Under the pieces are notes generated by a model. The model made no database searches and was not told the origin of the DNA. It worked only from the letters and a program-made list of their open reading frames with translations. From NCBI GenBank assembly GCA_038741495.1, contig JAVYKX010000002.1, forward strand, positions 1 to 64,000: a stretch of 64,000 nucleotides of DNA, in the 5' to 3' direction. Origin of the DNA: Thermofilum sp. Its GTDB lineage: Archaea; Thermoproteota; Thermoprotei; Thermofilales; Thermofilaceae. The first letter of the stretch is position 1; each line of letters begins with the position of its first letter. Positions 1-64,000 of this stretch are shown one piece after another. Made by a program: the position numbers and the translations under genes.

Positions 1-2
1 AG

Positions 3-626
3 GATATTTCGCCGGAGGCGCTTGGCTTCGCGAAGCTAGTAGAGGAGAGGAAGGTTGCAGACGAGAAAATGGTCTTCGTAGAAGGGTGCCCCAACCCCAA
101 GAGCGTCACCATCCTCGTCAGAGGCGGCGCGGACCACATAGTTGATGAAGCTGAAAGAGCGATTCACGACGCTCTCAGCGTTGTGAGGAACGTTATACGC
201 GAGCCTGCCGTCGTTGCAGGAGGTGGCGCTGTCGAGATGGAGGTTGCGATGAAGCTGAGAGAGTTTGCGAGAACGCTGCCGAGCAAAGAGCAGCTGGCCG
301 TGCTCCGGTACGCGGAAGCTGTCGAAAGCGTAGTATCAATACTTGCCCAGAACGCTGGCGCGGAGCCCATCGACATCCTCACCGAGCTCCGAAGGCTACA
401 CGCCAAGGGTGAAAAGTGGAGCGGAATTAACAGCTACACAGCTAAGGTTGAGAACATGTGGAATGCTAACGTCCTAGAGCCGGCTCTCGTCAAGAAGCAG
501 GTGTTTAAGTCAGCAACAGAGGCAGCAATAATGATCCTAAGGATCGACGACGTGATCGCCGCTCAGCCGCCAAAGTCGAAGGGTAAGAAGGAGGAAAAAG
601 AGGAGAAAACTCCCGAGTTTGACTAG
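3..626 (+). CDS. thsA: Thermosome (group II chaperonin) subunit, C-terminal part
   Basis: This is the 3' end of a chaperonin subunit gene that begins before the window; the reading frame is open from base 3. Thermosome subunits form double-ring ATP-driven folding chambers in the cytosol. The visible part covers the end of the apical domain (MVFVEGC), the returning intermediate and equatorial segments with VVAGGGAVEME, and the equatorial end with AKVENMWNANVLEP. The tail is charged and low-complexity (KGKKEEKEEK), unlike the Met/Gly-rich tails of some thermosomes. Which paralog (alpha or beta) it is cannot be told from this part. Confidence 0.95.
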   Translation, partial: DISPEALGFAKLVEERKVADEKMVFVEGCPNPKSVTILVRGGADHIVDEAERAIHDALSVVRNVIREPAVVAGGGAVEMEVAMKLREFARTLPSKEQLAVLRYAEAVESVVSILAQNAGAEPIDILTELRRLHAKGEKWSGINSYTAKVENMWNANVLEPALVKKQVFKSATEAAIMILRIDDVIAAQPPKSKGKKEEKEEKTPEFD

Positions 627-643
627 AGCTGTTAGATAAAAAC

Positions 644-653
644 TTTTTATATA
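644..653 (+). promoter_or_regulatory. TATA box of rpoK
   Basis: TTTTTATATA lies 29-38 bases before the rpoK ATG at 682. With the usual archaeal spacing of about 26 bases from box centre to start, the transcript would begin near 675, leaving only a few untranslated bases. Confidence 0.7.
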
Positions 654-681
654 CCGTTTAGCTCCCTCTTTCTCTGTTCTT

Positions 682-957
682 ATGACGGCAGAGCAGAGTG
701 CTCACGAGGAGAAAATCAAAATTGAAATCGGACCACCTTGGCTAACCAGGTACGAGAAAGCGAGGATAATAGGGATAAGAGCGTTGCAGATCGCGCTTGG
801 GGCACCAGTCCTAGTTAAAGCAGAGAGAGGGAGCAGTCCTGTAGAAATAGCTGAGAAAGAGCTTAGAGAGGGGGTACTCCCAATAATCATCGTACGCTGG
901 ACTCCTAGCGGGCGGTACCAGGAGATACCGCTCAAGTACTTGAGAATGCAGCCTTAG
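682..957 (+). CDS. rpoK: DNA-directed RNA polymerase subunit K (Rpb6 homolog)
   Basis: Small assembly subunit of archaeal RNA polymerase that helps latch the largest subunit. The 91-residue product has the family core TRYEKARIIGIRALQIALGAP, followed by the IVRWTPSGRYQEIPL beta strand that ends archaeal RpoK. Length is at the short archaeal end, with a small acidic N-terminal tail. It has its own TATA box. Its stop codon overlaps by four bases the stop of the convergent small gene at 954-1295. Confidence 0.95.
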   Translation: MTAEQSAHEEKIKIEIGPPWLTRYEKARIIGIRALQIALGAPVLVKAERGSSPVEIAEKELREGVLPIIIVRWTPSGRYQEIPLKYLRMQP

Positions 958-1295
958 CTTTCCTTTCCGACTCCTATTTTACCGGTTTTAACCTCTACTT
1001 CAAACACGTCTCCTATGCTCGGCCTCTCGAGCAGTTTATCCCACTCGTCCTCCGTTAAGATTAAAGTCAACCTAGGTAGGCGGTAAGAACCTTGACTCAT
1101 GCCCGGCAGCATTCTAAAGATCTGGCTAAGGACCGGCACGAGCTCTCTCGACAGCTCGCTTTCCTCTCTCTGGATTACTACGGGGCCGGGGAGCTCGCGC
1201 TCCTCGCTCAGCTCTATTCTCACGAGCTTCTCGCCTGTGGGTGAGTCTATGAGAGATATGTTCGTAACCCTTGCTCTGAATACTACTGCTGACAT
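954..1295 (-). CDS. Conserved small protein, possibly arcadin-1-like
   Basis: I do not firmly recognise this protein of 113 residues. It looks like a small all-beta plus helix fold: an N-terminal FRARVTNISLIDSPTGE strand pair, a helix LSRELVPVLSQIFRML, then PRLTLILTEDEWDKL and a closing IGDVFEVEVKTGKI strand. That pattern recalls the arcadin-1 family linked to crenactin in Thermoproteales, but this is a weak memory-based match and no actin gene is nearby. I chose ATG 1295 over 1313 because AGAGGGG sits just before it and a TATA-like CATATTTATC at about 1320-1329 would start the transcript close to it. Confidence 0.6.
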   Translation of the reverse strand: MSAVVFRARVTNISLIDSPTGEKLVRIELSEERELPGPVVIQREESELSRELVPVLSQIFRMLPGMSQGSYRLPRLTLILTEDEWDKLLERPSIGDVFEVEVKTGKIGVGKES

Positions 1296-1402
1296 TACCC
1301 CTCTTGCCGACATCCGGCTGATAAATATGCTTGCGTTGTACTCTTCAGGAAACTTCGAAGGAATTGTATGGAAAAATTACCATGTAGGAAATAAAATTCT
1401 CG

Positions 1403-1502
1403 TGGAGCCCCGGCCGGGATTCGAACCCGGGACCTCCGGCTATCTTAGGAATTCTCTCACACCCTTACGAGGCCGGCGCTCTACCGGCTGAGCTACCGGG
1501 GC
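1403..1502 (-). tRNA. tRNA-Thr (anticodon CGT), one intron
   Basis: Acceptor GCCCCGG pairs with CCGGGGC; D-stem GCTC/GAGC, anticodon stem CCGGC/GCCGG and T-stem CCGGG/CCCGG with loop TTCGAAT are all intact. The anticodon loop is CTCGTA-A, giving anticodon CGT (Thr). A 24-base intron (1442-1465) interrupts the canonical position after base 37. The discriminator is T and CCA is encoded. Exon 1 is 1466-1502 and exon 2 is 1403-1441. Confidence 0.95.
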
Positions 1503-1721
1503 TCTTTAGGAAAGAAAGCCTCATGCTAATTTACTTTTCTCTAACCTACCGCTTCTTTGCGCGTAAGAAAGATAAGGCAAAGCGCCTCAAGGTTCTTAGC
1601 TGACGGACATCGGGTGTTGATGACTGACCTGCCGCCGGAGCTACAGCGATGACGACACAGTTTTTTCGCGGCAGTGAGGGGAAAAAGAAAAATACAAGAA
1701 ACTAGCATCCAGAACGCGGCG
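1503..1721. other. Intergenic stretch between divergent tRNA genes
   Basis: This gap separates tRNA-Thr (minus) from tRNA-Val (plus). It contains an A-rich block (1679-1692) that may serve as the tRNA-Val promoter, and a TTGATGA element followed by a CGATGA element and a T6 run near 1663-1668. The last set resembles C/C' boxes, but no properly spaced D box is present. No gene can be supported. Confidence 0.4.
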
Positions 1722-1813
1722 GGGCCCGTCGTCTAGTGGCAGGATGCCGCCCTCACAAGGTTTGCTCCCGAGAGCGGCGGTGGTCCCGGGTTCGAGTCCC
1801 GGCGGGCCCACCA
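1722..1813 (+). tRNA. tRNA-Val (anticodon CAC), one intron
   Basis: Acceptor GGGCCCG pairs with CGGGCCC; anticodon stem CCGCC/GGCGG, T-stem CCGGG/CCCGG with loop TTCGAGT. The mature loop reads CTCACA-C, so the anticodon is CAC (Val); base 38 is C as in other archaeal Val tRNAs. A 17-base intron (1758-1774) sits after position 37. Discriminator A and an encoded CCA complete the gene. Reading CTC as the anticodon (Glu) would need a C at position 33, so it was rejected. Confidence 0.92.
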
Positions 1814-1927
1814 ATCTTCTTCATCTAGCCTCCTGCAGCGATACAACCTCGGGAGACCTTAAAAGCTGCAGAGAAAAAAGCACGGTAACTTATTCCTTGA
1901 AACAAGCTTCACTTACCAGCAAAAGGG

Positions 1928-1935
1928 TTTTTACC
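1928..1935 (+). promoter_or_regulatory. TATA-like element for RNase P RNA
   Basis: TTTTTACC is centred about 25 bases before the 5' strand of the P1 helix at 1956, which is the expected archaeal promoter spacing. Confidence 0.5.
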
Positions 1936-1955
1936 GGTAGAACCCCTCTAAGGTA

Positions 1956-2253
1956 GGGGGTGGGCCGGCGGGCGGGCTACGGCTCACTTCGGCGACGAAG
2001 TGAGCTGTGGAACCCCCTCACCTCTGCGGCTCCGCGGCGGCGTAAGCCGCTCGGTGAAGAGCCGAGGGTGAGAAGCCCCGGCCACCAGTGGATATGACCC
2101 GGTAAGGGAGATGACGTGGCCGGTGTGCGTGAAAGAAGAATCCCCGCGGAGGAGGGTCAAGCAGCACCGATGAGGTGCCGCAGTGAGGTGCGGGTGGACC
2201 CTTAGACTAATCCCGCCTAGAAACAGAAGAGGGGGTACGACCGGCCCATCCCC
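1956..2253 (+). ncRNA. rnpB: RNase P RNA
   Basis: Catalytic RNA that trims tRNA 5' leaders. The type-A fold is visible. P1 joins the G-rich 5' end (GGGGGTGGGCCGG, from 1956) to ACCGGCCCATCCCC ending at 2253. P2 pairs GGCGGG (1971-1976) with CCCGCC (2212-2217). P3 is the perfect hairpin GCTCACTTCG/CGAAGTGAGC (1982-2005). P4 pairs ACCCCCTC (2012-2019) with GAGGGGGT (2229-2236). The universal AGA..AAT and ACAGAA elements (2204-2229) sit between them. At about 298 bases it is full-length, not the shortened RNA of Pyrobaculum. A T6 run at 2261 follows. Confidence 0.9.
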
Positions 2254-2260
2254 GACAAGA

Positions 2261-2266
2261 TTTTTT
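2261..2266 (+). terminator. T-run after RNase P RNA
   Basis: Six consecutive T bases occur eight bases after the 3' strand of P1, consistent with a simple archaeal T-rich terminator. Confidence 0.5.
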
Positions 2267-2276
2267 ACGAGAGAGG

Positions 2277-3260
2277 ATGGACGACCTTAGAGAATGCATC
2301 ATGTACGAGGTGATTGATCTATTTGCGGGAGCCGGCGGGTTCTCCCGGGGGTTCAAGGAAGAGGGCTTCAGAATTGTAGCAGCTGTAGAGAATATGCCCC
2401 CTGTCGCAGAAACATACGAAGCTAACTTTCCCGAGGCTGCTGTAATTCAGGAAGATATAAAGAACGTGCACTCTCTGGACTTGCTGAGGATAGCTGGACG
2501 GAAACCTGATGTCGTGATCGGAGGACCCCCCTGCGAGGCTTTCTCGCGGGCTAATCCCAGAAGGCGGGAGGACCCCTATGAGAGGCTGTATGATGATCCT
2601 CTCGGCTCGCTGGTTTTGCACTTCATTAGAGTGGTGGGCGATCTCCAGCCTCGGGTTTTTGTAATGGAGAATGTGCCAGGCATAATGGACGATGGTCTTG
2701 ACGGTGTCATTAGAGAAGAGTTCGCCCGCGTAGGTTACGATAGAGTGTACTTCAACGTCCTCCGCGCCGAGGATTACGGCACTCCTTCTCATAGGCTCCG
2801 TGTTTTCATCTCGAACATTCCAATTAGGCCTAAGCGCTCTGGGCGCTACGTGAGGGTGATAGACGCTATCGGAGACCTACCCGAGCCGGACCCCTCCTGC
2901 GAAATACCCAACCATGCTCCAGTACCTCTGAGCGCTAAGAAGCTAAAGCGGGTGGCAAAGCTTAGGTGGGGTGAAAGCCTTGTCCGCTATAGCGGCTATA
3001 GGGGGAGAATTCTAGGAAACATAACTAGGCTGCACCCCTATAGGCTTGCGCCGACAGTCATGGGCTCCTCCAGGTTTGTTCACCCCTTCGAGAACAGGCT
3101 CCTAACAGTACGCGAGCAGGCAAGGCTCATGGGCTTCCCCGATACGCACGTCTTCCTCGGGGGCCGTGACGTGCAGTTCAACGAGGTGGGTGAGGCTGTT
3201 CCTGTGCCTCTAGCTCGAGCAATCGCGAGGGTTGTGAAAGAGTACCTTGCAAGCAGCTAA
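2277..3260 (+). CDS. DNA (cytosine-5-)-methyltransferase, Dcm family
   Basis: Transfers a methyl group from S-adenosylmethionine to C5 of cytosine in DNA. Motif I (DLFAGAGGFSRGF) lies near the N-terminus, motif IV GGPPCEAFS carries the catalytic Pro-Cys, motif VI is ENVPG, and the C-terminal VREQARLMGFPD is motif IX/X. The target-recognition region is short, in keeping with 319-327 residues. GGPPC is followed by E where Q is usual. ATG 2277 is preceded by GAGAGG; ATG 2301 (MYEVIDLF) is a credible shorter start. No endonuclease gene lies nearby, so it looks solitary. It follows the RNase P RNA directly. Confidence 0.9.
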   Translation: MDDLRECIMYEVIDLFAGAGGFSRGFKEEGFRIVAAVENMPPVAETYEANFPEAAVIQEDIKNVHSLDLLRIAGRKPDVVIGGPPCEAFSRANPRRREDPYERLYDDPLGSLVLHFIRVVGDLQPRVFVMENVPGIMDDGLDGVIREEFARVGYDRVYFNVLRAEDYGTPSHRLRVFISNIPIRPKRSGRYVRVIDAIGDLPEPDPSCEIPNHAPVPLSAKKLKRVAKLRWGESLVRYSGYRGRILGNITRLHPYRLAPTVMGSSRFVHPFENRLLTVREQARLMGFPDTHVFLGGRDVQFNEVGEAVPVPLARAIARVVKEYLASS

Positions 3261-3314
3261 GCAAGGCTTTTAAACACGAGTGCTAAGCTTGGCTGCTATC
3301 GAGGTGTGTAGAAG

Positions 3315-3587
3315 ATGACAGATGTGTTTTCCGGCCTCTCCGGCAGTTCCGAGGAAGAAATGTTGCAGGTCAACGCGATAGACCTGCTCTCAGAATCGAT
3401 AGGCAAGAGCGTGCTTGTCAGGCTAAAAGGTGGCCGCGAGCTGAGAGGGACTTTAAAGGGGTACGACTACCATCTGAACCTGGTGTTAGAGAATGCTGAA
3501 GAAACCAAGGGCTCGAAAACCCGACAGCTCGGAACAATCGTGATTCGCGGCGACAATATAGTACTCATAAGCCCTGGCCCAGAGTAG
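3315..3587 (+). CDS. LSm/Sm-like archaeal protein
   Basis: Ring-forming RNA-binding protein of the SmAP family. The Sm1 motif ([19 protein letters not shown], about residues 40-58) and Sm2 motif ([11 protein letters not shown], about 75-85) are both clear. An N-terminal extension rich in Ser and Glu precedes the Sm fold, and ATG 3360 would remove most of it. The gene is followed after 10 bases by eL37, a linkage that is common in archaea and suggests a joint mRNA. A TATA-like CTTTTAAAC occurs near 3267. Confidence 0.92.
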
Positions 3588-3597
3588 GTGGTACTTT

Positions 3598-3795
3598 ATG
3601 GTCAAGGGTACAACGAGCTTTGGAAAGAGGGGTAGAGGAATAACGCACATACGATGCAGAAGGTGCGGCCGTCACAGCTACAATGTAAGGAAAGGCTACT
3701 GCGCCCACTGCGGCTTCGGCCGCTCCAGGAGAATACGAAAATATACTTGGCAGAACAAGAAACCAGTCACGCGGGTGCGACTACCGAGTAAGTAG
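3598..3795 (+). CDS. rpl37e: Ribosomal protein eL37
   Basis: Zinc-binding large-subunit ribosomal protein. Residues C20, C23, C35 and C38 form the zinc ribbon, with the basic [12 protein letters not shown] start and [11 protein letters not shown] characteristic of the family. Length (65) is normal. It sits directly after the LSm gene, and its last 15 bases overlap the 3' end of the convergent SPOUT-like gene. Confidence 0.96.
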
Positions 3796-4275
3796 GTTCC
3801 TGACCAAGTACATCGCTATCACGGCGAGTGCTGTCGGTCCGACATCCTGCTCGATACCGTCCACGTAGACCTGTTCCCCTAGAGCAGCTTCCCTTGCCGA
3901 AAGACCTGGTTCGGTCCCCCCAAACACGAGGAGAACGCGGCTCACGTTTCCTGAGGCAAGCTCCTTGAATCTCTGGGTCAATGGTTTATCGGAGAACCTC
4001 CTCTGAAGGACGAGAACCAGTGAATCCGCTTTCAAAACTTCTGCAGCATCCTCTAAGTCAGGTAGTACGAGAAGGCTTTTCCCCTCTCTCAGTGCCACTT
4101 TCTGCGCTTCAGGCACTCCAACTTGCGCTGCCGCTCCCGCAGGTTTCGTAACGACGAAGACCGGGAATCCCAGCCCGTACGCTGCTCTAGCGATCTCGAC
4201 AACCCGCTGAGGGCTGTTCACGTTGTGCAGCACCGGTAAGACTTCTAGCCTCACCACGCTTCTTACAGGTCTCAA
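3781..4275 (-). CDS. SPOUT-superfamily-like archaeal protein (often labelled RecB-like)
   Basis: A 164-residue protein of a family conserved in crenarchaea and usually labelled RecB-like nuclease. The sequence itself looks like a SPOUT (knotted) methyltransferase fold: [20 protein letters not shown] at the start, a middle strand with VLQRR, and C-terminal [12 protein letters not shown] plus [13 protein letters not shown], which match the SAM-binding knot pattern. No RecB nuclease motif is seen. The substrate is unknown; RNA is the likely class given its neighbours. The gene is convergent with eL37 and divergent from aIF2-beta. Confidence 0.7.
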
Positions 4276-4359
4276 CTCAGCAGAAATAAGTTACCCTGGC
4301 TGTGCACCGATGCGCCACTGTAAAGGCTTTAATAGCCGTGTGCTTCACAACCAGGAAAG

Positions 4360-4797
4360 GTGCTGCGAGTGACTGAGGCGAATTTTCCAAAGTACGAAGA
4401 GCTCCTTGAGAGAGCTTACAGGTTACTTCCCGAGAGGCGTGCAGGTACAGGAGAGAGATTTACGATGCCGAAGTTCGAGGTCTCGGTCACCGGGAGGAAG
4501 ACATTCATACTGAACTTTTCGCAAGTTTGCGACTTTCTCAACCGCGATCCACGTCTCCTGAACAGGTACATTTTGAAGGAAATAGCTCTTCCGGGTTCCG
4601 TCGAGGGGCACACAGCGGTGATACAGGGAGAGGTGAGACCTCAGCTTCTAAACAAGCTTCTCGAGAGGTTCGTCAGAGAGTACGTTATCTGCCCTGTTTG
4701 CGGCAGCCCTGACACACAACTGCAGAAGGGCCAGCGGGGAGTGTTTCTAATGCGCTGCATGGCTTGCGGTGCAGTCACGCCCGTCAAGAGCTTCTAG
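4360..4797 (+). CDS. eif2b: Translation initiation factor aIF2 subunit beta
   Basis: One of three subunits of the factor that carries initiator Met-tRNA to the small ribosomal subunit. The product has an N-terminal helix, the central alpha-beta domain with PKFEVSVTGRKTFILNF and FLNRDP, and a C-terminal zinc ribbon with C111, C114, C133 and C136. Length (145) is typical. The start used is GTG 4360; GTG 4369 is possible. A TATA-like GGCTTTAATAG precedes it near 4325. The alpha and gamma subunits are also in this window, each in a different operon. Confidence 0.95.
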   Translation: MLRVTEANFPKYEELLERAYRLLPERRAGTGERFTMPKFEVSVTGRKTFILNFSQVCDFLNRDPRLLNRYILKEIALPGSVEGHTAVIQGEVRPQLLNKLLERFVREYVICPVCGSPDTQLQKGQRGVFLMRCMACGAVTPVKSF

Positions 4798-5062
4798 CAT
4801 GCTTGCCCCACGCCGATGCTCACCACCCATGGTTTTTCAGACCTCTGAGGGGCCGCCTTTGCGGCCTCCACGGTTTGGGCTGCGGGGAGAAATCACCCTC
4901 AGCGGGACCTGATGGCCGGTAACATGGGCCCCGGTGAAAAGAGCGCCGGAGGCAAAGGCCCAAGAGCCGTAAGGCCCGACCCCAGTGATATCTAGCATCT
5001 AATGCACTAGGGAGCAGTAAGTTTATAATCCGTGTAGTGTTAGGGTCTGCGGAGTGGAGAGT
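4798..5062. other. Intergenic stretch with three tandem hairpins
   Basis: Between aIF2-beta and aEF1A there is a GC-rich block without a credible gene. It holds three successive potential hairpins: 4847-4868 (GAGG-gg-CCGC/GCGGCCTC), 4872-4909 (GGT and CTGcGGG pairing with CCCtCAG and ACC) and 4926-4961 (GGGCC-CCGG pairing with CCGG and GGCCC). The aEF1A TATA box lies downstream of them, so they are not part of its leader. I could not assign them to SRP, H/ACA or C/D RNA. Confidence 0.45.
5022..5029 (+). promoter_or_regulatory. TATA box of aEF1A
   Basis: TTTATAAT, 34-41 bases before ATG 5063. The near-palindromic sequence could also drive transcription to the left into the three-hairpin region. 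Confidence 0.7.
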
Positions 5063-6364
5063 ATGTCCCAGAAGAAGCCGCACCTAAACCTGGTAGTAAT
5101 AGGGCACATTGACCACGGTAAGAGCACGCTGATGGGCCGCTTCCTTTACGAGGTCGGAGCTATAGATGCGAGAGTAATTCAGCAGTACGAGGAAGAAGCC
5201 AAAAAGCTGGGCAAAGAATCCTTCAAGTACGCCTGGGTTCTCGACAGATTAAAGGAGGAGCGGGAGAGGGGAATCACCATTGACCTGGGCTTCTACAAGT
5301 TCGAAACTCAGAAGTACTTCTTCACGCTCATAGACGCGCCCGGCCACAGGGACTTCGTGAAGAACATGATAACTGGCGCCAGCCAAGCCGACGTTGCTCT
5401 TCTGGTGGTCTCAGCGAAGGAGGGTGAGTTCGAAGCGGGCATCAGCCCCGCAGGCCAGACTAGGGAGCACGTTTTCCTCGCGAAGACGATGGGCATCGAC
5501 CAGCTCCTCGTAGCTGTAAACAAGATGGACACGGTCAACTACAGCCAGCAGAGGTACGAGGAGATCAAAACCCAGCTCGTAAGGCTCCTCAGGATGGTCG
5601 GTTACAAGCCGGAGGAAACGCTATTCATTCCCACTTCCGCATGGGAGGGCGTAAACGTCAGCAAGAGAAGCCCTGATAAGACTCCGTGGTATAACGGCCC
5701 CTGCCTGTACGAGGCATTCGACAACTTCAAGGAGCCGCCTAGGCCCATCGACAAGCCGCTGCGTATACCGATTCAGGACGTGTACTCGATCAAGGGCGTG
5801 GGCACCGTACCCGTCGGCCGTGTCGAAACCGGTGTGCTCCGAGTAGGAGACAAGGTGATCATTAACCCGCCCAAGGCTGTCGGAGAGGTGAAATCCATCG
5901 AGACGCACCACACACCGCTTCAGGAGGCTATACCCGGCGACAACATAGGTTTCAACGTGAAGGGAGTTGAGAAGAGCCAGATTAGGAGGGGCGACGTGGC
6001 AGGGCCGCCGACCAACCCGCCGACGGTTGTCGACGAGTTTGTTGGAAGAATATTCGTAATCTACCATCCTACTGCGATTGCAGCGGGCTACACCCCGGTG
6101 CTCCACATCCACACGGCGACCGTACCCGTGACCTTCGCTGAGCTCATTCACAAACTCGACCCGCGGACAGGCTCTGTGCAGGAGGAGAACCCGCAGTACA
6201 TCAAGCAAGGTGACTCCGCTGTTGTGAAGTTCAAGCCAAGGAAGCCCGTGGTCGTCGAGAAGTTCTCCGAGCTGCCTCAGCTGGGCCGCTTCGCCATCAG
6301 GGACTCCGGAAGAACAATCGCCGCCGGCATCGTAATCGACGTGAAGAAGGCCGAAGGGTATTAA
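5063..6364 (+). CDS. tuf: Elongation factor 1-alpha (aEF1A)
   Basis: GTPase that delivers aminoacyl-tRNA to the ribosome. The G1 loop GHIDHGKST is at residues 14-22, followed by DAPGHRDF (G3) and NKMD (G4). Domains 2 and 3 follow with [23 protein letters not shown] and the C-terminal [17 protein letters not shown] chose ATG 5063 (MSQKKPHLN) rather than GTG 5054 because GTGGAGAG just before it serves as a ribosome-binding site and because family members begin there. Codon use is strongly biased to C/G-ending codons, as expected of a highly expressed gene. uS10 follows with its own TATA box. Confidence 0.98.
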
Positions 6365-6392
6365 GGGAAACCGAAGCATTCTCTCGCGGAAG

Positions 6393-6400
6393 TTTTTAAT
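6393..6400 (+). promoter_or_regulatory. TATA box of uS10
   Basis: TTTTTAAT, 31-38 bases before the uS10 ATG. Confidence 0.65.
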
Positions 6401-6430
6401 ACCCCTTTTCTTGCTCGCAGAGGGGCATCC

Positions 6431-6739
6431 ATGCCGGGTAAGATCAGGATCAAGCTCACGAGTACTTCAATAGAGGACCTTAACACAGTTTGTGAAGAGA
6501 TAAAGGAGATAGCGAGACGCACAGGCGTTAATATGAAGGGGCCTATCCCCCTACCTGTTGAAAGACTGAAGGTGGTTACCAGGAGAGCACCTTCCGGCCA
6601 GGGCTACGAGACCTTCGACCGGTTCGAGCTTAGAATCCATAAGCGCCTAATAGACATGGACGCGGACGAGAGGGCTACACGGTTGCTCATGAGGACAAGG
6701 GTGCCTCCCACAGTCCGGATAGAGATAAAGGTTGTCTAG
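6431..6739 (+). CDS. rps10: Ribosomal protein uS10
   Basis: Small-subunit protein of the 30S head. The 102-residue product has the uS10 core: [33 protein letters not shown], the [16 protein letters not shown] loop and a closing [10 protein letters not shown] strand. Its place after aEF1A is the common archaeal order (EF1A-S10). Confidence 0.97.
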
Positions 6740-6975
6740 AGTACACAGAACACTCCTTGCAATTGCTGCAGCCCTTTCTACGTTTCTCAACGCTCTGAAC
6801 CGCTGGAAGCTGCACTTCTCCTCTTTTCGAGTTCACTCTAGGTAAGGAAGCCTCAGCAGACACTGTACCGCGCAGAACAACGTTCCTACCTGCATTACAG
6901 CGCGGCAATTTCGAGGAAAAACACACTACTCGCGAAGAGAGAGCGCCATCTTCAGCAAGGAGAAAACTCTAAGCT

Positions 6976-7085
<110 letters not shown>

Positions 7086-7171
7086 TTCGCCAGGCTTGAC
7101 AGGGGACGGTAGCCCTATAAGCTTTTTCCTCTAGAGCGCGCGAGCTCGCTGCGGAAGGTTTATCGCTTAAA

Positions 7172-8011
7172 GTGCCTTTCTATCCTGTGAAGTTGAGAGA
7201 GGTTGCACGGCTGATACGAGCCGAGCACGGTGTTATGGTCAGCATAGCTGTCTTAGCTGGTTACCTGGCCTCTGGAGGGAAAAGCCTCTTAGGAGCTCTT
7301 ATCGCGTGCATAGCAACCTTTTTCATAGAGGCAGCTTTATTCGCCACCAACGATATATTTAACCTTGAGGAGGACCGGCTAAACAGGCCGAACAGGCCGC
7401 TGGTTCAGGGTACAGTAACCTTAAGGGAGGCTTGGAGCATAACAATCCTGAGCGCAATTCTGGGCATTATTCTTTCGGCTCTTCTGGGAACGTTTCCTTT
7501 CGTGCTAGCCTGCGCGGCTCTCGCGCTCGGACTCCTCTACAACTACTATCTGAAGCGCACAGCCTTCTTCGGAAACCTCATAGTAGCGGCTCTAACATCT
7601 CTCTCCTTTATGTACGGAGCTTTCTGCGCAACTACCAGCCCTCCAGCTAGAATCGCGGTTTTCACACTGATAGCCTTCGCAGCAAACCTAGGCAGAGAGA
7701 TAATTAAGGGTATAAGGGATCTGGAAGGGGATATGCGTGCAGGAATCTGTACGCTTCCCTGCGAAATCGGTGTCGCCCCCTCCGCGGCAGTTTCCTCGGC
7801 GTTCATTTTTTCGGCGGTTGCACTAAGCATTGCAGCAGCAAGGTACTTTACGCCAATCTACCTGGCGTTGATCATCGCGACCGATTTAATTTTTGCATAT
7901 GCTGCTCTGACTGTCCTCTTAAAGCCTGTAGAGAACGCGGAAAGAGCCCGAAATTTAACACTGATTGGAATGCTTCTCGCAATACTCGCACTCCTGCTGT
8001 CGAGCCTCTAG
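7172..8011 (+). CDS. Digeranylgeranylglyceryl phosphate synthase (UbiA family)
   Basis: Membrane prenyltransferase that adds the second geranylgeranyl chain in archaeal ether-lipid synthesis. The first Asp-rich motif is N60-D61...D68 (NDIFNLEEDRLNRPNRP) and the second is RDLEGD at residues 182-187; both bind Mg-pyrophosphate. Eight or nine hydrophobic segments fill the rest of the 279 residues. The start is GTG 7172. The gene for the preceding enzyme, GGGP synthase, is at the other end of this window. Other UbiA proteins (for example heme O synthase) lack this exact NDxxNxxxDR pattern, so the call is fairly secure. Confidence 0.9.
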   Translation: MPFYPVKLREVARLIRAEHGVMVSIAVLAGYLASGGKSLLGALIACIATFFIEAALFATNDIFNLEEDRLNRPNRPLVQGTVTLREAWSITILSAILGIILSALLGTFPFVLACAALALGLLYNYYLKRTAFFGNLIVAALTSLSFMYGAFCATTSPPARIAVFTLIAFAANLGREIIKGIRDLEGDMRAGICTLPCEIGVAPSAAVSSAFIFSAVALSIAAARYFTPIYLALIIATDLIFAYAALTVLLKPVENAERARNLTLIGMLLAILALLLSSL

Positions 8012-8134
8012 TTAGTCCACACCTGCGCTGAACCCCCTCCGTGTTTTCCCACCTTACCGTAGCTGCAAGTTGAAAGCTGCTCCAGGGTTCCAAAACTTCG
8101 CATCCCCACTGCTTAGCTTGGCGAGAAAGAGCTT

Positions 8135-8194
8135 AGCGTGCCAGCGCTTGACTCGAGAGGCGCGCGTGCGCCCCGAGGCGCTGAACGTCACGCT
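8135..8194 (-). ncRNA. Candidate structured small RNA with own promoter
   Basis: On the minus strand AGCGTG (8189-8194) pairs with CACGCT (8135-8140). Inside lie a second stem AGCGC/GCGCT and a third GGGCGC/GCGCC, separated by internal loops, giving a long single hairpin of 60 bases. A TATA-like GGTTTAAAAC (8213-8222) lies about 25 bases upstream of the 5' end. A pyrimidine-rich CTCTTTCTC follows the 3' side. The shape resembles single-hairpin H/ACA-like guides, but there is no ACA box. It may equally be a chance palindrome in GC-rich DNA. Confidence 0.3.
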
Positions 8195-8295
8195 CACCGG
8201 CTCCAAGCCGCAGTTTTAAACCTTCACCTCGCGCGGAGGCGCCGCGCTAGCCCCGGAGCACGAGAGAGAAAAAAGGAGGAATAGCTTGAGGGTTT

Positions 8296-8604
8296 TCAGC
8301 GCGGCAGGGCCTCCTCTAGTACCTGCTTAACTTTTTCCTCGAGAAGCTTCCCCGCGTGGAGGAAGGTCGCGCCCTCCTCTGTGACAACCCTCACGTCTTC
8401 CGGCGGGATAATGTTCCCAGCCCTCAGCGCCACCACCAACCCCTGGGGCCTAGGCCCCCGGGGAGAGCCCCCTATCCCGGGACGCGGCCGGGCTCTGCGC
8501 TCGGCCAAGTGCCCGGGGGCTCCGCGCGCGACGAGGGGCATACCGACCCCGCCGACCGGCGCTCCGGCGACGGCGCGCTGGGAGGCGGGCGAGCAGGCCG
8601 CCAC
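8296..8604 (-). pseudogene. Degenerate or fast-evolving gene inside repeat copy 1
   Basis: The open frame (GTG start, 102 residues) is unlike any family I recognise. Its C-terminal half looks protein-like: LVVALRAGNIIPPEDVRVVT, then an EEGATF segment and a KLLEEKVKQVLEE helix. The same part of copy 2 reads LVVASRAQHFIPAGEVKVVT, with synonymous and conservative changes, so this was coding in an ancestor. The N-terminal half is Arg/Ala/Pro/Gly-rich and its frame does not match copy 2. An ATG at 8620 shared by both copies lies in a different frame here. I read it as a decaying gene, but a short intact gene is possible. Confidence 0.45.
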
Positions 8605-8710
8605 GAGCAGCCGACCCCATGACGCCCGCCCCGGCCATCCCGCGAGGAGGTCGCGGGGCGGGCCCTCGGAGGCGAAAAGCCTATGAAGGGGGGAGTGATC
8701 CGGCGCGGAA
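8296..8710. repeat. GC-rich dispersed element, copy 1
   Basis: This block is about 70% G+C by eye, well above its surroundings, and aligns along its whole length with 18484-18925. The two share exact stretches such as GTGCCCGGGGGCTCCGCGCGCG, CATGACGCCCGC and GGCGACGG. The rightmost part (about 8651-8710) also aligns with 10579-10640. No terminal inverted repeats or target-site duplications were seen. It fills most of the 800-base gap between the UbiA gene and the gene at 8809; the rest of the gap holds only the candidate RNA at 8135-8194 and a TATA box. Confidence 0.75.
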
Positions 8711-8777
8711 CATTGGGGTTCATTTCATTTCTCGAAAAGAAGCAGAGTTGTTCAACGACCGGGCCAAAAAGTAAAGG

Positions 8778-8785
8778 TTTATAGT
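8778..8785 (+). promoter_or_regulatory. TATA box upstream of membrane protein gene
   Basis: TTTATAGT lies 24-31 bases before ATG 8809, so the transcript would be nearly leaderless. Confidence 0.65.
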
Positions 8786-8808
8786 AGCGGTAGTTCGTTC
8801 TTTGCTCG

Positions 8809-9153
8809 ATGGTGAGCAGAAAAGTAGCGGAGCTCCTTGAGCCGAAAGCGCTGGCGATCATAGCAGTCGCTGTTACTATAATGCTTTCCGCAGGCATCTT
8901 CTACGTTCTTTCGGAGAGGCCGCCGTTTTCTCTCGGAGTGCGCCTCGTCTACCCCGGAGGAGGTGCGCAGACGGTAAGCGAATTTTTTATAGTGGCTTTT
9001 CTCTACGCTATGGGCTTCGCGGGGCTCATGCTGATCTACGAAGCGCCTCGACACAGGTACAGGCGCAGCTTCATGATCTCCACTCTACTATCTGGAGCCG
9101 CTCTTCTCGTCATTTCCACGCTCTTGCTGCTGCTAGTTTACGGGATGAAGTGA
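8809..9153 (+). CDS. Small membrane protein with three transmembrane segments
   Basis: A 114-residue hydrophobic protein with predicted membrane segments at about 14-33, 59-79 and 88-113. A short loop holding LVYPGGGAQTVSEFF links the first two, and a basic APRHRYRRS links the last two. The arrangement, with a TV/TSxEFF entry to the second segment, loosely recalls the membrane part of OST3/OST6-type oligosaccharyltransferase subunits, but this is only an impression. It starts an apparent operon with the RecA-fold, RuvC-fold and zinc-ribbon genes that follow. Confidence 0.75.
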   Translation: MVSRKVAELLEPKALAIIAVAVTIMLSAGIFYVLSERPPFSLGVRLVYPGGGAQTVSEFFIVAFLYAMGFAGLMLIYEAPRHRYRRSFMISTLLSGAALLVISTLLLLLVYGMK

Positions 9154-9183
9154 GAGGAGTTCCTCCAGCACCGGAGGGTAAGA

Positions 9184-9795
9184 GTGGCAGTGCCCGAAAG
9201 CTTGAGAAGCGCCTTCAGAATTCTCGGTAGCCGCGGCTTGAAAGTACTCTATGGCCCACCCCTCTCGTGTAAGACCAGCCTCGCCCTCGCGTTCATTCAC
9301 TCCCGCGGGGAGAAACCAGCCACGTACGTTGGCCTCGGCAAGCACTACCGCACCGCTGAAGAGCTTAAAGGTTTCGTGAAAACTTACGGGATTCTGAACT
9401 TCAAGGAAGAGCTGGACTTCCTGCTGAGCTTACACTCAACCCTGAGGGAGGGAGAGTTCTTAGCGTACGATGGTTTCGGAGCCACACTGCTTCCTCTTCG
9501 GAGCGAGCTTAAAGAAAGCTCGGTAATTCGGCTGGCAATGCTTGTCGTTGCTCTTCTCAAAGTAGCTGCGCAGACCCATTCAGCCTCAGTTCTCGTGCTC
9601 ACAACAGAGACCGGTAAAAGTAGACCGCTGATGTTCAAGGCTCTCAGCAGTTACTCGGACTTGTTTATAAGGGTGCAGAGAGAGGAGAAAACACTTCAGC
9701 TAATTATGCAGCAACCCAACTTGCTTGAGCTCCATAGGGTTATCTTACCGCTCGACGAGATTTACCGCGCTATAGCACCCCTGAAGAAATATTGA
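9184..9795 (+). CDS. RecA/RadB-fold ATPase with altered Walker A
   Basis: A 203-residue protein with a RecA-superfamily look: a short N-terminal helix, then the P-loop GPPLSCKTS (residues 24-32), a hydrophobic strand ending in Asp (EFLAYDG, D96) as probable Walker B, and a strand SASVLVLTTE in the sensor position. The Gly that normally precedes the P-loop Lys is Cys29, so nucleotide binding may be altered. It lacks the N-terminal DNA-binding domain of RadA. Starts GTG 9184 and GTG 9190 are both possible. It lies 28 bases before a RuvC-like gene, which suggests a role in DNA recombination or repair (inference). Confidence 0.7.
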   Translation: MAVPESLRSAFRILGSRGLKVLYGPPLSCKTSLALAFIHSRGEKPATYVGLGKHYRTAEELKGFVKTYGILNFKEELDFLLSLHSTLREGEFLAYDGFGATLLPLRSELKESSVIRLAMLVVALLKVAAQTHSASVLVLTTETGKSRPLMFKALSSYSDLFIRVQREEKTLQLIMQQPNLLELHRVILPLDEIYRAIAPLKKY

Positions 9796-9823
9796 TCTAG
9801 CAAGCTGCTACGGAAAATCGCGG

Positions 9824-10363
9824 ATGCGCCTCAGCGTGCCTAGAGACTGCATTCACGGTAGGCGTGTTCTAGCCAGCATCATGCCGTACTTGATCGAGAA
9901 ACACTTTCTCGATGAAAGGGGTGAAGAGCTTTACTTGCCGTGCGATATCCTGGATGAGCGTTTTGCACACGTGCTAGTGCCACTCTACATTGATGCTTTG
10001 CGGTTAGGAGTGAAGCTCGTCGAGGTCGGCGTGGATCCTGGTACTGCGAGGTGCGGTATAGCGCTAGCCATCGGCGAGGAAGTGATTGCGACTTTTACCT
10101 TACCGCAGCAAGCTCTCGCCGACTTTCTAGGCATTCTGAAGCGCTACTTCGAGATGAGACTTTACTGGGGAGGAGCTATCGAGCCGGAAGAGACAATCGT
10201 GGAGGGAATCTCAGATGTAGTCCACGTTAGCGAGAAAGATCTTCCCCTCGTAAAGCTGGAGCACTGTGGCTCCAGTGATCACGAAAGGGACGCTGTGAGA
10301 ATTCTCGTTAAAGGACGATTAAAGCTGGCGAACGCGAAGCTGAGAGAAGAAATAAAGGATTAA
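9824..10363 (+). CDS. RuvC/YqgF-fold (RNase H-like) nuclease candidate
   Basis: A 179-residue protein whose middle begins with VGVDPGTARCGIA, the first strand of RuvC/YqgF-type RNase H folds with catalytic Asp71. The second acid fits Glu127 in ETIVEGIS, and the last fits the helix SSDHERDAVRIL (D152/D156). All acids needed for two-metal catalysis therefore seem present. An extra N-terminal domain of about 65 residues is not recognisable. It is not the archaeal Hjc resolvase family. Its context, after a RecA-fold ATPase and before a zinc ribbon, fits Holliday-junction or nucleic-acid processing, but the activity is unproven. Confidence 0.7.
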   Translation: MRLSVPRDCIHGRRVLASIMPYLIEKHFLDERGEELYLPCDILDERFAHVLVPLYIDALRLGVKLVEVGVDPGTARCGIALAIGEEVIATFTLPQQALADFLGILKRYFEMRLYWGGAIEPEETIVEGISDVVHVSEKDLPLVKLEHCGSSDHERDAVRILVKGRLKLANAKLREEIKD

Positions 10364-10398
10364 AAGCTTAAAGCGAGGTTTTCGAGTATAGATGCGGA

Positions 10399-10578
10399 AT
10401 GTTCACTGTGAAGTGCGAGAAGTGCGGGTTTGTATTTTATAAGGGGGCAAAGCCTCCCACTCTCTACCGTATCTACGTGCAGTACGGAGGCAGGTGCCCC
10501 AGGTGTGGGCGGGAAATAGGTTGGGTGCCGAAGGAGATAGAAGTAGAGCATAAGAGAAAAGTTCAGATGAAGAAGTAG
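10399..10578 (+). CDS. Small zinc-ribbon protein
   Basis: A 59-residue gene with a clear zinc ribbon: C6-x2-C9 (KCEKCGF) and C33-x2-C36 (CPRCGRE). A Tyr-rich strand pair (YRIYVQYGG) lies between them and a basic tail (HKRKVQMKK) ends it. An ATG at 10392 is in another frame. The knuckle spacing resembles RPA-like or transcription-type ribbons, but I cannot name the family. It closes the apparent cluster with the RecA-like and RuvC-like genes. Confidence 0.75.
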   Translation: MFTVKCEKCGFVFYKGAKPPTLYRIYVQYGGRCPRCGREIGWVPKEIEVEHKRKVQMKK

Positions 10579-10640
10579 TCAGGGCGGGCCCCAGAGGCCC
10601 GCGACGGCCGAAGGGGAAGATGAGCACCGGCGCGGATCAC
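10579..10640. repeat. Tail fragment of the GC-rich dispersed element
   Basis: The segment containing CCAGAGGCCCGCGACGGCC, AAGGGGAA and CCGGCGCGGA aligns with the right ends of copy 1 (8651-8710) and copy 2 (about 18866-18925). Only this tail, about 60 bases, is present here, directly after the zinc-ribbon stop codon. Its conserved core can form the short stem GGCC/GGCC. Confidence 0.5.
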
Positions 10641-10674
10641 GTGGATCCGACAGAGCTACGCCGAGAGCGCTATG

Positions 10675-10684
10675 CTTTTAAAGC
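10675..10684 (+). promoter_or_regulatory. TATA box of uL16 operon
   Basis: CTTTTAAAGC, with an inferred transcript start near 10706 and ATG at 10728. Confidence 0.6.
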
Positions 10685-10727
10685 TGCTGGCGTGTTTCGT
10701 GCGGGTACTGCGCTTCGGTGATGCGAG

Positions 10728-11276
10728 ATGCCGCTGAGACCTGGAAGGTGCTACAGGCACTTCGGCACACCACCTTACACTAGGCTAGAGTACATAAAGA
10801 GCAACCCGCCTGTACTCGTGCCAAAATTCGACCTAGGTAACCCACGTGGTAGTTTTGACACAGTATTGAAGCTCGTCGTAGAGAAAGCTGGCCAGATCCG
10901 GGCCAATGCCCTTGAGGCGGCGCGCCAGCACGCTAACAAGTTCTTGTCAGCAAAGCTCGGAGATTCGAGCTACTTTATGCGGATCGCAGTCTATCCCCAC
11001 CATATCCTGCGCGAGAACAAAATGATGGCAATGGCAGGCGCGGACCGACTGCAAGATGGGATGAGACTATCCTTCGGCACCCCTATCGGCAGAGCCGCGC
11101 GTGTGCGAAGTGGTCAGGCTGTAATACTGGTTTTCGTGAGCGAGAAGAATGTGGAGACCGCTAAGGAAGCGCTCAGGCGCGCGGCCTCGAAGCTGCCGCT
11201 GCCTACGAGGATAGTTGTGGAGAAGGTATCAGGAGCTCAAGGAGAAGGGGCCGTGATTGATGCCGCAAGCACCTAG
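10728..11276 (+). CDS. rpl10e: Ribosomal protein uL16 (archaeal L10e)
   Basis: Large-subunit protein near the tRNA acceptor sites. Family marks are MPLRPGRCYR, the FDLGN segment, YFMRIAVYPHHILRENKMMAMAGADRLQDGM, here noted as YPHHILRENKM and ADRLQDGMR, and the C-terminal LPLPTRIVVEKV. Length (182) is normal. Its last 17 bases overlap the start of the downstream DUF2192-type gene, so the two are probably co-transcribed. Confidence 0.96.
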   Translation: MPLRPGRCYRHFGTPPYTRLEYIKSNPPVLVPKFDLGNPRGSFDTVLKLVVEKAGQIRANALEAARQHANKFLSAKLGDSSYFMRIAVYPHHILRENKMMAMAGADRLQDGMRLSFGTPIGRAARVRSGQAVILVFVSEKNVETAKEALRRAASKLPLPTRIVVEKVSGAQGEGAVIDAAST

Positions 11277-12027
11277 CTACCACAAGGAAAGGTTAGAAGC
11301 GGCTGTTGAAATTTGGGGAGAAATTCTCAACGGGTCTGTGACCACTCGCGAGCAGCTTGCAGAGCTATTGCGGCAAGTGTACACTTCCTTAGATATTGAG
11401 CCAATACGGGGAAAAACTAAGATTGACATCTACGATAAAGAGCTTGCCACAGTCTTCCTAGTAGGTAAGTACGGCCTAGGATTAGAGGAAGAGCTCGAGA
11501 AGTACCAGCACTTATTCAGCGTGGAGATTGCGGCCAGCCGAGTTCTAGAGAACATTCTTAACGGAGATGACCCTCGGAAGGCCCTAGCTGAGCACTTCTA
11601 CAGGGTTGATGAGAACGCAGTTTTTCGCGTGCTCAGGCTAGCGATGACCGCTAACGTGCTAAATTATATGAGCGAGGAGCAGTTTCTCAAAGTTCTGCAG
11701 AAGTTTGAAGCCAGCTTTCCGGAATACTCTTCAAACTTCTTGGGTTTCAAAAGATTCTACATAGCGTATAAGCTGGCCGAGAGCATAGCTCGCGGTGATG
11801 TAAGAAACAGAATCGAGAAAGAAGCCCTGAAGCATGCGTTGTGTTTAAGGTTGGGTACGGAAAAAGCCGCACCTCCCGATTGGTTAGTTCGCGAAGTCGC
11901 CGTAAAAGTTCTGCGCGTACCCGAGCATAGAGCTAACGACTCTCTAAGCATGTCTAGAGAGGAGCAGAAGCATAGAGGAGGTTTTAGAGAGCGGAGAACA
12001 AGACGGGCTGCCGAGCAATCCGGGTAA
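11260..12027 (+). CDS. Crenarchaeal conserved protein (DUF2192-like)
   Basis: A mostly helical protein of about 255 residues resembling the crenarchaeal DUF2192 family; no catalytic motif is visible. Notable segments are YHKERLEAAVEIWGEILNG at the start, TKIDIYDKELATVFLVGKYG, and a run of helices ending in a highly basic tail (FRERRTRRAAEQSG). I chose ATG 11260; the TTG just before it is less likely. It overlaps the end of the uL16 gene and ends where the eS26 promoter begins, so a ribosome-linked role is conceivable. Confidence 0.65.
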   Translation: MPQAPSYHKERLEAAVEIWGEILNGSVTTREQLAELLRQVYTSLDIEPIRGKTKIDIYDKELATVFLVGKYGLGLEEELEKYQHLFSVEIAASRVLENILNGDDPRKALAEHFYRVDENAVFRVLRLAMTANVLNYMSEEQFLKVLQKFEASFPEYSSNFLGFKRFYIAYKLAESIARGDVRNRIEKEALKHALCLRLGTEKAAPPDWLVREVAVKVLRVPEHRANDSLSMSREEQKHRGGFRERRTRRAAEQSG

Positions 12028-12038
12028 GCTTTTTAAGC
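12028..12038 (+). promoter_or_regulatory. TATA box of eS26
   Basis: GCTTTTTAAGC, immediately after the stop of the preceding gene and 28-38 bases before the eS26 ATG. Confidence 0.65.
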
Positions 12039-12065
12039 AGAGACGAGGGTTGATGCGGGCGTTTC

Positions 12066-12362
12066 ATGCCTAAGAAGAGGAAGAGCAGGGGTAGGCATAA
12101 AGGAGGAAAAGGCAAGGAGGATATCGTGCAGTGCGACGAGTGTGGAGCTCTGCTCCCCAGATCAAAGGCAGTGAAGATGACGAAGCCCGTCACACCTCTC
12201 GACCCTCAGCTCGCTAAAGAGCTGCGCGATAAGGGGGCTGTGATACCACAGTACACAGTCACGAAGTACCTCTGTTTAAGGTGCGCGATTCACAGAGGAA
12301 TAATCAAGATAAGACCAGAGGACGAGCGGAAAAAGGTAAAGATGCGCTTCGAGTTCTTCTGA
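12066..12362 (+). CDS. rps26e: Ribosomal protein eS26
   Basis: Small-subunit protein that lines the mRNA exit channel. The product begins with the basic PKKRKSRGRHKGGKGK and has two zinc knuckles, CDECG and CLRC, followed by HRGIIKIRPEDERK. Length (98) is normal. It is followed after three bases by TrmY. Confidence 0.95.
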   Translation: MPKKRKSRGRHKGGKGKEDIVQCDECGALLPRSKAVKMTKPVTPLDPQLAKELRDKGAVIPQYTVTKYLCLRCAIHRGIIKIRPEDERKKVKMRFEFF

Positions 12363-12365
12363 TGA

Positions 12366-12980
12366 ATGACCATCGCAGTGAAGCGTGTCTTCGTTCTGCA
12401 CTCGAATACCGGAGTCACGGCACCTACTTTCACTGAAGCGTCTCTAGCGACCGAAGGGGGCCGTATGGACGTCGTAGCCCGCTCGCTGATCAGCGCGCTC
12501 TATGACACAGGAAGGCCTAGACGAGACACGCTTTTCATTGCCGTGCTGCACGGACCTCCAACGCCTCCTTTAGCGATATACTTGAGGCCCTGGCTCCAGG
12601 CGGAGCGGAAACCCAGCGAGAGGGAGGCTGGGGCACACCTACTGCGGGTATTAAAAGGAGCAAAGGCTCATGCGTCTGAAGTAAAGCGGGAGGAGACAAT
12701 AGAAGCTGTGCGCAGCCTTAAGAAGCTCGGCTACCGGATCCACTTGATGTTAGAGAGAGGAGACGATATTAGAGGTGTGCGTCTCGAAGAGGGGAATGTC
12801 TTCGTTTTGGGCGACCACATAGGGTTTCCGGAGGAGGTTCAGGAGGAGCTGGAGTCGGAGTGTGATGAAGTTATTAGCCTTGGAAAGGTATCTTACCTCG
12901 CCAGTCACTGCATACTCTACCTTCACGAGATACTCGACCGCTTTGAACAGTTCGAGAGGTACCGGGCCCCTTCTACCTGA
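12366..12980 (+). CDS. trmY: tRNA (pseudouridine54-N1)-methyltransferase TrmY
   Basis: SPOUT-class enzyme that makes N1-methylpseudouridine at position 54 of archaeal tRNAs. Family marks are the N-terminal FVLHSNTG, FIAVLHGPPTPPLAIYL, and the C-terminal knot residues FVLGDHIGFPEE and ISLGKVSYLASHCI. Length (204) fits. It follows eS26 with hardly a gap and should share its promoter. Confidence 0.93.
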   Translation: MTIAVKRVFVLHSNTGVTAPTFTEASLATEGGRMDVVARSLISALYDTGRPRRDTLFIAVLHGPPTPPLAIYLRPWLQAERKPSEREAGAHLLRVLKGAKAHASEVKREETIEAVRSLKKLGYRIHLMLERGDDIRGVRLEEGNVFVLGDHIGFPEEVQEELESECDEVISLGKVSYLASHCILYLHEILDRFEQFERYRAPST

Positions 12981-13008
12981 GGGGCTGACCGGGCATTCTT
13001 CGACCTCT

Positions 13009-14784
13009 TCACACCACTGTAGATTCAGGAACGTATAGCAGCGCTCTGCGGACCAAGGGTTCCACTCGAACCGATTGGCAGCGCGGGCAGCGCAGTGCAG
13101 CTTTCCCGAAAATGTTGCCGCAGGTTCTGCAGTACTTAAGGCCGGTAGCAGTCACTGTAAATAGCTTTACACCGCTGTTCTCGAGGAGCTCGGCCATACG
13201 CCGCAGCTGCACCGCACTGATAGAGTCTGCTTTCACCTCTAGAACGCTTAGAGTGCTGCCGATCCTTAGGCTGGCGAGACTCTCGAGAGATAGCAGTTCT
13301 TCAAAGCGCCGGCCTCCCCTAAACGGAGATAGAGGGTCTAGGGTTCTATCCCCCACCCCAAAGAACTCGGGGTTTACAGCTTCAGGTGGTGCATAAAAAG
13401 TAATGTCGACGCTTAGCTCGTCAACGACCTGCTTTATCTTCTTGCTCGACAGCTCGACAAGCTCCCGAGCCCACTCCGCCAGTTGATAGGCGTATACGTC
13501 GGGCTTTGAAGCGCCCGCAGGAAGCCCCCTGCCTAGGAAGCCTTCCTCCACATCTACAAGCGACACTTGCGCGCGAAAAATCGGTTTTTCAGGGAGCGAT
13601 TCCGCTAAGTAGGCCAGCGATGCGCTGGCTATCTTCTTCAATCTCAGGAATAGGCCCCCAACTTTGGAGATTACTTTCTCGAGAAGCTCCAAAGGGTTTT
13701 TCCCAAGCCTTTCAGCCCTGCGAACTACCTGGTAGATAGATACCGTGCACGCTCCTAAGTGCACCTGGACGTCTTCTTTAATGCTCCAAGTTAACATCTG
13801 CGAAGACGGGATGAGATCCTGGAAGCTGAAAAGAACAGCCGTACCCCCATTTAGCGCCCGAGCTATGTACTGTGCACTATCACCCTCTAGATCAGCGGAA
13901 CTTCGAAGGCGAACAGCGAGCAAGAGGCTTCTGAGCGTTTGCGTCCTAAAACCCTCCTCTCGGGATATTTCGGGAAATGCTTCAGTGTCTAGAATAAGCG
14001 ATACGAAAAGGTAGCGGGAAAGCGCCAGCAAGGCCTCCAACATCTCTCTTGATGAATCCTCGGTAACCCTCACTACAACCTCCCGGAGGGGGAGAGAGCT
14101 CCCTACAATTTCCCGGAGGAAACTGCTGCCGAGCGAGGGCACGTACGTGGCTAAGACGCCTGAATCCGGCGATGTGAATAAGTTTACCAGCCTGAGGGAA
14201 GCAAAATCTAGGAGACCGCACTCGCTGAGCAGTTGAATTGCACCTGCCGATGCCTCTAGCTCCATGCCTGAAGCATGCTTTACCGCTCTTTCTCCAGCCG
14301 GTGAACACCCTTCCTTCAGAGCGTTGGCGCTTAAGACGATAGCAGCTAGCTGTGCCGGTATGAGAGTTCCATGCTGAGAAAGGTCTTCGAGAGTTTTTGC
14401 TACGACTTTAACTCTCTTAGACCTTGCCCCAGGTTCCTTCAGGGGGCAGGATTCTGCCGCTAATTGATCGAGGTAAACTTTCAAGGGTTTAAGAGTGCCT
14501 AGGCTGTTGACAACCAGCAATTCGTTCTCCTCTGCTAGAAAATCGATCTCGAGCTCGAGTATTAATCTCAGCGCTTTGTGACCCCTAGGAGAGAGCAGAT
14601 ACAGGTCATCTGCCTGCGTGACGAGGCCGGCTTCCCTTAACTGCTTTAAGTGATATGCAAGCTGCTCGGGACTGGCTCCTACCTCTTGTGCTATAGCTGA
14701 TAACTTCTTGCCCCCCCTGCTCAGCGCTTTAAGCACGTTTACGCGGATGGGGCTTGCTAGAGCGTGAAGCACGTCGAGCACCAC
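13009..14784 (-). CDS. ArsR-type HTH fused to NrdD-like domain lacking the radical site
   Basis: Residues 1-70 form a winged helix of the ArsR kind (ALASPIRVNVLKALSRGG, VGASPEQLAYHLKQL). The remaining 500 residues resemble the anaerobic ribonucleotide reductase NrdD, most clearly in the C-terminal zinc ribbon with C552, C555, C566 and C569 (YCRTCGNIFGK, RCPRCQS). The glycyl-radical loop that ends true NrdD is absent: the chain stops 22 residues after the last Cys. It is therefore probably a nucleotide-sensing transcription regulator, not an enzyme (inference). No nrdG activase gene is nearby. It is a monocistronic gene facing right-hand neighbours. Confidence 0.8.
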   Translation of the reverse strand: MVLDVLHALASPIRVNVLKALSRGGKKLSAIAQEVGASPEQLAYHLKQLREAGLVTQADDLYLLSPRGHKALRLILELEIDFLAEENELLVVNSLGTLKPLKVYLDQLAAESCPLKEPGARSKRVKVVAKTLEDLSQHGTLIPAQLAAIVLSANALKEGCSPAGERAVKHASGMELEASAGAIQLLSECGLLDFASLRLVNLFTSPDSGVLATYVPSLGSSFLREIVGSSLPLREVVVRVTEDSSREMLEALLALSRYLFVSLILDTEAFPEISREEGFRTQTLRSLLLAVRLRSSADLEGDSAQYIARALNGGTAVLFSFQDLIPSSQMLTWSIKEDVQVHLGACTVSIYQVVRRAERLGKNPLELLEKVISKVGGLFLRLKKIASASLAYLAESLPEKPIFRAQVSLVDVEEGFLGRGLPAGASKPDVYAYQLAEWARELVELSSKKIKQVVDELSVDITFYAPPEAVNPEFFGVGDRTLDPLSPFRGGRRFEELLSLESLASLRIGSTLSVLEVKADSISAVQLRRMAELLENSGVKLFTVTATGLKYCRTCGNIFGKAALRCPRCQSVRVEPLVRRALLYVPESTVV

Positions 14785-14941
14785 ACTGAGCTCAGGGTAT
14801 ATGGCATGAGTGGAAAAAAGAGCGTTTCGCGCTAGAGAAACCCTCTAGTTTGAGAAGAAGAATCTCAACATATTACTCTCATCACTCGGAGCAGCGCTAA
14901 ATGTTCAGCTAATCCTTAGAGTAGCCTAACGGGAAGAGGTG

Positions 14942-15319
14942 ATGAAGCCGGAAGTTTATAGGAATTACAACGAATTTTCCGCACTAGTCGTGAACACGCT
15001 CTTAGATATGGTGAGGAGAACGAAGGGTAGCGTCGTGACGTTTAATCCCAAGAAGGTAGCCGTCCTCGCGGGAATAGACACGCACCCCGTCGTCTTAACG
15101 CTAGTTAAGGATGTTATAGAGAGACTTCGCGAAAAGGGGCTCGTCACAGTGTTCGGTAGAAGCAAACACGGTATCAAGTACGCAGTACATAAAGAAAGCC
15201 CTCTGTGGTCCTTAGCCAAGGAGGGTTTCTCGGTATCGCCGTCCAACCCCTTCGACTTCGACAATCTGCTTCTCAAGGTTCGCGTGAGAGGCAGGTTCAA
15301 AAGCCAGGCAACCTATTAA
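14942..15319 (+). CDS. Predicted winged-helix archaeal protein, function unknown
   Basis: A 125-residue basic protein. Helices FSALVVNTLLDMVRR, PKKVAVLAGIDTHPVVLTLVK and DVIERLREKGLVTVFGRSK, followed by a hairpin GIKYAVHKESP, look like a winged helix. A C-terminal strand pair (LLLKVRVRGRFK) follows. ATG 14942 is chosen over GTG 14939 because GAGGTG provides a ribosome-binding site. It is followed by another unknown gene and then Trm14. Whether it binds DNA or RNA cannot be told. Confidence 0.6.
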   Translation: MKPEVYRNYNEFSALVVNTLLDMVRRTKGSVVTFNPKKVAVLAGIDTHPVVLTLVKDVIERLREKGLVTVFGRSKHGIKYAVHKESPLWSLAKEGFSVSPSNPFDFDNLLLKVRVRGRFKSQATY

Positions 15320-15350
15320 TCACGTTCTTCTGACGAAAAGTAGGAGCCCC

Positions 15351-15677
15351 GTGGAGACCTTCGTAAGGAGGGTTTTGAAGCTGGCGGAAGCGGCGGCAGC
15401 TGCAGCGGGCTTGAAATCCCCGAACGTAAGCGTCGTTAGAGTGCTTGAAAAGGATCCTGGCTTTAAGCTGGACCTGGTAAAAGTGACCGAGGGGGCCTTT
15501 ATCGAGCCGGCCTCTATGTCTATCTACGTCGTGAGAGCGACACCGGACTTGACCGTTTTGAGGATCGCGGCAGCGTACTACGCGCTAGCAATGCTGGAAA
15601 CTTTCGGCTTCTTAGATGTCGAGAAAGCCGCCAGCATGGCTCGGGAGACTTATTACCGGCTGCTCGTACGTCTTTAG
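15351..15677 (+). CDS. Conserved small protein, function unknown
   Basis: A 108-residue protein with a GTG start, predicted alpha-beta. It has an Ala-rich first helix (RRVLKLAEAAAAAAG), a hydrophobic middle containing LKSPNVSVVRVLEKDPG and MSIYVVRATPDLTVLRIAAA, and a C-terminal helical pair. No motif is recognised. It lies eight bases upstream of the Trm14 gene and probably shares its transcript with that gene and the winged-helix gene before it. Confidence 0.6.
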   Translation: METFVRRVLKLAEAAAAAAGLKSPNVSVVRVLEKDPGFKLDLVKVTEGAFIEPASMSIYVVRATPDLTVLRIAAAYYALAMLETFGFLDVEKAASMARETYYRLLVRL

Positions 15678-15685
15678 GTGGCGGA

Positions 15686-16708
15686 ATGACCGAAACCACC
15701 TTGCTTGCTACAACAGTTCCAGGCCTGGAATTCGTAGTAGCTGAAGAGGCTTCAGAGCTTTGCAGGGGCGCGAAGACCTGGTACAGCCCGCTGTCGGGCA
15801 GGGTGTTTCTACGAGTGGAGGAAGGCTGCGTACCTCATTTCATCAGCTACGCGAGATCCGTCGAGGGCGTGAGGCTTATCGCAGGCGAAGTGGAGGGCAA
15901 GCAGGCTCTCTTAGAACAAGTAGTCAGCTTCCTAAGAAGCTTCGAGCCGGCTGGTCTACGGTTTGCCGTTAACGCGGAGCGCCTGACAAAAAATGCACCT
16001 TTCACCTCCTTAGACCTCGCGCGAGAAGTCGGTGAGCACATACGCAGCGAGCTGGGTCTCGAGGTCTCCCTGAACGCACCGGATATTCCCGTATACGTAG
16101 AGTACGAGGCAGGGATTTACCGCTTCGGCCTCGACCTGACATTTTACGGAGGTTTGAGAGACAGGCCCTACAGGGCGTTCGTTCATCCCTCAGCACTCAA
16201 CCCTATAATTGCCTACGCTATGTGCCGGCTCGCAAGGCCCTTCAGGCTGATCCTAGATCCTTTCTGCGGGAGCGGCACGATCCCTCTCGAGTGCTTCCAC
16301 GTGGACGGCTCGGAGGCTCTCTGCAGCGACGTCCGGTTCGAGTACATGAGAGGAGCTGTTGAGAACTCCAAGCGTGTAGGCTGCTACGCTAAACTGCACT
16401 TAGCGGCTGCTGAGGTGGGCTACAGCCCTCTAAGGAGTCGCGTCGATGCAATAATCACAAACCCTCCCTTTGGTCTCAGAGAGAAGGCTGTTGGCGGGCT
16501 TCAGCGTGCCTACGGGATGCTTTTCAAGCTGGCGTCCAAGGTCCTGGCCGATGAGGGAAGAGTGGTGATCGTAACGGCCAGGGTTAGAACGGCGGAGCAG
16601 GCTGCTAGTAGAGCCGGTTTCGCCCTGGCGAGAAGAGTGCCGATAAGCGAGGGAGGGCTGCGGAGCTACGTGCTCGTCTTCTCTAGGCCGGAGGAGGGTA
16701 ACTCGTAG
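15686..16708 (+). CDS. THUMP-domain tRNA (guanine-N2) methyltransferase (Trm14/TrmN-like)
   Basis: RNA methyltransferase with an N-terminal ferredoxin-like/THUMP region (about 1-155) that binds tRNA and a C-terminal Rossmann domain. Motif I is ILDPFCGSGTIPLE and the catalytic motif IV is ITNPPFG, typical of N2-guanine (position 6) tRNA methylases. The 340-residue length fits Trm14. A related rRNA methylase (RlmL-like) is the main alternative. Its last 43 bases overlap the end of the convergent Pelota gene. Confidence 0.85.
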   Translation: MTETTLLATTVPGLEFVVAEEASELCRGAKTWYSPLSGRVFLRVEEGCVPHFISYARSVEGVRLIAGEVEGKQALLEQVVSFLRSFEPAGLRFAVNAERLTKNAPFTSLDLAREVGEHIRSELGLEVSLNAPDIPVYVEYEAGIYRFGLDLTFYGGLRDRPYRAFVHPSALNPIIAYAMCRLARPFRLILDPFCGSGTIPLECFHVDGSEALCSDVRFEYMRGAVENSKRVGCYAKLHLAAAEVGYSPLRSRVDAIITNPPFGLREKAVGGLQRAYGMLFKLASKVLADEGRVVIVTARVRTAEQAASRAGFALARRVPISEGGLRSYVLVFSRPEEGNS

Positions 16709-17745
16709 TAAAGTAGCGCAGCAGCACCTCCAAGCTTCTTCAGGATGAGGCCGCTCTCGCTCTCAGAGGGTATTACGAGAACTTTACCGGAATTCTCGAG
16801 AACGTTATTAAATGCCTCGACAGCCTTGTCCCTAGCTTTCTCGTCCCATAGTAGCTCGTCTACCAGTAGCAGCTCCCTGACTACCCCCCATCTCGAAGCC
16901 TCCAACACATTGTCGAGACCTAAGAGCACTCTCCCGGAACCCAGAGAAACATGGCGCAAAACCGTCTCAATCGCTTCTCTTTCCACGTCCGCTCTCACTC
17001 CTTTAAACAGCCCTCTCAGGTCCTCCCGCCTCACCACCTCGTATACGCCGGCCTCACCTCCTTCGCTAACTTTGATCAGTTTAGCACGAATCGATAACTC
17101 GCTAAGTATCTCGCTTACAATGCTCGCTAACCTCTCTGTGGTAGCAACGAGAATTTCGTCCACTCTCTCTCGACTGTACTCGGACAGTACGCTTTCCAGA
17201 AGCTCCTTGAGGTGCGGGTAGAGCTGCTCCCGTATGCTCTCCTCTCTTCCCGTCTTCGAGTGGGTGACCGGCTTCGAAATTCTGAGCTCCAAACCCACCG
17301 GTGACAAGAACCCTGCAGCAATCTCTTCATCGCCCACTGAAACCAGAAGTACTTTTTTCACAGCGGACTGCGCTCTAGAAATCATCTCCTTGGTGAACGC
17401 GCGTATACCCTTTTGCTTGACCACCTTAACCCTGTCACCCACGCCTAGAGATAGAGTGTGGTACGACCCCCTCCCCCCTACAACCTCCGGCGCGTCTACA
17501 ATCCTCCCGGTGAGCCTTATCTTGCTGGAAAACTTAGAGTACGAGATCTTCTCCACGGCTATGCCGAGGTAGACTCTAACCCGGTCCCCCTTCTCCTCAG
17601 CCTCTCCAACGCGAAGCTGCCTAGTCGTCCAAGCGTAGACGTGGTCACCTCTGTCGAGAATCATCGTCAGGAAGTATAGATCCTCGGGAACCTCTATCAC
17701 CAGCTCTAGAGAACCCTCCCGCTCATCCAGCATCAAAACTCTCAT
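16666..17745 (-). CDS. pelA: Pelota (Dom34 homolog), ribosome rescue factor
   Basis: Recognises stalled ribosomes and promotes subunit splitting with ABCE1. The N-terminal Sm-like domain (DLYFLTMILDRGDHVYAWTTRQ) is followed by the eRF1-like central domain and the C-terminal L7Ae-like domain with SLGSGRVLLGLDNVLEASRWG and KVLVIPSESESGL. The 359 residues match archaeal Pelota; the GGQ loop of true release factors is absent, as expected. It lies downstream of Nep1 with a 23-base overlap, an order that suggests coupled translation. Confidence 0.95.
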   Translation of the reverse strand: MRVLMLDEREGSLELVIEVPEDLYFLTMILDRGDHVYAWTTRQLRVGEAEEKGDRVRVYLGIAVEKISYSKFSSKIRLTGRIVDAPEVVGGRGSYHTLSLGVGDRVKVVKQKGIRAFTKEMISRAQSAVKKVLLVSVGDEEIAAGFLSPVGLELRISKPVTHSKTGREESIREQLYPHLKELLESVLSEYSRERVDEILVATTERLASIVSEILSELSIRAKLIKVSEGGEAGVYEVVRREDLRGLFKGVRADVEREAIETVLRHVSLGSGRVLLGLDNVLEASRWGVVRELLLVDELLWDEKARDKAVEAFNNVLENSGKVLVIPSESESGLILKKLGGAAALLYYELPSSGLEKTST

Positions 17746-18454
17746 AGAGTCTCACCTCATCCTCAACAGAACTTACAATCCTCGCGACTACATACCAGGC
17801 GTCGAGAGTCTCCTCAGCAATGGAGTAGTGAAGTTTCGAAAGCTTCAAAACTCTCTCGGAGAAGTCGCCATGCTGAAAAGCGCCAATGATCACGGCAGGT
17901 CTCTCGTGAGAGGTTATTATCCCGGCCAGGCGCCTAGGGCTAATCCTTTCTCCGCCTTCACGTAGCAGGATGACCACGTCTGGCTGCCAGGACCTCAGGT
18001 AATCTTCCAGCGATCCTTCGAAGAGCCAGAGCAGAGGCTTCTCCGCACGAGGTGGCACGCGACCATTGAGGAGCAGCTGCTCCATCAGGCCGACAAAGCG
18101 AGGGTAGTTTCTCGGGATTCTGGTGGTGGGATCGACGAGGATTACTAGGTCATTGTAAGTATGCACGACCAGCTCCAACTTACCGGCGAGGTTGAGCATA
18201 GAGCTCAGCGCGACGAGCATGCACACGTGGGCAATGTCAGGGCGCCCTCTCTTCCTCCAGTCCCGCAGACTTCTAGCGGCGGCATAATGCAGAGAGATAT
18301 CGAGAAGAGTTTCACCGGGTTCTTTGCCACGAGCTCTCGCCGCTTTCAGGATAGCGGGGTGGCTTCTAATCTCCTTCGGGACCAGTTCGATTCCTGCCTC
18401 GGCGAGCACCAGTAGCAGTTTTTTCAAGTAGGTCTCTCCCCCGAGTAGCCTCAC
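17723..18454 (-). CDS. nep1: Ribosome biogenesis methyltransferase Nep1 (Emg1)
   Basis: SPOUT-class enzyme that methylates a pseudouridine in 16S rRNA and assists small-subunit assembly. Marks are DISLHYAAARSLRDW, RGRPDIAHVCMLVALSSMLN, and the knot region VVILLREGGERISPRR with VIIGAFQHGDF. Length (243) is slightly above the archaeal norm. It overlaps Pelota downstream; upstream lies repeat copy 2. Confidence 0.93.
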   Translation of the reverse strand: MRLLGGETYLKKLLLVLAEAGIELVPKEIRSHPAILKAARARGKEPGETLLDISLHYAAARSLRDWRKRGRPDIAHVCMLVALSSMLNLAGKLELVVHTYNDLVILVDPTTRIPRNYPRFVGLMEQLLLNGRVPPRAEKPLLWLFEGSLEDYLRSWQPDVVILLREGGERISPRRLAGIITSHERPAVIIGAFQHGDFSERVLKLSKLHYSIAEETLDAWYVVARIVSSVEDEVRLYESFDAG

Positions 18455-18483
18455 GTAACCCCAGACTGTGGTAAAATAAAGAT

Positions 18484-18837
18484 TTAAGGTCTCTCAGTGG
18501 GGCGAAGCCCCTCCAGGCCCTCCAGGGCCGCCTGGATGTTTCTTCGACAAGGTTGCCCGCGCGGAAAGTAGTGATACCCTCCACCCTCCCCAGTAACGAC
18601 CTTCACCTCCCCTGCCGGGATGAAGTGCTGGGCCCTCGACGCTACCACTAGCCTCGGCCCTAGATGAGCCCCACTTTCCGGGACGCCGCCGCGGAGGCGC
18701 TGTGCCCGGGGGCTCCGCGCGCGGGATCGAGGGTCCACCCCCGCTATCAACCGGGAGGCCCCCTCCGGGAGGCGCCCCGGCGACGGGGCGCTGAAAGGCG
18801 GGCAAGCGGGCCGCCTTAGGACGACTGCCGGCTCCAT
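18484..18837 (-). pseudogene. Frameshifted gene remnant inside repeat copy 2
   Basis: The open frame from ATG 18837 matches copy 1 only in its C-terminal part (LVVASRAQHFIPAGEVKVVT). In the N-terminal part the similarity to copy 1 moves to other frames: FQRPVAGAPPGG matches QRAVAGAPVGG in a second frame, and ARGAPGH appears in a third. A four-base length difference near the start explains one shift. At least two frame changes relative to copy 1 make this a probable pseudogene. The terminal helix seen in copy 1 is also degraded. Confidence 0.5.
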
Positions 18838-18925
18838 GACGCCCGCTTCAGCTATCCCTCGTGGGCCAGAGGACGAGCCACAGAGGCCGGCAACGGCCGC
18901 TAGGGGAAAGGGGGCGGCACGGAAC
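18484..18925. repeat. GC-rich dispersed element, copy 2
   Basis: Aligns with 8296-8710 over its full length in the same orientation, by eye about 70-75% identical with scattered small indels. Exact shared blocks include the GTGCCCGGGGGCTCCGCGCG core and CATGACGCCCGC. The right end (about 18866-18925), with ACAGAGGCCGGCAACGGCC, also matches 10579-10640. It fills most of the 600-base gap between Nep1 and Rnp4. The rest, 18926-19066, holds no recognised feature. Confidence 0.75.
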
Positions 18926-19066
18926 GTAAAGGAGGAAGAGGGCGGCTAGTAAAAGCTCTCTGGCCCAAGAAATGCGAGAGGCTAAGACGGGGCGCAAGCA
19001 CGGGAGGGTTCCGGAGCGGAGGGACGGCGCAACCTTTACACTAGTGTCTTGCATGCACGAGGGCGG

Positions 19067-19453
19067 ATGCAGAGGCGTCGGCGTGATTATGTTCGCGAGC
19101 TTGCACTAGAGAGGATTAGGCGGCTGATCAGGCTGGCTGAGCAGATAAGGCATGTGGAGCCAGAGCTGGCAGACCGCTACGGCAGCTTAGCTCTCATGCT
19201 TGCGAGGAAAGCGCAGATAAGTTATCCCGGTTTCCTGAAAGCCAGGGTTTGTAGGCGGTGCGGCGCCTGGCTCGCCCCGGGAACCGGGGCCCGGGTGAGG
19301 GTGAGAGCTAGAGGTAAGATGAAGTATATTGCAGTCACCTGCATGAAGTGCGGGTACACGCGGCGCTACCCTCTGAGACGCGAAGGGGTGCCGAAGCCTT
19401 GGTGCTACCTTTATCCTCACGGGAGAGAGGGGGATAGGCGTGCTGAGAGTTAG
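19067..19453 (+). CDS. rnp4: RNase P protein component 4 (Rpp21/Rpr2 homolog)
   Basis: Protein subunit of RNase P that pairs with Rnp1 (Rpp29) on the specificity side of the RNA. N-terminal helices (residues 1-50) are followed by a zinc ribbon with C62, C65, C92 and C95 (VCRRCGAWL, TCMKCGYTRRYP). I chose ATG 19067 after GAGGGCGG over the TTG at 19049. Its end overlaps the start of FAU-1 by 14 bases, so the two are translationally linked. The RNase P RNA and two more protein subunits are elsewhere in this window. Confidence 0.93.
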   Translation: MQRRRRDYVRELALERIRRLIRLAEQIRHVEPELADRYGSLALMLARKAQISYPGFLKARVCRRCGAWLAPGTGARVRVRARGKMKYIAVTCMKCGYTRRYPLRREGVPKPWCYLYPHGREGDRRAES

Positions 19454-20975
19454 GGGGATCTACTCAACTTCACTTGTAGGGCTGCTAGATGAACTGGGGT
19501 TCACCTTCTCAGATATAACTGAAAAAGTTAAGGAAAGGATCGGGCACGCAAGGAGTTCAAAAGAGCCCGTAGCGGTGACGGTTAAGGACTTGGAAGACCA
19601 CAAAGGTATCGTTGTTGTAGGCGATAGTGAGACGGTCCGGTTAGTAGCCTACGGCCTAGCAGCAGTTATTCCCGAAAGCTTTGTAGTGTACGTGGAGTCA
19701 GGACCCTACACATCTATGGCTGTTCGCGTTCTCGAGAGAGTTGGCGAGGGGCTGTACAGGGTTGAGTTGCCCTCCGGGAAGAAAGGGTTACTGAGAACCC
19801 GCCGGCCAGTCGATGCGGGAATGATCACCGTCGCTTACGTGGTGAGGCCTGACCCCGCTGAGCCGTTCCTCTCCGAGGGGCTCGCCGTAGTGGGGCGTTA
19901 CGCGCGTCTCGTGGAGCAGGAAAAGCACAGCGTGAGCGAGCATATCTGGGACCAAGGTAGGGCTGCGGAGCTGCTCTCCCTGGCTCAGATGCTCGTGCCT
20001 GAAGGCTGGGGCGTGAAGTTCCGGAGCTCTGCGGGCAAGGCGCCTCTCGTAGAGGTGATGTCAGAGGTGAAGCATCTCATCGAGAGGGTAGCTGAGCTGA
20101 AGAGAAAGGCCAGCAAGTTAGAGGAGCCTTCTCATCTAGCGAGCGGCGAAGCGATAGCTTTCGTGCACTTCTCCCCCACCGCTTCGGTAGTGCTGGACAG
20201 GGTGCGGAGCAGGTACTTTACCACTATCCCGCTGCACCATTTGCTGAAGTCAACGGGTTCTCGAGAAGTTAGCGAGCGTGTTGATAAACTGGAAGCTGAG
20301 GGGGGCTGCGACAAAAGCACCTCCTTTATGCTTTACGCAGATCAACTCAATCGTGTCCTTCAAGCTGGAACAGTAACGCTCGTGCATAGAAAGCTACTGG
20401 GTAAGCACCACACGTGGGTTGCAAGTGCCACAGTTTCCGCGGAGGGCTTCCTCCTACTAAGCAGAAGTGTGCGCACAGAGGGTGTGTACGACGGGGTGGG
20501 TATCCCCAAGAATGTCGGTGACAGCATACTCTCCGTGACCTGGCCTCTCTCCCGAACGGTGGCCCACTTTTATTTCGACAGCAAAGGTAAGCATAAGGGA
20601 GCTTACATCAACATCAACACACCGCTGGACTTCTTCGTGGAGCCGCGCCCTACTTTAACGTACATCGACCTGCAAGTGGACGTTGTCAGAGTGGATGATA
20701 AAGTTCGGGTGATAGACGAGGATGAGTTTCAGATGCTAGTAAGCGAGGGGGTGATCTTCGAGCGTGATGCTTCTCGATACAGATGCCTGGCTCGCGAGTC
20801 GGCCAATATACTCGCGAGAACCGCCGAGCCGACTGACGTAGCTTGGGCTCTGCTGGAAGCTCAGGGAAAATGCTTTAAGGGAGAGAGCGTTGAGGAGGTG
20901 GCGGCAGCACTGAGAAGGTTAAGGGGGCTGAGCGATGGACGTGCTTTTCGCGCCTTGGAGGATGAAGTACATTAA
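19440..20975 (+). CDS. fau-1: Probable ribonuclease FAU-1 (RNA-binding protein AU-1)
   Basis: Archaeal RNase E/G-like protein that binds AU-rich RNA and has been linked to rRNA precursor processing. The N-terminal half (to about 330) has an S1-like beta domain and mixed alpha-beta. The C-terminal half is a DUF402 domain: GKHHTWVASATVSAEGFLLL, GAYININTPLDFFVEPR and TYIDLQVDVV. Start is GTG 19440 inside the Rnp4 end. The product is 511 residues. Its 3' end overlaps the HIT gene by 41 bases. Confidence 0.9.
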   Translation: MLRVRGIYSTSLVGLLDELGFTFSDITEKVKERIGHARSSKEPVAVTVKDLEDHKGIVVVGDSETVRLVAYGLAAVIPESFVVYVESGPYTSMAVRVLERVGEGLYRVELPSGKKGLLRTRRPVDAGMITVAYVVRPDPAEPFLSEGLAVVGRYARLVEQEKHSVSEHIWDQGRAAELLSLAQMLVPEGWGVKFRSSAGKAPLVEVMSEVKHLIERVAELKRKASKLEEPSHLASGEAIAFVHFSPTASVVLDRVRSRYFTTIPLHHLLKSTGSREVSERVDKLEAEGGCDKSTSFMLYADQLNRVLQAGTVTLVHRKLLGKHHTWVASATVSAEGFLLLSRSVRTEGVYDGVGIPKNVGDSILSVTWPLSRTVAHFYFDSKGKHKGAYININTPLDFFVEPRPTLTYIDLQVDVVRVDDKVRVIDEDEFQMLVSEGVIFERDASRYRCLARESANILARTAEPTDVAWALLEAQGKCFKGESVEEVAAALRRLRGLSDGRAFRALEDEVH

Positions 20976-21432
20976 CTACGCTAAGATCGAGAAGCCACAA
21001 AAGTGCTTCATCTGCGAAGCGGCGGAGAGCAGTGATCTGAAATCCAACCTGGTTGTGTACCGCAGCGAGTCAGTTATAGTTCTTATGAACAAGTTCCCCT
21101 ACAACACCGGTCACCTGCTAATCGCGCCTGTAAGGCACGTCGCCGACTTGGGAGAGCTTAGAGACGATGAGTTATGCGAGCTTGCAAGAACTCTGAGGAT
21201 GGCGGTCTCGTGGCTGAAAAGAGCATTGTCGCCTGACGGTTTCAATGTGGGGATAAATCTCGGGAAGGTGGCAGGAGCTGGTCTCGAATCGCACATTCAC
21301 ATACACCTGGTTCCGAGGTGGAGCGGGGACACCAACTTCATGCCCGTAGTCGCCGATACTAAGGTTATACCCGAAGCTTTGGAAGACACGTATGAGAAGA
21401 TAATCTCAGCAAAAAATAGCAGTAGTGCCTAG
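20935..21432 (+). CDS. HIT-family nucleotide hydrolase or transferase
   Basis: Histidine-triad protein that cleaves alpha-phosphates from nucleotide conjugates. The triad is H120-x-H122-x-H124 in ESHIHIHLVPRW, preceded by NKFPYNTGHLLIAPVRHV. An N-terminal CFIC pair (C24, C27) suggests the zinc-binding Ap4A-phosphorylase-like branch. It overlaps the FAU-1 gene and follows it in the same transcript. Substrate cannot be assigned. Confidence 0.92.
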   Translation: MDVLFAPWRMKYINYAKIEKPQKCFICEAAESSDLKSNLVVYRSESVIVLMNKFPYNTGHLLIAPVRHVADLGELRDDELCELARTLRMAVSWLKRALSPDGFNVGINLGKVAGAGLESHIHIHLVPRWSGDTNFMPVVADTKVIPEALEDTYEKIISAKNSSSA

Positions 21433-21583
21433 AGCGAGCTTGAAGCATTACATCTCCTATCCGGCTAGCTCGCAGCCTCTACCTGAGCTGCTAGACTACG
21501 GTGTAGATATTCGGACCTGCACTCTCGGAAAGCTAGTAAAACTCCGCCAGGAGGTGGGAGACGGTAGCACGCGAGCAGCGTAG
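21425..21583 (+). CDS. Possible small protein of 52 residues
   Basis: A GTG-started frame overlaps the last codons of the HIT gene and ends 11 bases before the stop of the convergent aIF2-gamma gene. The product has a balanced composition (SLKHYISYPASSQPLPELLD, DYGVDIRTCTLGKLVKLRQE) and fills an otherwise empty 160-base gap. No family is recognised. It may be chance. Confidence 0.3.
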   Translation: MPRASLKHYISYPASSQPLPELLDYGVDIRTCTLGKLVKLRQEVGDGSTRAA

Positions 21584-21593
21584 ATACTGAGGT

Positions 21594-22865
21594 TTACTGG
21601 ACAAAACCGTATCCTATCAGCCTCCACCTACCGCCGTACTGTCTCGAGATAGCGACGCGTTGACCTTTTTCGGCGACAACAGGTATCCTTAGCTTGAGAT
21701 GCACTACATCGCCCTTAACAGAGCTCACCAAACCTAAGGACAGCGCAGTGCCGACGTTGATCATTAGGGCCTCACCGGCTCTCAGCGGCTCTACAGGGCC
21801 AACTTTCTCAACGCCTACCACTCTTTCCATGAGCTTGTACTCTAAGGTTATCTCCTGCAGCGGTTCTGGAAGCCTCCCAGGTTTTCCAACAACGTTCCCG
21901 ATGAGCCCATCCGCTTTCGTCAAGCTGGGGTCTAAGTTTGTACCTACGGCTATCAAACCCCCTGGGTAAGCTACTTCTAACTGCTCGCTTCCGGACATAA
22001 GGGAGGTTATCTCTGCGTAGAGAGGCTCGTAGCGGTCCTGCCCGTCCTGCTTTACTTTGGCGCCCGGCAGTATCTCTACTTCATCACCGATCCGGAACAT
22101 CCCCTGCACGACCGTACCTCCGAGAACACCGCCCACGAGATCTCTGGCCAGGGTGCCCGGCTTATTCACGTCGAAGGACCTGACGACAAGCATTCTGGGA
22201 TCCAGGGAGTGGTCCCTCCGAGGGGTTGGGATGTACTTCTCGATAGCCCACACCAGCGCATCAATATTAGTCCTGTGCATAGAAGACACTGGGATTACAG
22301 GAGCGTTCTCAGCCCAAGTCCCCTCCAGGAATTCTTTAATCTCCTTGTAGCTCTCGAGAGCCCTTTCCTTGCTCACTACATCGATCTTGTTTTGAACCAC
22401 GATAACGTTCCTAACACCAACTATCTCCAACGCCATAAAGTGCTCCAGGGTTTGAGGCTGCGGGCACTTCTTCGTTGCATCGATGACTAGCAGGGCGCCA
22501 TCCATCAGCGCGGCGCCCGACAGCATGACAGCCATGAGCATCTCGTGCCCCGGTACATCGACGAAGGAGATCTTCCTCACCGGCTGCAGCTGGGACCCGC
22601 AGTACCTGCACTTCAGGTCTCTGGGAGCTGTCGCGTGAGTGTAGTAGGCTTGCGGGGGAGGGCACTGGGGGCACTTGTAGACGATTGCATCTGCATAGCC
22701 CACCTTCAGCGTGATACCTCTCTTCAGCTCCTCTGAGTGCCTCGAAGCCCAGATTCCCGTCAGAGATTCAACAAGGGTTGTTTTACCGTGATCAACGTGA
22801 CCAGCTGTGCCTACATTCACGAGCGGCTGCTTCAAAAGCGACTGCGCATCAGGCCCCATACGCAC
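21594..22865 (-). CDS. eif2g: Translation initiation factor aIF2 subunit gamma
   Basis: GTPase core of aIF2 that binds Met-tRNAi. G1 is GTAGHVDHGKTT (residues 19-30), switch 2 DVPGHEML, G4 NKID, and a zinc knuckle formed by YKCPQC and CRYCGS lies in the G domain. Two beta-barrel domains follow with TLARDLVGGVLGGTVVQG and the C-terminal GGRWRLIGYGFVQ. The first possible start is GTG 22865; ATG 22859 is equally likely. It is the most downstream gene of the minus-strand run beginning with Gar1, but 120 bases separate it from the GINS gene. Confidence 0.97.
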   Translation of the reverse strand: MRMGPDAQSLLKQPLVNVGTAGHVDHGKTTLVESLTGIWASRHSEELKRGITLKVGYADAIVYKCPQCPPPQAYYTHATAPRDLKCRYCGSQLQPVRKISFVDVPGHEMLMAVMLSGAALMDGALLVIDATKKCPQPQTLEHFMALEIVGVRNVIVVQNKIDVVSKERALESYKEIKEFLEGTWAENAPVIPVSSMHRTNIDALVWAIEKYIPTPRRDHSLDPRMLVVRSFDVNKPGTLARDLVGGVLGGTVVQGMFRIGDEVEILPGAKVKQDGQDRYEPLYAEITSLMSGSEQLEVAYPGGLIAVGTNLDPSLTKADGLIGNVVGKPGRLPEPLQEITLEYKLMERVVGVEKVGPVEPLRAGEALMINVGTALSLGLVSSVKGDVVHLKLRIPVVAEKGQRVAISRQYGGRWRLIGYGFVQ

Positions 22866-22986
22866 CCTTTCCTCTCTTACACCTCGTTTATATAAAGGGT
22901 AGCGTACGGGAGCCGGCTGCCTGCAGTCGAGCGCCGGAGAACATTGGAGTAGGAGAGAGCGGAACCCCTGGCAGGAGCTTGTCAGG

Positions 22987-23538
22987 TCAAGTCGAGATTA
23001 TCTCTACGTAACCTCCTTTCTCCAACTCCTCGGCCATTTTTCTCGATAAAAGTGCTATATCACCGCGCTTGAAGGGCCCCAGGCTTGCGCCGTGATCCAC
23101 GATCTTGGGGTAAGGTTTCAGGAAAGACACAAGAACCACTTCGCGAGCCCTGCTGGCTGCAGCCTCGCCTCCAGTGGAAAAAGCCTCAGCCTTACTCTCA
23201 GGGCCCCTCAACAGGGCCTGCTCATCTTCTTCGGGCGCCTTGCTTCCCTCGAAAAGCAGGAACACTCTCCTAATGCAGTCCACTATGCTTCTCTCTTCTT
23301 CTGGAATCCCTGCAGGCACCTCGCCTTTCTTGAAAAGCATCTGCAGCTCTTTCTGGACCCGGAGAGCCAGAAGAAGCTTAAGAGACTGTAATAGCAGCTC
23401 GGCAGTAACCTGGTCGCCGCTGCTCTGCGCTTCTTTAATCATCTTGACCGCTTTCTTGTAAAAATCGCTCTCGAGCGGCTCCAGGTCTGGGGAAAGCAGC
23501 TCGCGGGAGAGTGCTACCTGCACCTGAGAAGTGCTCAA
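22987..23538 (-). CDS. GINS complex subunit (Gins15/Gins51 type)
   Basis: Component of the replicative CMG-like helicase (Cdc45/RecJ-MCM-GINS). The long helical A domain (about 15-110) is followed by a linker rich in Glu and Gly and a C-terminal beta B domain, LVSFLKPYPKIVDHGASL and GPFKRGDIALLSRKMAEEL. A C-terminal B domain is the Gins15/51 order, not Gins23. The TTG start at 23538 overlaps the stop of the upstream phosphoribosyltransferase (TATTGAGC), indicating coupled translation. Confidence 0.85.
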   Translation of the reverse strand: MSTSQVQVALSRELLSPDLEPLESDFYKKAVKMIKEAQSSGDQVTAELLLQSLKLLLALRVQKELQMLFKKGEVPAGIPEEERSIVDCIRRVFLLFEGSKAPEEDEQALLRGPESKAEAFSTGGEAAASRAREVVLVSFLKPYPKIVDHGASLGPFKRGDIALLSRKMAEELEKGGYVEIIST

Positions 23539-24107
23539 TAGCCTACACCCATCACACCTACCTTACACAGCAAGTTCAGCAGCTTTTTCTCGAACCCCAT
23601 CTCTATCAGCTCGTCGAGCCTATACCCATTACTTAACAGTTCGCTGGCCACTTCGCAGTACTCATAGGGGAAGACCACCCACCTGTCGATAACGCGAACG
23701 AAGTAGTCGGGCTTGAAGCTAGACCTGCTCTTCATATACAGGGTAGCTGTTCTGACATCCTCAGCTCCTGCCCCTCTTACGAGCTCCACCGCGGTCTTAA
23801 GAGTCAACCCTGTGTCGGCTATATCGTCGACTATGAGAACACGGCGGCCCCGCAGGTCTGGAAGATCCTGGTACCACACGCTGCTCTCCGCCGACCTAAC
23901 ACCGATGCCTTTGTAAGACTTTATCATCAGGCTCGAAACTTCCTGTATGTTTAAGAGGTCGGAGAGCAGCCTCCCGACGATCCAGCCTCCTCTGGCAATA
24001 GCCACCAGCAGATCTGGCCGGTACCCTGACTTCCTTATCTGCCCAGCTAGGAAAGCGGAATCTTCCAAGAACTTGCTCCAGCCTAGCACCAGCAGCTCAG
24101 CACTCAT
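23535..24107 (-). CDS. Type I phosphoribosyltransferase (purine/xanthine PRT-like)
   Basis: Transfers a phosphoribosyl group from PRPP to a purine base, or regulates such metabolism. The PRPP-binding loop is VLIVDDIADTGLT (residues 90-101) and the pyrophosphate loop is VAIARGGWIVG. The C-terminal DRWVVFPYEYCE resembles archaeal Gpt-like proteins. It sits between the PRPP synthetase gene upstream and GINS downstream, which fits a PRPP-using enzyme. A paralog is encoded at 45350-46081. Confidence 0.85.
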   Translation of the reverse strand: MSAELLVLGWSKFLEDSAFLAGQIRKSGYRPDLLVAIARGGWIVGRLLSDLLNIQEVSSLMIKSYKGIGVRSAESSVWYQDLPDLRGRRVLIVDDIADTGLTLKTAVELVRGAGAEDVRTATLYMKSRSSFKPDYFVRVIDRWVVFPYEYCEVASELLSNGYRLDELIEMGFEKKLLNLLCKVGVMGVGY

Positions 24108-24214
24108 TACTCTCTACTGCCCTCTAGAAAAAATAAGCGTTTCATCTGGAGCTCGCCGCCGCGGCAGCTGAACCGCTTTCCGCTGTTCTTCAGGGGGTTG
24201 GAGATAGCCTTCCC

Positions 24215-25108
24215 TTAGGCGCCGCTGAGAGCGCGCCTGATGCCCTCCGCTAAGGCTCTCGCCGCCGTGACTTTCGCGAAGGGGTTGGGAATCGTATCCG
24301 AAGCTATCACTTCGCTTACGCCAGCGTGAAGCATGCGGGCTTCAGCTCCCTCAGCGAGTATCGCGTGAGCGCAAGCAGCGATTACTTTACTAACTCCGCT
24401 GCTCCGTAGCAGTGAAGCTGCTTCAGCTATGGTGGAACCGGTGCTTATAATATCGTCCACAATAACTGCTCTCTCGGCTTTAATCGCAGTAGCAGTTACG
24501 CTGACCTTATCGTCACCCAGCCTCTCTTTTCTAAGGACATGGTAACTAGTACCGAGAACCTCTGCCACGCGGCGTGCCCATTGCTCAGCTTCCTCGTCCG
24601 GTGCAACCACTGCACAGTCCCCGCATCGATGAACTTCAAGAAGGTACCTGGCGATGTCCGGCATTACGGAGACGTTGTGCACACTTACGTTAAAGACCGC
24701 TGAAGGGTCCCCGACCCTATGAAGGTGAAGGTCCACGGTTATCAGCGAATCTATTCCCGCTGCCTCTAGCTGCCTCGACACGACCGTTAAGCTGATTGCT
24801 TCTCCTCTCTGAAACTCCGAGTCCTGTCTCGCGTACGGTAAGTACGGCATCGCCAGCACAACCTCTCTAGCGCCCAGCCTCTTCGCGGTGCTCGCAGCCA
24901 GAAGGGCTTCGATGAGGCCATCGTTGGGTCTCCGGCCGGCGCACGTGAGAATAACTACGTCCTGACCGCTGACGTCGACAGGTATCCTGACGTAAAGTTC
25001 GCCATCAGGGAACTTCCGCACCAAGAGAGCGGCATGCGGAATACCCGCTGTTTCCGAAGCTCTCCGTCCCAGCTCTGTGCACCAGAGCCCTGAGAGCAGT
25101 ACTGTCAT
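24215..25108 (-). CDS. prs: Ribose-phosphate pyrophosphokinase
   Basis: Makes PRPP from ribose-5-phosphate and ATP. N-terminal marks are RKFPDGELYVRI and YLPYARQDSEFQRGEAIS; the catalytic flexible loop region follows VVAPDEEAEQWA; the PRPP loop is VIVDDIISTGST. The 297-residue length matches the archaeal class III-like enzymes. Its product feeds the phosphoribosyltransferase encoded just downstream. Confidence 0.95.
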   Translation of the reverse strand: MTVLLSGLWCTELGRRASETAGIPHAALLVRKFPDGELYVRIPVDVSGQDVVILTCAGRRPNDGLIEALLAASTAKRLGAREVVLAMPYLPYARQDSEFQRGEAISLTVVSRQLEAAGIDSLITVDLHLHRVGDPSAVFNVSVHNVSVMPDIARYLLEVHRCGDCAVVAPDEEAEQWARRVAEVLGTSYHVLRKERLGDDKVSVTATAIKAERAVIVDDIISTGSTIAEAASLLRSSGVSKVIAACAHAILAEGAEARMLHAGVSEVIASDTIPNPFAKVTAARALAEGIRRALSGA

Positions 25109-25132
25109 CGAGATATGAAGCGAGTCTAGTTA

Positions 25133-25423
25133 TTAACTTCCCCGCTTGGTTGAACGGCTTCTAGAACGAGGTGCCTGCTTCTCGCGAGGCTGCGAGCCTT
25201 GCCAGTAGAGAAGCTTACCGACCAAAGCTTCAGGCTTCCACCTGCTGGTATCCACTTTAACGAGAACGAGTGGGCTCTTCACGGGCCCTATGACGTCGTA
25301 AACGTAGCCTATAAGCATTAACCGGTCATCGTAAATTTTATCGCCGATAGCTGGCACTTCACGGGCCTCGACTACCAGGTTACCTCTCTTGCTGTAAAGC
25401 CTAACACGCCCGAGCACACGCAT
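25133..25423 (-). CDS. gar1: H/ACA RNP protein Gar1
   Basis: Subunit of the H/ACA ribonucleoprotein that guides pseudouridylation of rRNA. The single beta-barrel domain is visible: MRVLGRVRLYSKRGNLVVEA, DKIYDDRLMLIGYVYDVIGPVKSP and LVLVKVD. A basic tail with RSRSRSTKRGS follows. It lies at the head of the minus-strand run and is divergent from Nop5, so C/D and H/ACA core genes share one intergenic region. Nop10 is at 36233. Confidence 0.93.
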   Translation of the reverse strand: MRVLGRVRLYSKRGNLVVEAREVPAIGDKIYDDRLMLIGYVYDVIGPVKSPLVLVKVDTSRWKPEALVGKLLYWQGSQPREKQAPRSRSRSTKRGS

Positions 25424-25455
25424 CGCTCAGCCCGAAAGCGATGCGCTGGAAATGG

Positions 25456-25463
25456 AAATATAT
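25456..25463 (+). promoter_or_regulatory. TATA box of nop5 operon
   Basis: AAATATAT, 28-35 bases before the nop5 ATG. Confidence 0.65.
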
Positions 25464-25490
25464 GTTCGCTACATGTGAGCATCGAGGAGT

Positions 25491-26708
25491 ATGAGCAGGT
25501 ACTATCTTGTGCCTACCGCCTTCGGCGTGATACTTACCGATGAGAGGGGAGAGGTCGTAGCGAGCACGATCTCCGCCTCCTCGGCGGAGAAGGGTAAGGC
25601 AGTAGAGTACATGAAGAAGATCGAGGCGGGGGAGCTTGCCGAGGAGGATTTCAGGCTTCTTTCCGAGAAGCTCTCTGAGGGCGACAGCCTCGTTGTTGAG
25701 GACGAGGACCTGGCGAGATTTCTGGCAAAGACGCTGAAAGTCAACGTGAGTACCGCTCCGGGTTCAGGCGTATTCAAGGAGATACGCCGTAGGATGTCGG
25801 AGATAGTCGCCAAGCTTGCCGGAATCGAGGTCGAACAGTACTACGATAGACTGCGGGAGGCATCCATCGAAGTGACCAGGAGCAAGGTAAAGGAGGTTGC
25901 AGAGAAGAGGGATCTCTTCATAGCTCAGGCGATACGCGCCCTCGACGACGTCAACAAAACGATTAACTTGTTCGCTTCGAGAGTTCGGGAATGGTACGGG
26001 TTACACTTCCCGGAGTTAGATGAACTCGTGGAAGATCACGAGGATTATCTCAAGATCGTTAGCAGGATTGGCGACCGTAGGAATATAACGCCCGAAGCTC
26101 TGAGGAAGCTAGGCTTCGAGGATGAGCTCGCTAGAAAGATTATCTCGGCTGCTTCCACTGGAATGGGGGCGGACCTCACGGACTTCGACCTCAACGCGAT
26201 AAGGCTCGTTTCAGACGTGGGGTTACAGCTCTACTCCATTAGGCGTGATCTCGAGAAGTATATCGACGAAGCGATGTACGAAGTTGCACCAAACGTGAGA
26301 GGGCTCGTCGGCCCGCTTCTGGGAGCACGGCTGATAGCCCTCGCTGGAGGGTTAAGCAAGCTCGCAACGCTGCCTGCAAGCACGATACAGGTTCTGGGCG
26401 CGGAGAAAGCGCTCTTCAGAGCCTTAAGGTACGGGGCAAAGCCGCCAAAGCACGGCGTTATATTCCAGCACTCTCTGATCCATAAGTCGCCTAAATGGCA
26501 GAGAGGCAAGATAGCCAGGGCGCTGGCCGCGAAGCTAGCAATTGCAGCCCGAATCGACGCGTTCACGGGCGAGTACCGTGCCGACGAGCTGCGCGAAGAC
26601 CTTGAAAAGCGAGTGGAAGAAATACGCGCACTGTATCCCACACCACCGCCGAAGAAAGCGCGAGCAGAGGAAAAAGAAAAGATGCGCAGAAGAGGTAAAA
26701 GGAGGTAG
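25491..26708 (+). CDS. nop5: C/D box RNP protein Nop5 (Nop56/58)
   Basis: Scaffold of box C/D ribonucleoproteins that 2'-O-methylate rRNA and tRNA. The N-terminal domain binds fibrillarin. The central coiled coil spans about 130-240, and the C-terminal Nop domain contains APNVRGLVGPLLGARLIALAG, LPASTIQVLGAEKALFRAL and KHGVIFQHSLI. A charged KKARAEEKEKMRRRGKRR tail ends it. The fibrillarin gene follows at once, the usual archaeal pairing. Confidence 0.97.
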   Translation: MSRYYLVPTAFGVILTDERGEVVASTISASSAEKGKAVEYMKKIEAGELAEEDFRLLSEKLSEGDSLVVEDEDLARFLAKTLKVNVSTAPGSGVFKEIRRRMSEIVAKLAGIEVEQYYDRLREASIEVTRSKVKEVAEKRDLFIAQAIRALDDVNKTINLFASRVREWYGLHFPELDELVEDHEDYLKIVSRIGDRRNITPEALRKLGFEDELARKIISAASTGMGADLTDFDLNAIRLVSDVGLQLYSIRRDLEKYIDEAMYEVAPNVRGLVGPLLGARLIALAGGLSKLATLPASTIQVLGAEKALFRALRYGAKPPKHGVIFQHSLIHKSPKWQRGKIARALAAKLAIAARIDAFTGEYRADELREDLEKRVEEIRALYPTPPPKKARAEEKEKMRRRGKRR

Positions 26709-26726
26709 TGCAGCTGGGTGAGCGGT

Positions 26727-27431
26727 ATGAGCATTAGGGCTGTGGGCGTTGAACCTCATGAAAAGTTTCCCGGTGTTTACTGGATAGAGTTTGAAGATGG
26801 GAGCAAGCGTTTAGCGACTGTGAATCTAGCGCCTCGAGTTAGAGTTTACGGGGAGCAGCTGGTAGTGATGGGGGGACAAGAGTACAGGGTATGGAACCCG
26901 TACCGCAGCAAACTCGCAGGCGCTATCATGAAGAATTTGTCGATAAACCCAATAGCACCCGGGTCTAGGATCCTCTACCTCGGTACGGCCTCTGGCACTA
27001 CTCCTAGCCACATCTCCGACATCATAGGGCCGAGAGGAGTCTTGTACGGTGTCGAGTTCGCACCTCGAGTCATGCGGGAGTTTATAGAAAAAGTCGTGAT
27101 TCACAGGAGAAACGTGATACCGCTCTTGGCCGATGCACGCTTTCCGACAAAGTACGCTCATATAGTTGAAAGAGTGGATGTAATTTACGCGGATATAGCT
27201 CAACCGTTTCAAAGTAAAATAGTAGCTGATAATGCTGATTTGTTCCTCGAGGAAGGCGGGTGGATAATGATGGCGATCAAGGCAATGAGTATAGATGTGA
27301 CCAAGCAGCCCTCTGAGACTTATAAGAAGGAAATATCGCACCTGGAGGACAGAGGCTACAAAGTTAAGGAGGTACTGCACCTTGAGCCGTACGACGAAGC
27401 ACATGCGTTCATCGTAGCCAGGAGAGATTGA
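26727..27431 (+). CDS. flpA: Fibrillarin, rRNA/tRNA 2'-O-methyltransferase
   Basis: Catalytic subunit of box C/D RNPs. The Rossmann core has [20 protein letters not shown] (SAM site), VYGVEFAPR in the form LYGVEFAPR, and [12 protein letters not shown]; the N-terminal domain contains [19 protein letters not shown] 26727 is preferred over GTG 26718 because of the GGTGAGCGGT just before it. It is in the same operon as Nop5 and 70 bases ahead of the HTH regulator. Confidence 0.97.
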
Positions 27432-27502
27432 AGGAGATGGAGCACACTGAGAGGAAAGTTTATTCCACTGGAGCTTCAATATAGTTCCAGAAAGCGGAGG
27501 AC

Positions 27503-28420
27503 ATGAGAGCAAGAAGCATCAGGCGCGTAGAGCTTAAAACGGGTAAGTATTGCGTAGACGAGGTTATAATTCACGAGGATACCGAGATAGTGCTTAGCAA
27601 GAGAGTTGAAGATGCATCTCTGCTATCTAGAGGTATGAGCGAGGAGCTAAGGGCTATGGGCGACTTCCTCGAAGCGCTCCCCGTAATTTCCGCAGAAAAA
27701 ATACAGGGGGAGAGAGTGGAGGAGGGTATCGTTTACTCGAGGCACAGAATCGCTGTGCTGAGCCGCAGAACTTTGGAGGAGATTTTGCAGAGAGATTCCG
27801 AGGAACCTCTGGTGTACATGGATAGGGGAGGCATTTACGTGAAAGTCAGGGGCGACGTTCTGCGGAGATTGCGGGAGAAGCGGGGGCTGAGCCGCAGCGA
27901 TGTTGCAAACGAGTTAAGGGTATCTCCGAGGATGGTCGCAAGGTACGAGGAGAACCTCTCGGATGCCACTCTTGAGGTGGCGGAGAGATTGGGTAACCTT
28001 TTTGGCCCGGAGGTGTTTGAACGGCTCTCGATAAAAGCTTTAAAAAGATTCTTCTACGAGTCGGGAACTGTCAGCACTACACACCCTAAGGATGCTTACC
28101 TGGGGCAGCTTCTCGTAAGTTTGGCGAGATACGGCTATAGGGGTTACACCTTCTCGCGGGCACCCATAGACGCTGGCGCTAAGAAGAGTGAGGGCGTGTT
28201 GAAAATAGCTATAAAGAAACGCGAAGCTCAGGAGGATGAGCAGGAGCTGAACTTAGCCAGGGAGCTCGCGGAGGAGACCGGGACCAGGCTTGTCGTCGTA
28301 TCGGAAGCTGCGGAGTACAGGAAGTACGGTGAGAACTGCATAGTTGTTCCAAAGAGCTCGGCAAGCGAAGTTGCAAAAAGAATAATCTCTCAAATCTCAT
28401 CGTTCGACGAGTCTTCATGA
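27503..28420 (+). CDS. Archaeal HTH regulator (COG1395 type)
   Basis: A 305-residue archaeal protein with a Cro/C1-type helix-turn-helix in the middle (LREKRGLSRSDVANELRVSP, about residues 121-145) flanked by an N-terminal alpha-beta domain and a C-terminal alpha-beta domain ending in NCIVVPKSSASEV. This is the architecture of COG1395 regulators, whose targets are unknown. GGAGG precedes the ATG. Its stop overlaps the start of Trm1 (ATGA), implying coupled translation. Confidence 0.85.
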   Translation: MRARSIRRVELKTGKYCVDEVIIHEDTEIVLSKRVEDASLLSRGMSEELRAMGDFLEALPVISAEKIQGERVEEGIVYSRHRIAVLSRRTLEEILQRDSEEPLVYMDRGGIYVKVRGDVLRRLREKRGLSRSDVANELRVSPRMVARYEENLSDATLEVAERLGNLFGPEVFERLSIKALKRFFYESGTVSTTHPKDAYLGQLLVSLARYGYRGYTFSRAPIDAGAKKSEGVLKIAIKKREAQEDEQELNLARELAEETGTRLVVVSEAAEYRKYGENCIVVPKSSASEVAKRIISQISSFDESS

Positions 28421-29646
28421 GTAGCACTCCGTGCCCTCTAACCGAAATTTGGGAGGGCAAGGCCAAGATAAGGGTCTGCGACCTTAGCAAATTTGCCGAC
28501 GAAAAAGGGTATGTAGATCCGGCGTGGGCCCCCGTCTTCTACAATCCTCTCATGAAGTGTTCACGAGACATCTCATCCGCAGCCGTGGGAGCTTTTGCCG
28601 AAATTAGGGGGAAGAGGCTGAAAGTTGTAGACGCTTTTTGCGCTACGGGTGTAAGGGGAATCCGCTACGCTCTTGAAAACGAGGCGGTTGAGCTTCTGTA
28701 CCTAAACGACATTGACCCGGTTTGTTACGAGCTTACTCTGAGGAACATTGAGCTAAACTCCCTCTCAGACATAGCACGTGCCACCAATTTGGATGCCGTA
28801 CGCTTCTTCTCGGAATTCGGAAAGTTCGACGTTGTTGATGTGGATCCTTTCGGCTCCCCGGTCAAGTACGTTGACCCTGCTTTGAGGGCGGTCGCTAACG
28901 GGGGGATGCTATGTGTCACAGCAACAGATCTCTCCCCGCTTGTGGGAAAGTTCCCAGGAGCATGCATGAGAAAATACTTCTCTTACGTGGCCCCGACGGA
29001 GTTTGGTAGAGAACTGGCTGTACGGGTCCTCCTATACTTCATCGCTAGAGAAGCTGCGAAGCTGGATCTCAGAATAGAGCCGCTGCTGTCCTACTACATG
29101 CTTCACCACGTTAGGGTCTGCGTCCGCGTTCTAAAGAGAAAAGTCAACTACAGCTGGTACGAGAAAAACATCGGCTACGCTGCGTACAACCCTTTAACGC
29201 TCGAACGATACATGGTGAGCATAGCGGAACTTCAGAACCTGCGGTCTCCTGTGCGCGCCTCGCCGATGGGACCCCTGTGGACTAGCAAGTTCGCAGACGA
29301 GTACTTCGCGGAGAAAACGCTTCTCACGTACTCGAAGCGTGTTGAAGAGGCTGGCTACTGCCCCCAGGGTAAGCGCGTGTTATCGTTGCTGCTCTCCGAG
29401 CTATCACTACCCCCGCTCTACTTCACTACCGATGCGATCGCCTCAAAGTACGGCATCCCACTGGAGGCGCCGCTGAGGGAGGTGATCGAGGAGCTTCGCT
29501 CCAGAGGCTTCGCAGCTTCGAGGACGCACTTCGACCCTAAAGGCTTCAGGACAACGGCGCCGCTCGAGGTTACGGTGAAGGTACTGGAGGAGATTGCGGC
29601 TCGGAATAAACCTGCTGATCAGTTCCCGAAAACGCTACCCGGATAG
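28417..29646 (+). CDS. trm1: tRNA (guanine26-N2)-dimethyltransferase Trm1
   Basis: Makes m2,2G26 in tRNAs using SAM. The catalytic Rossmann domain has VVDAFCATGVRGIRYA, YLNDIDPVCYELTLRNIELN and the motif IV DVDPFGSPVKYVDPAL. The C-terminal domain typical of Trm1 follows, with YYMLHHVRVCVRVL and GPLWTSKF. The 409 residues fit. It overlaps the upstream HTH gene by four bases. Confidence 0.95.
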   Translation: MSSTPCPLTEIWEGKAKIRVCDLSKFADEKGYVDPAWAPVFYNPLMKCSRDISSAAVGAFAEIRGKRLKVVDAFCATGVRGIRYALENEAVELLYLNDIDPVCYELTLRNIELNSLSDIARATNLDAVRFFSEFGKFDVVDVDPFGSPVKYVDPALRAVANGGMLCVTATDLSPLVGKFPGACMRKYFSYVAPTEFGRELAVRVLLYFIAREAAKLDLRIEPLLSYYMLHHVRVCVRVLKRKVNYSWYEKNIGYAAYNPLTLERYMVSIAELQNLRSPVRASPMGPLWTSKFADEYFAEKTLLTYSKRVEEAGYCPQGKRVLSLLLSELSLPPLYFTTDAIASKYGIPLEAPLREVIEELRSRGFAASRTHFDPKGFRTTAPLEVTVKVLEEIAARNKPADQFPKTLPG

Positions 29647-29698
29647 CGCTCGACACCTACTCTCGAGACCGCCCGACTCTCCGTGCTTCATCGAAGGG

Positions 29699-29709
29699 TT
29701 TTTATTTAG
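29699..29709 (+). promoter_or_regulatory. TATA box of the eL15 operon
   Basis: TTTTTATTTAG, 30-40 bases before the eL15 ATG. Confidence 0.65.
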
Positions 29710-29738
29710 TGCCGCGGGTAGCAGCCGGTGCTCTTTAG

Positions 29739-30317
29739 ATGGGATACTTCAAGTACATCGCTGAAATGTGGCATAGTCGAGCGGACGCTCACAGGGCAGT
29801 GCAGCGTGAAAGGATGACTAAATGGCGCCGCGAACCTGCTGTGGTCAGGGTTGAACGCCCCCTAAGACCTGACAGAGCTCACGCGCTAGGGTACAAGGCC
29901 AAGCCAGGCTACGTAGTGGTCAGAGTAAGGGTCCGTAAAGGCGGCCTCAACAGGCCTAGACCTCGGAGCGGCAGAAGGCCGAAGAGAATGGGGGTCGCAG
30001 GGTACAGCCCCCACAAGAGTACTCAGTGGATAGCTGAGGAGAGAGCTGCGAGAAAATTCCCCAATCTGGTCGTTCTGGGATCGTACTGGGTCGGTGAAGA
30101 TGGCGTGTACAAGTGGTACGAGGTAGTAATGGCTGACCCCAGTCACCCATCTATTAAAAACGATCCCGAGCGAAGATGGATTGCTGGCTACGTCGCTAGA
30201 AGGAGAGTTAGGCTCACGCGCGAGAGAGCGTTAAAGATACTCTCAAAGATAGAGTTGGAGCCGCCGAGCGGACCTTCCAGGACGCAAGGAGAGGTTGATG
30301 GAGCTACCAGGACTTAA
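29739..30317 (+). CDS. rpl15e: Ribosomal protein eL15
   Basis: Large-subunit protein. Marks are [36 protein letters not shown]-like [20 protein letters not shown] and [19 protein letters not shown]. It opens the four-gene run eL15, COG1325 protein, Rnp3, Rnp2, which is the left half of the known archaeal exosome superoperon. Confidence 0.96.
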
Positions 30318-30708
30318 AGAGCCTGTACGCATCGAGCTTTCTTGCCATGTTCACGCCACCGAAGACGAGCAAAAAGTTCTGAGAGCGCTTTGGAACGTTT
30401 TGCCCGAGCACATGCGTGAATCAGGTAGGGTATCGGTAACTAGCTTCAAGGCCCGCGGGTACTACGGCAACCCTATTCTTATCATCACCGCGAGCGTATC
30501 GGGTCCGGAAGCTAAAGAAGTTCTGGAGCACCTGTTCGAAAAACTAAGCAGTGAAGACAGAAAGTACTTGTCAGCGACTTTAAATGCTCGCCTCCAGGGT
30601 GGGAAGCTCTACTTAAGGTTGAACAAACAGAAAGCCTACGCTGGAGTTATCGGTCTCAGCGAGGGCGATGATGTAATCAGGGTGGTCGTATCCTTTAAGA
30701 GAAAGTGA
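30298..30708 (+). CDS. Predicted exosome-associated RNA-binding protein (COG1325/DUF54)
   Basis: A 136-residue alpha-beta protein of the DUF54 family, found in archaeal exosome superoperons and thought to bind RNA. Visible marks are [40 protein letters not shown] and [22 protein letters not shown] 30298 is used; it overlaps the end of eL15 by 20 bases. The stop overlaps the GTG start of Rnp3. No function has been shown to my knowledge; the link to RNA processing rests on context. Confidence 0.85.
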
Positions 30709-31496
30709 GTTCGAGGCTTCGCCTCATGCCGCGCCGTAAACTCTACGATGCCTTTGCAGGTGGCTTTAAGGTAGAGGACATCGAAGAGGGTGAAGACAGG
30801 GTCTCCTCGATTCTGGAGCAGGTAATCAGGGAGAGTAAAAGGTCAATGTTCCGCGGCTGCCTGCCCGTACTCATGCTCGATAGCTATGGTGCGAGAACTG
30901 CGAGGGCGGCAGCCGCCGCAAGTAGCTTGGTCGAAAAGGTGGCAGCCAGGGAGAATTACAGATGTTATCTGCGTTGCCACGTATACGCCAGAAGTTTAAG
31001 CGAGGTGAAAAGGTTAGTCGCGGGAGTAAGGAAGCACTGCGTGATAGTATCCGTGGAATCAACCTCCAGGGAAATTACAGCATTTGCGTGCAGAGATAGG
31101 AGAGTGGACATAGTTACGGTAGTTCCGGGGGTCACTCAAGCGATCCCTCGGGGAGACCTCTTATACGCCATCGATAGAGGTAGAATCTTCGAGCTCACGT
31201 TAAGCCACCTACTTGGAGGGGATAAGCTGGAAATCGCGAGAAGATTATCATCAACCCTGCCTGTTGTGCGCAAGCTTACCCAGAAAGGCTTACCCCTGAT
31301 ACTATCCTCCGGCCCTCGCCTGCCTTACACGCCTGCGAGCTACAGGGCTACGCTCTCCTTCGCGAAAGAAGTCTTGGAAATCCCCACAGATGTAGTGGCA
31401 CGGTCGATGGGGCCCGTACTGGAGTCGAGGATTAGGCAGAATCTTGAGAAGATTTCCGGGCTAAGGCCAGTGGAGGGTGTTATCATTGAAAGCTAA
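30705..31496 (+). CDS. rnp3: RNase P protein component 3 (Rpp30 homolog)
   Basis: TIM-barrel-like RNase P subunit that pairs with Rnp2 (Pop5) to support catalysis. The barrel pattern is seen in RDRRVDIVTVVPGVTQAIP, GRIFELTLSHLL and GLPLILSSGPRLPYTPASYR. The N-terminal 60 residues are more variable than usual. Start is GTG 30705 within the preceding stop (GTGA). Its end overlaps Rnp2 by 20 bases. Confidence 0.92.
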   Translation: MSSRLRLMPRRKLYDAFAGGFKVEDIEEGEDRVSSILEQVIRESKRSMFRGCLPVLMLDSYGARTARAAAAASSLVEKVAARENYRCYLRCHVYARSLSEVKRLVAGVRKHCVIVSVESTSREITAFACRDRRVDIVTVVPGVTQAIPRGDLLYAIDRGRIFELTLSHLLGGDKLEIARRLSSTLPVVRKLTQKGLPLILSSGPRLPYTPASYRATLSFAKEVLEIPTDVVARSMGPVLESRIRQNLEKISGLRPVEGVIIES

Positions 31497-31815
31497 GCGC
31501 CGGTACGTGATAATCCGATGCAGGGAGGGGCCGATGGAGCCTGAGAAGATTCTAGCTAGGATTTCTGAGGCTGTCGCTAACGCTTTCGGTGTCGTTGGGC
31601 TAGCGCACGTCAATCCCCGGCTCGTGAGCAGGGAGCCGGGGTCCCTGCTTATAGTATCTGTAAATAGGGAGGGCCTGGATAAGCTTCTGGCAGCTCTGCT
31701 CATCAGCGAGGAACGTTCCTTCGAGATCATTAAAGTAGCTGGAACGGTTAGGAGGGCGGCAAGAATACTAGCTTCGCTTAGCCCGGCTGGAAACGAGTGC
31801 AGGGACGAACGATAG
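31477..31815 (+). CDS. rnp2: RNase P protein component 2 (Pop5 homolog)
   Basis: Small ferredoxin-like RNase P subunit. Marks are KRRYVIIRCREG at the start, ISEAVANAFGVVGLAHVNPR, SREPGSLLIVSVNREGLDKL and the closing IIKVAGTVRRAARIL. The start is GTG 31477 inside the Rnp3 gene; TTG 31486 is less likely. Rnp2 and Rnp3 work as a pair and are made here from overlapping genes, which favours one-to-one production. Confidence 0.88.
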   Translation: MLSLKAKRRYVIIRCREGPMEPEKILARISEAVANAFGVVGLAHVNPRLVSREPGSLLIVSVNREGLDKLLAALLISEERSFEIIKVAGTVRRAARILASLSPAGNECRDER

Positions 31816-31857
31816 ACTAAAAGCGGTGGCTGCGCAGTTGAGGGGCATGCGAGGGGT

Positions 31858-32706
31858 TTGTCTGAAGTAGTATGTCCAGAGTGCGGCTACCGAGGAGTAC
31901 TCGTGCTGCATGAAGACACTGGTGAGTATGTTTGCCCCCAATGCGGCTACGTTTTCCCAGAGCCCACGTTTGAGCGGAGTCCACCATTAGCGCGCGATAT
32001 AGAGAAAGGGCGCATACACTACGCTGTTAGCCGCGGTACTTCAACAACTCCACCATCGGTATCTAAGCAGTACGCTCGCGGTTCTTACAAGCTCGAGACC
32101 ACTACTAGAGGTCAGCGGCGCAGCAGCAGTGTACTGCGCTTGCTCTCAAGCCTTAAGGTTCCAAAGCATATAGCAGAGGAGGTGCTTCAGCTGGTTGAGA
32201 AGGCGGCAAGAGGAGGCTTACTTAAAGGAAGAAGTACACGGATAGTTGTGGCAGCCCTTCTCCTTTACGAGATGAAGAGAAACCCGAACCTGCAGGTAGC
32301 TACCGAGGATATAGAGAAGCTTGCCAGAGCAGAGATGAAGAAAGTGTACAAGTGCTACCGCCTGCTGCTTAGCAGCGGTATTATACAGGAAGCGCAGTCC
32401 GCGAGACCGCGGAAGCCTAGCCACGTCGTAGCAAGCTTGGCTGGTAAAGCAGGGCTGAGGGAAATTTTTGCGCAGCAGAATATACCGATAAGAGTAGTTG
32501 CCCACTTTGCGGACGAGGTGGCGGTAAAACTTCAGGGGAGAAAGCCGGCCGGCATAGCTGCTGCGGTGATGTACTTGGTGTTTAAAATGATGAACATTAA
32601 GAAGACCCAGGTAGAGTTAGCGAGGCTTGCTGGAGTTTCGCCGCTCACTCTTCGACGATTGTCCAGACAGATACCCGAGCAGCTTGAAATAATCATCAAG
32701 GTTTAG
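31858..32706 (+). CDS. tfb: Transcription factor B (TFB), divergent form
   Basis: Archaeal TFIIB homolog that recruits RNA polymerase to TATA-TBP. A zinc ribbon (C6, C9, C26, C29) is followed by two cyclin folds, of which KLQGRKPAGIAAAVMYLVF is the clearest part. The usual B-reader and linker signature (an RAF..EQR..R.GAP...HD.GLST stretch) is missing; instead the linker reads RIHYAVSRGTSTTPPSVS. Start is TTG 31858. At 282 residues it is shorter than most TFBs. It probably is a secondary TFB; another standard copy would be expected elsewhere in the genome. Confidence 0.85.
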   Translation: MSEVVCPECGYRGVLVLHEDTGEYVCPQCGYVFPEPTFERSPPLARDIEKGRIHYAVSRGTSTTPPSVSKQYARGSYKLETTTRGQRRSSSVLRLLSSLKVPKHIAEEVLQLVEKAARGGLLKGRSTRIVVAALLLYEMKRNPNLQVATEDIEKLARAEMKKVYKCYRLLLSSGIIQEAQSARPRKPSHVVASLAGKAGLREIFAQQNIPIRVVAHFADEVAVKLQGRKPAGIAAAVMYLVFKMMNIKKTQVELARLAGVSPLTLRRLSRQIPEQLEIIIKV

Positions 32707-32752
32707 GTGCTCTGAGCGGTGAGGCGCCGCAAGGAGATGAGAGACAAGAAGA

Positions 32753-32759
32753 TTTATAT
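32753..32759 (+). promoter_or_regulatory. TATA box of coiled-coil gene
   Basis: TTTATAT in GATTTATATCC, about 55 bases before ATG 32814; a short untranslated leader of about 30 bases is implied. Confidence 0.55.
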
Positions 32760-32813
32760 CCACTCGGCGTGCTGGTTCGTGCTGCCTCATAAACCGCGTT
32801 AAGGCGTGGTCTC

Positions 32814-33773
32814 ATGGCCGACCTGATAACCGAAGACGTACAGAAATTAAGGGAACAGATGGTTGAACTGAAGAGAAGACTGCAGGAAATTAACCAGAGA
32901 GTTCTCGAGGCGCGCAGCAGCCGAGACTCCGCTAACGGGGAGATCAAGAGACTGAGCGCAGAGCTGCGAGCTCTTCGAGATCAGTACCAGCAGGTGAAGC
33001 AGCAATACCTCGACTTGCTTAACCGCAAGAAGGAGATCTACGAAGCACTGGCCAAGAAGAGGGAAGAGCGCAGACGAGTCGCTGAAGAGCTCCGCAGCAC
33101 GAGGGAGCTTATAAAGCGCCTTCTTAACGAGTATAGAGCTCTCCAGAACTTTCTCGGAGCGAAGCGCTACGATGAAGAAGAACTGCGGGCTAAACTAGAG
33201 CAGCTTGAGTGGCAGTACCAGACAATGACTTTACCACCCGAAGTTGAGAAAGTGGTTATTAACAGGATTCGGAGCCTTGAGTCAATATACGTTAACGTGA
33301 AGCACCTTAACGAGCTCAAATCCAAGATCGAGGAGCTGAGAAACAAAGTGCAGGTGCTCCGCGAAACGGTGGCGAAGCTCAGCGAGGAGTTGAAGAGCAT
33401 GGTCGACAACTACCTTAGAATCAAGAGCGAAGTTGCAGAGCTGCGTGCAAAGCGTGATGAGCTGCGCAGTAGGATGAAAGAGATCTACGATCAACGCGAG
33501 AAGATTAGAGAGGTAGCTAACCAGCACCACCAGGAGTTGGTGCAGCTTCTTGCTGAGGAGAGGGCGCTCAGGGAAGAGCTCGAGAGAGTTGCCATCCTCC
33601 TCAAAGCTAAGGAGCTGTCCAGGCACATTGAGGAGAGGCGCAGGCTTCTCTACGACAAAGCAATGGAGGCTCTCGCCAAGTATCAGCGCGGGGAACCCAT
33701 TACGTTAGATGAGTTCAAAGTGCTGGTAGAGTTCAACCTCATCCAGCCTGGAAAAAGCTCCTCGGAGAGCTAG
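32814..33773 (+). CDS. Archaeal coiled-coil protein (COG1340 type)
   Basis: Almost the whole 319-residue chain is predicted coiled coil, with heptads from about 5-130 and 165-275 separated by a short segment around YQTMTLPPEVEKVVINRIRS. The end (YQRGEPITLDEFKVLVEFNLI) is a small globular cap. This matches COG1340, widespread in archaea and of unknown role, often beside chromosome or transcription genes. It is not a SMC protein: no ATPase motifs are present. Confidence 0.85.
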   Translation: MADLITEDVQKLREQMVELKRRLQEINQRVLEARSSRDSANGEIKRLSAELRALRDQYQQVKQQYLDLLNRKKEIYEALAKKREERRRVAEELRSTRELIKRLLNEYRALQNFLGAKRYDEEELRAKLEQLEWQYQTMTLPPEVEKVVINRIRSLESIYVNVKHLNELKSKIEELRNKVQVLRETVAKLSEELKSMVDNYLRIKSEVAELRAKRDELRSRMKEIYDQREKIREVANQHHQELVQLLAEERALREELERVAILLKAKELSRHIEERRRLLYDKAMEALAKYQRGEPITLDEFKVLVEFNLIQPGKSSSES

Positions 33774-34047
33774 CCCCCAAACTTAATGATTCAGCAACTC
33801 TTATGCTTCGCAACCAGGTTCTCTAGCTAGTGTCGGAGCACTATAGCACAGCTAACTCTGAAGCTATCGCTGAGGATGAGCCGGCGGTGTATCTCCTAGC
33901 GCCAAATTCAACCTGCTGTACGCGAAGCAGGCAGGATATCCCCACCTGGCTTCTGATAACCTCAGTGGGAGCAAGAAGCCCAACCAGCGCGGCGGATTGG
34001 GCACCTAGGTATAAGGAAACTAAAGCTTTAATACTAGTTGTAGACCG
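33774..34047. other. Intergenic stretch upstream of aglB with three hairpins
   Basis: No credible gene is seen in this 274-base gap. It has three successive short inverted repeats: CCTGCT/AGCAGG (33912-33931), CCCAC/GTGGG (33941-33969) and CCCAA/TTGGG (33979-34001). A TATA-like GCTTTAATAC (34025-34034) for aglB follows. A 79-residue frame across it was rejected. Confidence 0.4.
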
Positions 34048-36243
34048 GTGCCTCCTGTGCTCCGATTGAAGCTTAGTAGAGAGAACTTCGCCAAGCTTGC
34101 GGGTCACTTGCTTGAAGTTTTGGGAAGCGAGAGAGTGGCCATCGCCACCATCTTGACGCTAGCATTCATCGTAGCACTGCTCTCAAGGCTCACGCCGATG
34201 CATTGGGGAGTGTACCTCAACGAGTTCGACCCGTTCTATGAGTACTACTTAGCCGAGAAGATGCTTGAAGAGGGTGGTGGAAACCTACTGGGTGCTATAG
34301 CTTGGTGGTATCGATGGTGGTTCGAAGACCCTAAGCCTCGGGACACGCTCTTCTGGGCTCCCTACGGGAGGGATCTAAGGGCCTCAAGCCAGCCCGGTGC
34401 AGCGATATTCACGCTTATCATGTACTTTGCCTTGAAAGCTATAGGAGTGGACGCTAGCTTGTACTTTGTCCACGCGATTTCGGTGCCTTTGGGAGCCGCA
34501 ACCGCTGTGTTCGCAGCATACCTCCTCGGGAGGGAGATAAAAGACAGCAGGGTCGGTGTTCTATCCGCGCTGATGCTAGCGCTGAGCTGGGCTTACGCTT
34601 ACCGTACAAATTTTGGAGCGAAGCACGAGGGGTTCGCCATACCCTTCATGCTGCTGGCTTTCTACCTCTTCCTCAGCGGGTACAGGAGGGGGTCGCTTAC
34701 GAGAGCTGTACTCGCTGGATTATCGATGGGGGGCGTCGTCCTGTCGTGGGGGGCGTACCTCTACCCCTGGAACCTCTTGGCTCTCGTTACCCTAGCTTGG
34801 CTCCCCATCCACTGGAGTGATACGAAACTCGCTAAAATGTTCCTCGTAACCAACGCCATAACGACTCTCTTTGTAGCTACCACCCCACGCTTCGGCCCTA
34901 CAGCAGCATTTTTCTCGATCACCGGCGCTCTGCCGCTAGCTGCAACGATACTGTCGGTGCTGGCTCTTCTGGGCGCTGGCTACTCTGCGGTTCCCAGGGT
35001 CGACATGAGAAAGCTAGCTTTAGGGATCGCCGTAGCGCTCATTCTCTTCGCTGTTATCGGAACAGCTACGGGAATCCTGGCCCGCATAGCGGGGAGGATG
35101 GTAGCTGTCCTGGTGCCCCTAGTGCGCGAGCCCGGAGTCACGACGGTAGCGGAGCATACTGTAACCACGTGGAGCAGCATGTTCGACGACTTTCAGACGG
35201 CCCTCCTCTTCGGCATAGCGGGAATGTATCTCTGCTTCCTTAAAGCGAAGGAGCGCTTCTCCGAGCTTTTCTCGGCCTTATACTTCGCCACATCGGTGTA
35301 CTTCTCCGCATCGATAGTGAGGCTTTTGCTACTCTTATCCCCGGCTGTAGCCGTTATCGGCGCAAAAGGCCTCATAGAGATCTTGGACAAAGCCTCGGAG
35401 ACTGTAGAGGCGAGAGAGGCGAGAAAGCGCGGAGAAACATCGCCGGGGTGGTTCCTCCTAGTAGCGGTAATAGTTCTTCTTGTTTTCTCTCCATCCATTC
35501 TAGCGTCGAAGATTCCCCTATATTCACACCAGCCGCCGCTCATACTCTCGTCCTCCGTCCCCGTTGTCAGATACAACTACGAGTACATGGACTGGCTTTC
35601 AGCGCTTGAGTGGATAAAGTTGAACATCCCCAGAGACGCAACGATCGCGACGTGGTGGGACTACGGCTACTGGATAAGCGTGAACACGGAGCGGAAAACC
35701 ACGTGTGATAACGCCACTATCGACACTAAGCAGATACAGCGGATAGCCAAAGCGTTTATGTCGGACGAGGAAACGGCTCTGGAGATTTTCAGAGAGCTTA
35801 ATGTCACCTACGTGGTCGTCTTCGAACCACTGCAGTCCATACAGATCTACCCCGGTGTCAACGTCTACTTCTCAATGATACACCCAGCGCTCGGCGGCGA
35901 TATGGCGAAAAGCCCACAAATGCTGAGGTGGATAGGGCTCAGTGCGTCAGACTACATCTACGGCTACAGGAACGGAACCTACGCGACACTAACCGACCCT
36001 CAAGGCTACACGGTTTACTTGCTACTACCCGAGAATAACCCGAAGGCATTGAACGCGACACTGTACAAGATGATCTTCGCGAGAAACTTTAAGCAGCAGC
36101 TATTCATATTCGACAGCTTCGTCGCGAGCCAGCTACAGGGCTATAAGGGACCGATCCTCAGCATACCTCCCCTCAGAAACTTCGAGCTCGTGTACGTGTC
36201 AGAGCCCAACGGATGGGTAAAAATCTTTAAAGTTAAGTCGTAG
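34048..36243 (+). CDS. aglB: Oligosaccharyltransferase AglB (STT3)
   Basis: Membrane enzyme that moves lipid-linked glycans to Asn in secreted proteins. About 12-13 transmembrane segments fill residues 25-480. The first acidic motif is LNEFDPFYEYY, and WWDYGYW lies at residues 536-542 at the start of the external C-terminal domain. Length (731) is in the archaeal range. GTG 34048 is the first start; the TATA box at 34025 would start the transcript near 34055, so GTG 34057 may be the true one. The small C-terminal domain is compact. The end overlaps Nop10 by 11 bases. Confidence 0.93.
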   Translation: MPPVLRLKLSRENFAKLAGHLLEVLGSERVAIATILTLAFIVALLSRLTPMHWGVYLNEFDPFYEYYLAEKMLEEGGGNLLGAIAWWYRWWFEDPKPRDTLFWAPYGRDLRASSQPGAAIFTLIMYFALKAIGVDASLYFVHAISVPLGAATAVFAAYLLGREIKDSRVGVLSALMLALSWAYAYRTNFGAKHEGFAIPFMLLAFYLFLSGYRRGSLTRAVLAGLSMGGVVLSWGAYLYPWNLLALVTLAWLPIHWSDTKLAKMFLVTNAITTLFVATTPRFGPTAAFFSITGALPLAATILSVLALLGAGYSAVPRVDMRKLALGIAVALILFAVIGTATGILARIAGRMVAVLVPLVREPGVTTVAEHTVTTWSSMFDDFQTALLFGIAGMYLCFLKAKERFSELFSALYFATSVYFSASIVRLLLLLSPAVAVIGAKGLIEILDKASETVEAREARKRGETSPGWFLLVAVIVLLVFSPSILASKIPLYSHQPPLILSSSVPVVRYNYEYMDWLSALEWIKLNIPRDATIATWWDYGYWISVNTERKTTCDNATIDTKQIQRIAKAFMSDEETALEIFRELNVTYVVVFEPLQSIQIYPGVNVYFSMIHPALGGDMAKSPQMLRWIGLSASDYIYGYRNGTYATLTDPQGYTVYLLLPENNPKALNATLYKMIFARNFKQQLFIFDSFVASQLQGYKGPILSIPPLRNFELVYVSEPNGWVKIFKVKS

Positions 36244-36439
36244 ACCCCCCTCCACCACTCGAGCTTTCTGAAGTAGCTCTTAGCTTCATCAACCTTCTAT
36301 ACTTACCATAAGGATCTTCTGGCGAAAACTTTGCTGGGTGCGGGGACCTCACGGGCCCACCACAGTAAGGGCACTTTTGCGTGTTAAGCGTGTAGCGTCC
36401 GCACGAGACGCATCTCCTCAGGAGGCCTCTCCTACCCAT
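36233..36439 (-). CDS. nop10: H/ACA RNP protein Nop10
   Basis: Small zinc-binding subunit of H/ACA ribonucleoproteins. The ribbon is LRRCVSCGRYTLNTQKCPYCGG, here seen as C10/C13 and C22/C25, followed by the HPAKFSPEDPYGKYRR motif that binds Cbf5. It is the last gene of the minus-strand run eL42, eS27, aIF2-alpha, Nop10, the conserved archaeal order. Confidence 0.95.
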   Translation of the reverse strand: MGRRGLLRRCVSCGRYTLNTQKCPYCGGPVRSPHPAKFSPEDPYGKYRRLMKLRATSESSSGGGGSTT

Positions 36440-36445
36440 AGCTAA

Positions 36446-37249
36446 TCACTTCTTCCCCTTAAGCACGCTGACCGATACCGCGCAGCTTTCTCTCTTAGCT
36501 CTTTCTGTGATCGCCTTCAGTATCTCCTCGAGAACTTTCTCGCATGTCATGGGGTCTAAAGACTCTATATCAAGCCTGTACTTGGGTGCTCCGATAGTGT
36601 ATATTTTTACACTGACGTTATCAGGAAGCTTCAGTTGCTCCTCCCATGATATGAGAGAATCTTTAACGCTTTTTAAACCTCCTTTAAGGCAGCTCAGAGT
36701 AATCAAAGCACTTGCTCTAACTTTCTTAAACTTTATACTCTGCTTGGCGACGTTCGCTACCGCTCGCGCCCACTTCTCGCTCACACCGACTGCTGTAAGA
36801 GCATCTACACCTTTGAGAGCGGCTTCCTCAAGCCCTTTGAAGATCTCCCCATAGTGATCTTCGAGCTTCCACCCAACTTCCTCGTATGCTTCGTCGAGAG
36901 TCCGTCTAAGAGCTCTCGCAGCCAGCTCGAGAATTTTCTCGGCCCTCTGAGCTCTCTTCCACTCTAAGAGCTTGCTTCTCTTCTCACTGTCTGAAACCCT
37001 CCTCAGCGAAACGTCTACAATACCCTTCCTGGAGTCGGCGCGGATGACCTTAAAGATCGCTTTCTGCCCCACCTTCAACACATCGCGAATGCTCTTAAAC
37101 CAAGAGTGGCTGACTTCACCTAGAGGAACGTACGCTCTGAGACCATTATACTCATCGAGAGTAACGAAAGCACCGTGATCATGTATCTCCGAAACCGTTC
37201 CCACGACAAGCTCGTTAAGTTGAGGGAATGACGCTCTCTTTCTAACCAT
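36446..37249 (-). CDS. eif2a: Translation initiation factor aIF2 subunit alpha
   Basis: tRNA-binding subunit of aIF2. The N-terminal S1 domain (LNELVVGTVSEIHDHGAFVT) is followed by a helical domain and a C-terminal alpha-beta domain ending in SVSVLKGKK. I chose ATG 37249 (MVRKRASFPQ) over a GTG 90 bases upstream. AAGGGGTT precedes it, a TTTTTATAAAG box at about 37273-37283 would place the transcript start right at it, and family members begin there. This gives 267 residues, the usual size. Confidence 0.96.
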   Translation of the reverse strand: MVRKRASFPQLNELVVGTVSEIHDHGAFVTLDEYNGLRAYVPLGEVSHSWFKSIRDVLKVGQKAIFKVIRADSRKGIVDVSLRRVSDSEKRSKLLEWKRAQRAEKILELAARALRRTLDEAYEEVGWKLEDHYGEIFKGLEEAALKGVDALTAVGVSEKWARAVANVAKQSIKFKKVRASALITLSCLKGGLKSVKDSLISWEEQLKLPDNVSVKIYTIGAPKYRLDIESLDPMTCEKVLEEILKAITERAKRESCAVSVSVLKGKK

Positions 37250-37272
37250 TCTAACCCCTTCGCTGCTCTGAA

Positions 37273-37283
37273 ACGCTTTATAA
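37273..37283 (-). promoter_or_regulatory. TATA box of aIF2-alpha
   Basis: TTTTTATAAAG on the minus strand, centred about 29 bases before ATG 37249. It implies that aIF2-alpha and Nop10 can be transcribed separately from eL42-eS27. Confidence 0.65.
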
Positions 37284-37355
37284 AAATCCTCCTCGCACCC
37301 TCTCAGAAACTTGGCCGAGGCTGCGACCCGGGCTTGCACCTTAGCCTCAGCTTCG

Positions 37356-37556
37356 CTACCTAAGAACTTCTATCACCTCAGCGATAACGGTAGCTTTGCC
37401 GCCGCTCGGCTCCACGAGAACTTTACCGCACTTAAAGCACTGCACGGTTGTGGAGGCGTGGCTGAACGTGACCTGTACATTTCCGCACTCGGGGCATTTT
37501 ATGCGTATGAAACGACTTCTCGGCTGGGGAACAAGCGTTCTCCCGGGCCGCGGCAA
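37356..37556 (-). CDS. rps27e: Ribosomal protein eS27
   Basis: Zinc-ribbon small-subunit protein. RFIRIKCPECGNVQVTFSHAS and VQCFKCGKVLVEPSGGKA give the four Cys and the typical strand pattern; length (66) is normal. It follows eL42 with one base between, so they share a transcript. Confidence 0.96.
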   Translation of the reverse strand: MPRPGRTLVPQPRSRFIRIKCPECGNVQVTFSHASTTVQCFKCGKVLVEPSGGKATVIAEVIEVLR

Positions 37557-37557
37557 C

Positions 37558-37845
37558 CTACTTCACCCTTTCAACGATTTCTAGCTTCTTCAGCCTTATT
37601 CCCTTCCTGTGGTAGGTGTAACCGCAAACCTTGCACTTGAGCTTCAATACCTGCTTCTTGGTAACCTTAGCCGTTCTTTTCTGCTCAGGCTTCCTCTTAG
37701 AGCCGTAACCTTTCTGCTTTCTCAGGTATCTTCTCTGACCTTCTGCCAGGGTCCTTCTCTTCCCAGCCTTGTACAGCGATACTTCATGCTCTGTGTGAGC
37801 TCGGCACTTGGGGCAGTAGGTTCTGATCAAGTTGGGCACTTGCAT
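37558..37845 (-). CDS. rpl44e: Ribosomal protein eL42 (L44e)
   Basis: Zinc-binding protein near the E site. Marks are [20 protein letters not shown], the basic [20 protein letters not shown] loop and [19 protein letters not shown]. At 95 residues it is complete. It heads the eL42-eS27-aIF2alpha-Nop10 group. Confidence 0.96.
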
Positions 37846-37918
37846 TCTGACCCCCTAGAGAGTCCCCTCTCTCCGCTAATTGACAGGATTTAAGCATTTC
37901 CTCCTTTTCGCATAGCAA

Positions 37919-37929
37919 CGTTTAAATAG
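37919..37929 (+). promoter_or_regulatory. TATA box of TFS
   Basis: CGTTTAAATAG abuts an upstream ATG at 37930. The transcript would start near 37950, so translation must begin at the later ATG 37963. Confidence 0.65.
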
Positions 37930-37962
37930 ATGCTTTCAGAGCCCGAGGAGAAGGGACTCCTC

Positions 37963-38289
37963 ATGGAGTTCTGCCCCGTCTGCGGCTCCCTCCTCTTACC
38001 CGCGTCCGTCAACGGCAGGAAAGTACTCAAGTGTAAAGAGTGCGGCTACGTGAGTGAGAAGTCTAACCCTCGCTATAAGGTTACTGAGACTATAGCGCGA
38101 TCTCCTCTAGACAAGGTGGCAGTTGTCGATTTAGATTTCTCTACTCTACCCGTAGTCACCTACAAGTGCGAGAGCTGCGGTAACGACAAGGCGTACGCCT
38201 ACGAAGTGCAGACGAGAGCCGGGGACGAACCAGCGACGAGGTTCTATATCTGCACGAAGTGCAGGAAAGTCTACAGAGAGTACGCTTAA
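37963..38289 (+). CDS. tfs: Transcription factor S (TFS, TFIIS-like)
   Basis: Stimulates RNA cleavage by backtracked RNA polymerase. An N-terminal zinc ribbon (FCPVCGSLLL, LKCKECGYV) and a C-terminal ribbon (YKCESCGND, YICTKCRKVYREYA) are joined by a linker. The catalytic acidic pair is in AGDEPATRF. I chose ATG 37963 (MEFCPVCG) because GAAGGGA precedes it, the family starts there, and the TATA box at 37919 leaves no room for the earlier ATG. Product is 108 residues. Confidence 0.95.
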   Translation: MEFCPVCGSLLLPASVNGRKVLKCKECGYVSEKSNPRYKVTETIARSPLDKVAVVDLDFSTLPVVTYKCESCGNDKAYAYEVQTRAGDEPATRFYICTKCRKVYREYA

Positions 38290-38329
38290 AATTCTCCAGG
38301 CGCAGCGCAAGATATGGTACACATTAACC

Positions 38330-38337
38330 TTATTTAG
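38330..38337 (+). promoter_or_regulatory. TATA box of the PCNA-primase operon
   Basis: TTATTTAG, 32-39 bases before the PCNA GTG start. Confidence 0.6.
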
Positions 38338-38368
38338 AGTCGCTACGAGGTAGTGGAGGTGACCTCAA

Positions 38369-39112
38369 GTGGTCAGGTTCGTGTTCCCCGAGGCTCGAGA
38401 GTGGAGGTACATTATTGAAGGGTTGGCGACGATAGTCGATGAGGCTAATTTTCTCGTTGGACCTGAAGGAATAAGACTGAGAGCGCTTGACCCCGGCCGC
38501 GTTGCAATGGTGGACCTGTTCATACCTCCGTCCGTCTTTGAAGAGTACAAAGCAGAGGCGGAGGCGCGGATAGGTGTCGTCCTGGACGACTTTGTCGACA
38601 TAATGAAGAGGGCTAAGTCGGATGACAGGCTTATCGTAGAAGTGTCGGGGAATAGGCTCTCCGTCGTGCTTTCAGGAAAGGCGGAGAGAAGGTTCAGGCT
38701 CCCTCTACTCGATATAGCAGGTCAGGAGCTTCCGACACCGAGGCTTAACTTCACGGTAGCCGTGAAGATGCTGAGCGATACTCTTCGAGATGCTCTTAAG
38801 GATGCTGAGCTGGTCTCCGAGTCCGTCCGCCTGAAGGCAGAGAATGACTCGCTGTACATGATCGCGAGAAGTGACAAGGGCGAAGTCGAGACTAGGTTTT
38901 CTATAGATACGGGCAGCCTCCTCGAGATCGATGTAAAGGAGCCCGCGGAGGCCAGCTATGCGATAGAGTTTCTGGACAAGATCGTGTCGAAAGCCTACCG
39001 CGTCAGCGAGGTAGTGGCGCTGAAGTATGCGACAAACATGCCTCTTGAGCTCACCTTCGACGTTGCAGGAGGAGGAGTGCTGAAGTATCTTCTCGCGCCG
39101 AGGGTTGAATGA
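38369..39112 (+). CDS. pcn: DNA polymerase sliding clamp (PCNA)
   Basis: Ring-shaped clamp that tethers polymerases and other repair proteins to DNA. The two PCNA folds are visible: VRFVFPEAREWRYIIEGLAT and ANFLVGPEGIRLRALDPGRVAMVDL in the first, then LADTLRDAL-like MLSDTLRDALKDAELVSESV and AEASYAIEFLDKIVSKAYRV in the second. The end APRVE is short. Crenarchaea often have three PCNA genes; only one is here. Start is GTG 38369. The stop overlaps the PriL start (ATGA). Confidence 0.95.
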   Translation: MVRFVFPEAREWRYIIEGLATIVDEANFLVGPEGIRLRALDPGRVAMVDLFIPPSVFEEYKAEAEARIGVVLDDFVDIMKRAKSDDRLIVEVSGNRLSVVLSGKAERRFRLPLLDIAGQELPTPRLNFTVAVKMLSDTLRDALKDAELVSESVRLKAENDSLYMIARSDKGEVETRFSIDTGSLLEIDVKEPAEASYAIEFLDKIVSKAYRVSEVVALKYATNMPLELTFDVAGGGVLKYLLAPRVE

Positions 39113-40173
39113 CGTCCGAACAACTACGTGTCATCCTATCCAGCGAGGATTATGCTAGATACCCGTTCCTCCCGGAGGCTCTCAACCACTTAAGAGAGTT
39201 GGGACTCACTCTCGAAGATCTCTCGAGTACCTCCCTCGGAGCGATAATACTAAGCAAGGCGAAGGACAGGCTGGCAAGGGTAATTGAGAGCAGCACGTAC
39301 CCTTTGCCGGACGAAGACTACAGGGCCGAGATCGCCGCCTTTTACGCTTCCTTACTCATTCTTGCCGGCATTAGCGACCAGAGGTTAACGGAGAAGTTCG
39401 CTATCGCGTACTCTAAAAACGTTCACCTCTTTCTTAAGCAGGAGGTTGAGAAAGGTAATTTTTCTAAGCTCTTCTACATAGCTCACCACCTGCTAGGGTG
39501 GAGGGTTCGGCAAGTTGGCGAAGGAGTAATGGTGCACTTCAGCGACTATGTGCAAGCTCAGCCGGAGTATGTTGGTCCCTGGAAGCTCGTGAACAGGCTT
39601 GTCGACCGTGGATACGTTTTCATCAGCTGGCAGGAGCTGGCGAGGTTGCTCGAGACGGGAGTAAGAAAGTACGTGGTTTCGCTGGTGAGAGACGTGAACG
39701 TTCCCACCAGTTTGCCTGAGAACGTTTACAAAGCCGTAGAGGAAATATCAGCAGCATGGTCTTCAAGGCAGCACGACCTTAGGGCTATCGCGAGGACGGT
39801 TTACTCGGAGAAAAAGGAGGGCATGCTACCTCCTTGCATGCGGGAGCTGCTTCGAAAGCAGTCATCGGGAGAGAACCTGTCCCATAGCGCGAGATTCGCG
39901 CTTGCAAGCTTCCTCATCAGCATAGGTCTTTCGGTAGATGAAGTCTTGGATCTTTTCCGCTCCTCACCAGACTTTCGCGAAGATATCGCCAGGTACCAGG
40001 TGGAGCACATCGCAGGGTTGCGGGGTTCCAGAGTGAAGTACTCACCTTACAAGTGTGATAACATGAGATCCTTGGGCCTCTGCAGGTGGGAATGCGAAAA
40101 AGTATCTCACCCCCTTCAGTACTTCTACCGTGCTGCACGCGGTAGGGTGCCTTCTAGCAGGGAGCTTTGGTGA
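39109..40173 (+). CDS. priL: DNA primase large subunit PriL
   Basis: Regulatory subunit of the archaeal primase. The helical N-terminal half (YARYPFLPEALNHLRELGL) is followed by the iron-sulfur domain, whose four Cys fit C243 (MLPPCMRELL) and the three in the C-terminal region YSPYKCDNMRSLGLCRWEC and SHPLQYFYRA. The start overlaps the PCNA stop by four bases. It is followed by the catalytic subunit after six bases, so clamp and primase are made from one mRNA. Confidence 0.94.
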   Translation: MTSEQLRVILSSEDYARYPFLPEALNHLRELGLTLEDLSSTSLGAIILSKAKDRLARVIESSTYPLPDEDYRAEIAAFYASLLILAGISDQRLTEKFAIAYSKNVHLFLKQEVEKGNFSKLFYIAHHLLGWRVRQVGEGVMVHFSDYVQAQPEYVGPWKLVNRLVDRGYVFISWQELARLLETGVRKYVVSLVRDVNVPTSLPENVYKAVEEISAAWSSRQHDLRAIARTVYSEKKEGMLPPCMRELLRKQSSGENLSHSARFALASFLISIGLSVDEVLDLFRSSPDFREDIARYQVEHIAGLRGSRVKYSPYKCDNMRSLGLCRWECEKVSHPLQYFYRAARGRVPSSRELW

Positions 40174-40179
40174 TCTCCT

Positions 40180-41319
40180 GTGGCGCGAGCTTTGGAGAGC
40201 TTGTTCAAGAGCTACTACAGAAGGACGAGCATTCCTCCTCCTCCAATGGTAGAGTCTAGAGAGTTCGGTTTTCAGTTTTTCGACTCCCAGAGCATGCTGA
40301 GACACCTGGCTTTCTCGAGCGGTGAAGAGCTTAACAGGTTCCTTCGGGAGCGTGTTCCGAGGCATGCGTACTACTCTACTGCGCTCTACGAGCACCCTTC
40401 GGTCCCGGACATGTCGGAGAAAGGGTGGAGAGGCGCCGAGGTGGTTTTCGACATCGATATCGATCACGTGTATACGCCCTGCAAGGATTTACACGACAGC
40501 TGGAAGTGTCTAGACTGCGGTGCTGAAGGAAGGGGAGCGCCCCTGAAATGTCCTGCATGCGGCAGCGAAAAGCTGGAGAGAAGTAACTGGGTATGTAACC
40601 TATGCATAAATGCTGCCAGAGAAGAGATCCTGAAACTTTTAGACTTCCTAGAGCTAGATTTTGGCATAAACAGAAAGGAGATGCGCGTGTACTTCTCAGG
40701 TCATCGAGGTTTTCACTTACATGTTGAGAGCGAAGACGTCCTACCGCTCGAGCAAGATGTTAGAAGGGAGCTGAGCGACTACGTGAGAGGTTTAGGGTTA
40801 GATCCCGAAACTCTACTCAAGCGGACAAGAAGCGGCAAGTACTCCTTAAGGTACGGTGTAGATGCTCCGGGCTGGCCTGGCAGAATAGCGAAGTACGTTG
40901 CGCTTATACTCGCAGAAGACCCTTCCTCGAGGGGCGGCACTCCACTCGAACTGCCGCTGGGCGCGTGGAAAGAGCTCATCTCCAGAGCTGTAGACGAGCT
41001 AGGTGTTAAGATAGACGAGAAGGTGACAATAGATACTAGGAGGTTGATTAGGCTTCCCTGGACGCTTCACGGTAAAACAGGCCTTCGGGTGGTAGAGTTT
41101 TCGGTTGGTGAGCTCGAAGCATTCACGGCGGAAGATCTACTCGGCAAGGCTATAGTTTTCAGCCAAGAAGAAACGAGGGTGAGGATGCCTAAGAGGCCTA
41201 AGAGGGTTCTCTTCTACGAGCTGGAGGAAGATGGGGAAGTAATCAGGGTACCTTTCTATTTAGCGGTGTACCTTCACGCGAACGGTGGGGCGGAGATACT
41301 CGATTGGAGACCAGGCTGA
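40180..41319 (+). CDS. priS: DNA primase catalytic subunit PriS
   Basis: Synthesises primers; AEP-superfamily polymerase. Catalytic acids are in VVFDIDIDHVY (residues 91-95), followed by the zinc-binding stem (WKCLDCGAEG, LKCPACGSEK, VCNLCI) and the conserved YFSGHRGFHLHVE. C-terminal marks are KYSLRYGVDAPGWPGR and IDTRRLIRLPWTLHGKTG. The start is GTG 40180. The zinc domain carries more Cys pairs than the minimal four, including an apparent complete ribbon insertion CLDC/CPAC. Confidence 0.95.
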   Translation: MARALESLFKSYYRRTSIPPPPMVESREFGFQFFDSQSMLRHLAFSSGEELNRFLRERVPRHAYYSTALYEHPSVPDMSEKGWRGAEVVFDIDIDHVYTPCKDLHDSWKCLDCGAEGRGAPLKCPACGSEKLERSNWVCNLCINAAREEILKLLDFLELDFGINRKEMRVYFSGHRGFHLHVESEDVLPLEQDVRRELSDYVRGLGLDPETLLKRTRSGKYSLRYGVDAPGWPGRIAKYVALILAEDPSSRGGTPLELPLGAWKELISRAVDELGVKIDEKVTIDTRRLIRLPWTLHGKTGLRVVEFSVGELEAFTAEDLLGKAIVFSQEETRVRMPKRPKRVLFYELEEDGEVIRVPFYLAVYLHANGGAEILDWRPG

Positions 41320-41367
41320 GTAAAAACATAATTTCTTCCGAGTGCCATTGAGAGGTCAGCGGATAGT

Positions 41368-42726
41368 ATGTGGTCAATACTCTACTACCTGCGTAACGAC
41401 CCGGAAAAGCTCCGCTGGAATATGCGAGCGCGATTCATGGACGAGAACCTCGTGGATGAAGCTTTAAAGCTGGATATCGAGTGGAGAAAAAAGAAGAGAG
41501 AATACGAGGAGACGAAGCATAAGCTAAACGTCGTATCGAATGCTATACGCTCTGCAGGCACAGAGGAGAGAGCGAAGCTTGTGGCTGAAGCGAGGAGACT
41601 GAGCGAAGCGGTGAAGGCGCTGGAGCAGGAACTCGCCACTCTCGAAGAGGAACGTGAAAAGCTCCTGAGGAGGATACCTAACGTCATCCATGAAAGCGTC
41701 CCGGTGGGTCCTGACGAGAGCTTCAATGTTGTCGTGAGGTGTTGGGGAAGGGCGCGCGTTCCCAGAGCTTTCGAGGAAAGCTTCCTTCAAGAAACCAAGG
41801 GTAAAGGGTGCGAGATGAGCTACGAGCTGATAGACTGGACCCCGGTAATTCACGCGGATTTCCTCGAGAGTAGAGGGTTGACAAACGTCACTAAAGCTGG
41901 AGAAGTAGCTGGTGCACGCTTCTACTACATGATGGACGACTTAGTCTGGTTAGAGCTAGCCCTTATCGCATACGCTTTGGAGTTCCTCGCAGAGAAAGGC
42001 TTCCGCTTGGTAGTTCCCCCTCTGATGCTACGTGAAGAGGTATTGGCTGGCGTGGTCAGCTTTGAAGACTTTCGAGATATGATCTACAAGATCGAGGGCG
42101 AGGACCTCTACCTGATAGGTACCGCGGAGCACCCCCTTGCCGCGTTGCACGCCGGCGAAGTAATTTCTGAGGGAGAGCTGCCGATCCTGTATGCTGGCGT
42201 GAGCCAGAGCTTCAGAAAGGAGGCCGGTGCCCACGGGAAGGACACCAAAGGGATATTCAGGGTTCACCACTTCAGCAAAGTAGAGCAGTTCGTGTTCGCC
42301 CACCCCGACACGTCGTGGGAGTGGCACGAGCGGCTCATACGCAACGCTGAAGAGCTGTGGCAGGGTTTAGGTCTACCTTACAGGGTAGTCAACATTGCTT
42401 CTGGAGACCTTGGAGTCGTCGCCGCGAAGAAGTACGACATAGAGGCTTGGATGCCCGCACAGGGCAAATTCAGGGAAATGGTTTCGTGCAGCAACTGCAC
42501 TGATTGGCAAAGCTACAGGCTGAACATACGCTATGCCGAGACGCGCGGTGCTCCCAGCAAAGGTTATGTGCACACGCTGAATAGCACCGCTCTAGCCATT
42601 CAGAGGACGATCACCGCAATCGTAGAGAATAACCAGCGGGAAGACGGGCGGGTCATTCTACCTAGGGTTCTGAGAAAGTACCTCGACCACGTTGAACACA
42701 AGCTTAGAGTCTTTGCCTTCGAGTAA
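41368..42726 (+). CDS. serS: Seryl-tRNA synthetase (standard class II type)
   Basis: Charges tRNA-Ser. The N-terminal coiled-coil arm (about 30-110: [18 protein letters not shown]) that grips the long variable arm of tRNA-Ser is present, as are motif 2 [22 protein letters not shown], seen as FRKEAGAHG and [13 protein letters not shown], and motif 3 [12 protein letters not shown]. It is the common form, not the rare methanogenic SerRS. Length 452. A cognate tRNA-Ser(GCT) gene is at 61764-61851. Confidence 0.96.
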
Positions 42727-42763
42727 GTATTTCCACGCTGGTCTGTGAACTCGGAAGAGAATC

Positions 42764-42771
42764 AATATATT
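42764..42771 (+). promoter_or_regulatory. TATA box of aIF5A
   Basis: AATATATT, 33-40 bases before the aIF5A ATG. Confidence 0.6.
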
Positions 42772-42803
42772 GCAGCGTTGACGCGGAGCACAGGGTAGTT
42801 AGC

Positions 42804-43202
42804 ATGTCCACACGCCCAGAGGAAGCGGGTAACGTCAAGGTTGGATCTTTCATAGTCATCGACGGAGAGCCCTGCAGAGTAGTCGAAGTAGAGAAGAGCA
42901 AAACCGGTAAGCACGGATCAGCTAAAGCGCGGATCGTCGGGATAGGCTTCTTCGACGGGGTGAAGAGAAGCATCGTCGTACCGACAGACGCGAAGGTGGA
43001 TGTACCCGTGATCAGGAAGTTCAACGCCCAGGTTGTATCGCTGATGGGCGACTCAGTGCAGCTAATGAGCTTAGAAGATTACGCGACATTCGAGATACCC
43101 ATGCCAACAGAGGAGGAAATACGAGGAAAGCTCGGTGAAGGAGTAGAGGTAGAAGTCTGGGAGATCATGGGACGCTATAAAATCCAGCGCGTAAGGGGAT
43201 AA
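42804..43202 (+). CDS. eif5a: Translation factor aIF5A
   Basis: Helps ribosomes through difficult peptide bonds. The hypusination/deoxyhypusination loop is [12 protein letters not shown], with the modified Lys in TGKHG. The N-terminal SH3-like and C-terminal OB-fold halves are both complete ([37 protein letters not shown]). Length 132 is normal. It has its own TATA box. Confidence 0.96.
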
Positions 43203-43253
43203 ATCACTCCGGCAATCAAGTACCGGATAAGAGGAATTTTTGCCGGAAAGCAC

Positions 43254-43261
43254 CTATATAG
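43254..43261 (+). promoter_or_regulatory. TATA box of C/D-box sRNA candidate
   Basis: CTATATAG, centred 26-27 bases before the C box at 43285. No protein gene follows on this strand, so this promoter has no other obvious target. Confidence 0.65.
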
Positions 43262-43279
43262 CTCACCCCCATCTGTTAG

Positions 43280-43346
43280 CTGGAGTGATGAGCCAGGCAG
43301 GCCACGACCCCTACGGGGGATGAACGCGATCTTGAGTGCTGATTTC
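43280..43346 (+). ncRNA. Candidate box C/D guide sRNA
   Basis: C box GTGATGA (43285-43291) and D box CTGA (43339-43342) are both perfect and 47 bases apart. A C'-like GGGATGA lies at 43317-43323, leaving a 15-base guide (43324-43338) before D. The D' box is not clear, perhaps the ACGA near 43304. A TATA box lies 26 bases upstream of the C box and a TTTCCTTTT run follows the D box. Total length of about 60-65 bases is normal for archaeal C/D sRNAs. The target of the guide was not identified. Nop5, fibrillarin and the usual partner machinery are encoded in the window. Confidence 0.7.
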
Positions 43347-43492
43347 CTTTTCGAACTGCCAGTCTGGAATCCTCACATAGAAACCTCTGTTCCCGGACGA
43401 GCATTCAGAGAAGAAACCCCGAGCACAGAGGATCAGGGGGATGCGAGGAAAACAATATCGTCCTGGATAAAAAGGGCTCGACCCGGCACAAT

Positions 43493-44290
43493 CTAGAGCA
43501 GCGCCTCATCAAGGTACTTGTGGCAGCTGCAGCTTCTCTGCTCGGGTATTTGAGGAATCAGCTCCAGGAGCAACCTCTTGACCTTCTCGGTGTTCTCCGC
43601 CATGACTCTGGCTACCTCATGAGCGGTTACGGGTTTCTCCGCCCAAACGTCGTAGTCTGTAACCATCGCTATGTTCACGAAACACATCCGTGCTTCGCGT
43701 GCCAAGTTGACTTCGGGAACTAGAGTCATACCGATTATGTCAGCGCCAAACTGCCTCCAAAGCCTCGATTCCGCGCGTGTAGAGAACCTAGGGCCTTCAA
43801 TGCACACGTAGGTTCCCTTCTCGTGTATCGGTATGCCGAGCTTCTGCGCCGAGTTGACGCAGAGTCTCCTTAGTTCAGGGCAGAAGGGATCTGCCATGGA
43901 AACATGGGCCACAACAGGGCCCTCGTAGAACGTGTACTCCCGCTTCTTGGTCATATCGATGAACTGGTCTGTGCAGACGAAATCTCCCGGCCTATAATCC
44001 TCTCGAAGGCTTCCCACAGCTGAGACAGATATTAGCCTCTCAACTCCCAGCTCCTTCATGGCCCATATGTTAGCGCGGTAATTAACCCTGTGAGGCGGAA
44101 TCTCGTGCCGCTTACCATGCCTAGGCAAGAACGCTACCTTAACTCCGCGAACCTCGCCAACTACGACGTGGGCTGAGGGGGCCCCGAAGGGTGTGTACAC
44201 CTTCTCCTCTCTGGAGTTCTCTATGAAATCAGGGGAGTAGAGGCCGCTCCCCCCTATGATGCCGATCAGAACTCTCTCCTGTTTTTTCAT
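43493..44290 (-). CDS. mtnP: 5'-Methylthioadenosine phosphorylase
   Basis: Splits methylthioadenosine to adenine and methylthioribose-1-phosphate in methionine salvage. Marks are [64 protein letters not shown] and [10 protein letters not shown] start at ATG 44290 (MKKQERV), discarding a 38-residue upstream extension that has no family counterpart; TATA-like GCTTTAAGTG at about 44311-44320 fits a near-leaderless transcript from there. The length of 265 is then typical. Two extra Cys at the end (SCSCHK) may form the stabilising disulfide known from hyperthermophilic MTAPs. Confidence 0.92.
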
Positions 44291-44393
44291 CACGTGAGAA
44301 ATTTTCCTACACTTAAAGCTCTTACTCCGCCATGCATAAAAAGCAATATCAAGAACGTTAACCAGGCCTCCGGCTTCATGAAATGCTACGCCA

Positions 44394-45353
44394 TTACGTT
44401 GCAATCACCAGTTTATCGGCCCAGCTCGACTCTATACCATACTCCGACTTCAGACGCTCGGCGAAAGCTTTCCTGTAACCTACGAAGGGGATGACGACGG
44501 ATGCGCCGCTCCTCAAAACATAGTCTAATATCCTCGCGTAGCCGACATGACTCGAGAGTGGTATACCCCTTCGAACAGCCCAGCCCGTGCAGATAATCGA
44601 CTTGCTGAAGCCTCGCGCCTGCGAGCTCAAACCCGCGATAGCTATGCCGCCATTACCCCCGAGCGAGGAAGATGAAATGTAGCTTCCGATGAACTCTCCC
44701 GATTCCTCATAAAATCTGTTGTACCGTGCTATCCTCTCCTCAACTACCGGGGGTGTTCGCAGCGAAAAGCTGATGAGAGCAGTGATTTCCTGCGCGACTC
44801 CCAACCGCCTACCCTTGATGAGCACCCTGCCCCCCGACTCTACCTCCTCTCTCACCGCTCTAACCAGCCGGCCGTAGAGCTCGGCACGCTCAGGGAAGCT
44901 GAAGGAAGGGTTGCCGTAGGTGGCATCAATTACTAGAATATCACTCTTCACAATTTCGGCTGGACGAAGAATAACTCGCCTCTCAGAGTTAAAATCGCCC
45001 GTGTAGGTTATCGCCTTACTCTGCAGCTCGAACGAAAACTGCAAGCTGCCGATTATGTGCCCTGCCTCGTATGCCCGAATGTTCAAACCAGCGACTTCAA
45101 CTTCACCGCCGGGTTCTACCTCTACTACGTTGGCAAGCTTGCCGTGAGGATCGACAAGGCGGCGTGTAGCTCTACTCATAACTATCGGAATCTTCCTGAG
45201 AAACTTGATCACGGAAGGGGAGTAATGATCTCTGTGAGCGTGGCTAAGCAGCACAACATTCGGTAGCTTCGGCGGTCTGCTCCTGGGGTCGGCAAGGATG
45301 TACCTTCCTCCCCCTTCGATGTGAACGCCTCCCTGAACTTTGATAGTTATCAT
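44394..45353 (-). CDS. Metallo-beta-lactamase-fold protein, RNA-processing type
   Basis: A 319-residue metal hydrolase with the HxHxDH motif at H38, H40, D42 and H43 (LLSHAHRDH), a later YTGDFNSE and VIDATYGNP, and a C-terminal strand [11 protein letters not shown]-like end. It looks like a reduced relative of mRNA 3'-processing/exonuclease MBL proteins, related to archaeal 'exonuclease of the beta-lactamase fold'. The beta-CASP insertion is short. It overlaps the upstream phosphoribosyltransferase gene by four bases, so the two are co-translated; the link in function is unclear. Confidence 0.8.
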
Positions 45354-46081
45354 GCAGAAACCTTGTATGTCGTACCCTCCTTTTTAAGGAGACCGGCCAT
45401 CTCCAGCCTGCTTAGCGCTATCTCGTAGTACGCGCTCCCCACATCGATGCCATACCACTCTCGGAAAGCCTTGATGAGCTCCTCCCTAGTCCAGCTGGTT
45501 TTCCCCTCTTTGACCATTTCGCGAATTATCTTCTCAAAGAAGTTCGTCGTGTCCTCTGCTCGCGTCCACGGGTACTGGTACCACACCCACTCCCTAACCT
45601 CCTCGACGAAGTAGTCCGGCTTTATCTTAGCCACCGGGGAGATCCACTGCATGGCAGCTACGCGCACCTCGAGGGGGCGCCAGTTCCTTAGCACGAACTC
45701 CCTAGCCACGATTACAGAATCTCCTGTATCGACAATATCGTCGACGATAAGCACGCGCTTACCCGAAAGATCTAAGGTGTACGGGTACTTCACATGAGCC
45801 TCAGCCGTTATCTCCGCCGCCCTTCCCCAGTGAAGGATCTGAAGGCTGACAAGATCGTGGACATCAAGGAAGTCGCAGAGGAGCCTCGCCGGCACGTATC
45901 CGCCTCTGGCTACTGCCACTACGACATCAGGCTTGAAGCCAGAAGCTTGGATAGCATCAGCGAGCTTCCTTACCCAGGTAACGACTTCCTCCCAGCTGAC
46001 GAGCTTGGTGTTAACTTTGGGCACAGGAAACGCAGTCCAAAGTGGATATTTAACTCTGATGCTTCTCTGACCTGCGATCAT
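45350..46081 (-). CDS. Phosphoribosyltransferase with C-terminal winged-helix extension
   Basis: Type I PRT with pyrophosphate loop VAVARGGYVPARLL and PRPP loop VLIVDDIVDTGDS (residues 110-121). Unlike the paralog at 23535-24107 it has about 55 extra C-terminal residues: SWTREELIKAFREWYGI and YYEIALSRLEMAGLLKKEG, which look like a winged helix. That suggests a nucleotide-controlled regulator or a domain for protein contacts (inference). It is divergent from EndA with two bases between their starts. Confidence 0.82.
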   Translation of the reverse strand: MIAGQRSIRVKYPLWTAFPVPKVNTKLVSWEEVVTWVRKLADAIQASGFKPDVVVAVARGGYVPARLLCDFLDVHDLVSLQILHWGRAAEITAEAHVKYPYTLDLSGKRVLIVDDIVDTGDSVIVAREFVLRNWRPLEVRVAAMQWISPVAKIKPDYFVEEVREWVWYQYPWTRAEDTTNFFEKIIREMVKEGKTSWTREELIKAFREWYGIDVGSAYYEIALSRLEMAGLLKKEGTTYKVSA

Positions 46082-46083
46082 CC

Positions 46084-46659
46084 ATGAGTGCAGAAGCCGC
46101 CGACCGGGAAAGAAAAATCGAGGCGATCCTGCTAGGTAGCAGGGTGGTGGTTCTAGACGTAGAGAAAGCTAACGAGCTTTACTTTAAGCGAGGTTTCTTC
46201 GGCAGATTCTATACTATTCCGAAGCCGAAGTTGCCAGACGTGAAGAAGGAGCTGGAGCTCTCCTACTTCGACGCTCTATACCTCATGGAGAAAGGTGTAC
46301 TGGAAGTGCGTAATGCGGAGGGGAGGCCTATAACTAGGGAAGAGCTAGCCGCGACCGCCTCCTCCCACTACGAAAACTTCTTCGACGCATATGCCGTGTA
46401 CAAGGATCTCCGCGAGCGCGGTTATGTAGTGAAGTCCGGGCTGAAGTTTGGGACTACCTTTGCGGTGTACAAGTTTGGCCCGGGAATCGACCACGCTCCT
46501 TTTCTAGTCCACGTTCTAGATTACGCTAGCCGCTTGGACCCCCTCGAGATAGTGAGAGCGGGTAGGCTTTCCCACTCTGTTAAGAAAAAGTTGCTGCTGG
46601 CTTACCGCGACCCTCGTGAAGACAAAATCAGGTACTTCGTTTTCAAATGGCTTTTCTGA
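46084..46659 (+). CDS. endA: tRNA-splicing endonuclease EndA
   Basis: Cuts both ends of tRNA introns at bulge-helix-bulge sites. The catalytic C-terminal domain has KFGTTFAVYKFG (Tyr129), DHAPFLVHV (His137) and SHSVKKKLLLAY (Lys near 168). The N-terminal domain (residues 1-80) is intact, so this is the catalytic subunit of a crenarchaeal heteromeric enzyme that needs a second structural subunit not seen here. Multiple non-canonical intron sites in the tRNA genes of this window fit such an enzyme. Confidence 0.93.
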   Translation: MSAEAADRERKIEAILLGSRVVVLDVEKANELYFKRGFFGRFYTIPKPKLPDVKKELELSYFDALYLMEKGVLEVRNAEGRPITREELAATASSHYENFFDAYAVYKDLRERGYVVKSGLKFGTTFAVYKFGPGIDHAPFLVHVLDYASRLDPLEIVRAGRLSHSVKKKLLLAYRDPREDKIRYFVFKWLF

Positions 46660-46729
46660 GCAGAAAAGAGAAGGTTTGAAATAGTAAGCCAAAAAAGCGG
46701 GTGATGCTTTAAGCATGCGAGAAGGTTGA

Positions 46730-47143
46730 ATGGTCAGCGTGCAGGAGCTCAGCGAGGTCATGAAGAGGTACATGCAGGATATTAGCCTCTCCATCGATCG
46801 TGGAAACTACGATGAGGCAATCGACCTAGCTATGAAGACTCTGGAGGTTCTTCTCTCCGTTGCGCAGAACGATGTCGTAGCAAACCTCGCAGATGCTAAC
46901 GTGAGAAAAATCGCTGCAGACTTCCTAGTGAACTACGAGAAAACACTCTCCTATGCTAGGGGTGTTAAGGAGGGGTTGAGGTACATGTCTCCGATCTACC
47001 AACCGGGAGAGAAGCTTCAGCTGCTGCAGGTGCTATCCTCAGCAGTATCGGAGCTTTTCAGCTTTATTATGGGCGCGCTGCTGGTGGTCGCTTCACTGAC
47101 AGGGCCTGCGGAGAAGCGCGAGGAAGTGAGGATGGTAGTATGA
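46730..47143 (+). CDS. Helical protein, function unknown
   Basis: A 137-residue protein predicted to be nearly all helix: ELSEVMKRYMQDISLSIDRG, YDEAIDLAMKTLEVLLSVAQ and LLQVLSSAVSELFSFIMGAL. The repeated helix pairs look like a HEPN or TPR-like bundle, and the first half (GNYDEAIDLAMKTLEVLL) is reminiscent of HEPN-type chains, but no RxxxxH catalytic motif exists. It is unrecognised. A TATA-like GCTTTAAGC precedes it near 46707. Confidence 0.6.
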   Translation: MVSVQELSEVMKRYMQDISLSIDRGNYDEAIDLAMKTLEVLLSVAQNDVVANLADANVRKIAADFLVNYEKTLSYARGVKEGLRYMSPIYQPGEKLQLLQVLSSAVSELFSFIMGALLVVASLTGPAEKREEVRMVV

Positions 47144-47232
47144 TGGTCCCGCGCGCCGGTGTTCATACCCCCCTCATACCTCTCGACCCTACGAGGGTCC
47201 GCCGAGGTCGACTCGCGAGGCACCGCAGCTAC

Positions 47233-47547
47233 TCACTGCGTTTCCAGCGGAGCTACATCGATAACATCTATGATGGCTCCCGCCTTCAGCTTGTACTTCT
47301 CCCGAAGCTCTTTGGGTATTGTAAACTGCCTTGAATCAGTGTACCTCGTTCTCAGCAGGCGCACGCGGAGAACGTGCTCGTTCCCCTCGACTCGTATCTT
47401 CACGACTGCGAACTTGAGGTCCTGGAGCCCGAGTTTTCTAACAAGCCTAGCCGGTATCAGTACTTGATTATTCGAGTACAGGCGTATAGAGTAAGGTAGA
47501 GAATCTATGTTTAGCCCGCGAGCCCCCCGGCGACCACCTCCCCCCAT
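47233..47547 (-). CDS. AbrB/SpoVT-type DNA-binding protein
   Basis: Contains a swapped-hairpin AbrB domain in its C-terminal half (SRQFTIPKELREKYKLKAGAII) and a more diverged N-terminal copy (NNQVLIPARLVRKLGLQDLK), so it looks like two AbrB hairpins in tandem. I use ATG 47547, which begins GGGGRRGARG; the much longer upstream frame is antisense to KsgA. Such proteins are transition-state regulators or antitoxins; no toxin gene is seen beside it. Confidence 0.75.
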   Translation of the reverse strand: MGGGGRRGARGLNIDSLPYSIRLYSNNQVLIPARLVRKLGLQDLKFAVVKIRVEGNEHVLRVRLLRTRYTDSRQFTIPKELREKYKLKAGAIIDVIDVAPLETQ

Positions 47548-47634
47548 GCCTTTAGGGGATATATACTGCAAATAAAAAAGAATTTCCCCCAGGGTTGCAG
47601 CAGCCACGGTGAATGACACGGGTTGGTAGAAAGC

Positions 47635-48468
47635 ATGAAAGAGAGCATCAGGGTGTATGTGACGAGGTTGATTAAGCAGTACGGGCTGAAACCCTCGCGT
47701 AAGCTCGGCCAGCACTTCCTCGTGGATGAGAGAGCCGTTGAAAGGTTCGTGAACGCAGTAGATCAATGCGGAGTAGTTTACGAAATAGGCTGCGGCCTCG
47801 GTAGTCTTACGATACCTCTAGCTCATCGAGCAAGCTATCTTTTTTGCAGCGAGCTAGACGAAACACTCGCAGGCATTCTTAAAAACGAAGTGGAGAGCAG
47901 GGGGATCGCCAACGTCGACATCATTAAAGCTGATGCTATGCGCTTCGAGATTAGCAAGCGCGCACACATCGTGGTTTCGAACACTCCCTTTAACATCTCT
48001 TCACGGCTAGTGGTCAAGCTCTGCAGAGATGAAGGGCTGCTCTACGCAGTGCTGGGGGTGCAGAACGAAGTGGGGCTTCGGCTCCTCGCCAAGCCTGGGG
48101 AAAGCAGCTATGGGAGATTAAGCGTGATAGCTCAGCTGTGCTTCGACATCGTGAAACTTTTCAAGATCCCACCACGCGCGTTCATACCGAGGCCTGAGGT
48201 GGCGACACTCGTTTTGCGCCTAACGCCGAAGCACAGCTTGACCGAAAAGGAGATCGCGGATGTAGAGCTGCTTACGCGGCGGCTCTTCTCGTTAAGAAAG
48301 AGGAAAGTACCGGGGGCTTTGAAAGAAGCTTTCAACCTTAGCGACGAGGAGATACGGAAACTGCTATCCCGGTGCGGGGTAAGCCAGGACCTGCGTGTTT
48401 ACGAGCTGACGCCGAGCCAGCTCCTGAGAATCACTCGCGAGGGCTTCCTCGAGCTCCACTCTCTTTAG
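47635..48468 (+). CDS. ksgA: 16S rRNA adenine dimethyltransferase KsgA/Dim1
   Basis: Dimethylates two adjacent adenines in the 3' hairpin of 16S rRNA. Marks are KPSRKLGQHFLVDERAV, the SAM motif VYEIGCGLGSLTIPLA, FCSELDETLA and the catalytic NTPFNISS, in which the usual NLPYNIS has Thr for Leu and Phe for Tyr. The C-terminal helical domain is complete. ATG 47635 is preferred over TTG 47623. A TATA-like element (ATATATAC, near 47560) fits. Its last 38 bases overlap the convergent eL43 gene. Confidence 0.93.
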   Translation: MKESIRVYVTRLIKQYGLKPSRKLGQHFLVDERAVERFVNAVDQCGVVYEIGCGLGSLTIPLAHRASYLFCSELDETLAGILKNEVESRGIANVDIIKADAMRFEISKRAHIVVSNTPFNISSRLVVKLCRDEGLLYAVLGVQNEVGLRLLAKPGESSYGRLSVIAQLCFDIVKLFKIPPRAFIPRPEVATLVLRLTPKHSLTEKEIADVELLTRRLFSLRKRKVPGALKEAFNLSDEEIRKLLSRCGVSQDLRVYELTPSQLLRITREGFLELHSL

Positions 48469-48739
48469 ATGCTTTCAGAGCCTTAAGCTCCTCGGGGATG
48501 AGCGTGCGCCCGAGCTCGGTGCGAGGAATGTAGGCTCCACCTGCAAAAGTGTATCCGCACTTCTTGCAGGACCAGATCCCCACACTAACCCTGCGAACAG
48601 TGCCTAGAGACTCGCATCTAGGGCATCGGTGCTTGGCTTTCATTTTCCTCTCGATGTAGGCTACCTTCTTCCTAAGCGTGGCGCCGTAGCGGGCTCCAAA
48701 ACGGCCAGCTGGCCCCACTATCCTTGTGTGCTTTCCCAT
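48431..48739 (-). CDS. rpl37ae: Ribosomal protein eL43 (L37Ae)
   Basis: Zinc-ribbon large-subunit protein. MGKHTRIVGPAGRFGARYG, HRCPRCESLGTVRRVSVGIW and CKKCGYTFAGGAY are all characteristic. Length 102. It is the last gene of the Rrp4-Rrp41-Rrp42-eL43 run, the right half of the archaeal exosome superoperon. Confidence 0.95.
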   Translation of the reverse strand: MGKHTRIVGPAGRFGARYGATLRKKVAYIERKMKAKHRCPRCESLGTVRRVSVGIWSCKKCGYTFAGGAYIPRTELGRTLIPEELKALKASKESGARGSPRE

Positions 48740-48793
48740 TTTACTCCCTCCGCCTACTATGCCCCGGCTTTAAAAGGATTGTTTTCCTACTCT

Positions 48794-49615
48794 CTATAGA
48801 GAGCGAAGGACGCTGAAAATCCGTTCAGCAGCCTGAAAAGCTGTTTCCTGTGCGTCCAATAGCTCCTTCACCGTGAATGAGCCCGCACCGCCTTTCTGGA
48901 TTGCGCAGATATTCCCATCCTCGGTGATGGCGAAGGTTATTCTCGCATCCGATACAAACTCTTCCTCCAGCGTTGGGTCAACGACGAGGTGATTCCCAAT
49001 TTTCACGATGGATACGTAAGCCACTCTTCTGACGATGGGCATTCTTTCGTACTCCTCGAGGAGTGAGACCCTGTTATCCTCCACCTTCACTTTCGGCAGT
49101 TTAGCTGTCAGCAACGCAGCCATCGCCGCGATACCGGAAGCGTCTATCAGGTTCCCGTCGTAGTCGAGAGGGTATATGTCGACGTAAATACCCCATACTT
49201 TCACTCCCGGAATTATAGCGAGCTTCCCAAAATCGATAGCTGGCGCGCTCCGCAAACCTCGATCTATAACCCTGGCCAGTTCGATATCCTCCTCGCCAGG
49301 AGGGCCCGCCTCGAAAAACGGTGAGGCCAGCGGTGACAGCTCGGCGTTAACAATGAGCACCCCCTGGTCGGGCGTGTCCATGAACGGGTTTACTAAGGAG
49401 GTTTTAACGCCGGCAATTACTTTCGTTTTACCCAACTCTACGAGCGCTGACCCCTCGGCCTTGGAGACGTAATTTGTTCGAACTGTAAATTGCCGCACGT
49501 CCTGGAGCCCTCTCCCATCTAGCCGCTCTCCACGCTTTAAGGACGCGAGAATTAGATCCCTCCGAAGCAGCGGGATTACTGTTCGGACAATCCTCTGCTC
49601 AGCCACTCTACTCAC
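48794..49615 (-). CDS. rrp42: Exosome subunit Rrp42
   Basis: Inactive RNase PH-fold partner in the hexameric exosome ring that degrades and tails RNA. Marks are [55 protein letters not shown] and the lack of the phosphate-binding and catalytic residues found in Rrp41. The gene overlaps Rrp41 by eight bases. Confidence 0.95.
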
Positions 49616-50345
49616 CTTCTTCGATTTTCGCGTAAGTTTCTTTTAGCGCTTTTATCTGAAGCCTGTGTATCTCATCTATGTGCTTCGAGGCGAGCTCTAA
49701 CGCACGCTTTACCTCTTCCTTAGTGAAAACTCCATCAGCCTGAATTAAAGTGATTTCACCATACCTCGGCATCATGGCGATAGGCATGTCTCCATCCCCG
49801 TACTGGTCTTCTACACCGTTAATATCCACTACGAGCAAATTGCCTATCTTACCGATGGCGACCGCTGCTACGAGGTCTCTCATAGCGATTCCCGCATCGG
49901 CAAGCGCTGTAGCAGCGGCAATTATGCTAGCAGTCCTCGTACCTCCGTCGGCCTCAAGAACGTTGATGTAGACGTCGATTGCGGTGCGAGGGTACTCCTC
50001 CAGGAATACTGCTGGTACTAACGCCTCCCTAACGACCTTTGATATTTCAATCTCTCTGCGAGTTGGCTGCGGGCTTTTCCTCTCAGCCACGGAGAAGGGA
50101 AGCATCGCGTACCTACAACGCAGGAGAGCTCTATCAGGAATTACTTCGTGGCGCGGTACCACTTCCCTGGGTCCGTAAACAGCAGCAATTACTTTGTTAT
50201 TACCCAGCTCAACGTACGCCGAACCGTCAGCGCTCTTCAACTTACCGACCTCTATCCTCAGGGGGCGCATCTCATCTGGCAACCTACCATCTACGCGCCT
50301 ACCCTGCTCGTCTATTAGTTTCACCTGTGCAGCTCGCTTAATCAT
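49608..50345 (-). CDS. rrp41: Exosome subunit Rrp41 (catalytic)
   Basis: Phosphorolytic 3'-5' exoribonuclease subunit. Marks are [39 protein letters not shown], the RNase PH catalytic loop [20 protein letters not shown] and [13 protein letters not shown]. It overlaps Rrp4 upstream (ATGA) and Rrp42 downstream, so the three ring and cap proteins are made together. Confidence 0.96.
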
Positions 50346-51028
50346 GTGAGCCTCGCCTTGATATACTCTCTTACTTTCGAGGTAAGCCCCTCCGTGTGAG
50401 CTTCTGCCTCTATCTTTTTTATCACTATTGCTGCCAGCTCTTCTCTCTTCTCGTTTCTCCCCACGACGAGCACCCTCCCATTCTGACCTACGATTATGTT
50501 CACTTCGAGAAGTTCCTCGAGAAGTTTAACCATCGATCCCTTCTTACCGATAACTCGAGGAACCTTGTTAGGAGATATCTCGACGACAATACCTCGCTCG
50601 ATTTTACCTAGCCTCGACTCCTTTATCGTCAATACGGGTTCTTTTGATTTGTCAAAAGAAACAACTCTAGCGAGAATCAAGTCACCTTCATCGAGTATCT
50701 TGGAAAGATCCGAGCGAGGTATCGTAACGGGCTTGGAGGTGACTTCCGAGACCGGTAATACCGCAAGATAAGGTGAGTTAATGTCAACAGTCCAGCTGGT
50801 GAAACCAACCTCGACGATCTTACCGATGACAAGGTCTCCCTCCGAGGGTATGTATTTGCCCTTCAGCGGAACCACCTTCAAGGTTTTACCGCCATCATCG
50901 CTGAGAACTACTCCTAGAACCTTCGACCTAATCTGCGAATTCACTTTATAGACCGCTCCCTCGACTCTCGCCTTAGCTCTATCCTGAACTAGATCCCCTG
51001 GCACTACTATGCGCTTCTCGCCACTCAT
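50342..51028 (-). CDS. rrp4: Exosome cap subunit Rrp4
   Basis: RNA-binding cap protein that guides substrates into the exosome. An N-terminal domain ([20 protein letters not shown]), an S1 domain ([20 protein letters not shown]) and a KH domain ([19 protein letters not shown]) follow each other. Of three Met codons I chose ATG 51028: TTAAATAA at 51057-51064 places the transcript start close to 51034, downstream of ATG 51043. The product is then 228 residues. Confidence 0.94.
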
Positions 51029-51056
51029 CAGTGTCGAAGCCATGAACCGGCTGGGA

Positions 51057-51064
51057 TTATTTAA
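51057..51064 (-). promoter_or_regulatory. TATA box of the exosome operon
   Basis: TTAAATAA on the minus strand, 32 bases from its centre to ATG 51028. Confidence 0.6.
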
Positions 51065-51148
51065 GCAGACTGCTTCTCTCACCCACGAGTAAGACCCTTA
51101 AAGGTGGCGATGCAAGAACAAGCGGCACAGTCAACGAAGCGGGCAAAG

Positions 51149-51157
51149 CTTTTTATC
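51149..51157 (+). promoter_or_regulatory. TATA box of zinc-ribbon/EF1B pair
   Basis: CTTTTTATC, 23-31 bases before ATG 51180. Confidence 0.65.
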
Positions 51158-51179
51158 ACCACGTGGAGAAGCTGCCAGT

Positions 51180-51365
51180 ATGTCAATTCAGCTGGAACGA
51201 GCCTTACCGAAGTGCACGTCGTGCGGTAAACTAATCTCCCCTTACGAGCACGCAGTGAGCTTTCGCTGCCCTCAGTGCGGTGAGGTGCAGATATGGAGAT
51301 GCGAAAAATGCAGGAAGCTAAGCAACCCTTATGTATGTCCTAAGTGCGGCTTCAGAGGTCCTTAA
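51180..51365 (+). CDS. Small zinc-ribbon RNA-binding-type protein
   Basis: A 61-residue protein with four CxxC pairs (CTSCG, CPQCG, CEKCR, CPKCG), i.e. two zinc ribbons, of the COG2888 kind found in front of aEF1B in many archaea. [19 protein letters not shown] starts it. It shares a promoter with the EF1B gene 16 bases later. A role in translation is likely from context only. Confidence 0.88.
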
Positions 51366-51381
51366 ACCGCGAGGTGGGAGC

Positions 51382-51654
51382 ATGAGCCAGGTAGCTGCAC
51401 TCGTGAGAGTACTTCCGGAAGATGCGGAGATAAAGGCCGAGGAACTATACAAGTCCATCGTAGAGCTGCTTCCTAGCAAGTTTAAGGTCATCGAGCATAG
51501 AGCTGAGCCGATCGCATTCGGCATAGAAGCGCTGCTCCTCTTAGTCTTAATGCCAGAGAATATAGAGGGAGGAACAGAGGAGCTAGAGCAAGCTCTGATG
51601 AGCGTCAAAGGCGTGGGTCAGGTTGACGTCCTTCGGGTAACAAGAGCCGGGTGA
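51382..51654 (+). CDS. ef1b: Elongation factor 1-beta (aEF1B)
   Basis: Nucleotide exchange factor for aEF1A. The 90-residue alpha-beta protein has VAALVRVLPEDAEIKAEELY, KVIEHRAEPIAFGIEALLLL and ALMSVKGVGQVDVLRV. I start at ATG 51382 after GAGGTGGGAG and drop an upstream 17-residue extension that lies inside the zinc-ribbon gene. Confidence 0.94.
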   Translation: MSQVAALVRVLPEDAEIKAEELYKSIVELLPSKFKVIEHRAEPIAFGIEALLLLVLMPENIEGGTEELEQALMSVKGVGQVDVLRVTRAG

Positions 51655-51804
51655 AAGCTCAGTCAGCGGACGCTGGGAGCTATACCTGCTCGATGATTTG
51701 GGCTGCAACTCTCTATCTAGAAGACGATAACGGCCATTTAGCAGGCCCGTTCTCTCACCTTGATCGCAGATAACCTTAGGAGCGCGCGGAAATATCTCTC
51801 TTTG

Positions 51805-51912
51805 TGGCGGGCCCGCCGGGACTTGAACCCGGGACCTGTGGCTTTCCTCCACGGTCCGGAGGCTTGCGGCCTCTCCAAAGGTCACCGCGCTTCCATTCTG
51901 CGCCACGGGCCC
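51805..51912 (-). tRNA. tRNA-Arg (anticodon CCG), two introns
   Basis: Acceptor GGGCCCG/CGGGCCC, D-stem GCGC/GCGC, T-stem CCGGG/CCCGG with TTCAAGT, discriminator G and encoded CCA; the acceptor and D-arm match the tRNA-Arg(CCT) gene. Removing 19 bases (51864-51882, after position 29) and 12 bases (51844-51855, after position 37) yields stem GTGGC/GCCAC and loop CTCCGGA. Unspliced, the 5' side shows CTTTGGA, a Gln-type loop, but that reading needs an A-C mismatch in the stem. The bulge-helix-bulge shape of the first intron was not confirmed. Confidence 0.8.
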
Positions 51913-52035
51913 TTGGGGCTCCTTCCACCTCCTTCTCCACACCCCTCGGGAGTCAACGCTCAAGTCATCGCCCGGGTACGTTGCTTCACAAACAGGTATT
52001 AGAGGCTTATCTTAGCCTCTAGTGCAGCGCAAAAG

Positions 52036-55023
52036 CTAAGAAACGATAATTGCAGGACGGGCCGGCAGAGCAAGAGCAGCCTTCGGATACTTATCGGCGA
52101 CTTCGTCTTCGTGCACAATCTCTATCGAGCAGCCCAAGGTCTCCTCAAGGAATTTTTCAGCATCCTTCAGGGCCTCTCCCTCCAACTCTGGCGAAACCAG
52201 AAAGTCGAGCAAGCCAGGGTTCTTTGCAATGATCTCGATAAGTCTTGACGCCTTGCTGCGTAGCTCCGGTGGCAGAGCTCTTAGAGCCTCTCTCGCCGCT
52301 GAGGGAAGGTTACCGGAAGCAGCAGCCGCGTTCGCAACACTTTTGAGGTAGTCGTACTTCCAACGCGAAGGTAGTACTAAAGTGACGGTAACGCTCTCTC
52401 TACTCTTCTTTGAAACTCTCAGAACTTCCTCAAGATCGGCCGCCACCTTCTTTACTATCTCCTCCGCTCTCTCCAGCTCCTCGTTGACAAGATCTCTCCT
52501 GACTTCAGGCCATTTCTCGAGAGAGGCGAAGTTGGGTTTCCCGAGCCTCTCCCAGATCTCCTCAGCGATGTGAGGCGTTATTGGGGCCAGAATCAGGGTC
52601 TGGATTTCTATAAACTTCTTAAGCAGCTCCCTGTTTGCTACTCCACCTCTCCTCCTAATGTACCACTTGTACGCGTTCTGAAGATTGAAGAAGCCCTCAA
52701 CGATGACGTTTTTTGTGTTAAGAAACTCGTACTCTTTTTCAACTTTTTCAAGGGTTCTGAAGAGCACACTGGTAAACCACCTATCTATGAACCTCTCAGT
52801 ATCATCCCCACTTCCATAGTTGGAAGTGGCGAATTTGTACCAGTCGTACAGAAGCTCCACGGCCTTTGACGCCACTTCCGGTTCAAAGTTACCGTCATCA
52901 AGGCCGCTGTTTCCAGCGTATGCCTCCGCGAAACGTGTCGCATCAGCACCCCACCACGAGAGCGCTTCCCTCAGCAGGATGAAATTACCCTTGGATTTCG
53001 CCATCTTTTCTCCCGCGACGTTTATCCAACCATTAATGCAGATTCCACGAGGCCAGAGCTCTTCTGGAAAGATGGCTACGTGGTGCAGTATAAAGAATAC
53101 AAGATGGTTGGGCATCAGATCTTTACCGGAAACTCTCATATCTACCGGGTACCAGTAGAGAAACTCCTCGCGCATTCTCTGCAGAAGAGCTGGGTCGACT
53201 CCTACCTTCGCGGAGACTTCGCGGGGGTCTCCTGAGCCTAGGAAGATGTAGTCGAAGAAGCTCTCGTTAAGCTTATCCCAGTCTATCCCCCACTTCTCCG
53301 GATGCTGGAGGTACTTAGAGATCGTGTAGTACGCCATGTATATTGTTGAGTCGCTAAGCGACTCGAGAGTCCATTTCGGGTCCCACGGTAAGGGTGAGCC
53401 GAGCTCTCCCTCGTGCGCGCAAGCCCAATCCTTGTACCAGTCAATGATTTTATGGAATTCTTTCTTCAGCTCCTCAGGGATTATAGACATTCTCTCCACG
53501 CATGAATGTGCACGCTGCTTCCACGCAGGATCACTGTACCGGAGAAACCATTGATCGTGAACCACTTTCACATGGGTCCTTGTTCCGCATCTGCAGTACA
53601 CCGGCCTAGGGAGGGTGAAGTGCGTTAAAGCGTATCCTAGCTTCACGAGGAAGTCCACGATTTCTTCCTTTACTTCGAACACCTTCCTCCCGCCCCACCT
53701 CTCGCCGTAGATATCCTTCTTCAAAGTGCCCGTGTAGTATTCTTTAGCGTAGAGCTCGCGAGTAGCTTCCTCTAGCTTATCCCTCTCTAGCTGAGATGCG
53801 ATGCGCATCCTCCTTACTACAGTCTCTGCGGGCACTTCCCCGTAGCCTTCGAGCTCTATAAGGCTGATCGGCTTGAGTATTTCGAGGATTCCGGGATCCA
53901 AATCGTACCTCGCAAGGATGTTGGGGTCTTTTCTCAGATCTTCTATAGCTACGTAGTCGAAGGGGGCATGGGCCGGCACCGACATCACGACCCCTGTACC
54001 CGCTTCAGGGTCAACGAACTCGGCTGGAAGCACGGGAACACGCCACTTAGTGACGGGGTTAACTGCGAAATGCCCGACTAGCTCTCGCCCCTTAACAGCT
54101 CCTCTCACCTCAACTCTATGGCCCTGACTCCTTAACTCCTCGATAGCGTAGTTCCCTAAAATCCAGACTTCTCCGTCGACTTCAGCTACCGTGTAGGTGG
54201 CCTCCGGGTTGACCCACACGTTGACAGCGCCGTAGACGGTCTCTGGGCGGTAGGTGAGACAAGGGTACACGTAGCCGTCTTCACCACGGAACTTGATGAT
54301 GATGACTTCCTCCGGTCCTATACCCGCGTACTCGTCAGGGCGATCATGGTCCCCCACCACCTTACCCTCTTTAGGGCACCAGACAACCGGGTGTGTTCCA
54401 CGGGTTACGAGACCTAGCTTTCGCAGCCGCGAGTATTGCCACTGTATGAACTTAGTGTAGGGAGGATTAAGGTAAGTGGTGAAGAATTCTCTTCTCCAAT
54501 CTATTGACAAGCCGTAGCGCTGGAAATCCTCCTTGAATCCTCCTCGAAAGAATTCCACCCAGTACTCGGGCTTCTCGAATTTTTTGATCTCGGATTCTGG
54601 AATACCCATCGACTTCAGAATCTCGATCTGCTTCCTATCTCCTTCCCGAACGCGCAGCGCAGCAGCAACTATAGGCCCGCCTGTCGCGTGCCAGCCTTGG
54701 GGGAAGAGAACGTTGTACCCACGCATCCTCTTGTACCTAGCGAGTATGTCAACCCTAAGTACAGTGTATGCTGTTCCCAGGTGAGGGTATGCGTTGATGT
54801 ACGGGTAAGGGAAAGTTACGAAGTACTTAGGCCTGCTTGGATCAGGATCTGCTTCGAAAACCTTTTTCTCCTGCCAGATCCTCTGCCACTTTCTCTCTAT
54901 CTCGACGAGGAAGTTTCTCTTCTCCTCATCTAAAGGCGGAAAGAGCCTTTGCCTGCTGGTAGCAATAAGCGTCACCTGCAGCACAGAACTAGAGCATAGA
55001 ATAAAGCTTTCGCGCAGCTCCAC
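52036..55023 (-). CDS. leuS: Leucyl-tRNA synthetase, archaeal type
   Basis: Charges tRNA-Leu and edits misacylated tRNA. The HIGH-like motif is in PYINAYPHLGTAYTV and the KMSKS loop is EKMAKSKGNF; the large editing domain lies between (TYRPETVYGAVNVWVNP, TGVVMSVPAHAPFDYVA). The anticodon-binding and C-terminal domains are complete. At 995 residues it is slightly long; the N-terminal 35 residues are poorly conserved and the real start may be a GTG about 40-50 bases downstream of ATG 55023. Confidence 0.96.
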   Translation of the reverse strand: MELRESFILCSSSVLQVTLIATSRQRLFPPLDEEKRNFLVEIERKWQRIWQEKKVFEADPDPSRPKYFVTFPYPYINAYPHLGTAYTVLRVDILARYKRMRGYNVLFPQGWHATGGPIVAAALRVREGDRKQIEILKSMGIPESEIKKFEKPEYWVEFFRGGFKEDFQRYGLSIDWRREFFTTYLNPPYTKFIQWQYSRLRKLGLVTRGTHPVVWCPKEGKVVGDHDRPDEYAGIGPEEVIIIKFRGEDGYVYPCLTYRPETVYGAVNVWVNPEATYTVAEVDGEVWILGNYAIEELRSQGHRVEVRGAVKGRELVGHFAVNPVTKWRVPVLPAEFVDPEAGTGVVMSVPAHAPFDYVAIEDLRKDPNILARYDLDPGILEILKPISLIELEGYGEVPAETVVRRMRIASQLERDKLEEATRELYAKEYYTGTLKKDIYGERWGGRKVFEVKEEIVDFLVKLGYALTHFTLPRPVYCRCGTRTHVKVVHDQWFLRYSDPAWKQRAHSCVERMSIIPEELKKEFHKIIDWYKDWACAHEGELGSPLPWDPKWTLESLSDSTIYMAYYTISKYLQHPEKWGIDWDKLNESFFDYIFLGSGDPREVSAKVGVDPALLQRMREEFLYWYPVDMRVSGKDLMPNHLVFFILHHVAIFPEELWPRGICINGWINVAGEKMAKSKGNFILLREALSWWGADATRFAEAYAGNSGLDDGNFEPEVASKAVELLYDWYKFATSNYGSGDDTERFIDRWFTSVLFRTLEKVEKEYEFLNTKNVIVEGFFNLQNAYKWYIRRRGGVANRELLKKFIEIQTLILAPITPHIAEEIWERLGKPNFASLEKWPEVRRDLVNEELERAEEIVKKVAADLEEVLRVSKKSRESVTVTLVLPSRWKYDYLKSVANAAAASGNLPSAAREALRALPPELRSKASRLIEIIAKNPGLLDFLVSPELEGEALKDAEKFLEETLGCSIEIVHEDEVADKYPKAALALPARPAIIVS

Positions 55024-55036
55024 TTTTCTTCGAGTA

Positions 55037-55492
55037 TCACTCTCCTGATAGCTTTCTCACGTAGCTAGCGATACTATCCCTCTCCTCTACCATTCGCCGG
55101 TGAAAGTACTCTAAGTACCTTGAGTCTACCTTCCTTAAGATTACCGGTGTTATGTAGGGATTTTCTCGAAAAACTCTGAGAACACCCATGACCTTCACTG
55201 GGGCGCCCTCCGCTACCCGAGTTTGCTCAAGAATCCTACTCCTCTCCTCCCAGATTCGCACAGTAACATATGGCTCACCGCTCTTCACTAGAACGTCGGT
55301 GAACCTCCCTCTCACTCTTATCTCACCCACGAAGCCCACGACACAGAGCTTGCGCGCCTTAAGGATAACCCCCTTCCACTCTATCGCAAGGTAGTAGTTA
55401 GGCCCCTCAGCCAATATATTCTCTGGAGATACTTCCTCAGGCTTCACCTTAAGGAAAGCATCAACGACGTACTCGACCACAGAAACTTGCAA
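55037..55492 (-). CDS. OB-fold nucleic-acid-binding protein
   Basis: A 151-residue protein built around one OB fold (about residues 45-120: RKLCVVGFVGEIRVRGRF, PYVTVRIWEER, PVKVMGVLRVFRENPYI), as in RPA-like or RecG-wedge domains. A C-terminal helix EYFHRRMVEERDSIASYV follows. The function is unknown. It is divergent from the HerA-like gene with 40 bases between starts, so both may share regulation; single-strand DNA binding with a DNA-pumping ATPase is a reasonable guess. Confidence 0.75.
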   Translation of the reverse strand: MQVSVVEYVVDAFLKVKPEEVSPENILAEGPNYYLAIEWKGVILKARKLCVVGFVGEIRVRGRFTDVLVKSGEPYVTVRIWEERSRILEQTRVAEGAPVKVMGVLRVFRENPYITPVILRKVDSRYLEYFHRRMVEERDSIASYVRKLSGE

Positions 55493-55531
55493 CCTTCACC
55501 GCGATATTAAGGTCAGCTCAAACTCTTCCGG

Positions 55532-56464
55532 ATGAAGGTAAGGTTAAGCCTTTTCAGCGCGATCGAACTAGAGGGACATCTCCTCGTTACCGGACCAACA
55601 GGCTCCGGTAAAACGAACACTGTCAAGGTAATTTTGGAAGAAATTTCGAGCAAGCTGCCTGTACTCGTACTCGACTACCATGGCGAGTACAATCTCGGGC
55701 GCGTGCTCACACCAGGCATTAACTTGCGTTTCAGTATGTTCTCAGATAACAGCGACCCAGAGTTCATCGTAGACGTGCTAGGCACTCTTTTCCAGCTCAC
55801 GGAACCACAGTGGTACATAATTCTACGAAGCGTGAGAAAACTAGGTTCAGGCATAACTTTGAAGAAGCTTGTCGAAGCGGTAGAAGAAGAGCCCGCCAAC
55901 GACTGGAGAACCTACGAGATTAAGCAGGCTGTTCTCCGCCGATTAGCAATTTTAAGCGAAGGTTTGCTAGGGGAAGTTTTAAATGGGGTAGAAAGTCCCG
56001 AATTCCTCTTCGAGGAGGTGGTCACCGTCAACTTGTCGGTTCTCCCTCCTCGCTATCGAAGCTTTCTCGCCCTCATAATCATGAAGCACCTTTACGATCA
56101 CGCATGCAGGCGGGGAGAGAGCAAGAGAATCGTTCACGTGACGGTTCTTGAGGAAGCTTGGAACGTGCTTCTGCCTAGAGCGCGCTGGGAGCCTCCCAGC
56201 ATCGGCGAACGCTTGTTTCTCGAGTTAAGAAAGTTCGGGGAGCTCGTGATCGCCGTCTCGCAGCGTGTCGACGACATCAGCGAGAGGTCTACGCGCAACT
56301 GCGCAGCGATTATAATGCATCAGCCGAGTGAGATAGAGCTAGAGCGGCTGGGCTGCCGCGTCGATCAAGGGAGGCTGGGGAAGCTTCAGAGAAGAGGGAC
56401 GGCCCTCGTGGTGAAAACGGGCTGCAGTCTACGCGAAGTAAGAGTGCGCAAGGCTAAGAGCTGA
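55532..56464 (+). CDS. HerA/FtsK-like ATPase (DUF87 type)
   Basis: A 310-residue P-loop ATPase. Walker A is GPTGSGKT (residues 21-28), Walker B VTVLEEAWNVL, and a sensor/arginine-finger region VIAVSQRVDDIS follows. LVLDYHGEYNLG is typical of the HerA group (DxxGEY). It lacks the N-terminal HAS barrel of HerA and no NurA nuclease gene is nearby, so it is a short HerA-related protein rather than HerA itself. It could move or clear DNA or protein substrates; unknown. Confidence 0.85.
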   Translation: MKVRLSLFSAIELEGHLLVTGPTGSGKTNTVKVILEEISSKLPVLVLDYHGEYNLGRVLTPGINLRFSMFSDNSDPEFIVDVLGTLFQLTEPQWYIILRSVRKLGSGITLKKLVEAVEEEPANDWRTYEIKQAVLRRLAILSEGLLGEVLNGVESPEFLFEEVVTVNLSVLPPRYRSFLALIIMKHLYDHACRRGESKRIVHVTVLEEAWNVLLPRARWEPPSIGERLFLELRKFGELVIAVSQRVDDISERSTRNCAAIIMHQPSEIELERLGCRVDQGRLGKLQRRGTALVVKTGCSLREVRVRKAKS

Positions 56465-56568
56465 AACCCTTCTCGGGGTAGCTTATGATCGTACATGAAT
56501 AAGCATCGAGCGTAACTTTTAACTTGTTGCCAAGCCGCTTCTTCCTGATGTCCGCTACAGGTGGGCCT

Positions 56569-56841
56569 ATGTCTACACAGTCCAGGCGCGAGAGGAGACT
56601 AAGAATTCGGAGGAAGAGCGAGGTACCGGAGGGGAAAGCCCTGATGAACCCTAAAACGATGGCAGAGCTAGGTATATCAAGTGAGATAGAAGTCGTGATC
56701 GCTGGGAAAAAACACCACTTCTTCCAAGCTTCTCCGCGAGACGATGTGCCACCTCACGAGGTTTGGTGCAACGACGATCAGCTTAAAATCCTCGGAGTAG
56801 CAGATAACACGATCGCTACTGTGCGCTCGAGAAGGGTGTGA
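56569..56841 (+). CDS. Small conserved protein, probable double-psi-barrel type
   Basis: A 90-residue basic protein: an Arg-rich start (SRRERRLRIRRKSEVPEGKA) followed by strands MNPKTMAELGISSEIEVVIA, KKHHFFQASP and GVADNTIATVRS. The MNPKTMAELGI pattern recalls the double-psi beta-barrel N-terminal domain of archaeal AAA proteins, but this is a resemblance only. ATG 56569 is used because AGGTGGG precedes it. The DUF47-type gene follows after three bases. Confidence 0.6.
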   Translation: MSTQSRRERRLRIRRKSEVPEGKALMNPKTMAELGISSEIEVVIAGKKHHFFQASPRDDVPPHEVWCNDDQLKILGVADNTIATVRSRRV

Positions 56842-56844
56842 AAC

Positions 56845-57495
56845 GTGGGAATATCGGTCGCTGATTCGAAACTGATCCAGCTGCTAAGAAGAGAATTGCA
56901 ACAAGCTCGTGATATACTCTCGGAGCTGGGCAGAGTCATCGACGACCTTAATGACGCTAGATACAAAGAGGAAAACCTGAAGCGCTTAGACCATATAAGA
57001 GAGCTCAAAAAAGCTGTCAGTGAATCACAAACAGAGTATTTGAGCTACTTATCCAAGGTTGGGCGCAGCCTGGTCCACAGAGAAGAGTGGGTGAGGATAG
57101 GGCTGAGAGTCATGGACGTTCTCGACAAGCTCAGCGGTATAACTTACCGCCTCAGTTTCCTAATCGAAAAATCCTGGCTTGTCCCGCCCCCCGTACAGTC
57201 ACTCTTGTCATCTATGTGCAGCGAGGTAAATGGGATGGTTCAGGGACTTGAAAGCATCTTGATCAAGCTTCAAGGGTCTCCTAGCGAGGCTCTAGAAGAG
57301 CTAAAGACGATCTCGGCCCTTGAGAACAGAGTGGATGAGATATACAGGTCCGTAATGTTCGAGATCCTGAGCGCCAACATATCTGGAAACACAGCATTAC
57401 TACTGCTCAGCGTTGCGGAGATGCTCGAGAACAGCTCTGACACGCTGTACGAGCTAACAAACAACATTTACATTATTCTTCTAGATATAGTTTAA
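56845..57495 (+). CDS. PhoU-like/DUF47 helical protein
   Basis: A 216-residue all-helical protein resembling the DUF47 branch of PhoU-like proteins: HIRELKKAVSESQTEYLSYL, ENRVDEIYRSVMFEILSANI and NTALLLLSVAEMLENSSDTL, with Asp/Glu at positions that bind metal in PhoU. Such proteins often partner phosphate permeases, but no transporter is next to it. Start is GTG 56845, coupled to the preceding gene. Confidence 0.72.
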   Translation: MGISVADSKLIQLLRRELQQARDILSELGRVIDDLNDARYKEENLKRLDHIRELKKAVSESQTEYLSYLSKVGRSLVHREEWVRIGLRVMDVLDKLSGITYRLSFLIEKSWLVPPPVQSLLSSMCSEVNGMVQGLESILIKLQGSPSEALEELKTISALENRVDEIYRSVMFEILSANISGNTALLLLSVAEMLENSSDTLYELTNNIYIILLDIV

Positions 57496-57505
57496 ATAGC
57501 CGGGT

Positions 57506-59869
57506 CTAGCCGAAGAAATCTAAGAGCGATGCTTGACCTTTACCCTTGCTGATCAAGTGCTCTCTCCTCACACCGAAGTACTCGAGAATCCTTAAAGCGG
57601 CCGGAACGACCTGGTGCTCCACGTAGTATTCTACGTCAACCTCATCGGGCGACCTTACCAGGATATGCGGCTTAGCACGATCAGAAACCTTGCTGCTGCC
57701 GTACTTAGTCACTACGTACCCTATCTTCATCCCCTTGTACACTCTGTAGCCCGCTCTAGCCAGCATTCTAGCTGCTTGGACATGAGGGGCATCCACCTCG
57801 TATTCGTCAAGCTCTTTGGTTAAAGTCTTCCATATGATAAGCTTCTCCAGCGGAACTTTCCCCAGGTAGAGGTCGCTTATCACGCTCCTAACGTACTCGA
57901 CAGCCCTCCACGGATTCTCCTCCACCAGGATTATCTCAACCACTTTCTCCTGAATATCCTTTGAGAGCTCAGCCCAGTCGCCGCGAACGGCTTCAAGCCC
58001 GACTATTTCGATTTTACCATCGAGCGTGAAGCCACAGTACCTCTTTTTAGCTTCCGTGAAGAAAATTTTCGAGTAGATTCTGTCGACTTTTATCTCGAAA
58101 CCCATCTCCGCATTTACATAGTCAATCAACTTGCTAACCCTCTTCGGCTCGTAAACAACAAATATGCTGTCCGTATCACCGTAGATCACGGTGAGCCCTA
58201 GCTCCTGCGCTTTCCGGATAGTCTCCTTTATGATAACGCGCCCCCATGCAGTCGTCGCTTCGGCAACCTCTCTCATATACCACCTTGCAGGCGGCCAGCC
58301 TGTGTAGCCGTAAACGGCGTTTGTGATCACCTTAACAGCTTTCTGCCTCTCTTCCAGAATCCTGAACTCCTCGCTTTCGGGGCTTAGCTCGCGCATTCTC
58401 CGGATTATCTCTCTCCTGACACGTATAAGCTCTTCAAGAATGCTGCGGAAAAAGCCTGGAGGGTTTTTCCTAAATTTATGCCCTACTTCGGGCGCTACGT
58501 TGACCTCCCCTTCTGGGACGCTTTCAACAGGAGAAATGTAAGTGTCAGGGGATATATTGTACTTGATCATAATGTTAGGGTACATCGATGAGAAGTCCAG
58601 GACTGCAATATTCCTGTGAATGCCGGGGCGTGGAGAGAGAACTATGGCCCCCTTGTAAGTCTCCTCTTTCCTCTCCTTCGAGTTCGGCGCCAGCTCCCCG
58701 CGCTTGAAAGCCTGCCTGATCAAGAACCACTCTACGCGGTTACCCACCGATGCTGCGAAAATCTGATCTAAAGGCAACCCCACGATCTCCGAGAGCTGAA
58801 TAGCGAAGGGGAGCACAGCCTCCCCTATCAAAAACGCACTCCTTGCGTCGTCCGCTGAGTACTGCTTAAGAACTGCTCTAAGCTCTCCAGAATCCCAGTA
58901 CTCGTAGATACGCGAAGCATCGAGTAGCACTCTCTCTGAACGTTTTACAAGACCCAGATAGTCAGCCACGTGATCCAGGGTCTTCAGCTTCACACCTGCG
59001 AGCTCGCTCGCGTAGTCGTAGAGGTCGATGTTCGCTCTCCCCACCATCGAGAAGTGACCATAAACGCTCTGTGCTGGCTCGCCACCGTTCCTGTTAAGCT
59101 TAAGCTTCAATCCATTCTCGTGAGCCCTCCTGATCAGGTAAGGTATGTCAAATCTGTTCGAATTATACCCTACGACCACGTCAGGGTCCTGCTCCCAGAA
59201 ATCATCGAGGAACTCTTTCAGCAACGCCGTCTCGCCCTGCTCTGCTGAGAAAACTTCAACACCATCCCGCGTAGCGCGCGAAATCAAAATAACAGGGTCG
59301 CGCTCCGGAATCGGCTCACCGTACTTGTTATAGCACTCTATGTCGATAGCGTAGACTTTCAGGTTTGGCGGAGGCCCACCCACGTACCTCGGTGCTTCAA
59401 GCGCTAAGTACGCATCATCGACGTGAACGTTGCTCGGCTTTTTCAGCTCGTCTACCTTCACGACGTGCCAGGCAGAAGGTCTCACATCATTATCTACCAT
59501 GTAGCGCATGTAGAAGCGGATATCTGCCTCTAAAACTTCCTTCACGCCCTTTAGCTTGGCAGCTGCCTCCCTGGCACTCGGAACTTCTCGCGGATTCATC
59601 AAAGTTACTCTCAAGACCTTAGAAGGTTTCCCGAAGAATCTCCTGTCCAGTTGTTCCACGCTGAGTAAACCATAAGCTGTCAAAGCTTGGCGCAGCGCTC
59701 TGGCAACCTCCTCAGGGTCTCCGACCGGCAGAACGTAGAAGTAAGGCCGAAACGAGCGATCCACCACTAAGACGCGGTTCCCTGACCTATCCAACCCCCA
59801 GAGCTGCACCTCAGGGACTCCGCCTACAATGTCGTAGCTTACATCCAGGAGCCAGAACTCGAGCTCCAT
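57506..59869 (-). CDS. polB: Family B DNA polymerase (with PIP box)
   Basis: Replicative polymerase with proofreading. Exo I is AIDIECYN (D176/E178), Exo II GYNSNRFDIPYL and Exo III YSADDARS. Polymerase motif A is LDFSSMYPNIM (about 425-431), motif B KVITNAVYGYTG and motif C YGDTDS (563-568). The last residues GQASLLDFFG contain a perfect PCNA-interacting box (QxxLxxFF). I start at ATG 59869 (MELEFWLLD), giving 787 residues; ATG 59935 adds a non-conserved tail. The PCNA gene is at 38369. Confidence 0.95.
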   Translation of the reverse strand: MELEFWLLDVSYDIVGGVPEVQLWGLDRSGNRVLVVDRSFRPYFYVLPVGDPEEVARALRQALTAYGLLSVEQLDRRFFGKPSKVLRVTLMNPREVPSAREAAAKLKGVKEVLEADIRFYMRYMVDNDVRPSAWHVVKVDELKKPSNVHVDDAYLALEAPRYVGGPPPNLKVYAIDIECYNKYGEPIPERDPVILISRATRDGVEVFSAEQGETALLKEFLDDFWEQDPDVVVGYNSNRFDIPYLIRRAHENGLKLKLNRNGGEPAQSVYGHFSMVGRANIDLYDYASELAGVKLKTLDHVADYLGLVKRSERVLLDASRIYEYWDSGELRAVLKQYSADDARSAFLIGEAVLPFAIQLSEIVGLPLDQIFAASVGNRVEWFLIRQAFKRGELAPNSKERKEETYKGAIVLSPRPGIHRNIAVLDFSSMYPNIMIKYNISPDTYISPVESVPEGEVNVAPEVGHKFRKNPPGFFRSILEELIRVRREIIRRMRELSPESEEFRILEERQKAVKVITNAVYGYTGWPPARWYMREVAEATTAWGRVIIKETIRKAQELGLTVIYGDTDSIFVVYEPKRVSKLIDYVNAEMGFEIKVDRIYSKIFFTEAKKRYCGFTLDGKIEIVGLEAVRGDWAELSKDIQEKVVEIILVEENPWRAVEYVRSVISDLYLGKVPLEKLIIWKTLTKELDEYEVDAPHVQAARMLARAGYRVYKGMKIGYVVTKYGSSKVSDRAKPHILVRSPDEVDVEYYVEHQVVPAALRILEYFGVRREHLISKGKGQASLLDFFG

Positions 59870-59936
59870 GAGCAGGACTCCACGTGAAAAGTTAGCAGTG
59901 GAAGAAATTAAGCTTCTGGTGGAGCCGTATCTCAAG

Positions 59937-60539
59937 CTACGCCTTAAGCGGCCAGGTGTAGCTTTTCTCGTGAGAGGCTGTTCTAGTGATTACTAGCATG
60001 TCGATTCCGTCACCGCTCACAGCATCTCTCTTCATTGCTGCCTCGAGGGCTTTCAACGCTACCTGCTCAGCTTCCTGAACGCTCATATCTCTCCTGTAGC
60101 TCGCTTCGAGGATGCTGATCGCAAGCTGCGCCCCCGTTCCAGCGGCGACGTAGTTCTCCTCCAGAACAGCGCCGATAGGGTCTAGGGAATATAGATGAGA
60201 GCCCGCTTCATCTACACCGCCCACGAGCATCTCCGCGTAGTAGGGGAACAGCCTTCTCTCGTAGAGTATATACGAGAGAAGCTTAGCTGCTGACCATACC
60301 GTCGGGGGCTGTCCCGCATCGAGCTCATAGATCTTCATCTCCGCCTCGAGGATCCGCGCCAGAGTCTGCATGTCCGCTATGAGCCCCGCGCTAGCGATGC
60401 CTATCCGGTCGAGAATTCTATACACCTTCTTACCGGCTTTACTCATTAGGTAAAAACCGTAAGCCACTCTTTTCTCAGCAGCTAGTACGACACCCTCTTC
60501 GACTCTAACCCCAACAGTAGTACCCGGGAGAGCCTCCAT
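59937..60539 (-). CDS. psmB: Proteasome beta subunit, possibly lacking Thr1
   Basis: Subunit of the 20S proteasome inner rings. Family marks are GVVLAAEKRVAYG, the AGKKVYRI loop with Lys33 equivalent, and GTGAQLAISILEASYRRDM. The N-terminus reads MEALPGTTVGV. Aligning it without gaps to the TTTVG..E17..K33 frame of active subunits puts Gly6 at the place of Thr1 and the two Thr at 2 and 3. The five-residue propeptide is very short. It may be a structural, inactive beta type, as known in crenarchaea with two beta subunits, or start one residue later by deletion. Confidence 0.92.
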   Translation of the reverse strand: MEALPGTTVGVRVEEGVVLAAEKRVAYGFYLMSKAGKKVYRILDRIGIASAGLIADMQTLARILEAEMKIYELDAGQPPTVWSAAKLLSYILYERRLFPYYAEMLVGGVDEAGSHLYSLDPIGAVLEENYVAAGTGAQLAISILEASYRRDMSVQEAEQVALKALEAAMKRDAVSGDGIDMLVITRTASHEKSYTWPLKA

Positions 60540-60570
60540 GACGCTTGCACCAAGGCAAATGGCTCGTCGA

Positions 60571-60578
60571 TTAAAAAG
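60571..60578 (-). promoter_or_regulatory. TATA box of proteasome beta gene
   Basis: CTTTTTAA on the minus strand, centred about 36 bases before the psmB ATG (60539). It is back to back with the Nog1 TATA box. Confidence 0.6.
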
Positions 60579-60588
60579 TCTTTTTATG
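60579..60588 (+). promoter_or_regulatory. TATA box of Nog1
   Basis: TCTTTTTATG, centred about 33 bases before ATG 60617; the inferred start near 60610 argues against the GTG at 60605. Confidence 0.6.
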
Positions 60589-60616
60589 CCATATAGAGCG
60601 GTGAGTGCATAGCGAG

Positions 60617-61636
60617 ATGTTTAGAGACATGCGTCTAGCTCCAAGAGCAGCTGAGCTTTTCGAGGTAGCTGCTAGGTCGTGCAGAAGCGCTGCACAGGCA
60701 GGTTCGCGAGAGAGGGTGAAAGAGGTTAAACGCAGGCAAGCGAGGTGCGTAAGAATCGCGGCAAAGACAGTAAGAAGCACTCTGCGAGAAGTTTACACGA
60801 GCAGTCCCTACGTAGAGAAGCTTCACCCGTTCTACCGTGAGCTTTGCCGGCTTTCATTCGACTTGAATGAGTACAAAGTGTGCTTGGCTAGACTGCGTTC
60901 TGCGGAAAGAATCGTGAGCAGGATCGCCGCAGAGAGTCTCAGAGAACTTAAGGGAGTCGAAACCGCCAAGGACGCGATCAGGGTCAGGAGGAGCTTCTTC
61001 GGAAGACTCGGGTCGCTTCTGGAGTCGCTTGAAGACTGCTTAATCATGCTACGCCAGGCCCAGCTCTCGATGCTAAAGCTGCCTGAGATAAACCCAGACC
61101 TCGCTGCAGTGATCATAGCGGGAGCACCCAACGTCGGTAAGTCCTCACTGCTCCGCGCTTTGACGCGCGCCAAACCTGAAGTACAGCCTTACCCGTTCAC
61201 AACGAGGAACATTATTCTAGGAGTAATGGAACATGGGGTTTACAGAGTGCAGTTAGTGGACACTCCGGGCTTGCTGGATTCTCCTTTGGAGGATAAAAGC
61301 CGTATCGAGCAGCAAGCAGTGCTGGCGCTACGCTATCTCGGCGACGCCGCGATTTTCGTTGCTGATCCAACTGAAACGTGTGGCTTCACGCTCGACTTCC
61401 AAAGGAGGGTTTACGAACAGGTTACGGGAATCTTTCCTGAGGGTTCTGTAATCGTAGCTGTAAACAAGCTTGACATCGCTCAAGAAGAACACCTTCACCG
61501 CTTCGAAATGGTGTTTCCCGGCGTAGAATACTTGCCCATCTCTGCTGAAAAAAGAATCAACCTGGATAAGCTTGCCGATCTATTGACAGAAATATTGAAA
61601 AAAAGCGGTAAAGAATCCAAAATGCTTACTTCCTGA
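60617..61636 (+). CDS. Nog1-family GTPase, large ribosomal subunit biogenesis
   Basis: GTPase of the Obg/Nog1 group that acts on late large-subunit precursors. A long helical N-terminal domain (residues 1-155) precedes the G domain: G1 GAPNVGKSSLLRAL, the Nog1 switch YPFTTRNIILGV, G3 DTPGLLDSPLEDKSRIEQQ, then IFVADPTETCGF and G4 NKLD. ATG 60617 (MFRDMRLAP) is chosen from the promoter position; GTG 60605 would add four residues. Length is 339. It is divergent from the proteasome gene. Confidence 0.93.
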   Translation: MFRDMRLAPRAAELFEVAARSCRSAAQAGSRERVKEVKRRQARCVRIAAKTVRSTLREVYTSSPYVEKLHPFYRELCRLSFDLNEYKVCLARLRSAERIVSRIAAESLRELKGVETAKDAIRVRRSFFGRLGSLLESLEDCLIMLRQAQLSMLKLPEINPDLAAVIIAGAPNVGKSSLLRALTRAKPEVQPYPFTTRNIILGVMEHGVYRVQLVDTPGLLDSPLEDKSRIEQQAVLALRYLGDAAIFVADPTETCGFTLDFQRRVYEQVTGIFPEGSVIVAVNKLDIAQEEHLHRFEMVFPGVEYLPISAEKRINLDKLADLLTEILKKSGKESKMLTS

Positions 61637-61763
61637 GGTAAAATTATTAATATATCTTTAACAGTAAAAGCTGTGTTGTTCGGCTTTAAAAGTGTGCTTG
61701 CCAAGCTCTCCAGTAATTAGACTTCTACAAGCCTCGGTTGCTAAGTTAGCCGCGGAAAATCGC

Positions 61764-61851
61764 TGGCGCCGGGGCCGGGACTTGAACCCGGGCGCCCTCT
61801 CGGGCAGCGGATTAGCAATCCGCCGCCTTAACCACGCTCGGCCACCCCGGC
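61764..61851 (-). tRNA. tRNA-Ser (anticodon GCT)
   Basis: Class II t RNA without intron: acceptor GCCGGGG/CCCCGGC, anticodon stem GCGGA/TCCGC with loop TTGCTAA, a variable arm GCCC-GAGA-GGGC, T-stem CCGGG/CCCGG with TTCAAGT, discriminator G and encoded CCA. It reads AGC/AGT codons. A SerRS gene with a long arm for such tRNAs is at 41368. Confidence 0.96.
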
Positions 61852-61953
61852 CGCTCTACCGCTATGCGGGATGAACGCTTATGAACCTTGCGATTCGCGC
61901 GACTCGAATCATTGCAAATGAATCGGCCTGCGCCCTACCCGAGAGCGGGAGCG

Positions 61954-63051
61954 TTAAAGTCTTCCAGTTTCCTTCAAGTGGTCGATGAGGCTGTCCACGT
62001 CTTTGAAAACTTTAGTCGTGTAGTACTCGAAAAACGGGCTGGCTCCTTCGTGAGGGAAAATCGCAAACACATCCTTGTTGTGAGTGTAGCCGTACTTTAT
62101 TTCGCTGAGAACTCCCGGTGATAAGACTCTGACCGGGTAGAACACGACAAGCATATCACTCTGGTTGATCAGCTGGTAATCCCTAGCGACTATCTGGTCC
62201 CTAATATCTTCGACTGCTGCTAGCAGATCATTTACACTTACTTTAGCTTGGAAACCGTCCTCAGATATCTCCACGTACTCTTTTCCCTCGCTTTTCGCCT
62301 GGATGGCTAAGTCTATTAGGACAGAGTCCTCTATCGTTATAGGATCGAAAATCACCAGCCCGGCCTCTTTCAACTTCTTTTTAATGTCCTCTTTCTCGGC
62401 AAAAAACTTTTCATCACCTTTCACGTGTGTTATAGGATAGCTTAAGTAGGCTTTCCACATCCTCCTACCTCCCTCTTTGGATGCTTTCTCCACGTTGAAG
62501 AGAATTCTCTCGAGCATGGCTGGGTCTTCGCGCCTCGGGAAAAGGTAGCATGGCTTCCGCCTGTAATCTGCAAGCATTTTTGTAATGAAGAACTCTTCGT
62601 CTCGCCACACTAGTATATCTTTTATCGTAAGCCTGTTTCTCCAAGCTCTATCACCACTCAGTCTTGCATAAATGCTATGCGCGTTGTCAACAACATTTAC
62701 ATAAATATCTGGATCAATTCTGTTAACATAGTAAAAATTGAACGCCTGTAGGAGGTGTTTCTTCCACCGGAAACTCACGTGCGTGCTTATCGCTACAACC
62801 TCGTGGCTGGTGCTCTCAAGCTCTCTCAAGATATCCTCGAAAGTGACTGCTCTAAGGTAGTCTAGCGCAAGCGGGTCCATGTCAAGAATTTTTCCTTCAG
62901 GTATCTGAACACCCAGCTCTTCGGATTTGCTGTACATCCTAGAACCAACATCGATCACGTGAACAGAGGGGCTTCGTCTCTGCACCTCCTGGAGCAGAGC
63001 CAGTCTACCGCTTCCGCTGATGCCGGTGACGAAAGCTACGAGTCTAGCCAC
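61954..63051 (-). CDS. P-loop domain plus nucleoside 2-deoxyribosyltransferase-like domain
   Basis: Residues 1-180 resemble an adenylate-kinase-like P-loop fold, but the loop reads TGISGSGRLAL: Arg16 replaces the invariant Lys and Leu17 the Ser/Thr. The C-terminal half (about 195-365) resembles nucleoside 2-deoxyribosyltransferase-like proteins: KAYLSYPITHVKGD, LIFDPITIEDS-like VIFDPITIEDSVL, NQSDMLVVFYPVRVLSPG and EIKYGYTHNKDVFAIF. Such fusions occur in archaea without known function. It may bind nucleotides as a sensor or antiviral-type effector (speculation). Confidence 0.75.
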   Translation of the reverse strand: MARLVAFVTGISGSGRLALLQEVQRRSPSVHVIDVGSRMYSKSEELGVQIPEGKILDMDPLALDYLRAVTFEDILRELESTSHEVVAISTHVSFRWKKHLLQAFNFYYVNRIDPDIYVNVVDNAHSIYARLSGDRAWRNRLTIKDILVWRDEEFFITKMLADYRRKPCYLFPRREDPAMLERILFNVEKASKEGGRRMWKAYLSYPITHVKGDEKFFAEKEDIKKKLKEAGLVIFDPITIEDSVLIDLAIQAKSEGKEYVEISEDGFQAKVSVNDLLAAVEDIRDQIVARDYQLINQSDMLVVFYPVRVLSPGVLSEIKYGYTHNKDVFAIFPHEGASPFFEYYTTKVFKDVDSLIDHLKETGRL

Positions 63052-63083
63052 GTTTCTCAGCAGAAACTGCTTTCACAAAAAAG

Positions 63084-63090
63084 TTTATTC
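63084..63090 (+). promoter_or_regulatory. TATA box of Sec61 beta
   Basis: TTTATTC in AAGTTTATTC, 31-37 bases before ATG 63121. Confidence 0.6.
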
Positions 63091-63120
63091 ATTACGAAGC
63101 ATTGTGCGTTGTGAGCAGAG

Positions 63121-63321
63121 ATGTCTGGGTCGAAAAAAGCTAAGAAGAGTGGGGGCAGCTCTGAGAGAAGACCTACAGCGATGCCTGCTGCCGGGCTCCT
63201 AACATTCTACGAAGAAGATATAGGTGGTATAAAGCTAAGGCCCGAGTATGTTGTGATCAGCGCTTTCCTTTTATCCCTCCTGGTAGTCATGGCACATTTA
63301 GGTTTCTTCACGCCTCGATGA
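63121..63321 (+). CDS. secG: Preprotein translocase subunit Sec61 beta
   Basis: Small tail-anchored subunit of the SecYEG channel. A basic, Ser/Gly-rich N-terminus is followed by PTAMPAAGLLTFYEEDIGGI, the archaeal hallmark, and one C-terminal membrane segment (YVVISAFLLSLLVVMAHLGF). Length 66. Its 3' end overlaps the convergent GGGP synthase gene by 24 bases. Confidence 0.95.
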   Translation: MSGSKKAKKSGGSSERRPTAMPAAGLLTFYEEDIGGIKLRPEYVVISAFLLSLLVVMAHLGFFTPR

Positions 63322-64000
63322 GCCTAAATTCTTCTTTGCTTCGAGGCGGTTGCGAGCACCTTCTAGCACTCCCTCAACTATACCTTTTATAGCAGAGTAA
63401 ACGTCCTCTGCCACTTCAGTTATAGTACCTGTGACGATTATGTCAGCACCAGCCTCCACGAGTTTTCTAGCAGTAGATGGTTTGCGCACTCCTCCCCCGA
63501 CCACGATAGGTATGCTCACAGTATTCCTCACAGCTCTCACCACCCGCGGTGGCACGGGTTTCCCACCAGACCCTCCCTCGAGATAGACGAAGTCGAAGCC
63601 CATGTACTCCGCTGCGAGCGCATAGGCAGCTGCGATCTCAGGCTCTTCGAAAGGTAACGGCCGAGTGTAGCTAACAATGGATACGGCACCACCCCACCCC
63701 ACAATGATGTAACCGAGCGGTAGAACCTCAAGCGAATATCTCTTCACAATAGGAGCTCCCTGCATCTGAGCTCCTGTGATAAAGTAGGGGTTGTGGGAGT
63801 TCAGAACCGAGATGAACCAGACAGCGTCCGCGTAGCGGCTAAGTGCGGAGGGAGAACCGGGGAACAGGATCACAGGAATGTCAACAGCCTTCTTTATGGC
63901 GAGAATAGTCTCGTCGGTCATTCCTTCTGAAACACCTATGCTTCCTCCAATCATTATCGCGGACGTCCCTGCCCTTGCAGCTTCTTTCGCTATAGTAGCC
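63298..64000 (-). CDS. Geranylgeranylglyceryl phosphate synthase, partial
   Basis: First enzyme of archaeal ether-lipid assembly: joins GGPP to glycerol-1-phosphate. The TIM-barrel marks are GTSAIMIGGSIGVSEG, VILFPGSPSALSRYADAVWF, YLEGGSGGKPVPP and IPIVVGGGVRKPSTA. The frame continues to the window edge, so the N-terminal part is missing. The gene for the next enzyme (DGGGP synthase) is at 7172-8011. Confidence 0.93.
   Translation of the reverse strand, partial: ATIAKEAARAGTSAIMIGGSIGVSEGMTDETILAIKKAVDIPVILFPGSPSALSRYADAVWFISVLNSHNPYFITGAQMQGAPIVKRYSLEVLPLGYIIVGWGGAVSIVSYTRPLPFEEPEIAAAYALAAEYMGFDFVYLEGGSGGKPVPPRVVRAVRNTVSIPIVVGGGVRKPSTARKLVEAGADIIVTGTITEVAEDVYSAIKGIVEGVLEGARNRLEAKKNLGSSRREET

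Follow-up and report, generated by a model that had tools for sequence, protein, structure and literature searches.

RESULTS

A RadB-derived gene and a RuvX-like gene are neighbors across Thermoproteota

Genes for a RecA-fold protein of predicted RadB descent (203 amino acids, aa) and for a RuvX-like protein (179 aa) lie side by side in Thermofilum sp., and their homologs are neighbors across most of the phylum Thermoproteota. Structure prediction confidently gives the RuvX-like protein an RNase H fold, and D71, E137 and an Asp or His at position 153 are conserved in its family. We tentatively favor the reading that the two proteins form a Thermoproteota-wide nuclease-plus-mediator module that would act on branched nucleic acid, with intermediates of recombination or of stalled forks as the most likely substrates.

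The window, by which we mean the whole 64,000-nucleotide stretch of DNA that was analyzed, belongs to a genome of 1.62 Mb in four contigs. Four plus-strand open reading frames (ORFs) of 114, 203, 179 and 59 aa occupy positions 8809-10578 in the program-made ORF list and its translations. The features of the locus are as follows:

8776-8786, plus strand: AT-rich, box-A-like ggtttatagta, a possible operon promoter some 25 bases ahead of where the membrane protein starts (read from the sequence)
8809-9153, plus strand: three-helix membrane protein, OST3/OST6-like in its C-terminal part, first gene of the apparent operon (PF04756 in relatives, hydropathy)
9184-9795, plus strand: RadB-derived RecA-fold protein, 203 aa (AlphaFold, Foldseek, TIGR02237 in relatives, hhalign)
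9824-10363, plus strand: RuvX-like RNase H-fold protein, 179 aa (AlphaFold, Foldseek, conservation in 77 sequences)
10399-10578, plus strand: zinc ribbon with CxxC...CPxC, 59 aa (alignment of 14 sequences)

A UbiA-family prenyltransferase gene lies upstream of the locus, with EF-1A and S10 farther upstream; downstream are L10e, a DUF2192 protein, S26e and a TrmY-like methyltransferase (EF-1A, S10 and the downstream genes were named from ORF translations). The gap between the UbiA and membrane-protein genes (8012-8808) measures about 800 bases; L011, the closest relative, has about 50-80 bases there. The gap is partly GC-rich and had no match in Rfam, and on its minus strand lies a 102-aa ORF whose C-terminus is protein-like. 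Elsewhere, the window carries an archaeal RNase P RNA gene (RF00373) at 1960-2249 and several tRNAs.

A single-sequence search found homologs of the RadB-like ATPase in 16 of 61 related genomes, its own included, and homologs of the nuclease candidate in 10. The order membrane protein, ATPase, nuclease was held at all 15 other ATPase loci, which span six genera, and the syntenic proteins are merely 16-40% identical to those of the window. Profiles built from distant families only ranked both window ORFs best of 550 (E = 4e-5 and 3.5e-4). Since the order is conserved in 15/15 close relatives and the distant-family profiles select both ORFs, the genes are real and not chance ORFs. A rough dN/dS estimate from one pair of close genomes (L013 and L014, at most 24 changes per gene) gave 0.23 for the nuclease gene, 0.57 for the ATPase gene and 0.09 for the membrane-protein gene. 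Loss of the pair was not inferred for genome G011, whose contig stops at the RadB-like gene.

The RuvX-like protein has a predicted RNase H fold and RuvX-type active site

A sequence-only reading of this locus had proposed an RNase H-fold nuclease candidate, to be checked by structure prediction. AlphaFold, with an input of 16 sequences, gave a model that agrees with this proposal (pLDDT 92.3): the strands (65-71, 76-83, 86-94, 110-116 and 131-135) and the helix (152-178) follow the order of the RNase H-like superfamily, and D71 ends strand 65-71. About 63 N-terminal residues precede the fold. The top Foldseek matches were RuvX (7ess, E = 1.3e-3, probability 1.0) and Thermus thermophilus RuvC (6s16 and 4ld0), with TM-scores that are low (0.39-0.42), partly because the N-terminal region finds no counterpart.

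Conservation was assessed in 77 sequences spanning the whole phylum. D71, which had been picked out earlier in the motif VGVDPGT, is invariant (77/77), and E137, directly after strand 5 (131-135), is Glu in 75/77; both belong to the top three alignment columns for conservation over the entire protein. Position 153 in the C-terminal helix is Asp in 59 sequences, His in 14 and Asn in 4, while position 156 is Ser in 32, Asp in 31 and Ala in 14. The last helix of the window protein reads H153xxD156, and across the family a (D/H)xxD pattern has D or H at 153 in 73/77 and D at 156 in 31/77. G116, at the end of strand 4 where RuvC carries its acid, is invariant (77/77). The other acids that the sequence-only reading had named fared differently. 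E127, in the motif IVEG, is Glu in 17/77, the position of D152 is mostly Arg or Lys, and D156 holds in part of the family; the conserved acid is E137, and position 153 is conserved in place of 152. A RuvC-type active site with E127 and D152 was accordingly ruled out. Conservation of the acids among orthologs, which that reading had set as its own test, therefore holds for D71 and fails for E127 and D152, with a different complete set (D71, E137 and position 153) conserved instead.

From this conservation, the predicted catalytic residues of the window protein are D71, E137 and H153 (with D156). As judged from the alignment and the model, the arrangement of the active site is that of RuvX/YqgF/Tex, with the acid after strand 5, and not that of RuvC. 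An acidic residue shifted from strand 4 to strand 5 has been described for RuvX and Tex (PMC3985635), and YqgF has, instead of the RuvC strand-4 glutamate, a Glu that closes strand 5; its E106A and D122A substitutions, at residues matching those of the present family, abolish activity (PMC9601230).

The same residues could belong to a protein that no longer cuts. We consider it rather improbable that the RuvX-like protein is a catalytically weak or dead RNase H-fold binder of branched nucleic acid or of proteins, as proposed for Tex, with its acids serving metal binding or structure. Such a role would suit a site of three acids in which position 156 is free (D, S or A) and position 153 is His in the window and Asn in 4/77, as well as the decaying P-loop of the partner in the same lineage. 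Against it, the rank of D71 and E137 among the three most conserved columns is unexpected if catalysis was lost, and His at the helix position is compatible with activity: active T. thermophilus RuvC naturally has His there, and H143D raises its activity (PMC3834835).

Next, we compared the protein with known families. The window protein matched nothing in Pfam, NCBIfam or PDB sequences, and its membership of the family was assigned through profiles and intermediate families alone. PF03652 (RuvX/YqgF) matched neither this protein nor anything else in its genome, which ruled out an ordinary archaeal RuvX ortholog; among 16 relatives, two had weak matches (best 0.0032) below the curated cut-off. 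An hhalign comparison of the family with Escherichia coli YqgF, represented by a single sequence, was weak (probability 4-14). The family resembles RuvX/YqgF in its RNase H fold, in the move of the strand-4 acid to the end of strand 5, and in having one putative catalytic residue in the C-terminal helix; it adds the N-terminal residues, a (D/H)xx(D/S)A helix motif and the pairing with a RadB-like gene. With RuvC it shares the fold and the DPG motif, and part of the family also has the last-helix (D/H)xxDA seen in E. coli and T. thermophilus RuvC, but the strand-4 glutamate is missing and the acid set differs. The nearest sequence relative is the archaeal DUF460/COG2433 (PF04312; hhalign probability 95-97, E = 6e-9 to 3e-10), with which it shares DPG...G and HxxDA motifs. 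DUF460 proteins, however, are multidomain (about 620-700 aa) and keep the strand-4 acid (ATDV), where the 179-aa RuvX-like protein has Gly and relies on E137 in the predicted site; since DUF460 keeps this acid, we treat the RuvX-like proteins as a separate family. A DUF460 protein is also encoded in the window's genome (G000:C2, about 290-293 kb).

The RecA-fold partner is probably a worn RadB

The 203-aa protein was predicted with a RecA/Rad51 fold (AlphaFold pLDDT 93.7), and Foldseek matched it to RAD51/RadA (E = 4e-9, TM 0.73). The Walker A-like GPPLSCKTS noted in the sequence-only reading is present, together with a Walker B-like aspartate, D96. That reading had described a generic RecA-like ATPase; the RecA type stands, while TIGR02237, hhalign and synteny replace the generic label with a degenerate RadB.

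The window protein had no match in Pfam, NCBIfam or PDB sequences, nor to TIGR02237 (RadB). TIGR02237 did match 4 of 16 close relatives (best 7.6e-8, below the cut-off), and its curated cut-off was exceeded in none of 300 Thermoproteota genomes. The syntenic RadB-like ATPase of families f8 and f11 has a normal P-loop and matches TIGR02237 with E = 6e-32, and a true RadA (PRK04301, E = 4e-155) is encoded beside it. The homolog at locus L123 (family f15) scored 149 bits against TIGR02237 versus 71 against RadA, and its best solved structure is Thermococcus kodakarensis RadB (2cvf, E = 4e-28; RadA, 1e-13). The profile of the window's family (f1) aligned with the distant RadB-like set at an hhalign probability of 99.5 and with a shallow, three-sequence RadA alignment at 3, and RadA was rejected as the identity of the ATPase. 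A Clp1 alignment gave 81%, which is not a clean control value because some RadB-like P-loop sequences were included in that alignment.

On sequence grounds, the 203-aa ATPase is a RecA-fold protein of apparent RadB descent, tied by profile and synteny to the distant members closest to RadB. We label it "RadB-derived" and not RadB, since every Thermoproteota match falls under the curated cut-off. Like RadB, it consists of a RecA core without an N-terminal domain, and its distant member is closest to T. kodakarensis RadB; it differs in its worn P-loop, which departs from the canonical Walker A GxxxxGK(T/S). Most families (f8, f11, f15 and others) keep the canonical motif, and members of the window's genus carry GxPxSxKT. 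An f1 clade (L036-L040) has Arg in place of the P-loop Lys. The P-loop is gone in f2 and also at L072 and L073, and it is largely gone in f3; in both f2 and f3 the RadB-like gene still sits beside the nuclease gene. The decay is stepwise, from K to R to complete loss, with the gene in place (also at L078).

Gene neighborhood of the pair

Of 300 genomes drawn from across the phylum, 198 have a match to the RuvX-like family (E up to 1e-4), although the weakest few matches may be DUF460 proteins. The RuvX-like gene adjoins a RadB-like gene in 26 of the 38 archaeal families examined, Sulfolobales included (f1-f4, f8, f11, f15, f16, f18, f24, f29, f32, f33, f35-f37, f39, f41, f45-f47, f49, f55 and f58-f60). 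Adjacency was absent in f9, f13, f14, f17, f23, f25, f40, f51, f52 and f54, and f7 and f27 were counted in neither group. These counts refer to sampled loci and not to all genomes, and the 26 families are not independent events because neighboring families share ancestry. The conservation of gene order, which the sequence-only reading had suggested checking across Thermoproteales, extends far beyond them, and its pairing of a RecA-type protein with an RNase H-fold nuclease candidate is upheld by this order and by the fold predictions.

In orders other than the window's, the two genes diverge from each other, typically as (OST3/6-like) - CarS - RadB-like <> RuvX-like - Clp1 kinase, where <> marks the divergent genes. 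Metallosphaera javensis, the one relative that a single scan of named genomes gave, has CarS - RadB-like <> RuvX-like - Clp1. The locus has lost both CarS and Clp1 in the window's lineage, where the RadB-like and RuvX-like genes are collinear and, in some genomes, overlapping. The phylum-wide block of CarS, RadB-like, RuvX-like and Clp1/Grc3 genes mixes lipid-synthesis, recombination and RNA-end genes (L112-L132, L136-L144, L148, L151 and L152). At L076, L077 and L079, true RadA, RadB-like, OST3/6-like, RuvX-like and zinc-ribbon genes all lie within about 4 kb.

This neighborhood raises the main rival reading, in which the RuvX-like protein is an RNA-processing nuclease, comparable to bacterial YqgF in 16S rRNA maturation, that works with the Clp1/Grc3 polynucleotide kinase, and the RadB-like gene is merely a divergent neighbor. 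We judge it unlikely, yet it is the main rival because Clp1 and the nuclease gene usually run in the same direction and the YqgF of Deinococcus radiodurans, whose type of active site the family appears to share, is an RNase without junction activity (PMC9601230). An RNase role is as well known as junction cleavage among the closest enzymes that have been characterized. Clp1 lies directly downstream of the nuclease gene in most families, often overlapping it, and the window genes sit between EF-1A/S10 and L10e/S26e. The window's lineage, however, lost Clp1 from the locus and kept the RadB-like gene, with which the nuclease gene became collinear and overlapping. RNase H-fold enzymes leave 5'-phosphates, so a 5'-OH kinase such as Clp1/Grc3 is not an obvious partner for one. 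Mycobacterium tuberculosis RuvX, moreover, cuts branched DNA (7ess title; PMC9601230).

It is quite improbable, in our estimate, that the RadB-like protein acts in RadB's known role of loading or stabilizing RadA beside an unrelated neighbor, in an ancient conserved gene order without common function. Haloferax RadB is indeed a RadA mediator (PMC5480776), and the nearby CarS and OST3/6-like genes have lipid or membrane functions that are not obviously connected to recombination. Yet the RadB-like gene stays beside the nuclease gene where its P-loop is lost (f2) or largely lost (f3), and their adjacency survives rearrangement of the other neighbors.

The three-pass membrane protein said to precede the pair shows three hydropathy peaks (residues 15-33, 59-77 and 92-110). 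PF04756 (OST3/OST6) matched 12 of its 15 relatives (best 7.3e-12); the window protein matched the C-terminal membrane part with 25.9 bits against a cut-off of 27, and its 114 aa leave no room for the thioredoxin domain. It is OST3/OST6-like and probably functionally separate from the nuclease and its RadB-like partner. As a candidate accessory subunit of the archaeal oligosaccharyltransferase, it is conserved over Thermoproteota beside the lipid genes CarS or UbiA. The zinc-ribbon gene adjoins the RuvX-like gene in most relatives and is on the opposite strand in several; because of these strand changes its place as a conserved subunit is uncertain. It is also found beside the RuvX-like gene in class members with no RadB-like gene there (L074, L075, L080, L083, L085, L088 and L089). 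Of the one cluster first proposed, then, the membrane-protein, RadB-like and RuvX-like genes hold together, and the zinc ribbon is a neighbor often found on the other strand.

DISCUSSION

Herein, we describe how the favored nuclease-plus-mediator module may work. The 179-aa protein would be a metal-dependent RuvX/YqgF-type nuclease whose substrate is branched nucleic acid, presumably DNA, and the RadB descendant would help to position it, or regulate RadA, at branched structures, probably through physical contact. Over most of the phylum, the partner has a canonical P-loop, and its gene and that of the nuclease are transcribed divergently. Within the window's family the genes have turned collinear, sometimes overlapping, and the P-loop has decayed; owing to this decay, the partner there probably serves as a scaffold that turns over little ATP or none.

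In favor of the module, besides the predicted fold, the conserved residues and the adjacency over the phylum, the pair was kept together through the loss of CarS and Clp1 and the switch to a collinear operon, and in f8 and f11 it also adjoins true RadA. Against it, the nuclease gene is mostly collinear with the Clp1/Grc3 kinase gene and not with the RadB-like gene, and divergent neighbors may have a promoter in common but no pathway. Some lineages keep the nuclease gene with no RadB-like gene nearby (f9, f13, f17 and others). YqgF-type sites have three carboxylates and not four, the Foldseek E-value of the nuclease is modest, and the characterized D. radiodurans enzyme noted above acts on RNA. 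Pyrococcus RadB acts on Hjc. Sulfolobus RadC2 interacts with RadA and Hjc, a precedent for a RecA-family paralog contacting a resolvase (PMC4080772).

The RuvX-like protein does not replace Hjc, since its own genome encodes an ordinary Hjc with the FPDVF...EVK catalytic motif (G000:C2:444198-444485; L162:636-1058); Hjc is present in 76 of 81 genomes of the class, and replacement was ruled out. Pyrobaculum-like genomes give far stronger Hjc scores (about 1e-30) than the window's family does (about 1e-13). A more specific proposal, possible but doubtful, is that Thermoproteota have an undescribed junction-processing system in which a RuvX-type nuclease and its own RadB mediator operate beside Hjc, the RadB having become an ATP-independent targeting subunit in some lineages.

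To our knowledge, Hjc and XPF/Hef are the junction nucleases known from archaea. RadB has been said to occur only in Euryarchaeota (PMC5480776, PMC7776575), and we found no reports of the RuvX-like family or of RadB in TACK archaea in a literature search that covered neither preprints nor most subscription journals. RadB descendants are nevertheless present across Thermoproteota, including Sulfolobales, where the literature has RadB absent. Gene order links them to a family of predicted RNase H fold for which we found no dedicated model in Pfam or NCBIfam, and they offer a natural series in which a Rad51-family paralog loses its P-loop stepwise. In conclusion, the locus offers a specific candidate for a second nuclease of junctions or forks, amenable to testing in Sulfolobales, and the pair is an uncharacterized candidate part of archaeal DNA (or RNA) repair.
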